A stretch of 64,000 bases of DNA, taken from assembly GCF_964019385.1 (NCBI RefSeq), contig NC_088654.1:2806550-2870549 (forward strand). The letters are read 5' to 3'. Made by a program: the position numbers and the translations under genes. Source of the DNA: Sycon ciliatum. Its lineage: Eukaryota > Porifera > Calcarea > Leucosolenida > Sycettidae. Numbering within the stretch: the stretch's first letter is position 1; the number at the start of each line of letters is the position of its first letter. Below, in pieces: positions 1 through 64,000 of this stretch. The notes below the pieces were generated by a model. The model saw nothing but the letters and a program-made list of their open reading frames with translations. It was not told the DNA's origin and did not search any database.

Positions 1-239
1 GAAGACCCCCTCCCCTGTACACGGGGACCACATTTGCAAGGTCCCTTGAGCCGGCACCTTAGACAGGTTTCAATGTAATGCATATGCTCCGAAACAGCCT
101 CATACCGACTTGCAGGGTAACAGAAGGCATCATATAATTATTATGTTGGCCAAGGGAAAACCCCATTGCAGGTACATGCGCGCTGGTGGATTGCTAATTC
201 CGGTCACCCTGCCACGCAAGGACTTATATTTGGGAAAAC

Positions 240-278
240 AAACACACACACACACACATGCACGCATGCACACACATT

Positions 279-310
<32 letters not shown>

Positions 311-318
311 CACACAAT
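240..318. repeat. (CA)n microsatellite
   Basis: Nearly uninterrupted CA dinucleotides. On the minus strand this TG tract follows directly the 3' end of a LINE fragment and may be its 3' tail or the site it landed in. Reading frames through it are low-complexity artefacts. Confidence 0.95.
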
Positions 319-682
319 ACATTATGCCCATTCGGAGATGATTGCAGATCCCGAAGGGACCAACAGTGTTCAAGTCACGAGCCTGGCGAGTCAAGTCCTG
401 GCAACGGCGATAGCGCTTTCCACAAGTGCAAACGAAGTGTAAGGTGACAGGCTCGGTCGGAGGAATGGTGCTGCATGCTGATCTCCACTCTCTGCTATCC
501 TCGGCGAGGTCGTACCAGTCCACTATCTGGCGCTCCTTCATGTCGGACACAACATTGTTCCATCCCCGCTTCCGGGGCACATGACATGGCCGGGTCTTGT
601 CCAGTTCGCCGAAGAGGATACACTTTGGCATACGGGAGTCATCCATTCGAGCAACATGGCCTAACCAGCAGTGTCGACGCAT
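319..682 (-). pseudogene. LINE 3' fragment (end of RT ORF)
   Basis: The minus-strand frame carries RRHCWLGHVARMDDSRMPK, the signature that follows the reverse-transcriptase domain in many metazoan LINEs. It ends with a Cys/His cluster (FVCTCGKRYRRCQDL) like the terminal zinc-finger-like motif of such proteins. The LINE call rests on family knowledge; the exact clade is not resolved. It abuts an inverted piece of the preceding part of the same ORF at 665-1020. No upstream RT core or 5' end is present, so this is a dead, truncated insertion. Confidence 0.75.
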
Positions 683-1020
683 TTACACCACTTTTGGGCC
701 AGATGACTGCTGAGATCTCGGCTTGCTTGGCGAAAGCTTCCCGAGCATTTGGCACATTGCGCTCATCTGTCTTTTCCAATCGCGATCTCTCCATCAAGAC
801 GAAGGTGCACGTATATTCGGCCGTTGTCTTGTCGACGCTGCTGTATGGTTGTGAGACCTGGGCAACTAAGGCCGTGGATGTTCGTCGGCTTGCAGCCTTT
901 CATCACCACTGCGTTCGCTTCCTGCTGGATATTCCCAGAGAAACACAATGGCAGGAGCACATCTCCAACACCACTCTCCTTGAACGAGCCAAGATACAGC
1001 CGATCGAGAAGTCACTGAAA
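665..1020 (+). pseudogene. LINE RT C-terminal piece, inverted
   Basis: The plus-strand frame reads LAKASRAFGTLRSSVFSN followed by LLYGCETWATKAVDVRRL, the typical post-catalytic region of a LINE reverse transcriptase. It ends at KTRRH, exactly where the minus-strand fragment at 319-682 begins (RRHCWLGHV). The two are consecutive pieces of one ORF in opposite orientation, sharing the 10-bp sequence GCGTCGACAC at their edges. The order fits 5' inversion by twin priming. No catalytic residues are included. Confidence 0.75.
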
Positions 1021-1022
1021 AC

Positions 1023-1083
1023 GCGTCGACACCCACCCACCCACCCACCCACCCACCCACACACACACACACACAGAGACACA
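1023..1083. repeat. (CCCA)n/(CA)n microsatellite
   Basis: CCCA-type repeats pass into CA repeats and bound the outer edge of the inverted LINE piece. A further short (AC)n tract lies at 1150-1166. Confidence 0.9.
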
Positions 1084-1222
1084 CACCTGGCCTGGTGTTA
1101 AGCTGCTAAATGCTTGGCCATGCCGCCCCCGAGACAGGGGAGAGTAGTACACACACACACACACATAAAATATTCACACACATGATGTTTAACAAGTAGA
1201 ATAGTAAAATACGCTGTCTTAC

Positions 1223-1282
1223 ATTGGCATGTGGTTCCGTTACCACACATCAGTCCCCCCGTACACCTTGGATTACAGGTGT
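1223..1282 (-). CDS. EGF-like host exon (60 bp, phase 1-1)
   Basis: On the minus strand a pyrimidine-rich acceptor (TTTTCTTGTCCAG) is followed by exactly 60 bp and a good donor (CAAT|GTAAGA). The exon encodes TCNPRCTGGLMCGNGTTCQC, a Cys pattern like a short EGF-like or half-EGF repeat of secreted proteins. Both boundaries are phase 1, so it can be inserted or skipped without shifting frame, the usual phase of extracellular module exons. It lies on the same strand as the sushi and lectin exons at 31-53 kb and could belong to that gene or to another one. No start or stop codon is expected in such an exon. Confidence 0.55.
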
Positions 1283-1343
1283 CTGGACAAGAAAACACCA
1301 AGATGGAGTGAAAACATGTGTCTGTGGTGCATACCATATTTCT

Positions 1344-1552
1344 CTGATCGTAAGTCACACTCGATTGTAAGTCACACTGACTTACGATCGATTGTAAGTC
1401 ACACTCGATTGTAAGTCACACTCGATCGTAAGTCACACTCGATCGTAAGTCACACTCGATTGTAAGTCGCACTCGATTGTAAGTCACACTCCATTGTAAG
1501 TCACAATCGATTGTAAGTCACACTCGATTGTAAGTCACACTCGATTATAAGG
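1344..1552. repeat. 17-bp minisatellite of splice-donor-like units
   Basis: About eleven units of GAT(T/C)GTAAGTCACACTC in tandem, with one unit inverted near 1378-1391. Every forward unit contains GTAAGT, the consensus 5' splice site. Units differ by single bases (GATT versus GATC, CACACT versus CGCACT). Confidence 0.9.
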
Positions 1553-1667
1553 TGAGACAATGTTGGCTTGATAGAGTTTTGTTCATCGCTTGTTTGTACT
1601 TGCTGTGGCGTGACTCGTTTGTAGACCCATAAATAGTGAGATTATTCGGCCATTTTTGAGGGGTATG
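1553..1667. repeat. Dispersed repeat, left half
   Basis: Sequence from AAGGTGAGACAATG to GAGGGGTATG matches 52,690-52,810. Its continuation is found at 3403-3510, so the repeat was split by the insertion at 1668-3402. The copy near 52.7 kb is uninterrupted. Confidence 0.8.
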
Positions 1668-2460
1668 GCTTTTCACTGAGCAAAGCTGAGTTCATGGACG
1701 GCTTGTGCCTCCGTTATGGTGGGATGCCGCCGAGGTTACCAACTCATTGCTTTTGTGGACGGGACAATGGTATTGACCATTTTTTGTCATGTCCCCTTGG
1801 TGGGTTTACCATTATCTGCCATAATGAGCTCCGGGATGTGACAGCCTCTCTCCTTCAAGAGACCTGTCACGATGTCTCCATTGAGCCACTGCTGCAGCCA
1901 CTCACTGGAGAGAGAATGAGATACAGGTCTGCTATTGTGGAGGAACATGCGCGGCTTGATGTAGCGGTCAGTGGTTTGTGGGGCAGTCGTTTTGAGCGTA
2001 CTTTACTTGGTATACGGGGTTTCAATCCTCATGCACGCTCAAATCGATCTGCACCACACGCCATGAAAAAGAAAAGCGACGATGTTATGAAGAGAGAGTG
2101 AGAGAGGTGGAGCATGCGACGTTCATGCCTGTTGTGTTGTCGGCAAATGGTGACATGGGAAGAGCGGCGACATCACTCTATCGCCGAATCGCGTTATTGA
2201 GAGCGGAAAGGAGGAAGGAGCAGTACTCCCACGTAATATCTTTTATCAGAGGCCGTCTCTCATTTGCCCTGTTGCGGTCATACATCATGTGTTTGCAGGG
2301 TTCACGGGGTCTTTTCCGTGAGCGATCGGTTCGGCATCCGGAGTCTGCTGAGCTGGTTGTTGCTGAGGCCCAGGTTGCTCGCATGTGAGAATCTATAAAT
2401 TGCAGCAGATTATTTTTATTATAAATACTGGACATGGATACTGTACTCAGTGACTTTTTA
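1666..2460 (+). pseudogene. 5'-truncated CXC-RT-nuclease LINE copy
   Basis: The reading begins at GFSLSKAEF and continues as the C-terminal nuclease region of the element that is full length at 24,450-28,371. It has C-x-C (CFCG), H and C of the Cys/His motif, then HNELRD, then ARLDVAVSGLWG before an FERT...GIRGFNP segment. The intact relative has FDVRVFNP there, so the second conserved acidic residue is altered. The frame breaks near 2098 and resumes to a stop at 2388. The truncation point and the flanking repeat TTTTTGAGGGGTATG (1653-1667 and about 3403-3417) indicate target-primed insertion. It is non-functional. Confidence 0.8.
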
Positions 2461-2473
2461 CAATTTACAGGCT

Positions 2474-3307
2474 ACGTTTTATTATTAAGAAAGGGTTTGC
2501 TCCCCACACCGGAGCTCGCGCTATTCCGCCGACTTTACTTGACACTTGACTGACTCACGACTGCCATCCAGAGCACACGAGAAGTCCATCGAACCTTCGA
2601 CTCGGCAAACCTGCAAGAAAGCACATCTCCCTGCTCAATACACAGTGTTTCGGGGAATTCACCCCTCATCAGTTGAGCTTGAGTAGGCTGAGGAAGATTG
2701 TGCCTGAAGAGCACCACTTATATAGTGCTCTCCAGGCACAAACATCACCAGGGATCCAAACTTACAGAGACGATGATTTGTAAGAAAGGGTTCTTACAAA
2801 TCATCGCCGAAGTCGCAACCACTACTTCGTACTGTTGTGCCCAGCGCGGGCTTGCGACTAGTTGGTTTGGAGGTGACAGCGTTGCGAATGACCGAGGGTC
2901 CTCAACGTCTGGTCTCACCATCCAGGAGCGACACTGACTCACGCTGCTAGCTGGTGTTCACGAGGTGTTTGTCGCGCTGGAAATGGAGCGTCTCTGTAAG
3001 TTTGTATCCCTGGTGATGTTTGTGCCTGGAGAGCTCTTCAGGCACAATCTTCCTCAGCCTACTCAAGCTCAACTGATGAGGGGTTAATTCCCCGAAACAC
3101 TGTGTATTGAGCAGGGAGCGGTGCTTTCTTGCAGGTTTGCCGAGTCGAAGGTTCGATGGACTTCTCGTGTGCTCTGGATGGCAGTCGTGAGTCAGTCAAG
3201 TGTCAAGTAAAGTCGGCGAAATAGCGCGAGCTCCGGTGTGGGGAGCAAACCCTTTCTTACAAATCATCGCCGAAGTCGCAACCACTACTTCGTACGTTTT
3301 ATTATTA
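2474..3307. mobile_element. Foldback element with 14-bp flanking repeats
   Basis: Long inverted arms at about 2486-2773 and 2989-3259 (TAAGAAAGGGTTTGCTCCCC and its complement) surround a loop of about 215 bp. ACGTTTTATTATTA occurs at both sides (2474-2487 and 3294-3307), as a target duplication would. It also overlaps an ATT microsatellite, so slippage is an alternative. The segment AAATCATCGCCGAAGTCGC occurs both in the loop and after the right arm. No coding capacity. It sits in the 3' region of the truncated LINE copy. Confidence 0.7.
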
Positions 3308-3325
3308 TTATTATTATTATTATTG
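3298..3325. repeat. (ATT)n microsatellite
   Basis: Nine or so ATT units directly after the foldback element. They may be the original 3' tail of the truncated LINE copy. Confidence 0.9.
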
Positions 3326-3402
3326 TAAAGCTTTCCTTTTGATCTTGTCTCTTATTGTTGTAACCTTTCCACAATAATTGTGTTGCATTGTCCAAAAACA
3401 TT

Positions 3403-3510
3403 TTTTTGAGGGGTATGCAAGTTTCAAGGTTCCCTTCAGAAACTTTTTCAAGGACTTTCCACAATCGATTTACACCCCAAAGGGAACATACCTGCAAATT
3501 TCGAGCGAAA
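3403..3510. repeat. Dispersed repeat, right half
   Basis: TTTTTTGAGGGGTATGCAAG through CCTGCAAATTTCGAGC matches 52,795-52,905 and continues the left half at 1553-1667. 3520-3600 continues with sequence also found at 31,433-31,490 and 45,715-45,775. Confidence 0.75.
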
Positions 3511-3620
3511 TCGGTTTGGTTGGTTTATATGCTACTTCCCAGTACAACTCAAAACCTGCGCTCAGAACTACTTGAAACTACAGCCACTTTTGCAAACAAT
3601 GGAGAGGCCCTCTGGAGAGC

Positions 3621-3752
3621 GCAGATGTGCTGTAGGGGTTGATGGGAGAAAGGTGTGCGATACACAACATTCCTATTTCTTAGTACGGAGGCTTTACTCA
3701 ACTACAGCAGTTAGCTATAGTGAGATGGTCCAATACCATGATTGAGAAGTAG
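3621..3752 (+). repeat. tRNA-like SINE fragment
   Basis: GTTGATGGGAGAAAGGTGTGCGATAC onward matches the segments at 32,108-32,235 and 45,798-45,910. The better copies contain a tRNA-like box A and a box B (GGTTCAAGTCC). Here the copy stops before box B, at the join with the gypsy remnant. Confidence 0.6.
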
Positions 3753-4480
3753 GATATCAGGAGACACTACAAATGTATGCAAGAATGAACGCTCTCCAAT
3801 GCAGTATACAATATCCACAGTACCCAGAACCTGGAGTCCCTCACCATTAGCCGCACACAAACGGGGAGCAGCTTGCAAGGGCACATCACCATACGTGGAC
3901 AAAAATGTTTGCTCATGCAACATAGAAACACAGGAAGCAGAGTCAATTAACACCGTTACACACTTGCCTTGAACATGGAGATCTAGCGTAGGGACTACAG
4001 ACGATACAGCCTCGATACGTACTCCATCTGATGGCTCCTCGTGAACGACTGGGAGTTGTCCCACACCACCAGTCGTACTCAGTTTCCCGAGCGCCAAGGG
4101 TTGTGCGGGCAATCTAGAGCAAAATGGCCAGGTTGTCCACAACCACAACAAATCGGTGGTTCCACCTGACCACCACGACCATACGAATGTTCACGACCAC
4201 TGCTACTACTATGAGGCTGATCAAATTCGAAACTTGCTCCTGTTCGTGGAGCAACAATTTCCAAACAGCTGAGTCTCTTTTCGAGGTCTGTCAACCTGCG
4301 ATCAAGTTTCTCGAGCGCTTGAGCTAGTTGATCACGCACTCCGGTGTCATTAAACTGGAGTGCAACTCTGAGGCACTGGCATGTTCGTCAGACGGTATCT
4401 TGAACGGAGGAGGTCGAGGGGACCTGGTCGTCTTTCTGCCTTTGGACTTGCCCATCTCGATATCTCAACTATCAAAATAA
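3748..4480 (-). pseudogene. Ty3/gypsy gag-protease remnant
   Basis: Two overlapping minus-strand frames carry, in order, a short coiled-coil-like segment (LAQALEKLDRRLTDLEKRL), a CCHC zinc knuckle (CGCGQPGHFALDC, 4079-4339 frame), and an aspartic-protease-like stretch with VLIDSASCVSML (3711-4151 frame). The expected catalytic triplet is DTG or DSG; here it reads DSA, so activity is doubtful. Nothing of RT or integrase follows, and no LTR was identified. The protease frame runs into the SINE fragment at its end, so the element is broken there. It may or may not be related to the pol remnant at 47.8-50.2 kb. Confidence 0.65.
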
Positions 4481-4534
4481 TGGCACAAGCTACAAACATT
4501 AAAGGGGAAACTCAGATGTTGAGCCATAAATAAA

Positions 4535-5776
4535 TGTAGAAGAGAAAAGGAAATATGGATACGAGTTAAGAGTAACTCTCCATCACTGTCTCAGTACTCT
4601 GTCAGTTTTGTGCCTAGTTATTGCACTTTCTGACTGTATATAGTATCATGTTACAGTGATGGAGAGTTACTCTTAAAGGGGAAGTTAAGGCAAAAAATAA
4701 AATTTCACCAGTTGTAGTCTTCGGGGTGCTGAGTCGAATGGTCGTGGTCCGAGGAAGCTGAGACGCTCCCTTCCTACTTGAATCCCAATCGAACTCGCGC
4801 ACTTCCACCGAAACTGGGTGACTGCGCCCTACTAGATGGGGATTTGTATGCAAAATGTCACTAAAAGCGCCATTTCGTTCTTATAAAAGCACGGGTGACC
4901 GCGATTGGCCCATAGGTTGTAGTCTTATGGACGCTGAGTCGACTGGTTTTGGTCCGAAAAGGCTGCGATGCAGCGTTCCTCCTTTATTCCCAATCGAACA
5001 TGGTTGAACAAGCGGTCACGTGCTCCTGCGTACGCCAGTCACCTGGTCACCGTGCCTGCAGGGTACAACTTACTAGCCTGTTTGACCTTTTTTGGGTGCA
5101 GTCCTGTCACTTGAGTTGAACATTGGTGTGAAAGTTGTCGCCTGCTGGCGTGGTGACCAGGTGATTTGGGCACCCAGGAGCACGTGACCGCTTCTTCAAC
5201 CATGTTCGATTGGGAATAAAGGAGGAACGCTGCATCGCAGCCTTTTCGGACCAAAACCAGTCGACTCAGCGTCCAAAAGACTACTTTCCACCAAGGTTCA
5301 ACTTAAGTGACAGGACTGCACCCAAAAAAAGGTCAAAACAGGCTGTAAGTTGTACCCTGCAGGCACAGTGACCAGGTGACTGGTGTACCCAGGAGCACGT
5401 GACCGCTTGTTCAACCATGTTCGATTGGGAATTAGGGGCGAACGCTGCATCGCAGCCTTTTCGGACCAAAACCAGTCGACTCAGCGTCCAAAAGACTACA
5501 ACATATGGGCCAATCGCGGTCATCCGTGCTTTTATAAGAACGAAATGGCGCTTTTAGGGACATTTTGCATACAAACCCCCATCTAGTAGGGCGCAGTCAC
5601 CCAGTTTCGGTGGAAGTGCGCGAGTTTGATTGGGATTCAAGTAGGAAGGGAGCGTCTCAGCTTCCTCGGACCACGACCATTCGACTCAGCACCCCGAAGA
5701 CTACAACTGGTGAAATTTAAATTTTTGCCTTAACTTCTCCTTTAACTCGTATCCATATTTCCTTTTCTCTTCTACA
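4535..5776. mobile_element. Foldback element interrupted by a MITE
   Basis: The outer sequence (TGTAGAAGAGAAAAGGAAATATGG at the left, its complement at the right) is a diverged, loop-deleted copy of the palindromic element at 51,730-52,188. It is split at a TTAA by the MITE at 4677-5741. The uninterrupted relative reads GAGTTACTCTTAACTCGTATCC across the site. No ORF of substance. Confidence 0.75.
4677..5741. mobile_element. TTAA-flanked MITE (Kolobok- or piggyBac-type)
   Basis: Terminal repeats AGGGGAAGTTAAGG (left) and CCTTAACTTCTCCT (right), flanked by TTAA at 4673-4676 and 5742-5745. The empty site survives near 52,150 with a single TTAA. TTAA targeting is known for piggyBac and Kolobok; the AGGG terminus slightly favours Kolobok (inference). 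Long subterminal inverted arms contain the shared segment TTTTGGTCCGAAAAGGCTGC, which recurs near 4945, 5230, 5455 and 6015. 1065 bp, non-coding. Confidence 0.8.
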
Positions 5777-5780
5777 TTAA

Positions 5781-6296
5781 AGGGGAAGTTAACTCCTGGG
5801 TACACCAGTCACCTGGTCACTGTGCCTGCAGGGTACAACTTACAGCCTGTTTTGACCTTTTTTTGGGTGCAGTCCTGTCACTTAAGTTGAACCTTGGTGG
5901 AAAGTTGTCACCTGCTGGTGTGGTGACCAGGTGATTTGGGCACCCAGGAGCACGTGACCGCTTGTTCAACCATGTTCGATTGGGAATAAAGGAGGAACGC
6001 TGCATCGCAGCCTTTTCGGACCAAAACCAGTCGACTCAGCGTCCAAAAGACTACAACATATGGGCCAATCACGGTCATCCGTGCTTTTATAAGAACGAAC
6101 TGGCGCTTTTAGTGACATTTTGCATACAAATCCCCATCTAGTAGGGCGCAGTCACCCAGTTTCGGTGGAAGTGCACGAGTTCGATTGGGATTCAAGTAGG
6201 AAGGGAGCGTCTCAGCTTTCTCGGACCAAGACCATTCGACTCAGCACCCCGAAGACTACAACTGGTGAAATTTTGATTTTTGCCTCAACTTCCCCT
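5781..6296. mobile_element. Second TTAA MITE copy, shorter
   Basis: It starts AGGGGAAGTTAACTCC after TTAA (5777-5780) and ends CCTCAACTTCCCCT before TTAA (6297-6300). Its content matches the right part of the neighbouring 1065-bp copy, so it looks like an internal-deletion derivative. Non-coding. Confidence 0.75.
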
Positions 6297-6300
6297 TTAA

Positions 6301-6924
6301 TTTTGTAGTTCAAAAAAACTTTTGAAAAATGTTACAAAAAATTGACCTACACAAAACATTCTGGTTACGTCACACGGACGTACACGTGCTCAGGACATGA
6401 CGTCAACAGTGTACTTGCTAAGTATGCACGCACACTCACGTGCGCAAAATATTTTCGTGAAAATGTAGCCCTTTCTACACCAAACAAAACTGTTACTCAT
6501 GCACAGCGAACGATCAGTCAAGAAGTAAAGAATAGAAAACGAGACAAAGGATAGAATGATCAATACTTGTAAATTAGAACTTAGTCTGTGGGCTGGTCTC
6601 CCGAGTAGCTGGAACTGGTCTCAGACTCTCTGGAACTTGTCGACTCTGCAACTTGTCTCTCCTGCGGAGGCGTCTTTCCAGCCGAGGACAAAACCGACGA
6701 CTATTTTTCCGCTGCCACCATTGTAACCGTATACTCTCAGCACTCAAAGCACATACTTGTAGTTACGTAAGTAGTTATCATTCGTTCATTGTCTCACAAG
6801 GAGAAGAAGAAGACCAGGCAGTGCGAATAAGCTCCTCTCAGCTTGTTTGTGAGTCTGCAACTGTAACCAAGAGTACATGTACTCTTGCTGTAACCCATAG
6901 AGTCTGTGACTTGTACTGTGGACT
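6301..6924 (+). other. Probable LINE 5' UTR and unassigned DNA
   Basis: No convincing gene. The part next to the ORF1 start (from about 6570, beginning GTCTGTGGGCTGG) is presumably the 5' UTR and internal promoter region of the following LINE. Its true 5' end could not be fixed because no target duplication was found. Confidence 0.4.
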
Positions 6925-7594
6925 ATGGCCACCAATGAGCATGTCGACCTGGCCCTTCTGACGTTTGACTGCCTCCAAAATCTGGCCACCCGGAACGGCA
7001 TCTCGAAATCTGATTCTCTCTCGCGGCCAGACCTGGTAGGAGCACTCCGGAAGGAGGGGATTGGGTCCCACCCCATCCTGGAAGGTATGACTGGTATAGG
7101 AGATATAACGACTGCCTTAGCCTCATTGTCCACCACAATAATGGATTTAAACAAGGAGATGATGGCGACAAGGGGGGGTAGAGACGATGAAATTTCGTCC
7201 TTGAAACTTGAGATTCAACAACTCAGGCGGGAAATTGCTGACCTAAGAGACAATAGCGTACACACCGCAGTACACACACAGCATGCCATGCAACGCGTAC
7301 ACGGGAGCCACACGACCTCTGGCAGCACAGCACAGTACAGCGACGTACTAGCAGGAACATCCCAACAACCTGCACGTGCACCCGCTGGACCCTCCAGCTC
7401 AAGCCCGCCGGTACACACCCTGTACGGTACACACGCACATGCTGGCAGTGCCAGCCAGCCCAGTGCACACACTGTACAGCAACCTAGCACTGTCGACTCC
7501 GTCTCACACCGTACGCACACCCTTCAACCCGAATGGCAGGACGTCCAAGCAAGGCGTTTGCGCAGGGCTCAGCGTTCAAGCACACCCGTAGAAG
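6925..7594 (+). pseudogene. LINE ORF1, 5' half (coiled coil)
   Basis: The ATG at 6925 opens a frame whose residues about 90-115 form a coiled coil (EISSLKLEIQQLRREIADLRD). A Ser/Thr/His/Pro-rich linker with repeated VHT motifs follows. ORF1 proteins of CR1/Jockey-group LINEs commonly combine a coiled coil with RNA-binding domains to coat the element RNA. The frame is interrupted at 7594 by the gypsy LTR. The other half resumes at 12,769, and removing the insertion with one target duplication leaves the two halves in frame (1071 nt including stop, about 356 aa). The visible stop at 7597-7599 belongs to the LTR. Confidence 0.75.
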
Positions 7595-8053
7595 TGTAGC
7601 AGTGCGCTACGTAATTCTATACAAAAGTCTGGATTCGTGAATTTAGAACTAACTTCGAACGATTGAATCTGGTGTCATAATTAATGTTACTTTAGATTAC
7701 AGAGAGGACAGAAACATTACTGTTCGGCTCACAACCAGAGAGAGAGGGAGATAATGGAAGCAAGGCAAAAGGCAAGGAGCGGCGACTTCTGCTCGCCTGC
7801 TGAATACGGTGTACGGTACAACTATACCAAAAGGGAAGGCCAGCGGCGCACTGGAATCTAGTTGTACACAGCTGTAGTACGCATGCAAATAAGGATAATA
7901 CGGTGCGGAAGTGAACGGCGCATGCTGATACGGTAAAGCGGTCGTAATACATATAAGTGTGACCGCGAGACCGGAGAATTTCATGAAGCCAATAATATGA
8001 GAATTTCATTGAAACCGAAGTAAATCAGGTCATGTGACCGAGAATCCGCTACA
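7595..8053 (-). repeat. 3' LTR of gypsy element
   Basis: 459 bp with TG...CA ends, matching the copy at 12,306-12,764. On the minus strand a polypurine stretch (CAGGGGAGTAA, about 8054-8064) lies directly upstream and should prime plus-strand DNA synthesis. Confidence 0.93.
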
Positions 8054-8238
8054 TTACTCCCCTGCCAGTGTACAAGCCGGAGGCAGGAAACGATAACTTT
8101 GGAAAGGAGAGAAACGGCAACCGCAACGTAGAAGAAGAAGAAGCGTATAAAGGAAGAAAAAAAATGAAAACCGCACGGCAACCAGAAAAAGGTCCGACAT
8201 AAAGCCCACGGCGACAAAGAACGGAGGAGCCCAGCCGA

Positions 8239-11200
8239 TCAGGTAGCAAAGCGAACAGCACGTGCAGGGGGTGGGGCAGCAGCAGCAACCGGCGGGACAA
8301 TCAGAGAAAGAGCAGAAGCAGCAGCAGCTGTAACAGGCAGAGCATATGCGGGCTTCAAGCGGTCAATGCTTACCTGGTCGGACTTGCCCTTGACGTCGAC
8401 CGTGAAATGCTTGTCAGCACGCTTGAGGACACGGAACGGACCAGTGTACGGTGGTTGGAGCGGCTTGCGGACACTGTCGGTACGGATGTACACAAAGTCG
8501 CACGTTGACAGATCCTTCGGCACGTATACTGGGCGGTTGGACTGGCGAGGGCCAACGGCTGAGGGCCGGATGTTTTGCAATACATCCCGGAGGAACTGAA
8601 CGTAAACGGGCACCGACGGCATAGATGGCGGTGGCTGGAAGAACTCAGATGGCAAGCGGAGAGTGGTGCCATAGACCAGCTCCGCGGAACTGCACTGGAA
8701 CTCCTCGCGCAGGCTAGCGCGAATGCCCAGCAACACCAGGGGCATCATTGCATTCCAGGCACCAGGATGAGGGTGGCACTTCAGAGCAGCCTTTAGGTGG
8801 CGGTGGAAACGCTCGACGAGGCCATTGCATTGTGGACGGTAGGAAGTTGTCCGAGTCCGGCAGGTGCCGAGCAGGGCCAACAAGTGGCGGAAAAGCGCGG
8901 ACTCAAACTGGGCGCCACGATCTGTGGTGACGACAGATGGGACGCCGAAGCGGGCAATCCACCCAGCGATGAAAGCGGTGGCAACTGTTTCCGCGGCGGC
9001 GTCCTTGATCGGAATGGCCTCTGGCCAGCGGGTAAAGCGATCCACGCAGGTCAGCAGATAGGTGCAACCACCGGAGGGAGGCAAAGGGCCGACCAAATCA
9101 ATGTGGATGTGGTCAAAGCGCTCATCGGGTGGCAGAAACTGGCCAAGCGGAGCCTGGGTGTGGCGGGTCACTTTGCTCAGCTGACAGGAGGGGCAGCAGC
9201 GGGTCCATTCCCGGACGTCCTTTTGCATGCCGGGCCAGACGTAGCGTGCCGAAACCATACGCTGAGTGGCACGAATACCCGGATGTGCAAGGGAGTGCAG
9301 GCTGTTGAAGACGGTCTTGCGAAAGGACAACGGTACAAACGGGCGGGCAGTGCCGGTCGACATGTCGCACACCACAGGCTGGGTAGCGGAACCGTACGGG
9401 ATTGGCTGAAGCTTCAGAGACGACTGCGTGTCTTGCTGAGCGGAGAGTAGCTCGGGATCAGACTGCTGGGCGGCTGCCAGAGCTTGAAAGTCGACAGCGG
9501 CCGGCGGCGCGGTTACTGCATCAACAGTGGCGCGAGACAGAGCGTCAGCAACAACATTGTCAGCCCCACGCAGGAAGCGGAGATCCGTCGTGAATTCAGC
9601 CACGTAGGACAGGTGCCGGAGCTCACGAGGTGAGTGGCTAGTACCAGCAGCTTGCATGGCGAACACTAATGGGCGATGGTCCGTGAGAATGTGGAAGCAG
9701 CGGCCTTCCAGGTGATGCCGGAAATGCTTTACTGCCAGGTACGCAGCTAGCAATTCTCGACCGAACGTGCTGTAGCGACTCTGAGCTGGTTGCATTCGTT
9801 TGGAAAAGAAAGCGAGCGGCTGCCATGCCCCATCAACAAGCTGTTGAAGGGCCCCGCCAACTCCGACATCTGATGCATCCACAACGAGCTGGAGGGGTGC
9901 ATCCGGGATGGGGTGGATGAGCAGCGTTGCTGCAGCAAGCGCGTCCTTGGCAGCATGGAATGCCGTGACAGCGGCAGTGCCAAGTTTCAGGGGACAGTTC
10001 TTCGGACGCTGAGGTCCACCAAGCAGATCCGTCAGTGGTTGGAGGATGTCGGATGCCTGGGGAATAAAGCGCCGGTAAAAGTTGACCATGCCCAGAAACT
10101 CGCGAAGCTGGCGGCGAGATGTTGGAAGGGAGTACTGAGCCACGCCGTCGACTCTTGCCGGTAGCGGGCTGATGCCCTGGGCGTTAACCAGATGGCCCAG
10201 AAACGTCAGGGACGGCTGGCCGAAAACGCACTTAGCGGGGTTGATCACCAAACCATGCTGCTGCAGTCGCTCAAACACCAGGCGCAGATGTTGCAGGTGC
10301 GTAGCGTGGTCGGAGCTGGCGATTAGGAGGTCATCGAGGTAGACGTAGCAGAAATCCAGGCCATGCAATACTGAATCGATAAACCGCTGGAATGACTGTG
10401 CCGCGTTCCGGAGGCCGAAGGGCATCCTGATGAACTCAAATAACCCGAACGGAGTCGTGATGGCAGTCTTGGGAATGTCGGCCGGGGTTACTGGTATCTG
10501 GTGATACGCTCTGACCAGATCCAGTTTCGAAAACACTGTAGCACCATGGAGACTGCTGGTGAAATCCTGAATATGAGGAATCGGATACCGATCCGGTTCG
10601 GTGACTTTATTCAGGAGTCGGTAGTCTCCACATGGCCTCCAGTCTCCATTGGGTTTAGGAACCATGTGGAGAGGGCTGGACCAGGGCGAGGAGGATGGCC
10701 GAATGATGCCCAGGGACAGCATATGCTGGAACTCAGCTCTGGCCGTTGCCAGGCGGTCTGGAGCCAGCCGACGAGTGCGGGCATGCAGTGCCGGGCCGGT
10801 AGTCACAATATGGTGCTCCACCGAGTGCTTGACCGGCAGGTCATAACAGCATGGTTTGGTGAGGCTTGGGAACTCGGCAAGCAGGCCGGTGAATGCTGGT
10901 GCTGTGGCCACCGGGGCGGAAACCAAGGAGCAGCTGAGCGATGTGGTTTCGGCAGGAATGCAATTGACCTGGAGGTCAGTGGAGTTGTCACGGATGGTGC
11001 GTCCATGAAGGTCGACTTGGAGACTGAACCGATGGAGGAAATCAGCCCCCAGGATCGGCTCCTTCACGTCAGCAACGACAAATATCCAAGGGAATGTTCG
11101 TCTAAGACCAAGGTCAAGGGTCAAACACCTCTGCCCGAAAGCCGGAATAGCAGAGCCATTAGCAGCACGGAGCTGACACTGACCAGTCGGATCGACGTGG

Positions 11201-11367
11201 CGGCGGTGTTCAGAAGTGGCTGGCAGCAGGCTGACGTCAGCACCGGTATCCACTAGGAAACGGGTTCCGCTGGTGACGTCACGGACATAGAGGCGGCGGG
11301 AGGTAGGTGGGCCAGACACAGGAGCCGCTACTGGCTGGCCGGGGCATTTCCCGACGACCAGGAGCAC
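8239..11367 (-). CDS. pol: Gypsy pol: protease, RT, RNase H, integrase
   Basis: An uninterrupted frame of 1042 codons. In order it shows an aspartic protease ([14 protein letters not shown], about residues 37-50) and reverse transcriptase ([14 protein letters not shown] near 279-292, catalytic YLDD at 343-346). RNase H follows ([13 protein letters not shown] and TDHRPLVF), then integrase with an HHCC zinc motif ([10 protein letters not shown] to CCPSCQLSK). The DDE core has D in HIDLVGP, D in TTDRGAQF and E in NGLVERFH. The frame overlaps the end of gag by 40 bp in the -1 frame, suggesting programmed -1 frameshifting, though pol could open further upstream. All catalytic residues expected for the family are visible, so the enzyme set may be active. 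Confidence 0.93.
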
Positions 11368-12212
11368 GGGGCTTCACACCGCCGGGCTTGCACACCAAAC
11401 TTGCGGTGAAAATGGCATAACCCACTGCTATGCGGTGAGACCGAGCGACTGCGGGGTTGGCCGCGGAAGCGAGGGCGGCCGTGCTGCTGTTTCAGCTCGG
11501 TTACAGTAGTCGTCAGGGCGGCAACTTGGTCCCGGAGAGCTGCAATGGCAGCCATTGTCTCTGACTCGCCAGTGTTGCGAACTGCATGTACTGCCGCACT
11601 GGGACCAGCTGCCTCCACTATTCTGTCGGCCATTTCTGCCAGATCCTGCAGCGGCAGTGATGCAGGGCAGGATGCTACTATTGACTTGGCCGATCGGGGC
11701 AACCGGCTGACAAACAACTCTCGCAAAAGTTTTTCGGGCATGGCGTTCTCACCTACTAACTGCTGTAGCTTGCGTAATAGCTGGGTGGGCTTCTTGTCGC
11801 CCAGCTCTTCGTCCGAAATCAGCAGGCGCAAACGCTGCTGTTCTGACATCTGCGTGCGGTGAATGAGACGCTCGCGGAGAGCGTCGTACGGCTGTTGAGC
11901 AGGAGGATCCAGGATGATGTCACGCACCTCTGCCGCATACTCTGGTGTCAGTGATCCCACCACGTACTGATATTTGGTCACCTGGCTGGTGATGCGACGG
12001 GTGGAAAACAGGGATTCAACCTGTGCGAACCAAACCTGGGGGTCAGCAGCCCAGTAAGGTGGTAGCTTGACGTTCAAGCTGACCGCGGCCACCTCACTGT
12101 CGCGGGGTGTACCGCCTGCTGCGGAAGTTCCAGCGCCGGTGATTCTGGACAGCAGTTGGCCACGACCTACGCTGCGCATAGGTGTGCTAGCTCCGGAGTT
12201 TGAGGTATTCAT
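11328..12212 (-). CDS. gag: Gypsy gag
   Basis: 294 codons. The N-terminal half contains a capsid-like region ([20 protein letters not shown], about residues 51-70) typical of metazoan Ty3/gypsy gag. A Cys/His-containing tail ([20 protein letters not shown]) follows in place of a canonical CCHC knuckle, a pattern seen in several invertebrate gypsy lineages. Gag forms the virus-like particle that packages element RNA. The start ATG at 12,212 lies about 90 bp inside the 5' LTR boundary, leaving room for the primer-binding site. Confidence 0.88.
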
Positions 12213-12285
12213 ACTGTACTAGTGCTCGTAAAATACTAAAATTCAATGCTGCGTGCAGACCACTGAGCGATCGCCAGTGATCGAA

Positions 12286-12303
12286 CACTAGACGGGGTCA
12301 CCA
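12286..12303 (-). promoter_or_regulatory. Candidate tRNA primer-binding site
   Basis: Two bases after the 5' LTR the minus strand reads TGGTGACCCCGTC, starting with the TGG that pairs with a tRNA CCA end. The identity of the priming tRNA was not assigned. Confidence 0.6.
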
Positions 12304-12305
12304 AT

Positions 12306-12764
12306 TGTAGCAGTGCGCTACGTAATTCTATACAAAAGTCTGGATTCGTGAATTTAGAACTAACTTCGAACGATTGAATCTGGTGTCATAATTAATGTTA
12401 CTTTAGATTACAGAGAGGACAGAAACATTACTGTTCGGCTCACAACCAGAGAGAGAGGGAGATAATGGAAGCAAGGCAAAAGGCAAGGAGCGGCGACTTC
12501 TGCTCGCCTGCTGAATACGGTGTACGGTACAACTATACCAAAAGGGAAGGCCAGCGGCGCACTGGAATCTAGTTGTACACAGCTGTAGTACGCATGCAAA
12601 TAAGGATAATACGGTGCGGAAGTGAACGGCGCATGCTGATACGGTAAAGCGGTCGTAATACATATAAGTGTGACCGCGAGACCGGAGAATTTCATGAAGC
12701 CAATAATATGAGAATTTCATTGAAACCGAAGTAAATCAGGTCATGTGACCGAGAATCCGCTACA
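12306..12764 (-). repeat. 5' LTR of gypsy element
   Basis: Same 459-bp sequence as the LTR at 7595-8053, followed at 12,765 by the GAAG duplication and the resumed LINE ORF1. It should carry the promoter and polyadenylation signals of the element. Confidence 0.93.
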
Positions 12765-12768
12765 GAAG

Positions 12769-13169
12769 GCAATACTAATATGCAGACATCCCTGATCACC
12801 AAGCGCGAGGAGAAGTCCCGCTACACAAACGAAACACCCCCCGCCGGTGGCCATGTTGCTGAGTTGACGGCAGCGCCCCGGGCAAAGCGTAAGGTCTTTT
12901 ACATTGGGAACGTGCAACCTCACTGCTCCGCATCATCTATTGCTAAATGGTGCTCCGATCATGGGGTCGACATAGTGCAATGCGTCGTCTATGCATCAGC
13001 CTACTTCAGGACTGCATATGCACGCGTGACTGTGGAGGCAGCCGACGAGGAGAAAGTAGCCAATAAGGCATTCTGGCCTGACATGCTTTCCCACACCATC
13101 CGACCCTGGCGCTTCAAACGTGACAGCTTTGGCACCAGCACAAACGATGTCGCAACAGCTAGCGAATGA
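12769..13169 (+). pseudogene. LINE ORF1, 3' half (RRM-like)
   Basis: Continuation of the ORF1 opened at 6925. It carries KVFYIGNVQPHCSASSIAKW followed by a V-rich fold pattern and FRTAYARVTVEAADEEKVA, resembling an RNA-recognition fold, as expected for an ORF1 RNA-binding domain (inference from pattern). The stop TGA (13,167-13,169) overlaps the ORF2 start as ATGA, an arrangement that suits termination-coupled reinitiation. The half lacks its own natural start. Confidence 0.75.
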
Positions 13170-16114
13170 TGGCCAATTCCCACCTAAATCCACTGGCTCG
13201 GCCCTACTACCCGCGCTGCCAGGAAATGCTAAACTTGTTCTCCATTAACTGCCGCTCCGTTGTCAACAAATCCGCAGAATTGTCGGCTATTGCCGAGATC
13301 CACAGACCTGACATTATCTGCCTCAGTGAAACCTGGTTAGCTCCAAGTGTCGCTCTTAGTATCTCTGGATACACCACCTTTCGGCGTGATCGACCTCCTA
13401 ACGAAAACAAGTCTGGTACCGCCTCCAGGGGATATGGTGGAGTCGCTATTCTCGTTCGTGATCATCGTTTCAGTTGTATCCAACTTCGCAACGACCTCAG
13501 TCGCCCTACCTGTGAAACAGTGTGGGTGGAGCTTAAACCTTGTTCCGGCTCCCCAAAGCCTATTATTGTCTGTAGTGCCTATCGCCCACCCTCTGCCAAA
13601 AGCACAGAGATAAATCACTTCTGTAACATGCTCACCGATGCCCTGGTCACTATCCCCATGTCCTCGTACCACGTCATACTGACTGGAGACTTCAACTGTA
13701 AGCACCAGCACTGGTGCCCAACTGACTCAACGTCCCCCGCGGGAGCTGCGCTCTACCGCCACCTCACCTGCTTCGGACTAGAGCAGCTTGTGAATACCCC
13801 AACGCACACAACACCTGCAGGGACCCAGTCGTGCTTAGACCTTCTCTTCGTCAACAACCCCCAGCTTGCAACGGATATTAACACGACTTGCGCTCTTGGA
13901 TCCTCGGATCATCTGACCGTGTCATGTCGGTTCGAGCTCTCACCATCGCCTGGCCAACATCTGCAGCAAGCACCACGCAAACATTTCCCTTACCGCTATC
14001 GTCATGTCCCCTCTCACTGCTGGGACTCTCTTAATTCCGATCTCTCTCATTGTGACTGGTCATTTCTACGCCCAGGCAATTCCCCAACTGTTGACGACGC
14101 AGTCGATCGATTTTCAATCGTCCTGGAACAAACCTTCCAGCACCACCTCGCTGATTTTTCCACCCATTCTTGTCGGTCAAACACACGCACATCGTCTGTG
14201 ACATCCAATCCACCCTGGGTGTCGACTGTCCTCGTATCTGCGGTGAAACGTAAACGAGACCTCTTCAGTGTCAGCCGAAAATTTCCAACACCTGTCAATA
14301 TGGAGGCCTACCGAGTTCAACGCAACTTTGTCAAATACCTATCCCGTAAAACCTACCGCTCTTACATCAGCTCCCTCTCTGCAACAATCTCATCACCCAA
14401 TCGTCCTTCTCTCTATCAGTTCATTCGCACCCAGCGTCCCAGTGTCTCTCGCGCCCCAATCCAGTGCTTGATTGATCCTGATGGCAACCGTCAGTCTGAC
14501 GCAAAGTCCATTGCGGACACTCTGAACAAACAGTTTGTCTCTCCCGGCCTTCCCGACGATCCGAACTGGGTTATCCCGCCCCTGCACCCAGCTCCAGAGC
14601 TGCGCGCTCCACTTCTGGAGGTCTTTACAACAACTGGTGTGGTCCGCAAACAACTGAAACGTCTTAAGAGCTGCAAGTCTCCTGGAAAAGACGGTATTCC
14701 AAATGAAGTCCTTAAATTGCTGGTGCCTTCCTTGTCGTATCCCCTGTGCTTGCTCTTCAACTTGTCATATCGTGCAGGAGTCTTCCCATCTGCGTGGAAA
14801 TCTGCTATTGTTGTCCCGATATTTAAGAAAGGACAACGCTCCCAAGCTGTTAATTACAGGCCCATCTCCCTCCTACCAACTATATCCAAGGTCTGTGAAC
14901 GCATCTTCTATGAATCTCTCTACCACCATGTCACCCCTGCCCTCTCCTCTGCACAATCCGGCTTCTGTCGTGGCGACTCAACTACTTTGCAATTGACACG
15001 CTTAATCCAGGATATTTACGGACATCGTAACCTGAAGAAGCATGTAGGTCTTGTCTTTTTTGATCTGTCAAAAGCGTTTGATACAGTCTGGCATCGAGGC
15101 CTACTTGCAAAGCTTGAGTACATTTTTCTAGTACGTGGTACAGCTCTGCAGTGGCTGTCATCATATTTGTCGTCCCGTCATCAAACTGTCCGTGTCTCTG
15201 CTTCCTTGTCCGATCCTTTACCTGTAGTGTCTGGTGTTCCACAGGGGTCCATACTGGGTCCACTCCTTTTCCTAACTTATGTGAACGATCTGCCCTCTCT
15301 AGTTCCAGACGTCAGCCTTTTTGCTGATGATACTGCACTGTTGTGCTCTGACAGCTCGCCGTCCAACCTCGTTACCTCCATGCAGACCGGCATTAACTCC
15401 ACCATAGCATGGATGGAAGCTTGGAAGCTGAGGCCCAACATCGCGAAGACCGAAGCAATGTTCATCAGCCCATCGCCGCCTACTCAGCCGTTGCACTTTC
15501 CAGGAGCCAATGCTAATGTTAAAATTGTTCATGAACACAAACACCTTGGTGTTATATTCGACAGCCATATGTCCTGGTCCCCACAGGTCCAGTCAGTATG
15601 CAAGCGAGCTAGCTCCTCCCTTGGCATGTTGCAACCTCACTGCCACCATTTAAATGACCATTGCCGAAAATTGTTCTTTACGTCGTATGTTCTACCTATA
15701 TTTGATTACTGTGACGCAGCGTGGTGCGGTCTGTCTCAGGCCCTTGTTCAAACTCTGGAAATACACCAGCGTCTGCTTTTAAAAATCCTGTTTCGCAAAA
15801 ATCAAACATTCTCCTCCCAACGTCTCTACAGTTTAGCTTCAGTATCTCCCCTCTTAGAGCGACACCAGCAACATCTTTGCATCCCTGTACACATGATCTT
15901 ATTAGACCTGGCTCCAAAACACTTTGCTAAGTATAACTGGTTTGTGTCCACCAGATCAACACGTCATTCCTTCTCATTACCCCGTGCTAATACCTCCCTG
16001 TTTCTGAAATCTCCTATCTTCTCTGCGTACACTCTCTGGTCTTCCCTGCCAACTAGCCTTAAAGCATGCACCGACATTAAGGAGTTCAAGCTTCAGCTTC
16101 TTCGTCCTAAATAA
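13166..16114 (+). CDS. LINE ORF2: AP endonuclease-reverse transcriptase
   Basis: An uninterrupted 982-codon frame. The N-terminal apurinic endonuclease shows FSINCRSVVNK, ICLSETW, TGDFNC (about residue 174) and SSDHLTV (about 248). Reverse transcriptase motifs follow: FFDLSKAFDTVW (about 631), GVPQGSILGPLLF (about 690) and catalytic FADDTALL (about 718), then a C-terminal region rich in aromatic and His residues. The architecture matches CR1/L2/Jockey-group LINEs that nick target DNA and prime reverse transcription there. The start overlaps the ORF1 stop (ATGA). The enzyme looks intact, but the element is disabled in ORF1 by the gypsy insertion. Confidence 0.93.
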   Translation: MMANSHLNPLARPYYPRCQEMLNLFSINCRSVVNKSAELSAIAEIHRPDIICLSETWLAPSVALSISGYTTFRRDRPPNENKSGTASRGYGGVAILVRDHRFSCIQLRNDLSRPTCETVWVELKPCSGSPKPIIVCSAYRPPSAKSTEINHFCNMLTDALVTIPMSSYHVILTGDFNCKHQHWCPTDSTSPAGAALYRHLTCFGLEQLVNTPTHTTPAGTQSCLDLLFVNNPQLATDINTTCALGSSDHLTVSCRFELSPSPGQHLQQAPRKHFPYRYRHVPSHCWDSLNSDLSHCDWSFLRPGNSPTVDDAVDRFSIVLEQTFQHHLADFSTHSCRSNTRTSSVTSNPPWVSTVLVSAVKRKRDLFSVSRKFPTPVNMEAYRVQRNFVKYLSRKTYRSYISSLSATISSPNRPSLYQFIRTQRPSVSRAPIQCLIDPDGNRQSDAKSIADTLNKQFVSPGLPDDPNWVIPPLHPAPELRAPLLEVFTTTGVVRKQLKRLKSCKSPGKDGIPNEVLKLLVPSLSYPLCLLFNLSYRAGVFPSAWKSAIVVPIFKKGQRSQAVNYRPISLLPTISKVCERIFYESLYHHVTPALSSAQSGFCRGDSTTLQLTRLIQDIYGHRNLKKHVGLVFFDLSKAFDTVWHRGLLAKLEYIFLVRGTALQWLSSYLSSRHQTVRVSASLSDPLPVVSGVPQGSILGPLLFLTYVNDLPSLVPDVSLFADDTALLCSDSSPSNLVTSMQTGINSTIAWMEAWKLRPNIAKTEAMFISPSPPTQPLHFPGANANVKIVHEHKHLGVIFDSHMSWSPQVQSVCKRASSSLGMLQPHCHHLNDHCRKLFFTSYVLPIFDYCDAAWCGLSQALVQTLEIHQRLLLKILFRKNQTFSSQRLYSLASVSPLLERHQQHLCIPVHMILLDLAPKHFAKYNWFVSTRSTRHSFSLPRANTSLFLKSPIFSAYTLWSSLPTSLKACTDIKEFKLQLLRPK

Positions 16115-16275
16115 TCTCACCATTTTCGTCATGCCTCCCCTTGCAGTACTCTCTTTGTTTCTCTCCTTATTATTCAGTTCGCCGTGGTTGGCTACCACCC
16201 GACTTCTCATATATATTGGCAGTCTTCTGACGAGCCAGGAGATGTTGAATTAATAATAATAATAATAATAATGCG
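16115..16275 (+). other. LINE 3' UTR with (TAA)n tail
   Basis: A short 3' UTR ends in seven TAA/AAT units (about 16,251-16,272). A microsatellite tail instead of poly(A) is usual for several LINE clades of this group. The downstream flank begins TGCGCACAG; no matching duplication was found at the 5' side. Confidence 0.75.
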
Positions 16276-17716
16276 CACAGCTATCCATGCATTCCTACGG
16301 TGTACTATTTATGTGTATACAAATTACGTGTCATGAAGTAGCCATGCTACACATGCAGCTATCGATTCTGAATTCTGGGTTTTCGATCCTATTTTTGTTA
16401 TAAAATACGTATGTGTTATACTGAGCTTGTATACAAACTCCCATCTCTCCCCACACAATTATTATTATTATTATTATTATTTTTTCTTATTTTGTTAGGG
16501 ATTTCCCAACAGGCAATGTTGCCTTTTTACTGGGAACCCTAAATGAGACTTTGTGTGAGCGCGAAACAAAGCAGGCGACTCGGCCAGGCGACAAGATGGA
16601 GGCAGCGCATTCCACCACAACACTCCAGACTTGTATTTTGCATATCAGGTACTTCGATGACGAAAATATAAACTGGTATATAAACTGGTTTATCAACTTG
16701 TGTATAAACTGGTGTATAAACTGGTATATAAACTCCTTTTTTTTAGGATTACACTAGTGACCTGCAGTCCGCCTTGATGGTTTTTTGACATGCACGACGG
16801 TCCCAACTTCAGGATCTCTTTCCCATCAACGATGAAGAATACAACGTCGTCCTTTGTAACATGTGCCTTGTGCTGCACCTGACGTGCGAGGCTGTCCTTC
16901 TTTCCCTGTTTCAGCACTCCGTCTATCAAGCGCAGCACTCGAAATGTGCGGCTGAAGAGCCCCGCGTGCCGCTCCTCCTGCGTTTTTGCATGGACATAGA
17001 ATGCAGACAGCAGGGGCGACGGAACTTCACTACTGATGGTTATCCAATCGATGTTCTCCTTTCCGCGTCCCTCGCAGAGCGGACGGAACATGCGCAGCCA
17101 TAATCCGTGGCACTGCCAGTGTTCTTAGAAACTGCTGCTTGAATAATGGCATCGTGATTCGTGGTCGTCCTCAGAAGAACTAAAGAAACGTTTGGGAGTC
17201 GATTCAACAGGCTCGTGCTGATTCATTTTACTCTTACTTTGGAAAGGAGACGAACTCTATCATAGTCTATGTCTCTAATGACAGTAATGTAGTAATGAGC
17301 AAACGGTTCTTTTACAGAGCCCGCGGTGAGATCTGCGCCCGGTAACGGTCACTTGCACTGTGAGGTTCAAACTAACTACTTGGCGCATAGCTGTTACTTC
17401 CGATGTAACTAGTACTTCAATTCAGTACTAAACTGAAGTCACAAAGAGTGTGTGATGGTACTGCACTGCATGTAAAGCAGAGACAGTGGTACTCTAGTAG
17501 TCTTGTACTTGATCCGCACAGGTTGGTGAAAGGAAGACTCGTCGAGCCATGGTTGTGGGTTGGAATTCCAATCTCTACCCTTGTGGGGGAGAGGGGAGTT
17601 TGTATATCAGCCCAGTATAAGCATAATATAACCTACTCAGTTGAATATATGGGAAATATAAACCAATATAGGTTTATATTTCCCATATAATCAACTGGTT
17701 AGGTTATATTATATAC
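16276..17716. other. Unassigned DNA with short repeats
   Basis: It contains an (ATT)n tract at 16,459-16,483, tandem TATAAACTGGT-type units at 16,675-16,735, and a near-perfect hairpin at 17,640-17,697 (GAATATATGGGAAATATAAACC and its complement). A minus-strand frame at 16,693-17,091 (readable from about 17,115) is not recognised. It is moderately hydrophilic and could be an exon ending GGLQ at a weak donor (GCAG|GTCACT), or chance. No other gene seen. Confidence 0.4.
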
Positions 17717-18334
17717 TTAGCCCCATCCCTCACACAAACAAGTCAACAAAGAGGCATCTTTGGATTGAGGAGTGCTGGTTTCGAAACAACTGGTTTGAAG
17801 CTCAAAGTAGAGCTGGTGTTAGCTCAGAGCAGAGCTGGTGTTAGCTCAAAGTAGAGCTGCGGTTAGCTCAAAGTAGAGCTGCGGTTAGCTCAAAGTAGAG
17901 CTGCGGTTAGCTCAAAGTAGAGCTGCGGTTAGCTCAAAGTAGAGCTGCTGTTAGCTCAAAGTAGAGCTGCGATTAGCTCAAAGTAGAGCTGCTGTTAGCT
18001 CAAAGTAGAGCTGCTGTTAGCTCAAAGTAGAGCTGCTGTTAGCTCAAGGTAGAGCTGCTGTTAGCTCAAAGTAGAGCTGCTGTTAGCTCAAAGTAGAGCT
18101 GCGGTTAGCTCAAAGTAGAGCTGCTGTTAGCTCAAAGTAGAGCTGCTGTTAGCTCAAAGTAGAGCTGCGGTTAGCTCAAAGTAGAGCTGCTGTTAGCTCA
18201 AAGTAGAGCTGCTGTTAGCTCAAAGTAGAGCTGCTGTTAGCTCAACGTAGAGCTGCAATGCTAAATGGATGTAATATAGCGCAAGGCAGAGCCGCAGCAA
18301 ATAGCTAGATAACACCAGTTGTGAGAGTGGACCC
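17717..18334 (-). repeat. Split direct repeat B2 with 22-bp minisatellite
   Basis: 618 bp matching 18,616-19,233. Its core (17,797-18,253) is about twenty units of AGCTCAAAGTAGAGCTGCTGTT in which AGCTC and GAGCT alternate every 11 bp, so any neighbouring pair can form a 5-bp hairpin. Unit variants (GCGGTT, GCGATT, AAGGTAG) appear in the same order in both copies. Confidence 0.88.
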
Positions 18335-18393
18335 GGTTAGTGGGTACGATAATATTATGATGGTGTGAATAAGTTGGATAGGGAGGGATGGTG

Positions 18394-18618
18394 GGAAAAG
18401 AAACACTGCTGAAGCACGATCCGTTGTCTGGAAGAGCACAACAGGGCAAGCAAGATTTGTTTTTCTTTTCCGCAAAAATGGGCTGGTGCCATTTGTGATT
18501 ACGCAGCAAAACAAAGCGCATGACGTCAGTCTTGAATGCAGTACAAAGCAATGCAGTGCAGTGTGTGCGCTAGTTCGGATTGTTGCTAACAAGTACTAGC
18601 ACAGCTAGTACACCATTA
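18394..18618 (-). repeat. Split direct repeat A2
   Basis: About 225 bp, GGAAAAGAAACACTGCTGAAGC through CTAGTACACCATTA, repeated at 22,337-22,561, the outer end of the element. It joins directly onto the B1 repeat at TTAG (18,616-18,619). Confidence 0.85.
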
Positions 18619-19233
18619 GCCCCATCCCTCACACAAACAAGTCAACAAAGAGGCATCTTTGGATTGAGGAGTGCTGGTTTCGAAACAACTGGTTTGAAGC
18701 TCAAAGTAGAGCTGGTGTTAGCTCAGAGCAGAGCTGGTGTTAGCTCAAAGTAGAGCTGCGGTTAGCTCAAAGTAGAGCTGCGGTTAGCTCAAAGTAGAGC
18801 TGCGGTTAGCTCAAAGTAGAGCTGCGGTTAGCTCAAAGTAGAGCTGCTGTTAGCTCAAAGTAGAGCTGCGATTAGCTCAAAGTAGAGCTGCTGTTAGCTC
18901 AAAGTAGAGCTGCTGTTAGCTCAAAGTAGAGCTGCTGTTAGCTCAAGGTAGAGCTGCTGTTAGCTCAAAGTAGAGCTGCTGTTAGCTCAAAGTAGAGCTG
19001 CGGTTAGCTCAAAGTAGAGCTGCTGTTAGCTCAAAGTAGAGCTGCTGTTAGCTCAAAGTAGAGCTGCGGTTAGCTCAAAGTAGAGCTGCTGTTAGCTCAA
19101 AGTAGAGCTGCTGTTAGCTCAAAGTAGAGCTGCTGTTAGCTCAACGTAGAGCTGCAATGCTAAATGGATGTAATATAGCGCAAGGCAGAGCCGCAGCAAA
19201 TAGCTAGATAACACCAGTTGTGAGAGTGGACCC
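18616..19233 (-). repeat. Split direct repeat B1 with 22-bp minisatellite
   Basis: Same sequence as 17,717-18,334, including the order of minisatellite variants. It ends at GTGGACCC, after which the internal region begins. Confidence 0.88.
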
Positions 19234-19333
19234 ATGAAACCAGCACTCCGTTAGCTAAGCACTATTGACGCACAGCAAGGGTCAATTAATGTCAGCACAG
19301 GCAAGCATTGCGCAGCTAGAGTTCATTAGCTCA

Positions 19334-20096
19334 TTACTCACCCGAGTTGGGGATCATGGCATCCATGGCATGGCAGCAAGCCGGGATGATAGCTGGCGCT
19401 ATGCGCTTGTTGTAGTCTGGATGTAGCGTAGACACGCATCGCTCTTTCCACTGACCTGCCACTCGGAAGAAGGAGTCGGGGGCACTAGCCATAGCAGCAG
19501 TGGTGGCTGCACCAATGTGGACCGAATGCCCGGAGTAGTTCGACTGGGATGGTACACCGGCCGCAGAGACAAGAGACCATACTGTTACTGTGAATGACTG
19601 CCTGGTCAGCTGCTGTCTGTTCGAGAGTACGAACAAGAGTTGCTCCGGTCCCTCGCGACGAGTGACAGATGGGTAGCTAACAATGGCACGGACCGGGCAG
19701 TACGGCGGTACAGACGGGCCAATGTCACTAGTAACGCCTTTACCGAATGGGTCCGTCTTGGATGAAAGCAGGAAGAGTTGCAGGCGTCCGTCACCAGGGG
19801 AGCTAGTACAGCCCCGTGTGATGCCATTAGTGAATTCAGCGCACCGAAGAAATCCAAAGAAGCAGCATGGCGGCTTGGCAGAGCAGCTTGTCATGGCCAT
19901 TCAGGATACTACTTTTCCGGCGTGCATCCGTCAGGTGTCGTAGGATTGGCATAGTTATAGGAAGGCGAGGGGTGAGTGCAGCCGTACCATGGCATCGCTG
20001 GATGCCCTTCAACACCCTCTTCAGAAGCCACGCATCTACTAAGGGGCCAGCAAACCCATTCTCAAGGTGGGCTTTATGCACCGCACTCGCATACAC
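19334..20096 (-). pseudogene. Tyrosine recombinase of Ngaro-like element
   Basis: Two overlapping frames make the recombinase: an N-terminal part (LKRVLKGIQRCHG, PRLPITMPILRHL; 19,836-20,096) and a catalytic part (19,334-19,900). The catalytic part has GFLRCAEFTNG with the first Arg, LLSSKTDPFGKGV, GHSVHIGAATT and VAGQWKERC. The usual box-II motif is HxxR; here it reads HSVH, a change explained by one G-to-A transition. The tyrosine nucleophile is not obvious at the expected spacing after W-K. The enzyme would recombine a circular cDNA into DNA, but this copy is frame-disrupted and probably inactive. Confidence 0.75.
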
Positions 20097-20119
20097 AGAT
20101 ACAGTTCAGGGCACGCTGA

Positions 20120-21406
20120 TCATAGTTCACGCATGAATGTGTGTCCAGGAACGATGACTCGGGCAGCAAAAGTGAGCTTCCCCAGGAGGGACTCGAGTTG
20201 ACGCTGGCCGATGCTGCGCTCGCTGATAGTAGCCATGAGTGGCGCACGGATCTCGGACAGCTTGTCCTCTGGTAGCCGAGCTTCGTGGCGCTCGCAGTCT
20301 AGGACAATACCAAGGAAGGTCAATGATGGTGATGGCCCTTCGAGCTGGGATGGAGCAAAGAGGAGTGCCGAGATATGTGAACGCCCGGAGGGGGATGGTG
20401 AGTTGCTGGTTGGCTGCAGCCAAACCAGTGGAGATATCGAGAAAGTCATCGAGGTAGTGAAGCCGGTGATCTATAGCAAACTCGTGCTGCATGATCCAGT
20501 TGACTGCTGTGGCTACTGAGTCAAAGACGGCTGGGCTGGAGCGGAGGCCGAAAGGCAGAAAGCGCTCGTAGTAGTAGGAGCCTTCCCAGCGAAGTCCTGA
20601 CGGCGGACTGGGATCTGCCGAAATGCACTGCGTACATCGAGCTTGGACAACTACACAGGCTGTGGGCATGACATGATGATGTTGATCGCGTTGTCAATGC
20701 TCGCGTAGTGCAGAGAGAGCGGCTCGGCAGGAATGCTGTCGTTCGCGCCGGTGCCTTCCGGACTAGACAGATGGTGGGTCATTCGCGGCTTGCCGTTCTT
20801 TTTGGGGATGGCACCAATACCAGAGCGCATGAACTGAAATGGAGGTGACGGAAATGGGCCTGTGGTCTCGCTGCGGGCGCAGGAAGCAGCTAATTGCTCG
20901 GATATAAATGCCGAGTGAGTGAAAGCCAATGGTAGATTATTAGAGAAAACCGAAATGTCGTGTTGGCCGGCAGATCCAAGAGTAAAGCCACGGCGCAGGC
21001 CATGGAGAACATACGCAACACATGATTGATCTGAGTGGTTACGTAACAGGCGGGCAAAGTGGTCAGCTAGCAGTGTGGTGTCTGCAGAGTGTATAGGAAA
21101 GAAGCTACGTACCGAGTCAAGCGATTCAGTAGCCATTCTGCTAGGAGCGGCGGGGTGGCCAATTGGCTCCGCGCTGCCGCTGGTTGCACATGATGCATGG
21201 GTGGTCCTTGCCACACTGGCTGCAGGTGTGGGAGAAGCGGCACGGCGACGAAGAACAGCGACCTCCATTGAAGTTGCGGCAGATTTCTTGGCCGTCGCTG
21301 GTATGGTTGCGACCACTGGAGGCAAATGCTGCTGGCTTCGGGACGAAAAGGACACAAACCGCCCCTGGATGGACCGTCTTACATTGAGCGCATTTTGGGT
21401 GTGCAT
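20120..21406 (-). pseudogene. Ngaro-like reverse transcriptase, frameshifted
   Basis: 20,651-21,406 encodes the start of RT with SGIGAIPKKNGKPRMTHHL. A different frame near 20,600-20,655 holds SKLDVRSAFRQIPVRRQDF. The 20,127-20,669 frame holds YYYERFLPFGLRSSPAVFDS and the catalytic YLDDFL. A third frame (20,120-20,449) covers the segment ending AARVIVPGHTFMREL. At least two frameshifts interrupt it. Sequence passes almost directly from that point to the recombinase N-terminus, so the RNase H region normally found there is deleted. Confidence 0.75.
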
Positions 21407-22144
21407 GGCCTGTGACAGCTATCTGCCATAGGTTCACGTCGATGGTGTCCAACCTCTTCGTGCCTGGTTACTGGGCCACGAGCATCCGCAGCTGGCGGTC
21501 GTACTCTAGCCACGCGCTTGGGAAGAACTGGCAGTTAGCAGTCAGGATCAACTGCTGGTACGCAATCAGTTCAGCAGTGCGGTGTAGGGCAGCAGCCGTG
21601 ATAACAGACATGTATGTGGTCCATGCCTCGAGCCGGGTAGTTACATGTGTAATTATCATGAACCTTGCGACGCACCTGCTTCGCGTCATCCGACTCAACG
21701 ATATTTAGCTGGCTATCGTTATTCGGGCTGTGCACCAGCCGGAATGTTGGGCCGGAAGTGATCAAGAATTTCAGGCAACAAACTTGAAAAATCTACGAAC
21801 TCCCCTCGCAAGATACGTTCTTGCACAGCCTTGGGCACAGCTGGTGCAGGTGGCTGATCGGGTGGGTTACAGGAGCTTGGCCTGGCGTAGTGGCGGCAGC
21901 TGCCGCATTGCCTTGGCCTTGGGTGAGGAGCGGCGCCGAGAGTGAATGCTCTCCGATAATAATAAAATGGCGGCCGACAAAGCCGACTACACCTCGTCCC
22001 GTACGGGAGCGCAGAGATCCGTTGAGCCCGCGTCACCTGAGCTGGCGGAGGAGGCATTGGTGCACGTCGGGCTTCTGGGCTCGCGAGCCGTGTCCGCACT
22101 GTCATGTTGCTGGTTCTCCTGGCCGGAGCAGACCTCACTACCAA
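21141..22144 (-). pseudogene. Ngaro-like gag region, three frames
   Basis: Pieces recognisable as DIRS-type gag: VPKAVQERILRGEFVDFSSL (21,719-22,144), RLEAWTTYMSVIT with ELIAYQQLIL (21,468-21,698), and VNLWQIAVTGHAHP followed by two Cys-rich motifs (CRNFNGGRCSSSPCRFSHTC and CSQCGKDHPCIMC; 21,141-21,452). The CCCH-type finger is a hallmark of DIRS/Ngaro gag and should bind element RNA. The pieces are in different frames, so this gag is broken. Confidence 0.75.
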
Positions 22145-22561
22145 GGGCTAGTTGTGCCAGCAAACGGTCCTGTAAAATACTTTTACTAAGTTTCCTTTCG
22201 GATTCAAGCCGCGCTGAGAAGGCTCGCCGCGGAGGGCTTGGCAAGGCATTGCCTTGACAGTGTCGACAGTAAGGTCAGACATACTGAAGAAATACAGTGT
22301 CGAGGTGACAATCGGGCTGGCAGCAAAGCTACGAAAGGAAAAGAAACACTGCTGAAGCACGATCCGTTGTCTGGAAGAGCACAACAGGGCAAGCAAGATT
22401 TGTTTTTCTTTTCCGCAAAAATGGGCTGGTGCCATTTGTGATTACGCAGCAAAACAAAGCGCATGACGTCAGTCTTGAATGCAGTACAAAGCAATGCAGT
22501 GCAGTGTGTGCGCTAGTTCGGATTGTTGCTAACAAGTACTAGCACAGCTAGTACACCATTA

Positions 22562-23218
22562 TTAGCCGAGTATCAGGGCAATATCGTAGCCGGTATTGCC
22601 CGTAATACGAGGCTAATAACACATTTATTACATGCATACTTCGTACTTCCCTAATTTGATGTACTCATCAACGTACACTGCCTTCACACGTGGAATTCGG
22701 GATCATGGTACTACGAAAACCTGCGAGGCACATGTATCCAACTGATATTACATCTACATAAGCACCTACTTGTATGTGTATGTGTACAGTGTGTATGGGG
22801 TCAAATGCCGGGCAATATCGTGTAATATTGGACCGCCTGAGCGGGCTTGTATGGAGAAATATTGCCCGCTCTATCTGGTCGCTGATTGGCTGTAGACCTG
22901 GAAACGGTCACCTGACATGTAATAAACATTATCACTCTCTTAGTATTGACTCACATAGATTTTGCCATACCTAAGGAGTCAAATATTCCTGCATATTTCA
23001 CTCTATAGGGCTATATTGACTGCTTATATTTGACTGCTTAGGGGTCGCGCAGTTGAACGGTGCACGTGCCTAGTGCAGCATTGTCACTGCATGAGTAGGT
23101 ACTAGTTGGTGGTGCAACGGTTGTGCGATCATAAAACCGGGATTCATGAGGTTATCGTTTTGGAATTTGAAATACGGACTGTTTGTCGTGATAAATCTAA
23201 TATTGACTTCGTACTTGG
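22562..23218. other. Palindromic repeats and tRNA-like SINE
   Basis: 22,560-22,617 is a hairpin (ATTAGCCGAGTATCAGGGCAAT and a diverged complement). 22,800-22,890 has further short inverted pieces, and TATTGACTGCTTATATTTGAC-type repeats lie at 22,985-23,040. 23,107-23,160 resembles a tRNA-like box A region (GTGGTGCAACGGTTG). No gene seen. Confidence 0.5.
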
Positions 23219-24228
23219 CACCGAACACAGCGAACTCGATCTCGCTATCAGTCTGGCAGAGGAGAAGGGAGCATCAAGCTGGCTTACCTGCCGACCCATC
23301 GCTCGCCATGGCTTCGCTTTGTCGAAGGGGGAATTCCGGGATGGCCTCTGCCTCCGTTACGGTTGGACGCCTTCTCGCCTGCCCACCACCTGTGTTTGCG
23401 AGAAGGCATTCACCACTGCTCACGCCTTGTCCTGTCCTTTCGGTGGGTTCCCCTCGATCCGCCACAACGAGGTGCGCGACATACTGGCAAGCTCATTGAA
23501 GGGTGTCGCCCACAACGTCGCAGTGGAGCCACATCTCCAACCCCTGACTGGGGAGCAGTTTCAGCTCCGGTCAGCATCAACCGAGGATCAAGCTCGTTTG
23601 GATGTGGTGGCCAGTGGAGTTTGGGGGGGGGGGGGGGGTCGGTTCGAACGCACTTTTATTGATGTACGGGTGTTCAACCCTTATGCGTCTTCGAACCGCA
23701 CCTCCTCTCTCTCTGGCTGCTACCGGCACCATGAACAAGAGAAACGGCGTCGATATGATCGGAAGAGTCCGAGAAGTGGAGCGATCCACTTTTCTCCCCT
23801 TTGTGCTCTCTTCCACCGGAGGATGCGGCAAGGGTGCCGCTGCACTGGTGAGCCGGATTGCACATCTCCAGTCGCTACGTGGGAGGGAGGCGTATTCTGT
23901 GCTAATTGCCCACCTCCGCTGCAGGCTGTCTTTCGCCCTGCTGCGTTCGAGTGTCATGTGTCTGCGTGGGGCTCGCCGAGTTTGGCAGCCTCCAATGGAT
24001 GGCTGTGCCTCCTTGGCTGTCGTGGAGGCTAGGGTGTCCCGTTGAGCCTTGCCCCGTGATTGTGCGGACTATGCTATGCTTCTCTTGCTGTCTGATCACA
24101 TGCGACGTCATCATTATGTGATTTGTTTTCAATCCTTCCGCCATGGCAAATTGTGTTTTGTTCGCCCGTAAAAGAGGCTTTTACTACTTCAAAAAAACAA
24201 ACAAAAAAAAACAAAACAAAAAAAAACT
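23219..24228 (+). pseudogene. 5'-truncated CXC-RT-nuclease LINE copy
   Basis: It begins inside the ORF (SELDLAISLAEEKGASSWL) and carries the C-terminal nuclease: C-x-C, H, C and RHNEVRD, then ARLDVVASGVWG and FIDVRVFNP. A run of 16 G at 23,623-23,638 expands a GVWGGR segment by a few Gly codons. A frameshift near 23,750 moves the remainder to the next frame, which ends at 24,045. An A-rich tail (about 24,189-24,228) and the flanking duplication ACTTCGTACTTGG (about 23,206-23,218 and 24,227-24,240) show target-primed insertion. Orientation is opposite to the full copy next door. Confidence 0.82.
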
Positions 24229-24240
24229 TCGTACTTGGTC

Positions 24241-24449
24241 AGTATAGGAAATAAAAACCTCGTAAAAGACCTCGGCTTCGCCTCGGTCTTTTACTCGGCT
24301 TTTAATTCCTATATTGACCTCGTACTCAGTCAATATTAGATACGTATTATCACTCTTCTATATCGACCTCCACTAATTCTCGTGATCTTTGACTGGTCCT
24401 ATATTACCCATATCGCCGCAATATCGACCGCTTGTATCGACCGCTTGTA
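24241..24449. repeat. Palindromic TATTGACC / CTCGGTCTTTTAC repeats
   Basis: A hairpin at about 24,250-24,330 (CTCGTAAAAGACCTCGG and complement), followed by TATATCGACC, CAATATCGACCGCTTGTATC and similar units. The same vocabulary recurs near 22.9, 28.7, 29.68, 37.8 and 38.5 kb, marking a dispersed host repeat into which several elements inserted. Confidence 0.6.
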
Positions 24450-24464
24450 TTTTTTTTTTTTTTT

Positions 24465-24660
24465 CAACTGCCAAGCCTCTTATACGGGCAAAATAAACAC
24501 AATTACGAGTGCAACCTCAACAGCACCGGCAGAAAAAACGAGCAAAAAATGGCTGTGAAGACAGTCGAGAGAGCAAAAAATTAATGGCTGTGAAAACAGT
24601 CGAGAGAGCAAAAAAAGGCTGAGAGCAAAAATGGCTGTGAAAACAGTCTAGTACGGAGCC
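24465..24660 (-). repeat. 3' UTR tandem hairpin repeats
   Basis: On the plus strand, GAGCAAAAA(T)GGCTGTGAAAACAGTC units occur about three times plus a partial one (24,538-24,650). On the element RNA each reads GACTGTTTTCACAGCC, an imperfect 6-bp stem with a 4-base loop. Such repeats near the 3' end may be what the element's RT recognises (inference). Confidence 0.6.
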
Positions 24661-24673
24661 TCGGGAGGGAGCT

Positions 24674-27600
24674 TTAACCGATGCTGCTCATGGCAACCGC
24701 AAATCGGGCCGAGTCATTTGCATCTGAGGGCACGCGGTGCCGATGGCCTCGCAGACTGGCAACAGCCGCACGGATGAGGGCAAAGCTGAGCTTACATCGG
24801 ATGTAGGAGATTGTGGCAGCGTACGGCTCCTGCTTCTTGTCGGCGAGCATCGATGCCAGCCGAGCATAGAGTGCTGTCGCAGCTTTGCCATACCCTCCAG
24901 TGCAGGACAAGACAACTGGTGAGAAGGAGGCGTGCTCGACGTTGGTGATCCGTTCCTCGTAGCGGCGACGCTTCTCCTGTTCATGTCGCTTGTACACAGC
25001 GGGCAAGGCAAACTTGGCGTTGGTGGGGGCGTGGGGGTTGAAAACCCGGACATCAAAGTACGAACGCTCGTACCGACCTCCCCAGACTCCACTGGCACCG
25101 ATGTCTAGGCGGGCGTTGTCTTCAGTTGAAGCTGACCGTAGCGTCATCCTCTCACCTGTCAGCGGCTCTAGCAGCGGTTCCACCACAACTTGGTGCGCAA
25201 CTTCCTTCATGATGGATGCTGTGAGGTCGCGTACCTCGTTGTGGCGGAGGCTAGGGTAGCCGCCGGTTGAGCAGGAGAGAGCATGGGCCACGGTGAATGA
25301 TTTACCACAGCTGCAAGCAGAGGGCAAACGCTTCAGAGGCCAGCCATATCGCAATGAAACCGCATCGTGAAATGCGCCCTTCGATAGCGTGAAGCCAAAC
25401 ATCTTCAGTGGTTTGCATGTCAGCCACGACGAGGCACCCTTCTCCGCCGCCAGCTCCCTGGACCGCTTTAAGTCCGAAGCGATGCTCTCTTCCACAGCGA
25501 CTAGGGTCTCCTTCTCCCTTACGGAGTGGATCCTGCGCACCTTCGCCTTCTCTGCCTTCATGGTGTGGTGAACATCACCTAGGTCCGTGTTTTGCACGAT
25601 GATCCGCTCCACCAATGGCTGCGTGATGGTCCTGGAGTCATCCAACTGGCTGGCGAGATCGCACGGGTTGATTAGACCCATGCCCCCTAGGCGACAAGGC
25701 AGAGCGAGGAGAGTGCGGGTGGTCTGATCAGGAGCGGGGTGTCCTGTGAGCGCCGGGATAAACTCGCCGTGGATAATCTCCTCCAGTGGCTGGAAATTCT
25801 CCGTCGCTTCTGGCATGGTGCGAGCGAGGAATGTCCACTTGCCCTTCAGCCCTTGCGTGAACGCCGTGTACGCTGCTTGTGGTTGCGATTGGGCGTACCT
25901 GGTGAGGACTTTCAGTTCCTTCACCCATTCCATGACCTTCGCTGCAACAAACTGCTTGCAGAAAGTAGCAGTGCCCAGTCCCGCACCCAGGTGACGGCAA
26001 CCATCTTGCATGATCGCGATGTTAGTCCCATGGAACACTTCCTCCGCGGTTTTGGCAAACTGTGGTTTCACCAGGAGAGTGGACTTGGAACCATTGATGA
26101 AGTATCCGTACTTGTGGCCCTCCTCCTCGAGCGTGTTCCACCATACACGCAGCGCACGCATACGGCCTGCTGCTGTGGAATCATCCGCAAACCAGATGTG
26201 CTTTGCCGCTGAGCTGCTCGCCGCCTTCTGCATGAGTGGGAGGAGCCCAATGGCATACATGGGCATTGCCATCGGGTCTCCCTGGGTGGTGCCCTCCTCA
26301 GAAAGAAGACACTCCCCATCGACGAACAGCCGTGCGGGATGCCGGTAGGTGTTGGTGACGGCACCCGCGATGGCCGGACAGAGGTGACGGATGTTGTGCA
26401 AGCACACACTGCGGTTCAGCCTGTTGAACGCATTGCTCGCGTCTGCTAGGAGGACTGCTTCGGTCTCTTCCTCATTCCATAGGTGCCGCATTGCGTGGAT
26501 TGCTGCTTCCACACCACATTCTTGGCCGCCACACAGCTGAAGCGACCCGACCGCCTGTTGGATCTGCTCTCCGATTATGGTGAGGATGGCTTTGCCTACT
26601 ATCCTTCTGAGGACTTCACATATGCCGATTGGGCGCACCCCGGGCTTCTTATCCAGAGGCACCAAGCGACATGCCGTGAATGACTCGAGGGAAATTGGGT
26701 TGATGATTCCGGTGGCGATGCGCTTGGCGCAGGCGGCGATGCTATCACATAGCTGGTCGGAGGACGCTCCGAATGAGGTGCACAAGCGTTTCCAGCTGGT
26801 AGAGTCCATGCCGGAAGGGCCTGCTGCTCCATTTGTCCTTAGCACCGATTGCCGAATGATGTCTCTGTTCAGAGCTTCGAACAGCACCGGGTGCGGCAGT
26901 TCAGGGCAGGGGCCGATGATGAGGGCGTCTGCATGCATGGGTTCCGCCGGCGGGTGCTTCTCTTTCAGCGTTTGCCTCACGGTTTTACCATCAGCGGAGG
27001 AGTCCAGATTTAGCAGCCCACCCGAGGGCGTTGCTGTCAGGGACTGGAGAGCTGCGCCCAGTTTACCATTTGTGATGAGGGTAGCGAATCGTCGCGCGTC
27101 ATCTGGACTTTGGGCCCGTTTCCCGCCACGTTCCTTGGTTAGTTGGCGCTGGATGGTACGTGCTTCCCGTACGAGTTCATCGATGTTTCCCTCGTTCCAT
27201 AGCTGCATTCGTCGGTTCAGACATTCCACATGCACCTTACGTGTCAAGCAGTTGACGGGTTGTTGCAGTAGAAGACTGTGGCAGACCATAAGTGCCTTCA
27301 AGGCTATGCCTTCTCCCGCCGCGTTTGTTCCAAACGTGTTGAGGTAACGAGCGCTCAAGTCCACCACTGACCTGCCATGTGCACCCGATGGGATGGCGAA
27401 CAGGTTAGGCCGGAAGTGTACGATTTCCTCGTACGCTGCAGCTATGACCTGTCCTGTGTCCTCGGGGCTCAGTTCACCGAGTCTGAGTCGTTGGTCAGCT
27501 GGCGGGATTGGCAGTGTTGCAGCCCCCTGCCCACTAGCTGTACCGTGCGCGTTTGTGAGTTCCGGTTCGCTGTTGCTATTGGGCTGCGAGGAGCTCAGGC

Positions 27601-28339
27601 TCGCTAGGAGGGCGACCTCTTGTGCCGTTGGTTGTCGGTCTTGCCGTGGAGCATTGGCTTCACGTGGCAGTGCATCTTCTCCACAGGAGCCGGTCTCCGA
27701 GGGTGTTGGTGTAGAGGCATCGAGAAGGTCCCATGCTACCTTTTGCGAATTGGAAATCGGGTCGGCGAGGTGGCGTTGTTCCAGGGTGTCCCACGCCAGC
27801 TGCTGCGAGGCCGACTCGTGGGTAGTGCCATCTAGTCCTTGGCCCTGACCGTCGACGCAGAGCTCGGCGACGTGGAGCTGTTCCAGTACGTCCCACGCCA
27901 ACTGCTGCGAGTCCGACACCTGCTTGGTGCTATCTAATCCTTGGCCCTGACCGTCGGTGTGGAGCTCGTCCAGAGGCGGAGTGTCCCGAGCCGACTGTTG
28001 CGACACGTGGGCTTCGCTCTGGGTTGTCGGTCTCCGCGTGGGGGACGCGGCGGCTGGAATGTATCGTATGGTTCGAAAGCCTACGGGACTGGCCTTCGCC
28101 GCGACGGTTTGCAAATTTCGGCATCTTGCCCTGTTCCCGGGCCCGCAATCCTCGCATAGCTTGCCAGCTTCTCGGCAACAGCAGCCTTTTCCGCACTTGG
28201 AATTGCCAGTGCACTGGCAACACTGGCCGTCGGGGACGCCAGTCGCGGAGTTGCCCTTTGCGGGCATCACTGTTGAGAGAGCTACCAAGTCTACTTGTGC
28301 AAAGTTCACGAAACTCGGGGGAAACTTGCAGGAGCACAA
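24674..28339 (-). CDS. CXC-domain RT with restriction-like endonuclease
   Basis: 1221 codons without interruption (an internal Met at residue 25 could be the true start). Residues 40-74 form a Cys-rich cluster (CQCTGNSKCGKGCCCREAGK, then further Cys) like the tesmin/TSO1 CXC DNA-binding fold. Residues 120-210 contain repeats of SQQLAWDxLE. The reverse transcriptase follows: GAAGPSGMDSTSWKRL (about 504), RPIGICEVLRRI (570), LLADASNAFNRLN (640-652), GTTQGDPMAMPMYAIGL (683-699), WFADDS (716-721) and RHLGAGLG (782). The C-terminus has a Cys/His motif (C1009, C1011, H1019, C1023, then RHNEVRD) and a probable PD-(D/E)XK nuclease (RLDIGASGVWG, then YFDVRVFNP). It should nick DNA and prime cDNA synthesis. 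All catalytic positions I can judge are present. Confidence 0.85.
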   Translation of the reverse strand: MCSCKFPPSFVNFAQVDLVALSTVMPAKGNSATGVPDGQCCQCTGNSKCGKGCCCREAGKLCEDCGPGNRARCRNLQTVAAKASPVGFRTIRYIPAAASPTRRPTTQSEAHVSQQSARDTPPLDELHTDGQGQGLDSTKQVSDSQQLAWDVLEQLHVAELCVDGQGQGLDGTTHESASQQLAWDTLEQRHLADPISNSQKVAWDLLDASTPTPSETGSCGEDALPREANAPRQDRQPTAQEVALLASLSSSQPNSNSEPELTNAHGTASGQGAATLPIPPADQRLRLGELSPEDTGQVIAAAYEEIVHFRPNLFAIPSGAHGRSVVDLSARYLNTFGTNAAGEGIALKALMVCHSLLLQQPVNCLTRKVHVECLNRRMQLWNEGNIDELVREARTIQRQLTKERGGKRAQSPDDARRFATLITNGKLGAALQSLTATPSGGLLNLDSSADGKTVRQTLKEKHPPAEPMHADALIIGPCPELPHPVLFEALNRDIIRQSVLRTNGAAGPSGMDSTSWKRLCTSFGASSDQLCDSIAACAKRIATGIINPISLESFTACRLVPLDKKPGVRPIGICEVLRRIVGKAILTIIGEQIQQAVGSLQLCGGQECGVEAAIHAMRHLWNEEETEAVLLADASNAFNRLNRSVCLHNIRHLCPAIAGAVTNTYRHPARLFVDGECLLSEEGTTQGDPMAMPMYAIGLLPLMQKAASSSAAKHIWFADDSTAAGRMRALRVWWNTLEEEGHKYGYFINGSKSTLLVKPQFAKTAEEVFHGTNIAIMQDGCRHLGAGLGTATFCKQFVAAKVMEWVKELKVLTRYAQSQPQAAYTAFTQGLKGKWTFLARTMPEATENFQPLEEIIHGEFIPALTGHPAPDQTTRTLLALPCRLGGMGLINPCDLASQLDDSRTITQPLVERIIVQNTDLGDVHHTMKAEKAKVRRIHSVREKETLVAVEESIASDLKRSRELAAEKGASSWLTCKPLKMFGFTLSKGAFHDAVSLRYGWPLKRLPSACSCGKSFTVAHALSCSTGGYPSLRHNEVRDLTASIMKEVAHQVVVEPLLEPLTGERMTLRSASTEDNARLDIGASGVWGGRYERSYFDVRVFNPHAPTNAKFALPAVYKRHEQEKRRRYEERITNVEHASFSPVVLSCTGGYGKAATALYARLASMLADKKQEPYAATISYIRCKLSFALIRAAVASLRGHRHRVPSDANDSARFAVAMSSIG

Positions 28340-28374
28340 AATTCAAACTCTACGTCATGGGACCTAAAACCCTT

Positions 28375-28562
28375 GTATCGACCACTTAGGCATTGTAATC
28401 TTTCGACTTTGGAGGGACTTAGAATTTTTCTCTCCACTTCAAAAAGAAAATTTGAAAGAAAGAAGACAAAGGAAGAGAACAAGCAGGATTCGAACCCACA
28501 ACACTATGAATCTCAAGCAACCCCTTATACCACCCAGCCACTGTGCTGCAGATGCTGAACTC
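28375..28562 (-). repeat. tRNA-derived SINE fragment
   Basis: The minus strand carries GCACAGTGGCTGGGTGGTATAAGG (box A-like) and GTGGGTTCGAATCCTGC (box B). The acceptor strands do not pair, so it is not a working tRNA gene. The body (GACCACTTAG...GGACTTAGAA...) also occurs at 38,510-38,680, defining a SINE family with at least two diverged copies here. Confidence 0.6.
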
Positions 28563-28773
28563 TGTTGTTCTTACAGTCTTGTACCCAAAATAGGCAACAT
28601 CCTATGTACACTATAGTACAAATGCTATACTATAAAAGGTTAAAATAGCTCCTAAAGGTTCAAATTTTGGGGTTATGGCAAAGGAATCGTGAGAAATAGG
28701 ATATTGATCTCGACTTCGGTCTATATGGGAAATATAGGCCTCGTAAAAGACCCCGGCAGACCTCGGTCTTTTA

Positions 28774-29214
28774 GGGCCCGGTCACACATGCACTCGAAAG
28801 TAGCGTATACGCTGAAGCGAGGTCGCAGGAGCGAAAAATGGCATGGCAACGGCGAAAAGCGGAACTTCCGCTTCAGCGGAAACTCCAATCCGCTTCCTCC
28901 AAATTTTTCGAAGCGAGACTGTCGCTTCTGCGGATTCGCTTCAGCGGAAAACACCACGGTCTGCTGGATATGGACTTGCTACGAGAAATGTGTATGCGTA
29001 TGATGTCCATGCAACAAAAATGCGTGCAAGATAGTCATTGACCTCGTCTATTCTCCGTACCGTATGCACCACAGTCTCATTTTCCGCCAAAGTAGGAGTT
29101 GTGCCCTGTTTGTATGTGTGACCATACACACATGGTTTCGCTGGAGCGACACCAGGCTCGCTGCCGCCGAACCTCGTCGCCGAAGCGAATCCCAGTGCAT
29201 GTGTGACCGGGCCC
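28774..29214. mobile_element. Harbinger-type MITE, copy 1
   Basis: Perfect 19-bp terminal repeats GGGCCCGGTCACACATGCA, flanked by TTA (28,771-28,773) and TAA (29,215-29,217). Three-base TWA duplications are the signature of PIF/Harbinger elements. The related unoccupied sequence near 24,285 reads CTCGGTCTTTTACTCGG. 441 bp, non-coding. Confidence 0.82.
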
Positions 29215-29217
29215 TAA

Positions 29218-29669
29218 GGGCCCGGTCACACATGCACTCGAAAGTAGCGTATACGCTGAAGCGAGGTCGCAGGAGCGAAAAATGGCATGGCAACGGCGAA
29301 AAGCGGAACTTCCGCTTCAGCGGAAACTCCAATCCGCTTCCGCCAAAATTTTCGAAGCGAGACTGTCGCTTCTGCGGATTCGCTTCAGCGGAAAACACCA
29401 CGGTCTGCTGTATATGGACTTGCTACGAGAAATTTGTATGCGTATGATGTCCATGCAACAAAAATGCGTGCAAGATGGTCATTGATCTCGTCTATTCTCC
29501 GTACCGTATGCACCACAGTCCACTTTATTCTCATTTTCCGCCAAAGTAGGAGTTGTGCCCTGTTTGCATGTGTGACCATACACACGTGGTTTCGCTGGAG
29601 CGACACCAGGCTCGCTGCCGCCGAACCTTCTCGCCGAAGCGAAACCCCAATGCATGTGTGACCGGGCCC
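29218..29669. mobile_element. Harbinger-type MITE, copy 2
   Basis: Same family and terminal repeats as the neighbour, sharing the intervening TAA, with TTA at 29,670-29,672 on the right. The two copies are in the same orientation and differ by a few substitutions plus an 11-bp insertion. They look like a tandem insertion or a local duplication. Confidence 0.82.
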
Positions 29670-29867
29670 TTACTCGGCCTATATTTCCCATATAGACCTC
29701 GTCTTGGTCAATATCCTATACATACATGTCAAACAAGTAACGTAGTTGCGTGATGTCAGCAACGTACATGTATGAGCTTGAGTGAAAGTAGTACATGTAT
29801 ATGTTTTGCAGGGTCGCGGGCAACTGGCCATGACCACTCGTGCGCGCCTGCGTCACGGCCCGTGGGC

Positions 29868-30160
29868 ATTTCCCAAATCGGCCGTTCGAAACATTGGCCG
29901 AAAATAGTGGTTTTGGAGAAATCATCGATCTTTTAGCCGAATACGCAATTTTCGCACTGAATTCGCCGAAAATTGATGTTTTAGTGCCTCAATAGGATGC
30001 AAATACAACTTCTGTAGCCATTATCTGCGAAAGGTGGCTGCGAATTTAGAGCCGAATTTCCACCTTTTACAGAAATTTTCAGCCGATTCTGGCGATTTTT
30101 TCAGCCGATCGAAAAGCCGAATAGGCCAAAATAAATGGCCGATTTGGGAAAGGCCTATTG
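29868..30160. mobile_element. MITE with TTTCCCAAATCGGCC termini
   Basis: Terminal inverted repeats GGCATTTCCCAAATCGGCC and GGCCGATTTGGGAAAGGCC surround AT-rich sequence dotted with GCCGAAA motifs. It is duplicated at about 44,268-44,560. Half-copies start near 42,928 and 50,952. Family unknown, no clear target duplication. Confidence 0.6.
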
Positions 30161-30351
30161 GCAAGGTGTTCGTCTGAGGGTCATATCAATGTACATGTAT
30201 CAATGTAACATCTGCATGATTCAGCTCGGGCTATATATGCGCTACGGAAGGCCAGGATCCTAGGAGCAATTCGCATGCCTGGCTTTTGTAAAAAAATAAT
30301 AATAATAACCGCACCATGATCGGAAAAATTTTAGGGGGTTCGTTCGAACCC

Positions 30352-30388
30352 CTCGAACCCCCCCCCCCCTGCATCCGCCCCTGCACTG
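30352..30388 (-). repeat. Possible hAT-type terminus
   Basis: On the minus strand CAGGGGCGGATGCAGGGGGGG is followed by GGTTCGAGGGG, resembling hAT-like termini that begin CAGGGGCGG. The partner end was not found. The duplicate at about 44,750-44,785 reads GGATCCG. Confidence 0.3.
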
Positions 30389-30391
30389 TAT

Positions 30392-30765
30392 CTATAAATT
30401 CTCCATCCCACACTTCTGACACGGAATGACAAGTACACTACCCAGGCCGTACCTCTTCTCTTCAACACAATCAATGAGCGCCAGAGGTTTACCACATCCA
30501 GGATTCTGGCACGCAGACAATCCCACAGCCAAATACCCGAGATGAACGATTCGTCGACCGTGAAGAGGGGCACTGAACGACCTCTTCGCGGGAGTTGAAT
30601 CCAGTGGCGTTGGTGGTGGAGATCGCCCTTTCCATTTTTCAGGAGCTCGATCGATCGTTTGAGCTTGCGAAGCGTCCCCCTCCTCGGCTTCTTGAATCGT
30701 CCAGTACGCAGAATGCAAGGTTGCGTCGTGGGTGACGGATTACTCTCCCGCATCTTCATCTCCAT
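30392..30765 (-). pseudogene. Mutator-like transposase N-terminal remnant
   Basis: The minus frame has GRRIVHLGYLAVGLSACQNP followed by CGKPLALIDCVEEKRYGLGS, then VLVIPCQKCGMENL. A zinc-ribbon-like pair of C-x2-C motifs around 'E-x-RYGLGS-x-L' resembles the N-terminal region of metazoan Mutator-like transposases (family memory, moderate certainty). No DDE region follows. The duplicate at 44,790-45,025 has lost about 140 bp including the first Cys pair. Confidence 0.4.
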
Positions 30766-31202
30766 GACACATCAGCAGGAGAACCAAGCTATCCAAAAAC
30801 CGCCAATGTCAAAACAAATCCGCCAGTAGTAGTGGCTGAGCTTCTTCCTCAAATCTTGTCTCGACCCGAGCACGCGCTGCGAGGTCATGGGCAAACTACT
30901 TACTCGATTGTGCATGATCGCGTCCCATTTTTCCACTCCGAAAGGCATTATTTTTCAGAAAAAAATTCGGAAATCCAAAATGGCGCTAACCGTCGCGAAC
31001 CCCCGTAATAGCAAACCCTTTAGAGATCTGCCCTGTAATGTATTCTTTCTTGGCACTTCTCAAATCTCACTTGATTGGAATTTCCCATTTGCTTGGAGCT
31101 CCGTTCACAAGGCCATAGCAGGAAATTCCTCTTACTAAAAGCTAAACTAAATCTTGAAGCTCAAATCAATTGTCACCATCAGAAACACACAGGATATCTT
31201 AC

Positions 31203-31376
31203 CGCATTTGCCCATCACAGTCACCGTGCCAAAAATGTCGCAAGTCGCGTTAGGTGTTTGTGTGGCTGTATAGCCATCGTTACAAACTCCCCTCAGTTCA
31301 TTGTTTCCAAATGCGGAATTGAATGTATCTCCTTTAAAAATTCCGTTTGGTAAACTTGGTTTTTGACATATCTTGG
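31203..31376 (-). CDS. Sushi (CCP) domain exon, phase 1-1
   Basis: 174 bp between acceptor TTGCTGGTAG and donor TGCG|GTAAGA, both phase 1, coding 58 residues. It shows ICQKPSLPNGIFKGDTFNS, then ELRGVCNDGYTATQTP, then NATCDIFGTVTVMGKC. Four Cys and the G-Y pattern of a complement-control module are present, although the conserved Trp is lacking. The product would be part of a secreted or membrane protein. It is duplicated at 45,476-45,655 by the segmental duplication. Flanked by MITEs in what must be introns. Confidence 0.75.
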
Positions 31377-31484
31377 CTACCAGCAACACAGTTCAGAGGC
31401 AACATATAGAAAATATGTTGGTGGGTTGTTTGGTTGGTTTATATGCTACTTCCCAGTACAATTCAAAACCTGCGCTCAGAACTA

Positions 31485-32077
31485 CAGGTCCACTCTCCAT
31501 ATAACGTATTCTCTGAGACCACGCAAAAATTATGTTATATCGAGAGTTATGTTATGTAGAAAACCATGTGTAAAATACAATATGTACCGCAAAATGAAGG
31601 GTTTTACAAGGCGGGTTCAACCGTGCAAACATATACACACTGTACCACCATCGACATCAGATACCATCAATGCCGCAGAATACATGCACAATAGGACTAA
31701 ACTGGCTAGCTACGGCTACAACTTGATTGTACCGCGCACTTGAATTTATGTTGTATCGAGAGTGCGCCCTTTGGAGACCGCGCCGTAGCGTGTGTTATGT
31801 CGAGGTTTACGTTATGTCTGACTAAACTGGCCTAAATTGGCTAGCTACATCTACCACTTGATCGTACCGTGCACGCGAAATTATGTTGTATCGAGAGTGC
31901 GCACGTTGGGGACCGCGCCGCAGCGTGTGTTATGTCGAGGTTTATGTTATGTAGGATTATGTTGTGTAGAACAAAATTTGTATGGGAGTGATGCTGTTTC
32001 GGTGCGGGATTCGATTTTTTTTACGTACTAGCGAGGTTTATGTACAAGTGAGAGTTGTTATATCGAGAGCAGACCTG
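31485..32077. mobile_element. TA-flanked Tc1/mariner-type MITE
   Basis: Termini CAGGTCCACTCTCCATATAAC and, inverted, CAGGTCTGCTCTCGATATAAC. TA flanks it at 31,483-31,484 and 32,078-32,079. The duplicate locus at about 45,764 keeps the empty site GAACTACTTG with a single TA. Internal sub-repeats of TTATGTTGTATCGAGAGTGCGC occur. 593 bp; a plus frame at 31,363-31,743 is incidental. Confidence 0.85.
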
Positions 32078-32176
32078 TACTTGAAAGTACAGCCACTTTT
32101 GCAAACAATGGGGTTGATGGGAGAAAGGTGTGCGATACACAACATCCCTGTGTCTTAGTACGGAGGCTTTACCCAA

Positions 32177-32260
32177 CTACAGCAGGTAGCTATAGTGAGG
32201 TGGTCCAAGACCATGATTGAGAAATAGAGGGTACCAGGTTCAAGTCCTGCTTGGAAGCAG
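32177..32260 (+). repeat. tRNA-like SINE head
   Basis: TAGCTATAGTGAGGTGGTCC (box A-like) and GGTACCAGGTTCAAGTCCTGC (box B) lie 45 bp apart, as in a tRNA. Copies at 45,867-45,950 and, truncated, at 3713-3752. The arms do not fold as a standard tRNA, so a SINE promoter is the better reading. Confidence 0.55.
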
Positions 32261-32298
32261 AAGGGCTTTTTCCAGCCGTGCTGCGACCCAGACTTAAT

Positions 32299-32633
32299 AG
32301 GGCTTGAAAGTGCTACGTCACAGCATAGGAACAATTTCAAAAATTCAAAAACTGGATCCACTTGGATCCAGTTTTGTATGGAGCCAAGCACATTTCAAGC
32401 GGTCTTACCCACAGCATGGTGATGTAGCTAGTGAAACTGACTGATTTGGCTAGTGCGGGCGGGGTTACAACTGGTGGCGAAATAAAAGTCACACCTGCAT
32501 GCGACATGAGTGGGTTGCTATGCACCCATATACTTAGGCAATAGCAAAGTCACACCTTAGTGGATCCAAAAATAGAGATCTGATGTCAACTTACTACTCC
32601 CTGGCCGTTTTGACGTCATCAATTTCAAGCCCT
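32299..32633. mobile_element. AT-flanked MITE, AGGGCTTGAAA termini
   Basis: Inverted termini AGGGCTTGAAA / TTTCAAGCCCT with AT at both sides (32,297-32,298 and 32,634-32,635). The duplicate locus near 45,980 keeps GACTTAATTGGGAAC, the empty site. Superfamily uncertain. 335 bp, with an internal hairpin AACTGGATCCACTTGGATCCAGTT. Confidence 0.8.
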
Positions 32634-34087
32634 ATTGGGAACTTGTTGCCTGGAATGAGGGAAGCAGTGATGCAGTGCATTGGATTTTCGTCATGGAAAG
32701 TTGCATGATTCAGGCAAACGGTTCACTTTGCTCAGGAACACTGACCTCGTATTAATATTGCTGCCTCGCTAAAAACTGACGGAGACGTTGTGAAGGTTTA
32801 TCAACTGATCAAGGAAATGTTTTCAAAACTGAATAACGAAAAAGCACCACTTTATCTCCATGGATATCTGTGTATTTCCAAGTGAAACGTGCCATGCATG
32901 TGTAATGCACATTTTTTCCCCTTGCTCGACTGGGCAAACCTTGTTCACACCTAAACACCTAATCACTCTAAAACCGTATTTGCTAATCTATCATACCCCA
33001 GATGTATTTGTTTTACAATTTTACATTGAGTGAAATTACGAGACAAGCGGGATAGTTTCTCAACATCAAATGCTAGATCAAGATATAGCAGCATTGTGCA
33101 CAGCACAGCCCTGAATGGAGTGAATGCCCCATCGGCCTCTTGGTGTGTCAAGTGGCTGTTTTGCGGCGGAAGATGCTGACAGAAGGCGCAAGCAACATCA
33201 ATGTACGTGTTAAACAGGTATGGCGGCCTGGTGTGGCTGTGTGCAACGAGCTGGCAGGACAGTGATTGCCTCAAGGGCATTTGGGTCTGCTGCTTAGGGG
33301 CTGCTGCGTTGGCTTCTTTGTTCTTTCCCTGTCACGTCACTGTGGGACAAGCAGCGGAAGTATATTTTGTTTTTTGTGGCACATGCAATAACTAAGTGTG
33401 CGTTCTTAAAACCTCTCGGAAAAGCTGGAGACTTCTACGAAAAGTTCGCTGTTCTTATATTCTCTCCGACTTTTAGGAGGCTCTCCAAAGCTCTACAAGC
33501 TCTCCAAACTTCAGAGGTGGTTGAAACTTGGAGATTCCTGCGGTTTGGGATCAGTGTATGCGAACTACGGCTAAAAGCCACGCGTTCATCATGAGTGTAC
33601 ACATTTCCCTTTTCGCATACGCACATACATTCATCACTCAAGATCGCGGCCCCTTTGGCGCTTCACTTTGCTTGACATGTGCAAAATATCTCCGAATTCT
33701 TCGAGACCCATTCTTGAGTAATCCCAGTTTCTTCGACTTCTCTTTTCTTCTTCTTCTAGAAGCTAGAGAATATAAGAACGCACCCTAACTTTTCTGGTGT
33801 TAGACTGACGGCTGTTTTTTGCCCCCCCCCCTCTTTCACACGTGCTACCTGTTCCTGTCCCAGCCATGAGCGCGTGTCGTTATCACCTGACCTTTTTATC
33901 ACTTTTTATCACTTTTGTCACTAGGGTATGCCACGTTTCTTTGCCGAATGAGCGCAATTGCGTAGCCGTGTAAAGATCAGTCTACTCCTATTATGCTTTC
34001 ATTCAACATCATGCCTCCACTCATGAGCTCAGGAGGAGCGAAACAGCTGTCTAGAGGGTCATTGTTAATATCAATTTATACACCGGA
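32634..34087. other. Duplicated intronic DNA, no gene recognised
   Basis: Short frames here recur in the duplicate (46,312-47,346) but are not conserved in a coding manner and match nothing I recognise. It contains tandem AAAGCTCTCCAAGCTCTCC motifs near 33,480-33,520 and a C-run at 33,821-33,830. Confidence 0.5.
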
Positions 34088-35119
34088 ATTGTCCTCACTG
34101 TGGTGATGGTGATATGAGTGCAGAGTTTGGATCGGCCAAGAGCGCAATGTGGTGGTGTGGTGTATCGAATTCCATAATGGCCGGGTCGTCGCTACTTCTT
34201 CTCAGTTTACATACTGGTGTTTTATGTACTCAAAGGGTGACACCATGTAATGAGAACCGTAAATAAACAATGGAGACAACAGCAGAATTTTCGCCCGATC
34301 ATGCGATGACAGTTCTGTATGGTGTTGAGTAAGTTGACGGAGAAAATGCCCCAGGGGCGTCTTGCGTACTTGCAGTACTTTGTTGGAGCGCAAAAGTCTG
34401 AACTGTCTCCCCGTTTGTTTCAGTATGCTACATTGCTGTATCTCAGAGTGCTAGAATCTGTTGCGTAAGTATCGATGATGCCCGCAGTACACTAATGGCA
34501 TGTAGGAGTGTCATTTTGCACCATGTGTAAGCACTTAGCCCCTCTTAGCCCGTCTTGTATCTCCAAGCGCGGGATCACAATTCTTCGCTTCATTCTATCT
34601 ATAAATATGTGAGTTCAAATTAATGCTAGCCATTATTTATTCTCAACCTCCACTGATCAGACCTTAGTGATCCAAACAACGCTGCCTGGAGGTAATTATA
34701 TCTGTCAGCATATACAACTTGGAGTCATGTTGCTGATGTCATTGTCGGCCAGAGAGCGCATATGGAGGAGGTGGAATTGCTTCATCAATGTTCATACTAG
34801 CGTTTAAACTGATTATACACTCCTCAGTGCGAAGTCGTGTTTGAATGGACGGTCATACCGAAAGCCGATTTTCAACGCTGTTTCGACCACTAAGGTCTCA
34901 TCAGTGAATATGATTTAGCTCTATCCACACCGAGGCGGATGGTTAGAAATGGAATGGCGATGTGGTCTATTTGAAGCACGTCCGATTGTAATTTGTATTT
35001 TTTCACAAACAATGAAATTAACACACATGCACCCAAATCAGTCAGTTGCTGGGAACAAGCTCACGGGATACTGTTGTAACACTGATTTTGCAATCTGAAA
35101 ACCACACAAGAAATCTTAC
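34088..35119. other. Intergenic or intronic DNA, nothing recognised
   Basis: AT-moderate unique sequence after the duplication end. No ORF, repeat family or RNA gene could be supported. Confidence 0.5.
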
Positions 35120-35293
35120 CGCATGTGGCTAGTGGGGTAGTAGTGGAAGGTGCTGTGATGCAAGTCACCTTCGGGTTACCGTGAACCTCATATCCCTGTT
35201 TACATGTCAAAGTCAGCGTATTCAGAAATTCTTGTGGGGAGAATACACCGTTGCTGTAAGACCCATAAGCTGGATCTGTAGGCCGTCGACAAA
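35120..35293 (-). CDS. Sushi (CCP) domain exon, phase 1-1
   Basis: Acceptor CTCTGTTGTTAG and donor TGCG|GTAAGA enclose 174 bp (58 residues) in phase 1-1. It begins FVCRRPTDPAYGSYSNGVFS, continues TLTLTCKQGYEVHGNPKVTC and ends LATC. The four Cys and the TLTC-x-x-GY core are typical of sushi modules. Same strand and same donor sequence as the other sushi exons here, consistent with one modular extracellular protein. Confidence 0.75.
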
Positions 35294-35599
35294 CTAACAA
35301 CAGAGATCAAAGGGCAAAAAGAGGCTTGATGAGTGTTTCTAGTATTTCATGTTTGTTCTGTTTATGTTGGGTCGGGTATTGTTTGTTCTGGTTATGTTGG
35401 GTCGGGTATTGGTGCTTCCATGTACAGATAAGAATACTGCGTGATAGTGTGAATGTATCATGCCAAAAGGTACTTTTCTTGGCATCATGTCAAAAACTCG
35501 CCAGGAGTAAGAAGCAAGTTTTGAAGCTCTCAGTGTCGTGACTACTCCCCCCCCCCCCTCGAGGCATATATCAATTGATATTCTGACTAATATTTACCT

Positions 35600-36238
35600 G
35601 CCTATCATGGATAACTCCGCACCGCCAGGCAGCTCAAAGCGTCAGCCTCCAGAGCCACTGTGGAGGCTGAAATGTGCAATTTGTGGAGGCTGAAGGTCGA
35701 TACTGTGATGTTTGTCGACGGCCTCACAGGCCAGAAAATTGAGGAAAATGCGGACACCCTCATAAACCAGGGGTAAGATGACGTCGCCTCCGAGCAGATT
35801 ACTGGGTCAACTTGCAAGGCAAATTTTTTTAGCCAGACCTCTAACAAAACCATTGTTGAACTTCGTCTCTTTCTTGGCAAATCTCGCATTGCTGTCCGCC
35901 ATTGTTTCATTTCCTTACTGCAACTGCACATCTTGGACATCCCGATTTGGATCTCCGATGCCGCCGTCATTCATGCACTCACGAAACACGGTACGGTAGA
36001 AGGCACTATTTGCCACGGCCGTACCCGCACAAAGTCGGGTGCATTTGTCGGAACAGGCGTATGCTTCATAACTGTTTGCCTGAACAACGGATGTATGCAG
36101 GTGCCAACATTCGTGCAGACAACCGAAGGCAATACCTTCCACGTGAAGCACGAGGAACAGGCACCAACTTGCCGCTTATGCACTCAGAAAATCACCTCGC
36201 CAGCACTTGCCCTAACCTTTAAAAGAGTCAGTGAATAA
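35600..36238 (+). pseudogene. LINE-type zinc-knuckle ORF1 remnant
   Basis: The plus strand carries VDTVMFVDGLTGQKIEEN near 35,700, then LGKSRIAVRHCFISLLQL (about 35,872-35,930). DIPIWISDAAVIHALTKHGT (from 35,937), NTFHVKHEEQAPTCRLC (to 36,180) and SENHLASTC follow, the last in the next frame. C-x2-C-x4-H-x4-C is a CCHC knuckle interrupted by a one-base deletion. The pattern (RRM-like fold then a knuckle) resembles ORF1/gag-like proteins of invertebrate LINEs. Several frameshifts make it non-functional. The exact family is uncertain. Confidence 0.5.
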
Positions 36239-37876
36239 GGCCCACCTAGGGACAGTAGGAGGCAACTTTTAGCGAAATCGGAAATTTGGCCATGTCGGGT
36301 GGTATTGGGCCGTTGCCGCCAAGTTATAATTGGCGCTTTAATATATTCGCACTTGATTTTTCGGTGCTCTGCCTATGTCATACGGCATGGAACCACCGAT
36401 TCACCCTTCGAACATAACCAGTGACCATTGCATCCGACAACGTGGCAGCACAAACCATGACAGAAGTTGCGATTGGTTCGTTTGAGTCTTTTAAACTGGA
36501 GCTGCCACCAACGAATACCAGCAAATCGCTGACGAAGAAACTGCATGTCGAAATCTCCAAAAAATGAGACCAATCCGGTGGACACACTCTGAAGCTCACA
36601 GAGGACCGGGCAAAGTATCTACTCAAAATAAAGCACCAAGTCTTGAGTGAAACTCTCGTGCAAAGGACTTTCAGGAAACTAGCCTAAAAGACTGGTGCAA
36701 GGCATTAAGACTTAAGTCCAGTATGCACAGGTGCTACAAAAAGCGGATGCTATCACTGTGCTGCATTTACAAGCACCGGCGGCTCACTTGGGTGAGGATC
36801 AGCAAATACGACAAGTGCAAGAGGCGACTTGAAAAAGGACACCGCTGATGTGGCGTTGCCTTTTTGTCTCAAACAAAGGCATTATTTTTACAGGCACGCA
36901 CAGCCTTTGAGAGAGATCCGAGATGGGGAGAAGTTGAACAAGAAACGTGCAGCAGCTGTGCAGATCGAACGTTTGAGCTGTTCCTCCAGGAACGACAGTG
37001 GCGAAGAAGATAATGTAACTTGCTTGAATCTTCGGCTGAGTTGCTTCCTGACATGTAAATGATCATGCACATTTGTGTTTTCTTCCTGAGACAAGTGGGA
37101 AGATAAGCCCCAATTGTGTCTGGGCGGATCAAGTAGGTAACTTGGATTGGTGTGCGAACATAGATGGTATGGTCCTTGGATATTGGCCATGATTAAAACA
37201 TCGACAACTAAGTCGGCGAATAAGTTCCAATCAAGGATATACGGAGCAAACGGTTAAGCGAAATCCGAAATTTGGCAATGTCCGGTGATTTCGGTTATTA
37301 CATACATTGACTACGACACCTGCAGAGAGCATCCTGTTTCATCCTTTGAGGACCCATCAGCATAGGACAGAGAAAATCAAAATGAATGTAATGAACAAGT
37401 TATATTTGGTCAACTTAACCCTTTACGGGCAGCTAATTTTTGTATATGATTTCCATCACATTTGAAACGATGTCAATATGTCGCGACAAAGGCACATTTT
37501 GTATTCACAAGTTGCCTGGTACATGTACTACTTCTTGACCTTAGAAAAATTATGTTCACGAGCCACACACCTACGCTGCTTAATCGGCACCTACACACGG
37601 AAAACATGGAAATTGTACACATGCAGATCCTCAAAGTTCCGACGTGGGGATGATGCTGCCAAATGGGCCAAGCGCTGTGCCGCTGTGCAAGTCGTTGGTG
37701 ACTATTGCGAATATCAGTAGTTGTGCATTGTGAGACAAATATTGCATAGTAGGTATGCATTTCACCTTGTCTCGTATGGTGACTTATCACTCTCTTATTA
37801 TTGACCCCCACAGAAACTTGTGATCTCTAAGCGGTCAAATATCAGCATATATTGACCGCTTATATTGACCACTTAT
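36239..37876. other. No gene recognised
   Basis: Short frames only. AGCGAAATC(G/C)GAAATTTGGC occurs near 36,270 and 37,257, a small dispersed repeat. 37,300-37,390 resembles 38,955-39,045, the intron next to the lectin exon. TATTGACC-type repeats lie at 37,795-37,870. Confidence 0.5.
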
Positions 37877-37878
37877 TA

Positions 37879-38506
37879 GAGAGGTTTTGCATTCCGAATT
37901 TCGGAATGATTTTCGACTGTGCTTTTCCGAAAAAAGCGCGTTTCGAAAAACGGTATTTTCAGTGTTTTGCATTCCGAAAATCTGATTCGACTTCGTTTCC
38001 AAGGGTTGCCATGCAAAACAAAATGGAGAGCGTCGAAGGGGTTGAGCAGGATCAAATCCATGTGCGCAGGTCAAACTGAATTTGGGTGCGGTTCGAAGAC
38101 GAGGACGAACTGATGGTGGACCAAGTGATCCAACAGCTGAAGACAAGGTTGGCGAACTACTGTCTTGTACTGTTAGTAGGCTCCAGGGCAAAGGAAGATA
38201 GAGTGTGATGAAGTGTGAGAAGATTAGTCAACATGGCAAGATCAGCGAGTGCAGCAAAACCAGCAAAAATCAAAACTACATACGTGGAAATTTTTCAAAT
38301 AATCGAGAGCAGCAGAAAGCAAAATACAAACATGAAAAATACACTTTTTGTATTCAAATATGCACTCCCAAACATGAAAGAGCCGAAAATCTATTTTCGG
38401 AAAACCATGCACTTTCGCCACCACACTTCCGCAAGTTCGACTACTTTTTCGACTCCTGCCGCCACATTCCGAAAATAATTCCGAAATTCGGAATGCAAAA
38501 CCTCTC
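37879..38506. mobile_element. TA-flanked MITE with palindromic ends
   Basis: Termini GAGAGGTTTTGCATTCCGAA with TTTCGGAAT following, and the inverse at the right, flanked by TA (37,877-37,878 and 38,507-38,508). Subterminal GGAATGCAAAAC recurs inside. TA targeting suggests Tc1/mariner. 628 bp, no significant ORF. Confidence 0.8.
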
Positions 38507-38509
38507 TAT

Positions 38510-38680
38510 TATTGACCACTTAGCCCGAGGACTTAGAACTTTTTCCTCAACTTAGAAAAAAAATCAGAACTGAAAGAAGAAAAGTCTGAAGTCAAATGTT
38601 GGGATTCGAACCCAAACTATCAAATTCTCAGTCAAAGAACTTGGGGAACATACTACAAGAGACAACTGAAACTTCTGTTT
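38510..38680 (-). repeat. tRNA-derived SINE, second copy
   Basis: GACCACTTAG, GGACTTAGAA and a box B (GGGTTCGAATCCCAAC on the minus strand, about 38,597-38,613) occur in the same order as at 28,375-28,562. Strongly diverged. Confidence 0.5.
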
Positions 38681-39059
38681 ACAGAGAAGGTATGTCCAAT
38701 GTAAACGGCATATGTACATACTATGCACTATTACAATAGTATTCACTTCTTCCTATAAACAAAGCTAAAAACAGTTTAGGTATGCTATGTCATGATAAAT
38801 CTATTATTGCCCTCGTAATCGGTCAGTATATGAAATATATTGACCTCTTTAATCGTGCAATAATAGATACATAAATGGCTGTATCCCGCGAAATAATAGC
38901 GTGCACAAGCATCTTGCCAAATGTCGAACCCAGATCAGGTATTACCCCCCTAAGGGTGTCAAATGACTCTGAAATCTGCGGACGGCATGCTGTTTCGTCC
39001 TTTGTGGACCCATCGGCACAGCACAAAGAAACTCAAATAATATGTGCATGTCGACTTAC

Positions 39060-39356
39060 TCCTCTTCTCAACGCAGGCTACATTAAATTCGTCCATAGGG
39101 TCCAAAGCAACCATTGAATCAAGTCCATTAGAGGCAAACCGGTTTCCCAAAAGTAGAATACTACTCCAGAAATATAGTTGTCCTTCGGTATTTTTTAACT
39201 GGGTGGAAAGCTTCTTCATGCAGAGTTCCTCCCTGAAAGTAGGTAAACTGGCGCCTCTATCAGTGCAAAATATCTTGGCACTATCGTAAACCAGTGTATC
39301 CTTCGTGTGCATAAAAAGCACTCTGTTGGCATCACAAACATGATGATATTCAGCTG
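39060..39356 (-). CDS. C-type lectin-like domain exon, phase 1-1
   Basis: A 297-bp exon between acceptor TTTTGGTTTCGTAG and donor GGA|GTAAGT, both phase 1, encoding 99 residues. The start EYHHVCDANRVLFMHTKD, the DSAKIFCTDRGASLPTFREE segment and the end NVACVEKR match the layout of a C-type lectin-like fold: Cys, aromatic, A-x-x-x-C-x-x-x-G-A-x-L. No Ca/sugar-binding EPN or WND motif is visible, so carbohydrate binding cannot be claimed. The module would sit in the same extracellular protein as the sushi exons on either side. Confidence 0.65.
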
Positions 39357-39499
39357 CTACGAAACCAAAAAATGGAAGTGCACCCATAGGTCAGTTGCCA
39401 TGGGGAAAAACTTATACAAAGGGAAACATATTTGCATACGAAGAGACGAAGGGAGTTGTAAATCTGATGAGTCCTCTTGTACAATCATTTCTCAAATCT

Positions 39500-39640
39500 G
39501 AACTCGGATGGTGAGCCAATATAGTTATGATGAAGAAAGGAAAAGGACTGTATAAGATCGGGTTACGTTGGTGGACAGTTTGTCATAACTCGTAACATTC
39601 TGTCCTTTTCCTTTCTTCATCATTTCTCAAATCGGTTAAT
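39500..39640. repeat. Small inverted repeat
   Basis: GATGAAGAAAGGAAAAGGAC at about 39,530-39,549 and its complement at about 39,602-39,623 form arms around roughly 55 bp. The left flank (CTCGGATGGTGAGCCAATATAG) resembles the flank of the foldback element at 51.7 kb. Confidence 0.6.
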
Positions 39641-39896
39641 TTTAAGGTTGAAAATGAGACGAAGCACAACAATGTCAATTTACACAGCATATCGGTGGTA
39701 GAATGGTGTTGAAATGTACACAGGCTAAATAATGGTGTGAGTTGCTCCAAAGAGCGCAACAATTATAACAAACATGGCAATGTAAAACCCTCTAGCACCT
39801 GCGCAAGTATCTTTTTAAAACAGCTTTAGAGTATTCTTACATACTGCAATGATGCAGGCAGGGGAAACCATCACTTCTGTGCTTCATATAAATTAT

Positions 39897-40270
39897 CAAA
39901 ATGTGACGTCAAAGTTTGAGCTGGCTCGAAAAGATTCTTTATGTCCAAGGAGTTTCTAGTGTCTTCAAGTGAGTTGGGTCAATTGATTTTAGTGCTAGGT
40001 GAGAGGTAGAGTTTAGTCTCAAAGTACCACACTAAGAATGACTCTTAAAATATGCAATTGTGTTTAGTTCCTTCTTGCTTTTAGCTCTTTGTAGGACTAA
40101 TGGTTTCAACCCATCATCACTTAAATCAGTAATTCTTAGTGTGGTACTTTGAGACTAAACTTGACCCAACTCACTTGAAGACACTAGAAACTCCTTGGAC
40201 AAGAAGAACATCCACTCGATCGAAAAAGAATCTTTTCGAGCCAGCTCAAACTTTGACGTCACATTTTGAT
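39897..40270. mobile_element. Foldback element
   Basis: Arms TCAAAATGTGACGTCAAAGTTTG through GAGTTGGGTCAA (39,897-39,991) pair with about 40,158-40,270. The loop segment (CTTTTAGCTCTTTG...ACTAATGGTTTCAACCC, about 40,077-40,130) is repeated directly after the right arm (about 40,310-40,375). No ORF. Confidence 0.65.
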
Positions 40271-40375
40271 GACTCTTAATAATATGGAACTGTGTATATA
40301 ACCTTCTGGCTTTTAGCTCTTGTTGCCAAATTTATAGAACTAATGGTTTCAACCCATCATCATTTAAATCAGTAA

Positions 40376-40929
40376 ATGTCTTTAACGAGCAAAAATCTCC
40401 GGACATGGCCAAAGTACCGATTACCGAGTTGGCTCCTTTTATACCTGAGTGGACTTTGTTTGCCCACTATGACAGTTTGGTCCAGAAACTCTAGTAATGT
40501 TGCTTGGATACTGGGATACGAAGCGTCACTTGCTCAACAACAGCCCACCATGACGAGAAAGAAGAACTTTTCCACAACAACAAATCACCAAGGACTGCAA
40601 CAGTAGTACAAAATGGCCCAGATTGTGCCAGAACCATCTCTTGTGCTGGGCAGATAGTGCATGCGAGTTTCACATGCGTGCCACGCTCCCATCCAAAAAT
40701 AATATTCAAAAATTTCTCTCAGGTTGCCATGAGCCCATGTATTTATGGTGCATGTGCAATTATAACATACTTAACATACTTGTATATATCATGCATCTTT
40801 TTAGGTACCTACTTGTAGGGCTGTGGCTGTCCCCCAAAGAGAACCTTTTTATTTTTCGATTCTTGATTTTCCAACTGCAATGCATATCTGATATCCTCAA
40901 GCGCCCGACTGCTACATCATGATTTTCCA
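40376..40929. other. No gene recognised
   Basis: Only short overlapping frames without recognisable motifs. Confidence 0.4.
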
Positions 40930-41550
40930 CTAGTGCGACGAGGCATCGATGCACATGTGAAACTCAAGTGCACTGGCTGCCTCGTACAAGAGAAATTTTG
41001 GGCCATCTTGCGCTACTGGTGCAGCCCTTGCTGTATATTTGTTTGCAGTTGAGCCTTTAGTACAACGGTCGCGCATTTTGCCACACACAAACTGCATGCC
41101 AATGTCTTGACTACATCCAGGAACAGTGTAAACAAGAGATCGCAACACCTTTTCATTCTTTGAATACAGCTTGATGTCATCCATGTACCATAGATGGTTG
41201 AGCTTGGTTCGGTTTTGATCCTTGAAACAGCAGGCTGTGTCAGCCTTCCTTAAGACCATGGTGATAGGTATGAGGCAGATGACGAACAGCAGTGAGGATA
41301 AGGAATCACCCTAGAAAATCCCACGCTGAATGGCCGCCGATCCCAAGCTGTTGGTGCCGTTCAAAAGGTTAAGCTTCCACTAAGTCATGCTAACAGTATA
41401 AGTCTGCGTACGGATTCGTGTATGCCAAACAGCTCCAAACAGCGCTCAATCCAATCATGTCATACGCCTTCTTGTAGTCGACTCACCCCATGGCAAAATT
41501 GGTTCTGCGACTCTAACGGTCCGCCGTAGTGGCCAGGTCAATGAAGAGTT
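40930..41550 (-). pseudogene. LINE reverse transcriptase remnant
   Basis: Reading the minus strand: RRTNFAMG and VDYKKAYDM (41,550-41,460, with stops between), then a region duplicated at 53,640-53,960, then LNHLWYMDDIKLYSKNEKVL with the catalytic YMDD and GCSQDIGMQFVCGKM. The family (LINE RT with MDD-x-KLY) is abundant in marine invertebrates. In-frame stops and frameshifts show it is dead. Confidence 0.7.
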
Positions 41551-41782
41551 GATTTATTAATTTTTTTGACAGGATAGGGAGAACGTCAAATTCAAAGGAT
41601 CAGTCGGGGAAGTGAACTGCCTGAAAAGAGAAAAAATCGCCAGACCCAACAGGACTCGAACCTTGGACTATCTAAAGACTAAGTTCGAAAGATGAGTGAC
41701 TATATTGATGACGTGGACCAGGTGTGAGACTTCAATCTACGCTCACTACAATCTTAATCAGAAACCGACAGGAATATCTTAC

Positions 41783-41930
41783 CGCATCTGCCTTGCACTG
41801 TTACCGTGCCATTACTATGGCAAGTTGCCTGAGGGTTAGACGGACCACTAGATTCAAAGCCGGAGTTACAAACTGCGTGCAGGATATTCCGTTCGGTATT
41901 GAAGGGGTTCAGTTTTCTTCCACCCTTACC
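41783..41930 (-). pseudogene. Broken sushi exon
   Basis: Ends like the other sushi exons (VQGRCG then donor GTAAGA) and has LHAVCNSGFESSGPSNPQAT followed by a Cys. The first half, with the initial Cys and the acceptor, is replaced by unrelated sequence at the boundary of a duplicated segment (about 41,935-41,975). Probably a decayed exon. Confidence 0.55.
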
Positions 41931-41974
41931 AACGTGTGATGACATAAAAATAAAAAGTGCTTTTGAAAATGACA

Positions 41975-42968
41975 GTTGCTGGACTACAGTGGTTAAGAAA
42001 TTAGCTGCCGACTGATCGCCTGCAAATGTACAGTGCCTATAAAGTGGATAATCAAAAGTATTGTAGAATGGAGAGGATGACGACGACTGATGGAAATGAA
42101 ATTAGCTGGAATACAGTGGTTAACAGGGTGGTTGCTGTCCTGCCGACGGATAGGCATGTATGAGCAAACAGATTTTAGCACTTTTTCAGCTCAAAAAGCT
42201 CAAAAAGGGCGATATTCACCAAAAAACGCAATAAAGGGCGAAAGAAACGGACTTTTCCAAAAAGGGCGAAAAAGGGCGGGCACCTTTGGGAAAGGGTTAG
42301 AGGATAGGCGCTCTGATCCCATTGTCGAGCGCTTGAGCGCAGGTGGAGCTTCAGCCGTTTCAAGGCAGTGTTGCTGCGCTCATTCTCCGCAGAGGTGACG
42401 GGTTGTGTTGAAGCTATCCGGAGGAAGACGTGGATGTTCGGGAAAACATCGGCATCGCAATGCACAAGAGCTTCTTGTGGGGTAGCTGGAAGTGCACCAG
42501 ACTTCTCTGCTGCGTCCTTCCATTTCCTGACCCACTTTCGGATGTCAGTTGATTTAAAAAGAGTTGGCGGACAAGCCGTTGATTATTCACTCTCATTGTA
42601 ATATCAAAAAGTATTCTTTCTAGACCAAAGAGTGGTATATTTGATAACATTTAATAACGATAGAAATTTTTACGATACTTCTCCAGACGTTTCGTTGTTC
42701 TGAACAACATCGTCAGTGGATAAAGAAAGATTCTTTATCCACTGACGATGTTGTTCAGAACAACGAAACGTCTGGAGAAGTATCGTAACAATTTCTATCG
42801 TTATTATATGTTATCAAATATACCACTCTTTGGTCTAGAAAGAATACTTTTTGATATCAGTTGATATAGTTGAAGAGCTTGGCACATCATCAGAATACGT
42901 GTCGACCAAGCGTTGAATGTTGGCAAGTAGGCCTTTCCCATATCGGCCGGCCGAAAAATTCGCCGAAA
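41975..42968. repeat. Duplicated segment (pair with 47,475-50,990)
   Basis: CTGGACTACAGTGGTTAAGA through GAAAAGTAGCCTTTTCA is collinear with 47,488-47,778 plus 50,606-51,005. This copy lacks the gypsy pol insertion but carries the palindrome at 42,601-42,857, which the other copy lacks. Confidence 0.85.
42601..42857. mobile_element. Near-perfect 257-bp palindrome
   Basis: ATATCAAAAAGTATTCTTTC to the centre near 42,733 is mirrored almost base for base, with virtually no loop. The duplicate locus near 50,880 reads GATGTCAGTTGATATAG without it. The inserted block is about 305 bp including a short non-palindromic left part (42,555-42,600). Confidence 0.8.
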
Positions 42969-43034
42969 AGTAGCCTTTTCAAAATATCGCCGATCTTTTC
43001 GCCGACTTCTGAGATTTTACCAAGAAATCGCCGA

Positions 43035-43286
43035 ATATACTTGTAATCTACGTGGAGATAATAATTTTAATATACATGTACATGTAGCTATCGATTCTGG
43101 GTTTTCGATCATATTTTGTTATAAAATACACAGTAATACATGTCAAACAAGAATACAACAATACAACAATATACTTGTAATCTACGTGGAGATAATAATT
43201 TTAATATACATGTACATGTAGCTATCGATTCTGGGTTTTCGATCATATTTTGTTATAAAATACACAGTAATACATGTCAAACAAGT
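43035..43286. repeat. Tandem duplication, about 134-bp period
   Basis: TATACTTGTAATCTACGTGG through ACACAGTAATACATGTCAAACAAG occurs twice, at about 43,035-43,150 and 43,169-43,282, separated by AATACAACAATACAACAA. CTATCGATTCTGGGTTTTCGATC also occurs near 16,362. Confidence 0.8.
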
Positions 43287-43349
43287 CACGTAGTTGCGTG
43301 ATGTCTGCGGCCTTCATCCTATTCATAGCTATATTGAATATACATGTAC

Positions 43350-44045
43350 ATGTAATAACGAGAGAGCTTGGAAGCTCAGGGCCCTACGCTATGCTTTTTT
43401 GCCTTGATGACCTAGACAAAAAAAAGCATAGAGATGTTATAAATTCTTATAAATTTCTCCTTTTTTTGTAAAGACTTAACCTGGGATTCGAACCCGCACT
43501 ATCGTCCTGCGTGCATCCCCCGATACACTTCGCATACATACTAATTCTTCCAAACTGCTTCACGTTATGATCTTGCATTTGAAAGCCCTATTTGAATATG
43601 CATTGTGGCCAGCCGTCTTTGATGGTACGGTACGGGACAGGTACGGGACAGGTACGGTCGAGGATAATACGACACCGTCTACCGCCTTGATGACCTCGGC
43701 AAAAAAAGCATAAGGATGTTATAAATTTTTTAATTCTCCTATTTTTTTAGGCATAACCTGGGATCCGAACCCGCACTATCGCCCTACATGCATTCCCCCA
43801 TACACTTTGCATTCATACTCATTCTTCCAAGTTACTTCACGTTATGATCTTGCGTTTGAGAGCCCTAGTTGAATATTGCGGCCAGCTGTATGTGGCCAGC
43901 TGTGTTTGATGCGTTTGAAAGCCCTACTATTGCGGCCAGCTGTATGTGGCCAGCTGTGTTTGATGGTACGGTATGGTACGGGACAGGAACGGGACAGGCG
44001 CCAGACGTTACTGAAGTAACGTCTTCTGCATAGCTACGGGAATAA
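43350..44045. mobile_element. Partial foldback element (relative of 54.8-56.8 kb)
   Basis: ACGAGAGAGCTTGGAAGCTC through GACGTTACTGAAGTAACGTC and GCATAGCTACGGGAATAA corresponds to one arm of the large foldback element. It contains GGTACGGTACGGGACAGGTA repeats and two tRNA-like box B sites on the minus strand (GGGTTCGAATCCCAGG near 43,480; GGGTTCGGATCCCAGG near 43,757). Confidence 0.65.
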
Positions 44046-44157
44046 TAATATCTTTATTAGGATGACCCAGAGGCGTGTCGCCTATCAATACCTTATTCCT
44101 TGGACTTTTGCTGACTTGGCTCCTAGACTACAAGGGGTTCACCGCTTTGAAGGGTGT

Positions 44158-47100
44158 ACATGTACATGTACATGTATGAGCTAAAGTGAAAGTAGTACAT
44201 GTATATGTTTTGCAGGGTCGTGGGCAACTGGCCATGACTGCTCGTGCGCGCCTGCGTCACGGCCCGTGGGCATTTCCCAAATCGGCCGGTCGAAACATTG
44301 GCCGAAAAAAGTGGTTTTGAAGAAATCATCGATCTTTTAGCCGAATACGCAATTTTCGCACTGAATTCGCCGAAAATTGATGTTTTAGTGCCTCAATAGG
44401 ATGCAAATACAATTTCTGTAGCCATTATCGGCGAAAGGTGGCTGCGATTTTAGAGCCGAATTTCCACCTTTTACAGAAATTTTCAACCGATTCTGGCGAT
44501 TTTTTCCGCCGATCGAAAAGCCGAAAAGGCCAAAATAAATGGCCGATTTGGGAAAGGCCTATTGGCAAGGTGTTTGTCTGAGGGTCATATCAATGCACAT
44601 GTATCAATGTAACATCTGCTTGATTCAGCTCGGGCTATATATGCGCTACGGCAGGCCAGGATCCTAGGAGCAATTCGCATGCCTGGCTTTTGTAAAAAAA
44701 TGAAAAAAACTGCACCATGGTCGGAAAGTTTTAGGTGGTTCGTTCGAACCCCCCGACCCCCCCCCCCCGGATCCGCCCCTGCACTGTATCTATAAATTCT
44801 CCATCCCACACTGCTGACACGGAATGACAAGTACGCTACCCAAGCCGTACCTCTTCTCTTCAACACAATCAATGAGCGCCAGAGGTTTACCACATTTTTC
44901 AGGAACTCGATCGATCGTTTGAGCTTGCGAAGCGTCCCCCTCCTCGGCTTCTTGAATCGTCCAGTACGCAGAATGCAAGGTCGCGTCGTGGGCGACGGAT
45001 TACTCTCCCGCATCTTCATCTCCATGACACGTCACCAGGAGAACCAAGCTATCCAAAAACCGCCAATGCCAAAACAAATCCGCAAGTAGTAGTGGCTGAG
45101 CTTCTTCCTCAAATCTTGTCTCGACCCGAGCACGCGCTGCGAGGTCATGGGCAAACTACTTACTCGATTGTTCATGATCGCGCCCCATTTTTCCACTCCG
45201 AAAGGCATTATTTTTCAGAAAAAAATCGGAAATCCAAAATGGCGCTAACCGTCGCGAATCCCCTTAATAGCAAACCCTTTAGAGATCTGCCCTGTAATGT
45301 ATTCTTTCTTGGCACTTCTCAAATCTCACTTGATTGGAATTTTCCATTTGCTTGGAGCTCCGTTCACAAGGCCATAGCATAAAATTCCTCTTACTAAAAG
45401 TTAAACTAAATCTTGAAGCTCAAATCAATTGTCACCACTATACAATCTTAATCAGAAACACACAGGATATCTTACCGCATTTGCCCATCACAGTCACCGT
45501 GCCAAAAATGTCGCAATTCGCCTTAGGTGTTTGTGTGGCTGTATAGCCATCGTTACAAACTCCCCTCAGTTCATTGCTTCCACGTGCGGAATTGAATGCA
45601 TCTCCCTTAAAAATTCCGTTTGGTAAACTTGGTTTTTGACATAATATTATCTTGGCTACCAGCAACACAGTTCAGAAGCAGCATATAGAAAATATGTTGG
45701 TGGGTTGTTTGGTTGGTTTATATGCTACTTCCCAGTACAATTCAAAACCTGCGCTCAGAACTACTTGAAAGTACCACCACTTTTGCAAACAATGGGGTTG
45801 ATGGGAGAAAGGTGTGCGATACACAACATCCCTGTGTCTTAGTACGGAGGCTTTACCCAACTACAGCAGGTAGATATAGCGAGGTGGTCCAAGACCATGA
45901 TTGAGAAATAGAGGGTACCAGGTTTAAGTCCTGCTTGGAAGCAGAAGGGCTTTTTTCCAGCCGTGCTGCGACCCAGACTTAATTGGGAACTTGTTGCCTG
46001 GAATGAGGGAAGCAGTGATGCAGTGCATGGGATTTTCGTCATGGAAAGTTGCATGATTCAGGCAAACGGTTCACTTTGCTCAGGAACACTGACCTCGTAT
46101 TAATATTGCTGCCTCGCTAAAAACTGACGGAGACGTTGTGAAGGTTTATCAACTGATCAAGGAAATGTTTTTCAAAACTGAATAACGAAAAAGCACCACT
46201 TTATCTCTATGGATATCTGTGTATTTCCAAGTGAAACGTGCCATGCATGGGTAATGCACATTCTTTCCCCTTGTTAAACTGGGCAAACCTTGCTCACACC
46301 TAAACACCTAATCACTCTAAAACCGGATTTGCTAATCTATCATACCCCAGAGGTATTTGTTTTACAATTTTACATTGAGTGAAATTACGAGACAAGCGGG
46401 ATAGTTTCTCAACATCAAATGCTAGATCAAGATAGAGCAGCATTGTGCACAGCACAGCCCTGAATGGACTGAATGCCCCATTGGCCTCTCCATGTGTCAA
46501 GTGGCTCTTTTGCAGCGGAAGATGCTGACAGAAGGCGCAGGCAACATCAGTGTACGTGTTCAACTGGTATGGCGGCGTGGTGTGGCTGTGTGCGATGGGC
46601 GGGCCGGACAGTGATTGCCTCAGGGGCCTTTGGGTCTGCTGCTTAGGGGCTGCTGCTTGGGTCTGCTGCGTTGGCTTCTTTGTTCTTTCCCTGTCACGTC
46701 ACTGTGGGACAAGTACAGTCAGCAGCGGAAGTATATTTTGTTTTTTTGTGGCACATGCAATAACTAAGTGTGCGTTCTTAAATCCTCTCGGAAAAGTTGG
46801 AGACTCTCCAAAAAGTTCGAGAGCTGTTCTTATATCCTCTCCGACTTTAAGGAGGCTCTCCAAAGCTCTCCAAGCTCTCCAAACTTCAGAGGCGGTTGAA
46901 ACTTGGAGATTCCTGCGGTTTGGGATCAGCGCATGCGAACTATGGCTAAAAGCCACGTGTTCATCATGAGTGTACGCATTTCCCTTTTCGCATACGCACA
47001 TACATTCATCACTCAAGATCGCGGCCCCTTTGGCGCTTCACTTTGCTTGACATGTGCAAAATATCTCCGAATTCTTCGAGACCCATTCTTGAGTAATCCC

Positions 47101-47467
47101 AGTTTCTTCGACTTCTCTTTTCTTCTTCTTCTAGAAGCTAGAGAACATATGAACGCACCCATAACTTTTCTGGTGTTAGACGGACTGATGTTTTTTGCCC
47201 CCCCCCCCTTTTCACACGTGCTACATGTTCCTGTTCCAGCCATGAGCACGTGTCGTTATCACCTGACCTTTTATCACTTTTTATCACTTTTGTCACTAGG
47301 GTGTGCCATGTTTCTTTGCCGAATGAGCGCAATTGCGCCAATGTAGACGTGTAAAGATCAGTCTATTCTTATTATGCTTTCATTCAACATCATGCCTCCA
47401 CTCATGAGCTCAGGAGGAGCGAAACAGCTGTCTAGAGGGTCATTGTTCATATCAATTTATACACCGG
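44158..47467. repeat. Segmental duplication, copy 2
   Basis: Partner of 29,728-34,087. It lacks both extra MITEs of copy 1 and keeps their empty sites. It has a deletion in the Mutator-like fragment and a 6-bp insertion in the sushi exon. It contains a MITE (about 44,268-44,560), a sushi exon (45,476-45,655) and a tRNA-like SINE (45,867-45,950). Confidence 0.88.
45476..45655 (-). CDS. Sushi (CCP) domain exon, duplicated copy
   Basis: Acceptor TTGCTGGTAG and donor TGCG|GTAAGA enclose 180 bp, phase 1-1. It encodes the same module as 31,203-31,376 with substitutions (GDAFNSARGSN, KANC) and two extra residues near the start from an in-frame 6-bp insertion. The frame is open, so both copies could be used in one transcript, adding a module to the protein. 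Confidence 0.72.
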
Positions 47468-47778
47468 ACTACTGGACTACTGGACTACAGTGGTTAAGAC
47501 ATTGGCTGCCGACTGATAACCTGGAAATGTACACTGCCTACAAAGTGGATAATCATTATTGTAGAATGGAGAGGATGACGACGACTGATGGAAATGAAAT
47601 TTGCTGGAATACAGTGGTTAACAGGGTGGTTGCTGTCCTGCCGACGGATAGGCATGTACATGTATGAGCAAACAGATTTTAGCACTTTTTCAGCTCCAAA
47701 AGCTCAAAAAGGGCGATATTCACCAAAAAATGCAATAAAGGGCGAAAGAAACGGCCTTTTCCAAAAAGGGCGAAAAAG

Positions 47779-50230
47779 AAATCTTTCAGCGAGTGGTGTC
47801 GGATATTCTAGTTGGTCTGCCGGGTGTTGTTGTCTACATAGATGACATATTGATTTTCGGAAGGAATCAAGTTGAGCATGATGCTCGCCTGCTCGCCTGG
47901 TAAGTGTCTTTGAACGCCTGAAGGCAGCAAACCTCAAGCTGAACTGGGCCAAGTGTCACATCGGCAAAGACCAGGTCAAGTACCTGGGCCACACGTTGAC
48001 CAGAGATGGAGTTCAGCCGGACAGCAGCAAGCTAAGCGCTATCGCCGACATGGCCGCCCCAAAGACTGTAGCGGATGCACACCGCTTCTTGGGTATGGTC
48101 ACGTTCTTAGGAAAGTTTGTTTCTCGCCTGACTGAAGCCGTAGAGCCGTTACGCCAGCTGATGAAGCGTGAACCATTCACTGTGAACGATGATCTTCTCA
48201 AAGCGTTCTCCACAGCTAAGCAAGCTGTAGTCTCTTCATTGCAAACACTTGCATATTTCCAACCGGATGTAAACGTACCAACAGCAATCAGCTCCGATGC
48301 CTCACCTTCTGGTCTGGGAGCTATTCTGTGGCAGCAAAGCAAGGCTGGACAATGGCTGCCCATTACATGCGCCAGCCGCACGCTCACGGACACAGAGTCC
48401 CGATATTTGCAGATGCAGCGCGAGATGCTCGGCATAGTGTTTGCACTGACCCGTTTTCGCCAGTATGTTCTGGGTCGTCATGTACAGGTGTACACTGATC
48501 ACAAACCTCTCATACCGATTGTGCAGAAGGCATTTGACGATGTGCCACCTCGATTGCAGTGCTGGTTAGTCGCGCTCATGCCGTACGATTACTCCCTCAA
48601 GCATGTTCCAGGGAAGGAGCTCTTCTGTACTGATGCACTTTCCAGAGCCCCGGTAGCGTCTACTGATGCTTCTCCAGCCGAATCGCGTTCTCTCCATGAG
48701 TATGTTGGCCTAGTTTTGGAAGCCGCTCCAGTAGGCATTGCAGACATTCGTTGTGCTGCACAAGATGATCCATTAGTGAGCAAAGTGATTCAACGCGTAC
48801 TGTATGATTCGTTGCTTGACATTTTGCCACCGGAGCACCCCTACTACCTCGTCCGTGATCAGCTGACAGTGGTAGATGGCATCTTAATGTTCGGTGGCAG
48901 ATTCGTTATTCCTGAAGGTTTACGAGCAGCGATCATGACCCTAGCACACGAAGGACATCCTGGACAAGAGGCCTTCCAAGACACCCTGCAACAGAGAGTC
49001 TGGTGGCCAGGAATGACTAAGAATGCAAGCACATACGTGGAATGCTGCTCTGAATGCTGGAGGAGACGTACCAATAACGCGCAAGAGCTCCAACCAACTG
49101 AGGTTGTTGGCGTCTGGAGAAAGCTGGCAGTGGACATCGTATCCATTGAGGGGTACTCGATTCTCTCCATAGTCGACTATGGCTCCAGGTACCCTATTCT
49201 GAAGATAATGCGCTCGACAACCTCAGCTTCCGTCATCAATGAACTTGATGAGGTATTCTCTGCATTTGGTCTTCCCGAGACAACGGACTACGCCCCACAG
49301 TTTGTCTCTGGGGAGATGTCTTCATTTCTCAGCCGGCTTACAATTACACATGTACGATCCAGCCCAAGGTATGCCCGCTCGAATGGCATGGTGGAGCGTC
49401 TGCATCGAGTGTTAAGGGAGAGACTGTCTGCTCTTAAGCCACATCTCCCTTTCCAGAGGCGTCTTAACCAAGTGTTGTTTGACATTCGATGTTCGAGGCA
49501 TAGAATGCTCTGTACATCACCAAGTGAAGCTTTGTTCTCTCGACCACTGCGTACAAGAGTCCCGGCACAACTCCACCCCACCGTTGTGAATCCCCAGCAC
49601 CAGCTGAAAGCAAAAGCTGAAATGTCTGCACAACACGACTCCCGACGTGGCGTGAGAATGCTTTCTGAGCTTCGGCTCGGCACAAAAGTCACTGTGCAGG
49701 ACGGGTACTGCGACAAGTCTCAGTCATGGACCGTGGTGAACCAGTTCGGCCGTCAGGTAGGAGTGACCGATGGCTCTCGCTACCTACTGAGGAATAGGCA
49801 GCATGTACGAGAGTTTGTTTCACCGCATCGCCCGGACGATTCTCCACCCATGTCGTCAGCGAACCCGTCTTTCAGCCGTCATGAGGTGGACCTGCAGCGA
49901 GCGCCAGCACAGGCGGCTCCTTGGATCGGTCAGCCATCAGTGCCAGAACCAGATAGAACCGGAACTGGACAGTCTGCTCGGATTGGTCAGTCTACAGTGT
50001 CAGGTGCTGTTTCGGCATATCTACCGTCTGTGGATCTGCCTCCGGGCTCGCCATGCCACAACATGCCACTCTCTCAACCTTCATGTGCACGTGAAAGCCA
50101 GCCTGCTCCGAAGGAACACACTCCAGCTGCTTCCGGCAAGCGCTCATTCGTCGACGGTGCAGTCACTCGCTCCGGACGGCATATCAAATTTACTGAGAAG
50201 GCACGGCTCTACGCAGACAGTTTACCCTAA
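47779..50230 (+). pseudogene. pol: Gypsy pol (RT, RNase H, integrase) remnant
   Basis: It starts at EIFQRVVSDIL and includes RT motif VVVYIDDILIFG. An 8-bp tandem duplication near 47,884-47,899 (GCTCGCCTGCTCGCCTGG) shifts the frame, after which 47,996-50,230 is open for 744 codons. That frame has RT thumb (RFLGMVTFLGKFVSRL), RNase H (SDASPSGLGAIL, TDHKPLI), and integrase with zinc motif (HEGHPGQEAF to CCSEC). The core has D in VDIVSIEG, D in TTDYAPQF (normally SDNGPQF) and E in NGMVERLH. A Pro/Ser-rich tail ends RSGRHIKFTEK. Truncated and frameshifted, hence non-functional as a whole. Confidence 0.85.
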
Positions 50231-50434
50231 AAGATTATTGCAACAATGCATCATACTCACTCTGAAAGTTCAACTTGACAACTTTTTGTGTTTTTTGAAG
50301 TTGAGTTCCTATCTTCCTCCATTGGGTGCTTTGAAATTCAAAACTTCATATTGTGTTCTCTCTTCTTCTTCTTTTTTTAAATTCCTTCTATTGCTTTCCC
50401 CGGCACCGGCTTTTTTGTTTAGGAGAAGGAGTGA

Positions 50435-50605
50435 TGTAGTGATAGTGACTGCGTTGTTCTTACACCACCTAGCTGTCATAGGTTGCATTCTACACATTAC
50501 TGCATGTGTCGTACTCACACCTTCATGATGTGCTACATTCACACTGCTGTATCTTATTGTCTCTTGTCATTCCAGTAATCATTACATTCTGGCCAGCTCA
50601 CTACA
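50435..50605 (+). repeat. Solo-sided 3' LTR of gypsy remnant
   Basis: 171 bp beginning TGTAGTGATAGTG and ending AGCTCACTACA, an 8-bp inverted terminal match. Preceded by a purine-rich tract. No partner LTR in the window. The assignment rests on end structure and position after pol. Confidence 0.65.
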
Positions 50606-51005
50606 GCCGGCACCTTTGGGAAAAGGTTAGAGGATAGGCGCTCTGATCCCATTGTCGAGCGCTCGAGCGCAGGTAGAGAGAGCTTCAGCCGTTTCAAGGC
50701 AGTGTTGCTGCGCTCATTCTCCGCAGAGGTGACGGGTAGTGTTGAAGCAATCCAGAGGGGGACGTGGATGGTCGGGAAAACATCGGCATCGCAATGCACA
50801 AGAGCTTCTTGTGGGGTAGCTGGAAGTGCACCAGACTTCTCTGCTGCGTCCTTCCATTTCCTGACTCACTTTCGGATGTCAGTTGATATAGTTGAAGAGC
50901 TTGGCAGATCATCAGAATACGAGTCGACCAAGCGTTGAATGTTGGCAAGTAGGCCTTTCCCATAACGGCCGGCCGAAAAATTCGCCGAAAAGAAGCCTTT
51001 TCAGA

Positions 51006-51707
51006 ATATCAATAAAGAGAACAAATCCTGCAGTCATCGCCACACTACAACGAAGTCATGAAAGTTTACAAGAATTAATTTTCTTGTCCCATTCATCAGT
51101 GGAAAGTCGTGACTGAAGAGTAACCATGCTGAACAATGATACTTTCAATGATGTGTTACGATAACAAAATACAATGCCAAAATAGAATGAGGGAAGGTGA
51201 GACAATATAAGTGAAGTGAGAGCTAAGTGCAACGGCGGGTGAGAAACTAATTATAACGCTAAAACTGTGTAGTGAGACAAACAATCATGCTGTGCACCTA
51301 CGAAAACAATTTTAACGCAACTACATGTTTCTTCTGCTTACAAAGATCTGGCTTATGCAAACGAATGCAAACAGCCTCAAGTACTTTCAACTGACTAGCA
51401 TACCGTGCACGACAAAGAACAGAAAAACTAAAATCATCATACACCTGCAGACACTAAGGGTGAGACAACAAGTGAAGAAAAACGGCTGACTTCTTACGAT
51501 CACAATCACTATCTGATTCCTCGTCTCCAACAACCGCAACCTCGTCCTCCGTCTCATCTCCCAACTCGTCCTCAGTGTCGTCCTCCGTGTCATTCTCATT
51601 ATCAACACCGATCGGTCCCAGGCTCGCTTCATGTTGTTTAACCTCTGTTCTTTGACTCCTTCTTTGATATTGATGGTAAATTGTTACCATTGTTGTTGTT
51701 TGAAACT
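51006..51707. other. No gene recognised
   Basis: The minus strand at 51,480-51,690 is low-complexity acidic (GAC/GAG-rich) and may be an exon of an acidic protein or chance. Nothing else supported. Confidence 0.35.
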
Positions 51708-51729
51708 CGGATGTTGAGCCATAAATAAA

Positions 51730-52188
51730 TGTGGAAGAGAAAAGGACATATGGATACGAGTTAAGAGTAACTCTCCATCACTGTAACAAGATACTATATA
51801 CAGTCAGAAAGTGCAATAACTAGGCACAAAACTGACAGAGTACTGAAACATTCGACGTCCTGACACCTAGCTTCAACACATCTCCGTAGCGCTAACCGAC
51901 AGCCTTCCAACTTGGAAGGTTCAAGGTTATGGAAAAGACCAAAGAGGGGAAGGCAAGCGCAACGAAAACGAGCAAAAGCTACAGTCCCAACGGAACAAAG
52001 AACCAAGTTGGAAGGCTGTCGGTTAGCGCTACGGAGATGTGTTGAAGCTAGGTGTCAGGACGTCGAATGTTTCAGTACTCTGTCAGTTTTGTGCCTAGTT
52101 ATTGCACTTTCTGACTGTATATAGTATCATGTTACAGTGATGGAGAGTTACTCTTAACTCGTATCCATATGTCCTTTTCTCTTCCACA
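51730..52188. mobile_element. Foldback element, near-perfect 188-bp arms
   Basis: Left arm TGTGGAAGAGAAAAGGACAT to CCTTCCAACTTGG (51,730-51,917), loop of about 85 bp, right arm 52,003-52,188. A diverged copy at 4535-5776 has been invaded by the TTAA MITE, and this one keeps the intact TTAA site in its right arm. (GTT)n lies on both sides. Confidence 0.8.
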
Positions 52189-52689
52189 TTGTTGTTGTTG
52201 TTGCTAAATCTTGTGTTCCCAGTGTCGTCGCTGGTGCTTGACCTCCAGTACTGTAATAATTCATTGAATAATTAGCCGTTGATCGTCTAGGTCTTTGAAA
52301 GTTGATTGTGTCACTTTCTTTGTTGAATTCCGTTCCCTCCAGCCTTCTTTCTCGTTGTTCACGTTCAGTGCTTGCCTCATCCATATATGCACGTGCCACC
52401 GACACCACAGACTCAGCCCCAGCACTGCCGATTATAGATGTAGGTGGCGGTTCTGGGGGAGGTAACGGCAAGGACGGCGATGAGGGCATTACCTAATCAC
52501 AGCGTCCACTTTGGTCTTGAGCTGAATATTGTTGTGGTGTGTTATCTTGTGTTGTTATGGTGCACTGTGTTGTGGTGACCATATGCCCATTACCCGACTC
52601 CACGGCTCTCGATACCTAGACGATCAATGATGGCCCTCGCCTTCTAGGATCCTGGCGTGGCTAAGCGGTACTGCTCTAGGAACCCTTCT

Positions 52690-52915
52690 AAAGGTGAGGC
52701 AATGTTGGCTTGATGGAGTTTTGTTCATCGCTTGTTCGTACTTGCTGTGGCGTGACTCGTTTGTAGACCCATACAAATTGTGATAATTCGGCCATTTTTG
52801 AGGGGTATGCAAGTTTCAAGGTTCCCTTCAGAAACTTTTTCAAGGACTTTCCACAATCGATTTGCACCCCAAAGGGAGCATACCTGCAAATTTCGAGCAA
52901 AATCGCAGAGATCCA
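52690..52915. repeat. Uninterrupted copy of dispersed repeat
   Basis: AAGGTGAGGCAATGTTGGC through CCTGCAAATTTCGAGCAAAATCG contains both halves that are separated at 1553-1667 and 3403-3510, and so provides the empty site for the truncated LINE insertion there. Confidence 0.82.
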
Positions 52916-52974
52916 CTTGCCCACATACTTTTGTATTCTCAAACATGCTCTCTTAAATACTTAGCAAATCTTAC

Positions 52975-53157
52975 CGCATCCACCATCAAGACCAGACACT
53001 GTGCCATTCTTCTCGCAAGTCGCCTGAGCCGAACCCAAACGCCAGTAGCTGGAATTACATGTTAAAGTGATGTTTGACTGTTCGGTATTGAAGACGCCAT
53101 TCGCGAAATTGGAATAGGCTCCGGCTTGTGTAATTGGTCGATCACATTGTACGGGTT
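52975..53157 (-). CDS. Sushi (CCP) domain exon, phase 1-1
   Basis: Acceptor GTCTTGTGTTGCCAG and donor TGCG|GTAAGA bound 183 bp (61 residues), phase 1-1. It encodes PVQCDRPITQAGAYSNFANG, ITLTCNSSYWRLGSAQATC and GTVSGLDGGC. Four Cys in sushi spacing are visible; the usual G-Y before the central region is replaced by S-Y. This is the most upstream exon of the set in gene orientation that I can see. Confidence 0.75.
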
Positions 53158-53639
53158 CTGGCAACACAAGACAGAGAAGGATTTGCTTATTCAGTACAAA
53201 CACTACAAGTAGAAACTACATTTTGCTGTGATCAGTTAAAAGCGACCTATCGCCTTTCCCGAAAAAGAACGAGAAAGTTGTAGCGAATCCTTGCTGATAT
53301 GAGTGTCTTGTGTACTCCCACAATGCAGCTCGACATCAGGTTGTTCTCTTTTTTTTAGGCCGCACAGGTTAACCAATTGTGCTTGGACGCATAGGCAAGT
53401 GCTGAGATGGAAGTTCTTGCAAATGATTCACAACTTCGAAACAAAGTCGCGTTTTTGATGAAATTATTTGTTGAGTGGGTAGTGAGGATAGCTTGTCGTT
53501 GCAGTAGTGACTGTACTTCTCAAGTAGTTAACAAGGTCAAGCATCTAGAAGAGTTTCAGCCTTCTGATGATTGATTTTCAGCGTAGTATTTTGAAATGAG
53601 ATCCTGATAATTCCTAACCACTAGCAATTCTTCCCCGAA

Positions 53640-53960
53640 AAGTCGGTACCATGTATTGAGCTTGGTTCGGTTTTGATCCTTGAAACAGTAGGCTGTGTCA
53701 GCCTTCCTTAAGACCATGGTGATAGGTATGAGGCAGATGACGAACAGCAGTGAGGATAAGGAATCACCCTAGAAAATCCCACGCTGAATGGCCGCCGATC
53801 CCAAGTTGTTGGTGCCGTTCAAAAGGTTAAGCTTCCACTGAGCCATGCTAACAGTCATAAGTCTGCGTACGGATTCGTGTATGCCAAACAGCTCCAACCA
53901 GCGCTCAATCCAATCGTGAGGAACCATGTCATACGCCTTCTTGTAGTCCCCTGACACCAC
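53640..53960 (-). pseudogene. LINE reverse transcriptase remnant
   Basis: SGDYKKAYDMVPHDWIERW, then IHESVRRLMTVSMAQWKLN: RT palm region of the same LINE family as 40,930-41,550, here without the YMDD segment. Short and truncated at both sides. Confidence 0.7.
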
Positions 53961-54764
53961 GAATGATCGTGTTGAAAATAGCTAATTTACAAGCGCTGGC
54001 AAAACAGCCAGCTACGTTCTCAATTGGCCAGAACTATACACCGGCAGATAGTAGAACACCTCTTCTAGCGCTTAGGACATGTCCTCCATCTTTTTAGGGT
54101 TTTCTTGAAATTTACTTCTCCCAACGACAAACCTGGAAGACATCGTCTTCAATCAAATCTTTGCACTCGGCCTTGCACAGGCTTGGATCAAATTTCGAAG
54201 GAAGGTGGGTTTCTTTAACGCTTTTGTCGATTCTGGAGCGGAACAGGGATCAATTTTTGAGTTACTCTTGGCTAGAGAAGGAGAAAAAAGAACTTCGAAA
54301 TAATAGTAGAGCAACTCCATCTCACTTCGAAATAAGCGCTCGAAGGACATAGTCACTGTACTGTAAACTGCTCTTCTGTACGAAGGCAGAGTTCGAATCA
54401 TCCAACGGGTGCACTTTTCGCACTTCGAATTATGCATTCAAATTTGACTTGAAGTGACTAGCAGAAGATCGGTACCACGAAAGAGTTCGAATTACACGGA
54501 ATGTTCGAATTATACCGTATTCGAGTTAGAGGGAGTCTACCTGTATTGTGCTCCCCAGTCACAAACATACAGAGAATGATTATTAAAATTAAAAGGTGAC
54601 AAAACACATTTAGGCACAAGTGGCAAACACTTTGCCACACCACACAACAAACATTATTTGAACAATTTCAGGGTAATAAAACCATCTTTCTGGACACACA
54701 AATTTGGGTTATAAATACGCGGACAAATAACTTCCAGATAGCACAGTAGCCTGGTTGTAAAACA
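53961..54764. other. No gene recognised
   Basis: Minus-strand frame 54,153-54,437 has no recognisable motif. Nothing else supported. Confidence 0.35.
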
Positions 54765-54769
54765 AAATT

Positions 54770-56850
54770 TAATTCCCGTAGCTATGCAGAAGACGTTACT
54801 TCAGTAACGTCTGGCGCTAGCCAGGGTCCACACAGCTTTAATTTGGTGTTTGTTTGTTTGTTTGTTTGTTTGTTTGTTTGTTTGTGTCACGCCTGGCGCT
54901 ATCCCGTATCTGTCCCGTACCGTATCGCACAGCTGGCCATTTGCTGGCTCCCGTATCTGTCCCGTACCGTACCATACCATCAAACACAGCTGGCTACAAA
55001 CAGCTGGCCACAATATTATGTACATGTATACGACTCCCTGTGTGTTGCATATGTGCTTGAAGGGGACGGTTGCACTTTTTGTAGCTCCGTTTTATCTGAG
55101 TTTTCAGTCGTTCCTCTTACTAGTCTTGCCAAGGGGGTGGCTCTGGGTCCACCAGAGTTGCCCCTGGCGTATTTCTGAATTTGCTGGGGCGAGGGTTCCG
55201 CGACGCGGTCGCCAAGGCAGTGTCTTTTCAGTCACGACCGTTGTCGTCCTCGTCTCTCCATTCGCGGTGGTGTAGCTGACCCCCGAATGGTTTCAAATTG
55301 CGAAGCTCGGAGGAGTACAGTGGTGGCAGAGGCATGAGCTGTGAGTGGAGACGGTTGCTGGAGATGGATGGTGATGCAGGGAGAAGAGTTACGCTGCCTG
55401 ACGCCGCGTGGGAAATTGTTTGAACCTGCAATTTCAGTTCGAGCGCGGTGGACTTCTAGACGATGTGTCCTCATGGCTGTTTTTCAATGCTTGGCCTGTC
55501 GCTGATATCCCTGCGTGGGATGTTCTTCCAGTGGAGTCCAGGTGGGACTTCGGGTGCCCACACTCCATCACCTGGTTGATTGTTTCGGAACTGCAAAAAT
55601 AATTATTGTTTCCTATTTTGTGCGCATCTCTTGTCATCTCTCTTTTCTATACGTCGCACACCAGATGTACTACTATCGCCGTCTTTCTCTTGCTTTCTCT
55701 CCCTGCTTGCTGTTTTTTTTCTGTTTCTGTTGCCACTGTCCCTCATCATACCCATGCTTGGGTGGTGGGCGGCGTGACCCGTTAGGGTAGCTGCCAATAC
55801 AGTACGACTCCCTGATGTATAGAGATACTTTCTGGAAAGAAATAGGGAGACGAGGAGGAAATAAAATTAGAATGGATGTTAGTTGCCGAATAGGTGATAG
55901 GATGTGTCAGCAAAAACATACTTTGGAAGAGAGATCCCGTCGTCTCCAAAATAGGCGTGAACGGGCGAGTCAGCGCCGGTCACAGGAAACGTCGGCAGAG
56001 TGATCCCGTCGACTCCAGAACGCGCGTGCTCGGCAGAGTCAGCGCCTTCCCAGGAAACATTTCCATCCGTTCCCACAACATGCACGATGAGCTAAGTAAC
56101 AAAGCATAGCGTAGGGCCCTGAGCTTCCAAGCTCTCTCGTGTAAGTGCGCAGTGACAAAACGAGAGAGCTTGGAAGCTCAGGGCCCTACGCTATGCTTTT
56201 TTGCCTTGATGACCTAGACAAAAAAAGGATAGGGATGTTATAAATTCTTTAAAAAAATCCTTTTTTTAAGACATAACCTGGGATTCGAACCCGCACTATC
56301 GCGCGCCCTGCATGCATTCCCCGATACACTTCGCATTCATACCCATTCTTCTAAGTTTTTTCACATTGTGATCTTGCATTTGAAAGCCCTATTTGAATAT
56401 GCATTGTGGCCAGCCGTCTTTGATGGCACGGTACGGTAGGGAATAGGTACGGGACAGGTACGATCGAGGGTAATACGACACCGTCTCCCGTACCGTACCG
56501 TACCATCAAACACAGCTGCCCGCAATATTCAAATAGGGCTTTCAAACGCAAGATAATAACGTGAAGCAACTTGGAAGAATGGGTATGAATGCGAAGTGTA
56601 TGGGGGAATGCATGTAGGGCGATAGTGTGGGTTCGAATCCCAGGATATGCCTGAAAAAAAAAGTAGGAGGATTGAAAAATTTATAACATCCTATGCTTTT
56701 TTGCCGTCAGATACGGATAGCGCCAGGCGTGACACAAACAAACAAACAAACACACAAACACCAAATTAAAGCTGTGTGGACCCTGGCTAGCGCCAGACGT
56801 TACTAAAGTAACGTCTTCTGCATAGCTACGAGAATAAAAATTTAATATTG
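54770..56850. mobile_element. Large foldback element with TTTG-repeat arms
   Basis: The left end (CCGTAGCTATGCAGAAGACGTTAC, TTCAGTAACGTCTGGCGC, GCTTTAATTTGGTG then (TTTG)n at 54,846-54,886) is mirrored at about 56,735-56,835 with (AAAC)n. Arms also share GGTACGGTACGGGACAG units. The centre has an inverted pair AGCATAGCGTAGGGCCCTGAGC / complement at about 56,105-56,198. Two tRNA-like box B sites lie inside (about 56,280 minus, 56,630 plus). Frames at 54,850-55,275 and 55,408-55,602 are unrecognised. A partial relative lies at 43,350-44,045. Confidence 0.65.
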
Positions 56851-57039
56851 ATACGGGTCCAGTAGAATCTGCCTGCCAAATCCTTTTCCTCTGGTTATTT
56901 TTTGGCCTTCAGACCTGATGCCTTCCTCTGAAAACATAAATGGAGTTGGAACAAATCCATGTGCATGTCTTTTCACTCAAGTGACCACTCAAGAAGTCAG
57001 GAATTTAATAAATCATTCATCAATCAATAAATCAACTCG

Positions 57040-57110
57040 TCATTGACCTGGCCACTACGGCGGACCGTTAGAGTCGCAGAACCAATTTGGCCATGGGGTG
57101 AGTCTGGGTA
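57040..57110 (+). pseudogene. LINE RT fragment
   Basis: ATTGACCTGGCCACTACGGC through GGGTGAGTC is the inverse of 41,480-41,555, the RRTNxAMG region of the LINE remnant there. It directly precedes a short stretch of the duplicated sequence that hosts the ISL2EU element. Confidence 0.6.
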
Positions 57111-57140
57111 CTTGTTTTACAATTTTACATTGAGTGAAAT

Positions 57141-57159
57141 AGATGACTTGCACAAAGAT
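57141..57159 (+). repeat. ISL2EU left terminal inverted repeat
   Basis: AGATGACTTGCACAAAGAT, exactly inverse to 63,780-63,798. Preceded by the AT target duplication. Confidence 0.9.
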
Positions 57160-57319
57160 TGTCTGGGTTCGAGACAGGGCAAGTGGTCCGCGAGGTCGAC
57201 CTTCTCAGCTCTGACCTTTGAGACTTTCGCCTTTTTCTATTATTTAGTTTTGCTTGACGAACCGTGATACAGTTTACTTAGTCTTTTCGGCAAGCGTTGC
57301 GTTGTTTGGTTGTATCACC

Positions 57320-58776
57320 ATGCCAAAGCATGACCACTGTTGCGTTCCTGAGTGCACCAGTCGACGAGAGAAGGAACCGAGCCTCTCGTTCCATACGTTC
57401 CCTTCCGAACCCGAACGGAGAAAGAAATGGATTCATGCTATACGTCGAGAAGAAAAGGACGGAGTTTTTACTATCACAGGAAATACTGTAGTCTGCAATA
57501 AGCACTTCGTAAACCTTGACTACTTTCCCGCAGTAGAAGCAGAGTCCAGCGCAAAGCGAGTTTGTCGACGCCTGAGAAAGGACTCTGTTCCGTCTAAGTT
57601 TAGTTTTAGTGCTGCACCAGCTCCAGAGCGACCCTCTCACGAGGAGAGACTACGCATGGGCCAGAAACGCTCCGAGCAGTTGAAGTCCAAGCCAATGAAA
57701 AGGAAGAGGGGAGAGACCGAGCGTGAGAGGCAGCTGACCTTAGAGGTATCCGAGTTGAAGAAGAAAACAAGCGTGCTGTAGAAGCGCTGCGAAGTCCTCA
57801 GAGCTGATGTCGTACTGCTGAAGTCTCAGTTGTTCCGATATAACAACATCAAGGACAACCCTGAGCAGTTGAAATACCTCACTGGACTTTGCCCAGAGAC
57901 TTGGCATTGTTTGTGGACATTTCTGAAGCCCTCTGAGTCCAATATAATGAGTGAGAAAGCATCACAGACCTTGGCGCAAGGTCGCAAAATAGCACCAGGG
58001 AGTGGCCGGAAGTCACAGATATCTCTTGATGACCAGCTGCTAGTGACGATGATGCGGCTCGGACTGGGTCGCATGGAAAATGAACTTGCGTACCTGTTTG
58101 GTTGCAACGAGGCTACTGTATCCCGTATATTGAAGAAATGGCTGAACTACATGTATCTCCGTCTGGGCATGATCCCCCTGTGGCCATCATGGGAGGATGT
58201 GGAAACGTCAATGCCAGAGTGCTTCCGATGCACATATCCGAGCACATTCATCATTTTGGACGCAACAGAGCTGCGCTGTGAGGTACCATCTGCATTGGAT
58301 CTACAGTCAAGCAACTACTCCACTTACAAGTCCATAAAACAGTAAAAGGACTTGTTGGAGTATCACCAAACGGTGCGTTCACTTTCATCAGCCAGCTTTA
58401 TACTGGCTCCATCAGCGATCGCCAGCTCATCATTGAGTCCGGCATATTGTCGTATCTGGACTCCGTACCACCCGGTAGAAACATCATGGCAGATCGCGGG
58501 TTCAACATTCAAGATTTACTCGTAAAGCAGCAGCTCATACTCAACATTCCACCGTTCAAAGGGTCGCGGACAGCCATGACAAAAGAAGAGGTAGTGAAAA
58601 CGCAGAAAATTGCGACTGTACGCATCCACATTGAGCGCTGCATTGGTCGAGTGAAGCGCCTCTTCAGGATATTCGACAGGGTGCTACCGCTAACTCTCTA
58701 TGGCTCCATCAATCAGATTTGGACGGTATGCTGCCTGCTAACCAACTTCACCAATCAGATAGTCCCCCAAGAGTAA
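57320..58776 (+). pseudogene. THAP-DDE transposase (one stop, one frameshift)
   Basis: The likely start is the ATG at 57,320 (MPKHDHCCVPECTSRREK), opening a THAP zinc finger (C-x-x-x-x-C, SFHTFPSEPERRKKWIHAIR, then VCNKHF). A basic linker and coiled coil end at a TAG (57,779-57,781). The same frame continues with FRYNNIKDNPEQLKYLTGLC and a helix-turn-helix (GRMENELAYLFGCNEATVSR). A one-base loss near 58,332-58,335 shifts the frame. DDE residues: D in IILDATE (58,259-58,261), D in MADRGF (58,492-58,494), E in IHIERCIGRVK (58,633-58,635). The inverted partial copy at 58,925-59,575 has GAG where this has TAG, indicating a recent nonsense change. Confidence 0.85.
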
Positions 58777-58924
58777 TTTCTGTCGTGTCCAAAATGAAGA
58801 ATGTGCCGGATATGTGCATCGGAAGCACTCAACCCGGACGGAGATACGTATAGTTTATTATTCAATATACGGAATACACGGTGGCCTCGTTGCAACCACA
58901 CAAGTACGCAAATTCATTTCCCAT

Positions 58925-59575
58925 GTGACTCAGTCAGAGCCACACCATTGTCATTAGCAGCTGGTCATCAAGATATATATATCTATGACTTCCGGCCACT
59001 CCTTGGTGCTAAATATGTGACCTTGCGCAAAGGTCTGTGATGCTTTCTCACTCAATATATTGGACTCCAAGTCTCTGGGCAAAGTCCAGTGAGGTATTTC
59101 AACTGCTCAGGGTTGTCCTTGATGTTGTTATATCGGAACAACTGAGACTTCAGCAGTACGACATCAGCTCTGAGGACTTCGCAGCGCTTCTCCAGCACGC
59201 TTGTTTTCTTCTTCAACTCGGATACCTCTAACTACTGAAGGCCAGCTACTTCTCACGCTCGGTCTCTCCTCTCTTCCTTTTCCGTGGATTTGACTTCAAC
59301 TACTCACCATGTTTCCACCCGATCCGTAGCCTCTCTTCAGGATCGGTTTGCTCTGCCAGGAGCTGGTGCAGCACTAAAACTAAACGTTCTCAGGCGTCGA
59401 AAGTATCACTTTGCACTGGATTCTGCTTCCACTGTGGGAATGTGCAGACTACAGTATTTCCAGAGATACAAGATTTCCCTCATTTTCATCTCCATGTACG
59501 GCATGAATCTATTTCTTTCTCAGTTCGGGTTGGGAGGGAACGTATGGAACGAGTAGCTCCGGTTCCCTCTCTTAT
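58925..59575 (-). pseudogene. Inverted partial copy of the transposase gene
   Basis: Read on the minus strand, it matches about 57,375-58,075 of the transposase gene with deletions (for example, about 34 bp after GCCCAGAGACTTGG) and scattered changes. The stretch from GAGGTATCCGAGTTGAAG through CAGAGACTTGG is nearly identical, including a GAG where the forward gene has a stop. Transcripts crossing both would fold into a long hairpin. Confidence 0.85.
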
Positions 59576-60063
59576 TGTTTGGTGCTTTGTGAACCATTAA
59601 TATACATTTCTTGCATTGATCAATCTTTTCATAGATCTGCAAGACATGCATTGCGCTTCTCTTTCCAAATGTATGTTGTTTTTCAGTTCTGTTATGTGAG
59701 TTGTGTTTCCAACATTTATCAACTTTGCCACACGCAGATCACTCACCACGGACAACAGAAGTCAAGTCACATCAAGGTACCCGTGATTTTTGGTCATAGA
59801 ACTCATTTCACGAGCAATGGTTTGACATTTCTTATCCCATGTTTGTAATAAAATATTGCACAAGGTCGATGATATGAATGATAAAATTTATAGGATTCCA
59901 GCTGTTAGTAAAGAGAAGCTTGCGCAGGAGCCTGTGTCATGTACAAGTACATGTAGTCACAATGCCAGCATGCGGCATGGAACACAACAAGGTAACATTC
60001 CACCAAGCAAAATTTCCGTGTGTGCGTGGTGTCCGAGTTGGGTTGGGGAAATGTTTTACATAA
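59576..60063. other. Region between convergent ISL2EU genes
   Basis: No gene recognised. AATAAAA near 59,849 could serve as a polyadenylation signal for a plus-strand transcript. Confidence 0.4.
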
Positions 60064-60357
60064 TGGCGGGATCAGTGGACTTTCAAGAATGAAACTTGAC
60101 CGACGAGACATGTCGGGTTGGATCGTCAAACAGGATTTTGGGACAATGAAAGGAGTAAAAGAACTGAAGCCTGATTATGATAATCAACAGCTGCATCTAA
60201 TGGCACATCAGCGAGTAAAGCACGGCTATCTCCGTGACTATGGCTATCAAACAGAACAAAGCGATTACAAGCTGCAAAGCAGAGGATCAAAAAGGAGAAT
60301 GGTGCAGTCACAAAAACACCATCATAAAATGCTGGATTGATCAGCCTGAGTGGAAAC
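60064..60357 (-). repeat. Tandem duplicate of protease-exon 3' end
   Basis: Matches 60,402-60,683 in direct orientation. The minus frame carries CFAACNRFVLFDSHSHGDSR and LLADVPLDAAVDY, a second copy of the DSH-containing segment, lying downstream of the stop of the main gene. Confidence 0.82.
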
Positions 60358-60407
60358 AGAGACATCCTCTGTCAGTGGAGTAGGGACATATTTTTCATCT
60401 GGCAGGA

Positions 60408-62036
60408 TCAGCGGACTTTCAAGAATGAAACTTGCCCAACAGGAGATGTAGGGTTGGTATCATTAAACCGGATTTCCGGATAATGAAAGGAGAAAAAGAA
60501 CTGAAGATAATCAACAGCTGCATCTAATGGCACATCAGCGAGTAAAGCACCGCTATCTCCGTGACTATGGCTATCAAACAGAACAAAACGCTTACAAGCT
60601 GCAAAGCAGAGGATCGAAAAGGAGAATGGTGTAGTCACAAAAACCCCACCATAAATACCAGAGGGATCAGCCTGAGCGAAAACAGACATATTCTCTATCA
60701 GCCCTGCAAAAGATTCTGCATTCGGCCTGACAAACACCTCCCGGGACACTTCCAAGTTCAAAGCCTCAATCTAGACAACCTCATCAGTGCTCAGCAACCT
60801 GTTTGTGTTCAGTGAGTCATACGCTGTATTGCCCTGCCGCATGGCTCTGCACATCGCATCTTTGCCAAGGTCGACTCCGCCTGTGAGCAAGACCTGCTTG
60901 ACGAAAAGACAAGCAATGATCGTGCATGCATTGCTTCCATTTCGACCGTCGATGGTGTACTGCGAAAGGTCACTGGTCAGGCACAGCTCATGGTCATGAA
61001 AAGGATTTTCATCCTTGGAAGCGGAACGGGCACTGGCTACGTCTGAGGTGGAGGACATTGAGGCTTTGAGCTCGGAAGATAGCTCTGGGGTAGCATTTGG
61101 GGGCACAGATCGCTCGCGCAAATCAAGATACGGAACTGCGCGTGTTACGTAAAATGCTACTGCTGGACGCAGGATTGACTCATGCCAAAAAGAAGGCTCA
61201 AACAGCACGCGCTCTAGATGGACACTCTCACCTAGCCACACCACAAAATCACACCACTGGAGATTGCACACACCAAGCTGAGCCTGAACCTGGAAATAAT
61301 ATGCATGACTCGTGTCCAGGGAAGGACAGCCCTTTGACAAGGTGAGACAAAAGCCTGCCTCACCTGCTGCATCCTCCACCGACTTGCCGTGCTTAGAATG
61401 CGGACACTTGACTTCCAGCAGGCTGTAGACGGGATGAGCGGACGGATCTCGCAACATGCCATCGGGCGATGCCCCGATGTAGCGGAATTCTTGGTGTAGA
61501 CAGAGACCACAATGCCTCACATCCACTGGGCATCCCTGCCTCTTCTTTAATGCAACGTAGCATTGCACAGCGTTATCCTCATTTTTTTCTCCCATGCTGT
61601 ACGGCAGCAACTTGGGCCAAGGAATGACCATCGAAGATCGTGCGGAGTAGCGACTGGTGGCCAGTTCTGCATCTCACAATCCGCTTCATGCTTGATGCTG
61701 TGACTGTGCATCGGTGCAAATCTTGCCATTCAGCTGATGATGCCTGCCCACGTGTCCTTGCTTCAATGGCATGCGCCTCACGGATTGCTATTGGCCATGA
61801 GTGGTCTGCTGTGCCTTCATGGTATGCGGGCCATGGAAGACAGGGGAAATGCTGAGTGGAGCTTGTCTGAAGCCTCTTTGTTGGTGGATCCGCCGGTAGC
61901 TGTGGCTGCTGGTGCCACAAGGTAGATGCAACTGGGACCAGGCCGTACTTCGACTGTGTTGTTGGGAAGTTTGTGCGCAGCAAAGGCTTCCATGCACTGC
62001 GTGATGATGCTGCTTCGCGTAAATCTCGCACGTCAT
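60408..62036 (-). pseudogene. YqaJ nuclease-cysteine protease exon 3
   Basis: The acceptor GCGCTATAG|ATGACG joins in phase 1 to exon 2. VTASSMKRIVRC and LLRTIFDGHSLAQ lead to the YqaJ/lambda-exonuclease-like PD-(D/E)XK fold: RYIGASPDGMLRD (about 61,457-61,490), SLLEVKCPHSKHG (about 61,385-61,425), AYYFQVQAQLG (about 61,265-61,300). The tail has TIDGRNGSNACTIIA (Cys, about 60,925) and FVLFDSHSHGDSG (about 60,560-60,590), a Cys plus D-x-H pair as in OTU/C76-like cysteine proteases (inference). Lesions: an extra A in a 7-A run near 61,585-61,591 shifts the frame, and a TAG at 60,771-60,773 cuts off the D-x-H segment. Confidence 0.8.
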
Positions 62037-62590
62037 CTATAGCGCATTAAACAAGTGAAGAAAGAGGGGCAGCAGAGGCTCTCAGTGGTCGGAGAAAGTT
62101 ATGATGATTGATGATGAGAGTAATTTACAGCTGAAGTCTGGGAGCACATACACCAGTGAGTAGAAGGATTTTTGGCAGTGACAACATAAGATCATAGTAC
62201 CCACCATGAAGCGACTCTCAACCCGAATTTGCAAGTCTTACACAATCCTTGGTTTACAATACAACATGCAGCCATGAGCGAGGTCATAACGTGATGATAC
62301 CAAGCACACCCAGACTAGAATGCCAGGCGCAAGCATGCAATGACTGTCCCTTCCCCAAATGTGATTTGAACAGTAGCCTGGGAGCAAAAGAAGAATTATT
62401 AATGTTCAGTTTCCCCCTGTCATCTCCAAAGACACTGCGACACTATGATCTGAATGCACCCAGTGATAAACTTCTCATTATCATACAGCACTTTTGTTGT
62501 TAATATGGTGCCAGGTTTATCGACAGCTCACTTGTCGTACAAATAAAAAGGAAAATTATGATTACTATGTCCCTCTCTGTGTTAACTCAC

Positions 62591-63315
62591 CAGTAGATAT
62601 ATGCCGCATCTCAGGCCCACGAGCATCGTATAGGCTGCAGCGAACCGGGCGGCCTTTGCGGGATTCGGCTGCACGCGGTTTCTCTACGACAACATCCATG
62701 ACCGGGCGAGACTCTATGGTTCGCTTGCGAGGACCCCAGCTCTGTGGTAGGGATGTCCTGCTCACAGCCTCGGACTCTGCTGTCGCTTGTGTGCTGTTTC
62801 GGTAAGTCTGAAGGACTAGCAGAACGGCGAGCACATGCGAACACAGTCCGTCGCAACCTCCTGCCACACACTCGCACCGCGCATATCCAACAGATGTCAT
62901 TTTCTCGTCATGTTTTTTTACTATTATCTTCTGGTTGTACCGAGTTGACTTCTTCTGTGTAGCCCAGCATTTACTCATCACATAGCACTCAGTGTCTGGC
63001 GGAGTACTCCAGCATACGGCAACATTATGTACATAGCCACCGAAAAACAGTGCTTCTGCCCTGTCTAGGGGTCTTCTAACCAGCACAACATCAGGTTGCT
63101 CCGACATTTCGCTGGTCGGACAACGGGCCGCTTTTCCGGACTCCATGAGGTGGCCAAATATCGTAGATGATGTCACAACAGGGAAGGATGACGGTTCGAT
63201 TGACCATGCCGCGCTTTCCGAAGGAAAGCGAACAGCCTCGTCACCCTTCCCTGCGTGTTCCGTTGTCGAAGGCTTACTGGGAGCGGCATCTTTGTTGTCC
63301 TTGTAGAAAAGAGCA
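62591..63315 (-). CDS. SWIM-domain exon 2 of ISL2EU nuclease gene
   Basis: 725 bp from acceptor TTCTCTTTCTCAG to donor ACTG|GTGAGT. Entering in phase 2, it reads ALFYKDNKDAAPSKPSTTEH, then SSTIFGHLMESGKAARC, FFGGYVHNVAVCWS and IIVKKHDEKMTSVGYARCEC. VAGGCDGLCSHVLAVL follows: the C-x-C-x8-C-x-H of a SWIM zinc finger, a DNA- or protein-binding module also found in Mutator-type transposases. The frame stays open throughout. Exon lengths (152, 725 and about 1629 nt) sum correctly to one reading frame once the extra A in exon 3 is discounted, giving about 834 residues. Confidence 0.78.
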
Positions 63316-63417
63316 CTGAGAAAGAGAATACCACACAGAAAAAGAAGCCAAACACCGATATTTAGTATTTTTTACTCGAGCGATTCTTGTTTCAACTATA
63401 GTTTACTTTGCACTTAC

Positions 63418-63569
63418 CGTTCGAGAAGAGCCGCTTTCCGTCCAGTAAGTACAGCCCCATTCTTGGTGAGAAAACGCTTTAGATCAGCAACCTTCCATGA
63501 AGGATTGGGCAAGCTGGCGTCATCATGCTCGTCACCACAGGAAGAGCTCTTGGCTTCCGGTTCCGCCAT
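63418..63569 (-). CDS. SAP-domain exon 1 of ISL2EU nuclease gene
   Basis: The ATG at 63,569 opens MAEPEAKSSSCGDEHDD, followed by SWKVADLKRFLTKNGAVLTG and RKAALLER, a SAP motif (two helices that bind AT-rich DNA). Donor CGAACG|GTAAGT leaves phase 2, matching the exon 2 acceptor. An upstream in-frame Met at 63,680 is possible, but the later ATG gives a protein beginning just before the domain. It sits about 230 bp inside the right end, leaving space for a promoter. It would target the fused nuclease to DNA, perhaps element ends (inference). Confidence 0.78.
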
Positions 63570-63779
63570 ACTCGTCGCCCAACTAACCACGGCAAAAATC
63601 CATTGCCAAAAAATGCATCTTCGAAGCTTCGAGAGGTACATACATGTCATGCATTTTCCGTGCATGTAATTTTCAGTCATGATGACACACAGCTACTAGG
63701 CCTAGGGTACCGCGTCACGCGTGTACCCCTACAAGCATGCAGTATCCTGAGAGTTTGCCCCGTCTAAGGCGCGGCTCGG

Positions 63780-63798
63780 ATCTTTGTGCAAGTCATCT
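63780..63798 (-). repeat. ISL2EU right terminal inverted repeat
   Basis: ATCTTTGTGCAAGTCATCT, inverse of 57,141-57,159, followed by the AT duplication at 63,799-63,800. Confidence 0.9.
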
Positions 63799-64000
63799 AT
63801 TACGAGACAAGCGGGATAGTTCCTCAACATGAAATGCTAGATCAAGATATAGCAGCATTGTGCACAGCACAGCCCTGAATGGACTGAATGCCCCATCGGC
63901 CTGCCCATGTGTCAAGTGGATGTTTTGCAGAGGAAGATATAATTGTATTTTAACGGGCATGGCGGCGTGGTGTGGCTGTGTGCGACGGGCTGGCAGGACA
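63799..64000. repeat. Third copy of the segmental-duplication sequence
   Basis: ATTACGAGACAAGCGGGATAG onward matches 33,036-33,250 and 46,383-46,600. Its left continuation lies at 57,112-57,140, on the other side of the ISL2EU element. It continues beyond the window. Confidence 0.85.

Follow-up and report, generated by a model that had tools for sequence, protein, structure and literature searches.

A decayed ISL2EU transposon of the sponge Sycon ciliatum and its open-frame relatives join a YqaJ nuclease to a predicted VTD-type deubiquitinase

ISL2EU transposons, a group of PHIS/Harbinger-like elements, carry a YqaJ nuclease in a second gene, whose role was stated to be unknown in 2015 in the available text of Han et al. 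(PMC4482050). An element at the end of the window, the 64,000-nucleotide stretch of Sycon ciliatum DNA analysed here (from an assembly of 538 Mb in 313 contigs), raises the question of what else such a second protein may do. A preliminary description proposed that its nuclease is preceded by SAP and SWIM modules and followed by a protease tail. We asked whether the element is mobile, whether these parts belong to one protein, and what the tail is.

The borders of the element are clear (Table 1). The inverted ends are perfect, extending to 22 bp when the palindromic flank is counted, and AT is duplicated within AATT at all five sites read (the window, L011, C11, C3 and C12). The joined flanks match both paralogous empty sites uninterrupted across the junction, with complete identity around it. 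A second copy (L010), 210 kb from the window copy, has the same flanks and 99.96% identity and is a segmental or an assembly duplicate of it; a third copy (L011), on another contig (C1), has different flanks, its own AT duplication and 98.6% identity. Given the inverted ends, the empty sites and the presence of L011 at different flanks with its own duplication, this is a mobile element rather than a chance arrangement. The termini, the AT duplication, the two empty sites and the assignment to ISL2EU thus stand as first described. The last rests on the AT duplication in A|AT|T, the THAP-HTH-DDE transposase and the YqaJ-bearing second gene, all shared with the group as characterized in the available text of PMC4482050; the terminal inverted repeats here start with AG, whereas GG is usual there.

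Table 1. Positions of the features discussed, numbered along the window
Feature	Position	Strand	Remark
ISL2EU element	57141-63798		at end of window; perfect 19-bp inverted ends, AT duplication
Left target-site duplication AT	57139..57140	.	target A|AT|T
Left 19-bp terminal inverted repeat	57141..57159	+	identical ends in C1 copy L011
Right 19-bp terminal inverted repeat	63780..63798	-	
Right target-site duplication AT	63799..63800	.	
Paralogous empty site 1	46352..46610	+	83% to joined flanks
Paralogous empty site 2	33004..33261	+	82% to joined flanks
Transposase gene	57320..58776	+	THAP 57320-57781, HTH + DDE_Tnp_4 57782-58776
Inverted partial second transposase copy	58779..59585	-	one 165-nt arm 99% complementary; present in L011 too
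Second gene, exon 1: SAP domain	63418..63569	-	donor in phase 2
Second gene, exon 2	62591..63315	-	SWIM-like motif CECVAGGCDGLCSH at 62834-62876
Second gene, exon 3: linker + YqaJ nuclease	60774..62036	-	424-aa open frame in L011
Homopolymer run where YqaJ frame shifts	61582..61588	-	
VTD N-half	60774..60990, outer end approximate	-	QYTIDGRNGSNAC carries Gln and Cys
In-frame TAG cutting VTD domain	60771..60773	-	in window, L010 (duplicate), L011
VTD C-half	60411..60770	-	FDSHSHG (D-x-H), behind in-frame TAG
Extra tandem copy of VTD C-half	60046..60375	-	85% like 60383-60701

The first gene matches THAP (1.7e-17), HTH_Tnp_4 (3.6e-13) and DDE_Tnp_4 (1.3e-34) in Pfam, which confirms a THAP-DDE gene, although its frame in the window is broken twice, by an in-frame stop (TAG, 57779-57781) and by a shift of frame close to 58325-58350. 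In L011 the transposase reads uninterrupted from stop to stop over 509 aa, with THAP, HTH and DDE in that one frame. The inverted partial transposase copy is 77% identical over most of its length.

The second gene is convergent to the transposase gene, and joining its donors and acceptors upheld the predicted three exons: the joins would be in phase, with exon 1 ending in phase 2 and exon 2 in phase 1, and the first would create the residues R-A-x-F-Y, which are the same in relatives P0059 and P0062. SAP and YqaJ were both correctly placed in this gene. Against a Pfam cut-off of 23.9, SAP scored 24.8 bits in the window (1.6e-5), 35.1 in C11 (9.3e-9), 32.1 in L034 and, just below the cut-off, 23.2 in C12; YqaJ reached 3.2e-8 in the window and 1.4e-13 in L011. 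For SWIM, the window exon has the strict motif C-x-C-x8-C-x-H, but Pfam SWIM matched neither this exon nor any tail-bearing relative scanned. The long tail-bearing relatives have C-x2-C in place of C-x-C in six of six cases. Among tail-less YqaJ relatives, Pfam SWIM matched four of six at E up to 10, with one over the cut-off; the value for P0046, a tail-less relative, was 1.1e-4. With this proviso, the order SAP, SWIM-like motif, YqaJ, protease is as proposed.

In the window, both catalytic halves of the tail, one with Cys and the other with Asp-x-His, are present with a stop between them. Owing to the frameshift at the homopolymer run and the TAG that follows, the D-x-H half lies outside any single frame of exon 3, so that the window copy cannot encode a full protease. 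Its C-half tracks the tail of relative P0001 to the end (compared by eye) and has been duplicated in tandem. Two ways of rescuing the frame were considered. A programmed frameshift at the homopolymer run is unsupported because the frame of L011 reads through without it, and an intron across the TAG is unsupported given the gap-free agreement with P0001 on either side (by eye). The second gene of L011 is free of the homopolymer frameshift, yet it keeps the TAG, which is common to all three full-length copies found (the window, its duplicate L010 and L011).

The kind of protease was assessed on relative P0058 rather than on the broken window copy. The predicted structure of its tail has a protease fold and appears closest to VTD and M48 structures, with the zebrafish Helitron VTD 8ADD as the top match; top scores of 17.1-18.6 for VTD and M48 structures exceed those of YopT/AvrPphB-like proteases. 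Catalytic Cys followed by Asp-x-His is present in all 11 full-tail rows aligned, an alignment that excluded P0003 and P0015 (Cys half only) as well as P0006 and P0007 (no recognisable tail). The description of a Cys...D-x-H protease tail is accordingly right as to its papain-like, herpesvirus tegument kind and wrong for the window protein, which is broken and has lost the D-x-H half. Its label, "OTU or C76-type", fits best in its second term, C76 being the designation of herpesvirus-tegument-type papain-like tails. An OTU or C48 tail is less likely: the top structural match was a VTD, and among the 50 matches listed in each of two structure searches none was labelled OTU, with none labelled SENP/ULP among those listed. 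Pfam PF04843 reached 0.0074 in P0005, below its cut-off, and its lack of matches over the genome is uninformative since the control was likewise silent in all 14 genomes. PDB sequence searches, with single sequences and with a YqaJ-containing profile, recovered no VTD (query A3 returned exonucleases and chance matches, and P0058 nothing useful).

Whether the architecture exists intact was answered within the same genome, where a search with P0001 gave at least 100 matches (99 of 306 candidates scored). The C11 and C3 elements are 99.6% alike over 5.3 kb, with different flanks and AT duplications, and each has an open transposase frame of 526 aa and a single frame of 808/812 aa with SWIM-like motif, YqaJ and VTD; the SAP exon of C11 ends in the same phase-2 donor as exon 1 of the window. 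In a third family (C12), the inverted ends are flanked by AT, the transposase frame is open over 513 aa, and the second gene has SAP, YqaJ and VTD in one frame. These copies indicate that the proposed architecture exists in the family but is defunct in the copy first read; the joint occurrence of SAP, SWIM-like motif, YqaJ and tail was thus found in other genomic copies. On present sequence evidence, the second protein of the open-frame relatives joins SAP, a SWIM-like motif, a YqaJ nuclease resembling lambda exonuclease and a predicted VTD-type deubiquitinase. Between C11 and C12, dN is 0.48 for VTD and 0.46 for YqaJ, with synonymous sites saturated in both; the near-equal values suggest that tail and nuclease are under similarly strict constraint. 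Full-tail relatives are also present in the protein collection, and a protein search with the C11 VTD gave three matches, all already among the collected relatives. None of 64 pattern matches in viral contigs was confirmed as a related locus. One of 91 in genome contigs was confirmed, a YqaJ piece only, on a Poribacteria MAG contig; as Poribacteria are sponge symbionts, this piece is possibly host DNA.

The tail is not essential to every ISL2EU, as indicated by ISL2EU-type loci of this genome with open frames in which YqaJ is the last domain of the second protein (L036, 664 aa; L040, 609 aa). Some relatives also combine YqaJ with a SWIM-like motif while lacking VTD. SAP, presented initially as a special feature of the element, is not one: a SAP-like exon ends at the same intron in all five tail-less loci of this genome that were inspected by eye (L036, L038, L040, L045 and L049), which represent three families, L049 being more distant and least clear. 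The YqaJ tree comprised 59 of 65 sequences (P0058, P0052, P0053, P0043 and P0045 were left out beforehand and P0015 for shortness) and placed all 12 VTD-bearing rows in one 14-row branch (98/83) whose other two members are P0006 and P0007. VTD arises once among the YqaJ proteins in 17% of bootstrap trees, which makes one gain no more than a possible history.

VTDs are not confined to ISL2EU second proteins. With VTD as the query, the genome yielded 53 matches, all 64 candidates having been scored, and 14 of these matches occupy uninterrupted frames of 811-837 aa. L062, the frame read among them, encodes an HTH-DDE_Tnp_4 transposase, an Ala-rich linker and then a VTD with Gln, Cys and D-x-H; THAP had no match in this frame. 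In the 1.2 kb beside it lies a YqaJ frame, convergent and lacking a VTD at its end, and we infer that the two frames form one element. Seven more matches fall in open frames of 938-966 aa. The hAT dimerisation domain (PF05699) was found in at least seven frames with the same lengths, strands and places as those VTD frames, at 35.5-37.2 bits against a cut-off of 21.4 (150 of 422 candidates scored in this genome; control positive in 0 of 14 genomes), and the two domains share one frame in the 1.0 kb read. Further matches include open frames of 785, 782, 320 and 289 aa. In one genome, VTD is therefore found on three kinds of cut-and-paste protein: an ISL2EU nuclease protein, a DDE transposase and a hAT transposase. 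Tegument-like deubiquitinases could thus be a recurrent accessory of cut-and-paste elements, which would imply that hosts generally defend themselves by removing transposition proteins through ubiquitin and that DNA transposons have disarmed this defence again and again, a generalization on which we remain evenly balanced.

Taken together, the window element is probably a degenerate ISL2EU copy whose relatives encode a SAP/SWIM-like/YqaJ/VTD protein, the deubiquitinase of which would let the transposition complex escape host ubiquitin control. The THAP-DDE transposase would cut at the terminal inverted repeats, the second protein would sit on DNA, bound through SAP and the SWIM-like motif, and YqaJ would process the DNA ends, while VTD might strip ubiquitin chains from the transposase, the second protein itself or host factors at the site. 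Since two other VTD fusions are to transposases, the simplest reading is that VTD shields transposition proteins from being removed through ubiquitin, a role suggested for Helitron VTDs in the available text of PMC9741609. The TAG shared by the window copy and L011 at different sites suggests that recent moves did not need an intact VTD in cis; the window copy, if it moved recently, may have been helped by other copies or have done so without the deubiquitinase.

The main competing reading is control of host repair, in which VTD, tethered by SAP and SWIM beside YqaJ, would steer repair by removing ubiquitin marks where excision has broken the DNA. That VTD is joined, in this clade, to a nuclease bearing SAP and a SWIM-like motif is consistent with it, but elsewhere in this genome VTDs are attached to a transposase and to those of hAT elements, with no fused nuclease in the parts read, cases that protection of the transposase fits more simply; we regard the repair reading as less likely. 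It is improbable that this is simply a dead ISL2EU whose tail has no function and is decaying: that both the transposase and the second gene are broken speaks for it in the window copy alone, while the open-frame copies of this genome, with a VTD constrained like YqaJ, and full-tail proteins in the collection oppose it for the family. A papain-like protease of YopT/AvrPphB type, not acting on ubiquitin, is similarly unlikely in view of the structural scores of the modelled tail and of the Asp-x-His order, described as a VTD signature in the available text of PMC9741609.

Helitron VTDs and ISL2EU elements with YqaJ are already known; what appears new is the VTD, with SAP and a SWIM-like motif, on an ISL2EU second protein, additions by which the gene differs from those in the available text of PMC4482050, whose main text does not contain the words SWIM and SAP. 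The VTDs of PMC9741609, chiefly from Helitrons, share the papain-like fold, the Cys...Asp-x-His order and a transposon carrier, as far as that source was available; here, by contrast, VTD is carried by a cut-and-paste DDE transposon and joined to a YqaJ nuclease. Its main text lacks YqaJ, SWIM, ISL2EU, Harbinger, THAP and "nuclease" words, and mentions cnidarian VTDs fused to "several transposon-associated domains". A Helitron with deubiquitinase-like domains is cited in one open-licence paper, and no YqaJ joined with SWIM or deubiquitination in a transposon was found in the main texts of the open-licence PMC literature. VTDs, tied to Helitrons among the transposon classes named in the available text of PMC9741609, are now extended to DDE transposons. 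A conserved predicted deubiquitinase on the second protein or the transposase also makes it testable whether a DNA transposon must remove ubiquitin to jump. The YqaJ fold is shared with lambda exonuclease and viral alkaline exonuclease, and PF01771 matches occur in YqaJ relatives, whereas the nuclease here is joined to SAP, a SWIM-like motif and VTD. Finally, the tail is 11-13% identical to the deubiquitinase of the herpesvirus large tegument protein (Herpes_teg_N), and VTDs of DDE transposons are further possible sources of the herpesvirus enzyme.

The element contains an inverted partial duplicate of its transposase gene. Complementarity is 99% over one arm of 165 nt and 77–86% over the remaining arms of at least 50 nt. 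The same 165-nt arm is carried by L011, a third full-length copy on another contig. A read-through transcript over this duplicate might fold on itself and supply small-RNA silencing.

Position of the inverted duplicate within the window
Feature	Window positions	Location
Inverted partial duplicate of transposase gene, 165-nt arm	57740-57904 and 59067-59231	Inside ISL2EU element

Together with its flanks, the element occurs twice on contig C13 (C13:2863690 and C13:3073831, 210 kb apart, 99.96% identity), representing either a recent segmental duplication or an assembly duplicate. In two shorter relatives, L012 and L013, the left end is retained (97% and 94%, respectively) but most of the interior is missing; both are perhaps non-autonomous.

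The VTD, a herpesvirus-tegument-type deubiquitinase domain, was also found on transposases. At L062/L063 (C1:61677400-61681200), an HTH-DDE transposase carries it C-terminally behind an Ala/Pro/Ser-rich linker, and a convergent YqaJ frame without VTD adjoins this frame; the fusion was read at L062, and 13 further frames elsewhere in the genome are similar. hAT transposase open frames of 938–966 aa with a C-terminal VTD were identified at L064 (C2:16999700-17000700) and six further places, from the VTD search and a search for the hAT dimerisation domain in which 150 of 422 candidates were scored.

By eye, PHD-like Cys/His tails were recognized on the YqaJ protein of one other ISL2EU-type family (L049, 2301-1213, minus strand) and on the transposase of another (L040, 3-1145, plus strand); the C-terminal module seems interchangeable. 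Additionally, YqaJ matches at C7:1488482, C5:13536957 and C10:11429084 are enclosed in very long open frames (2224, 3136 and 1988 aa, respectively).
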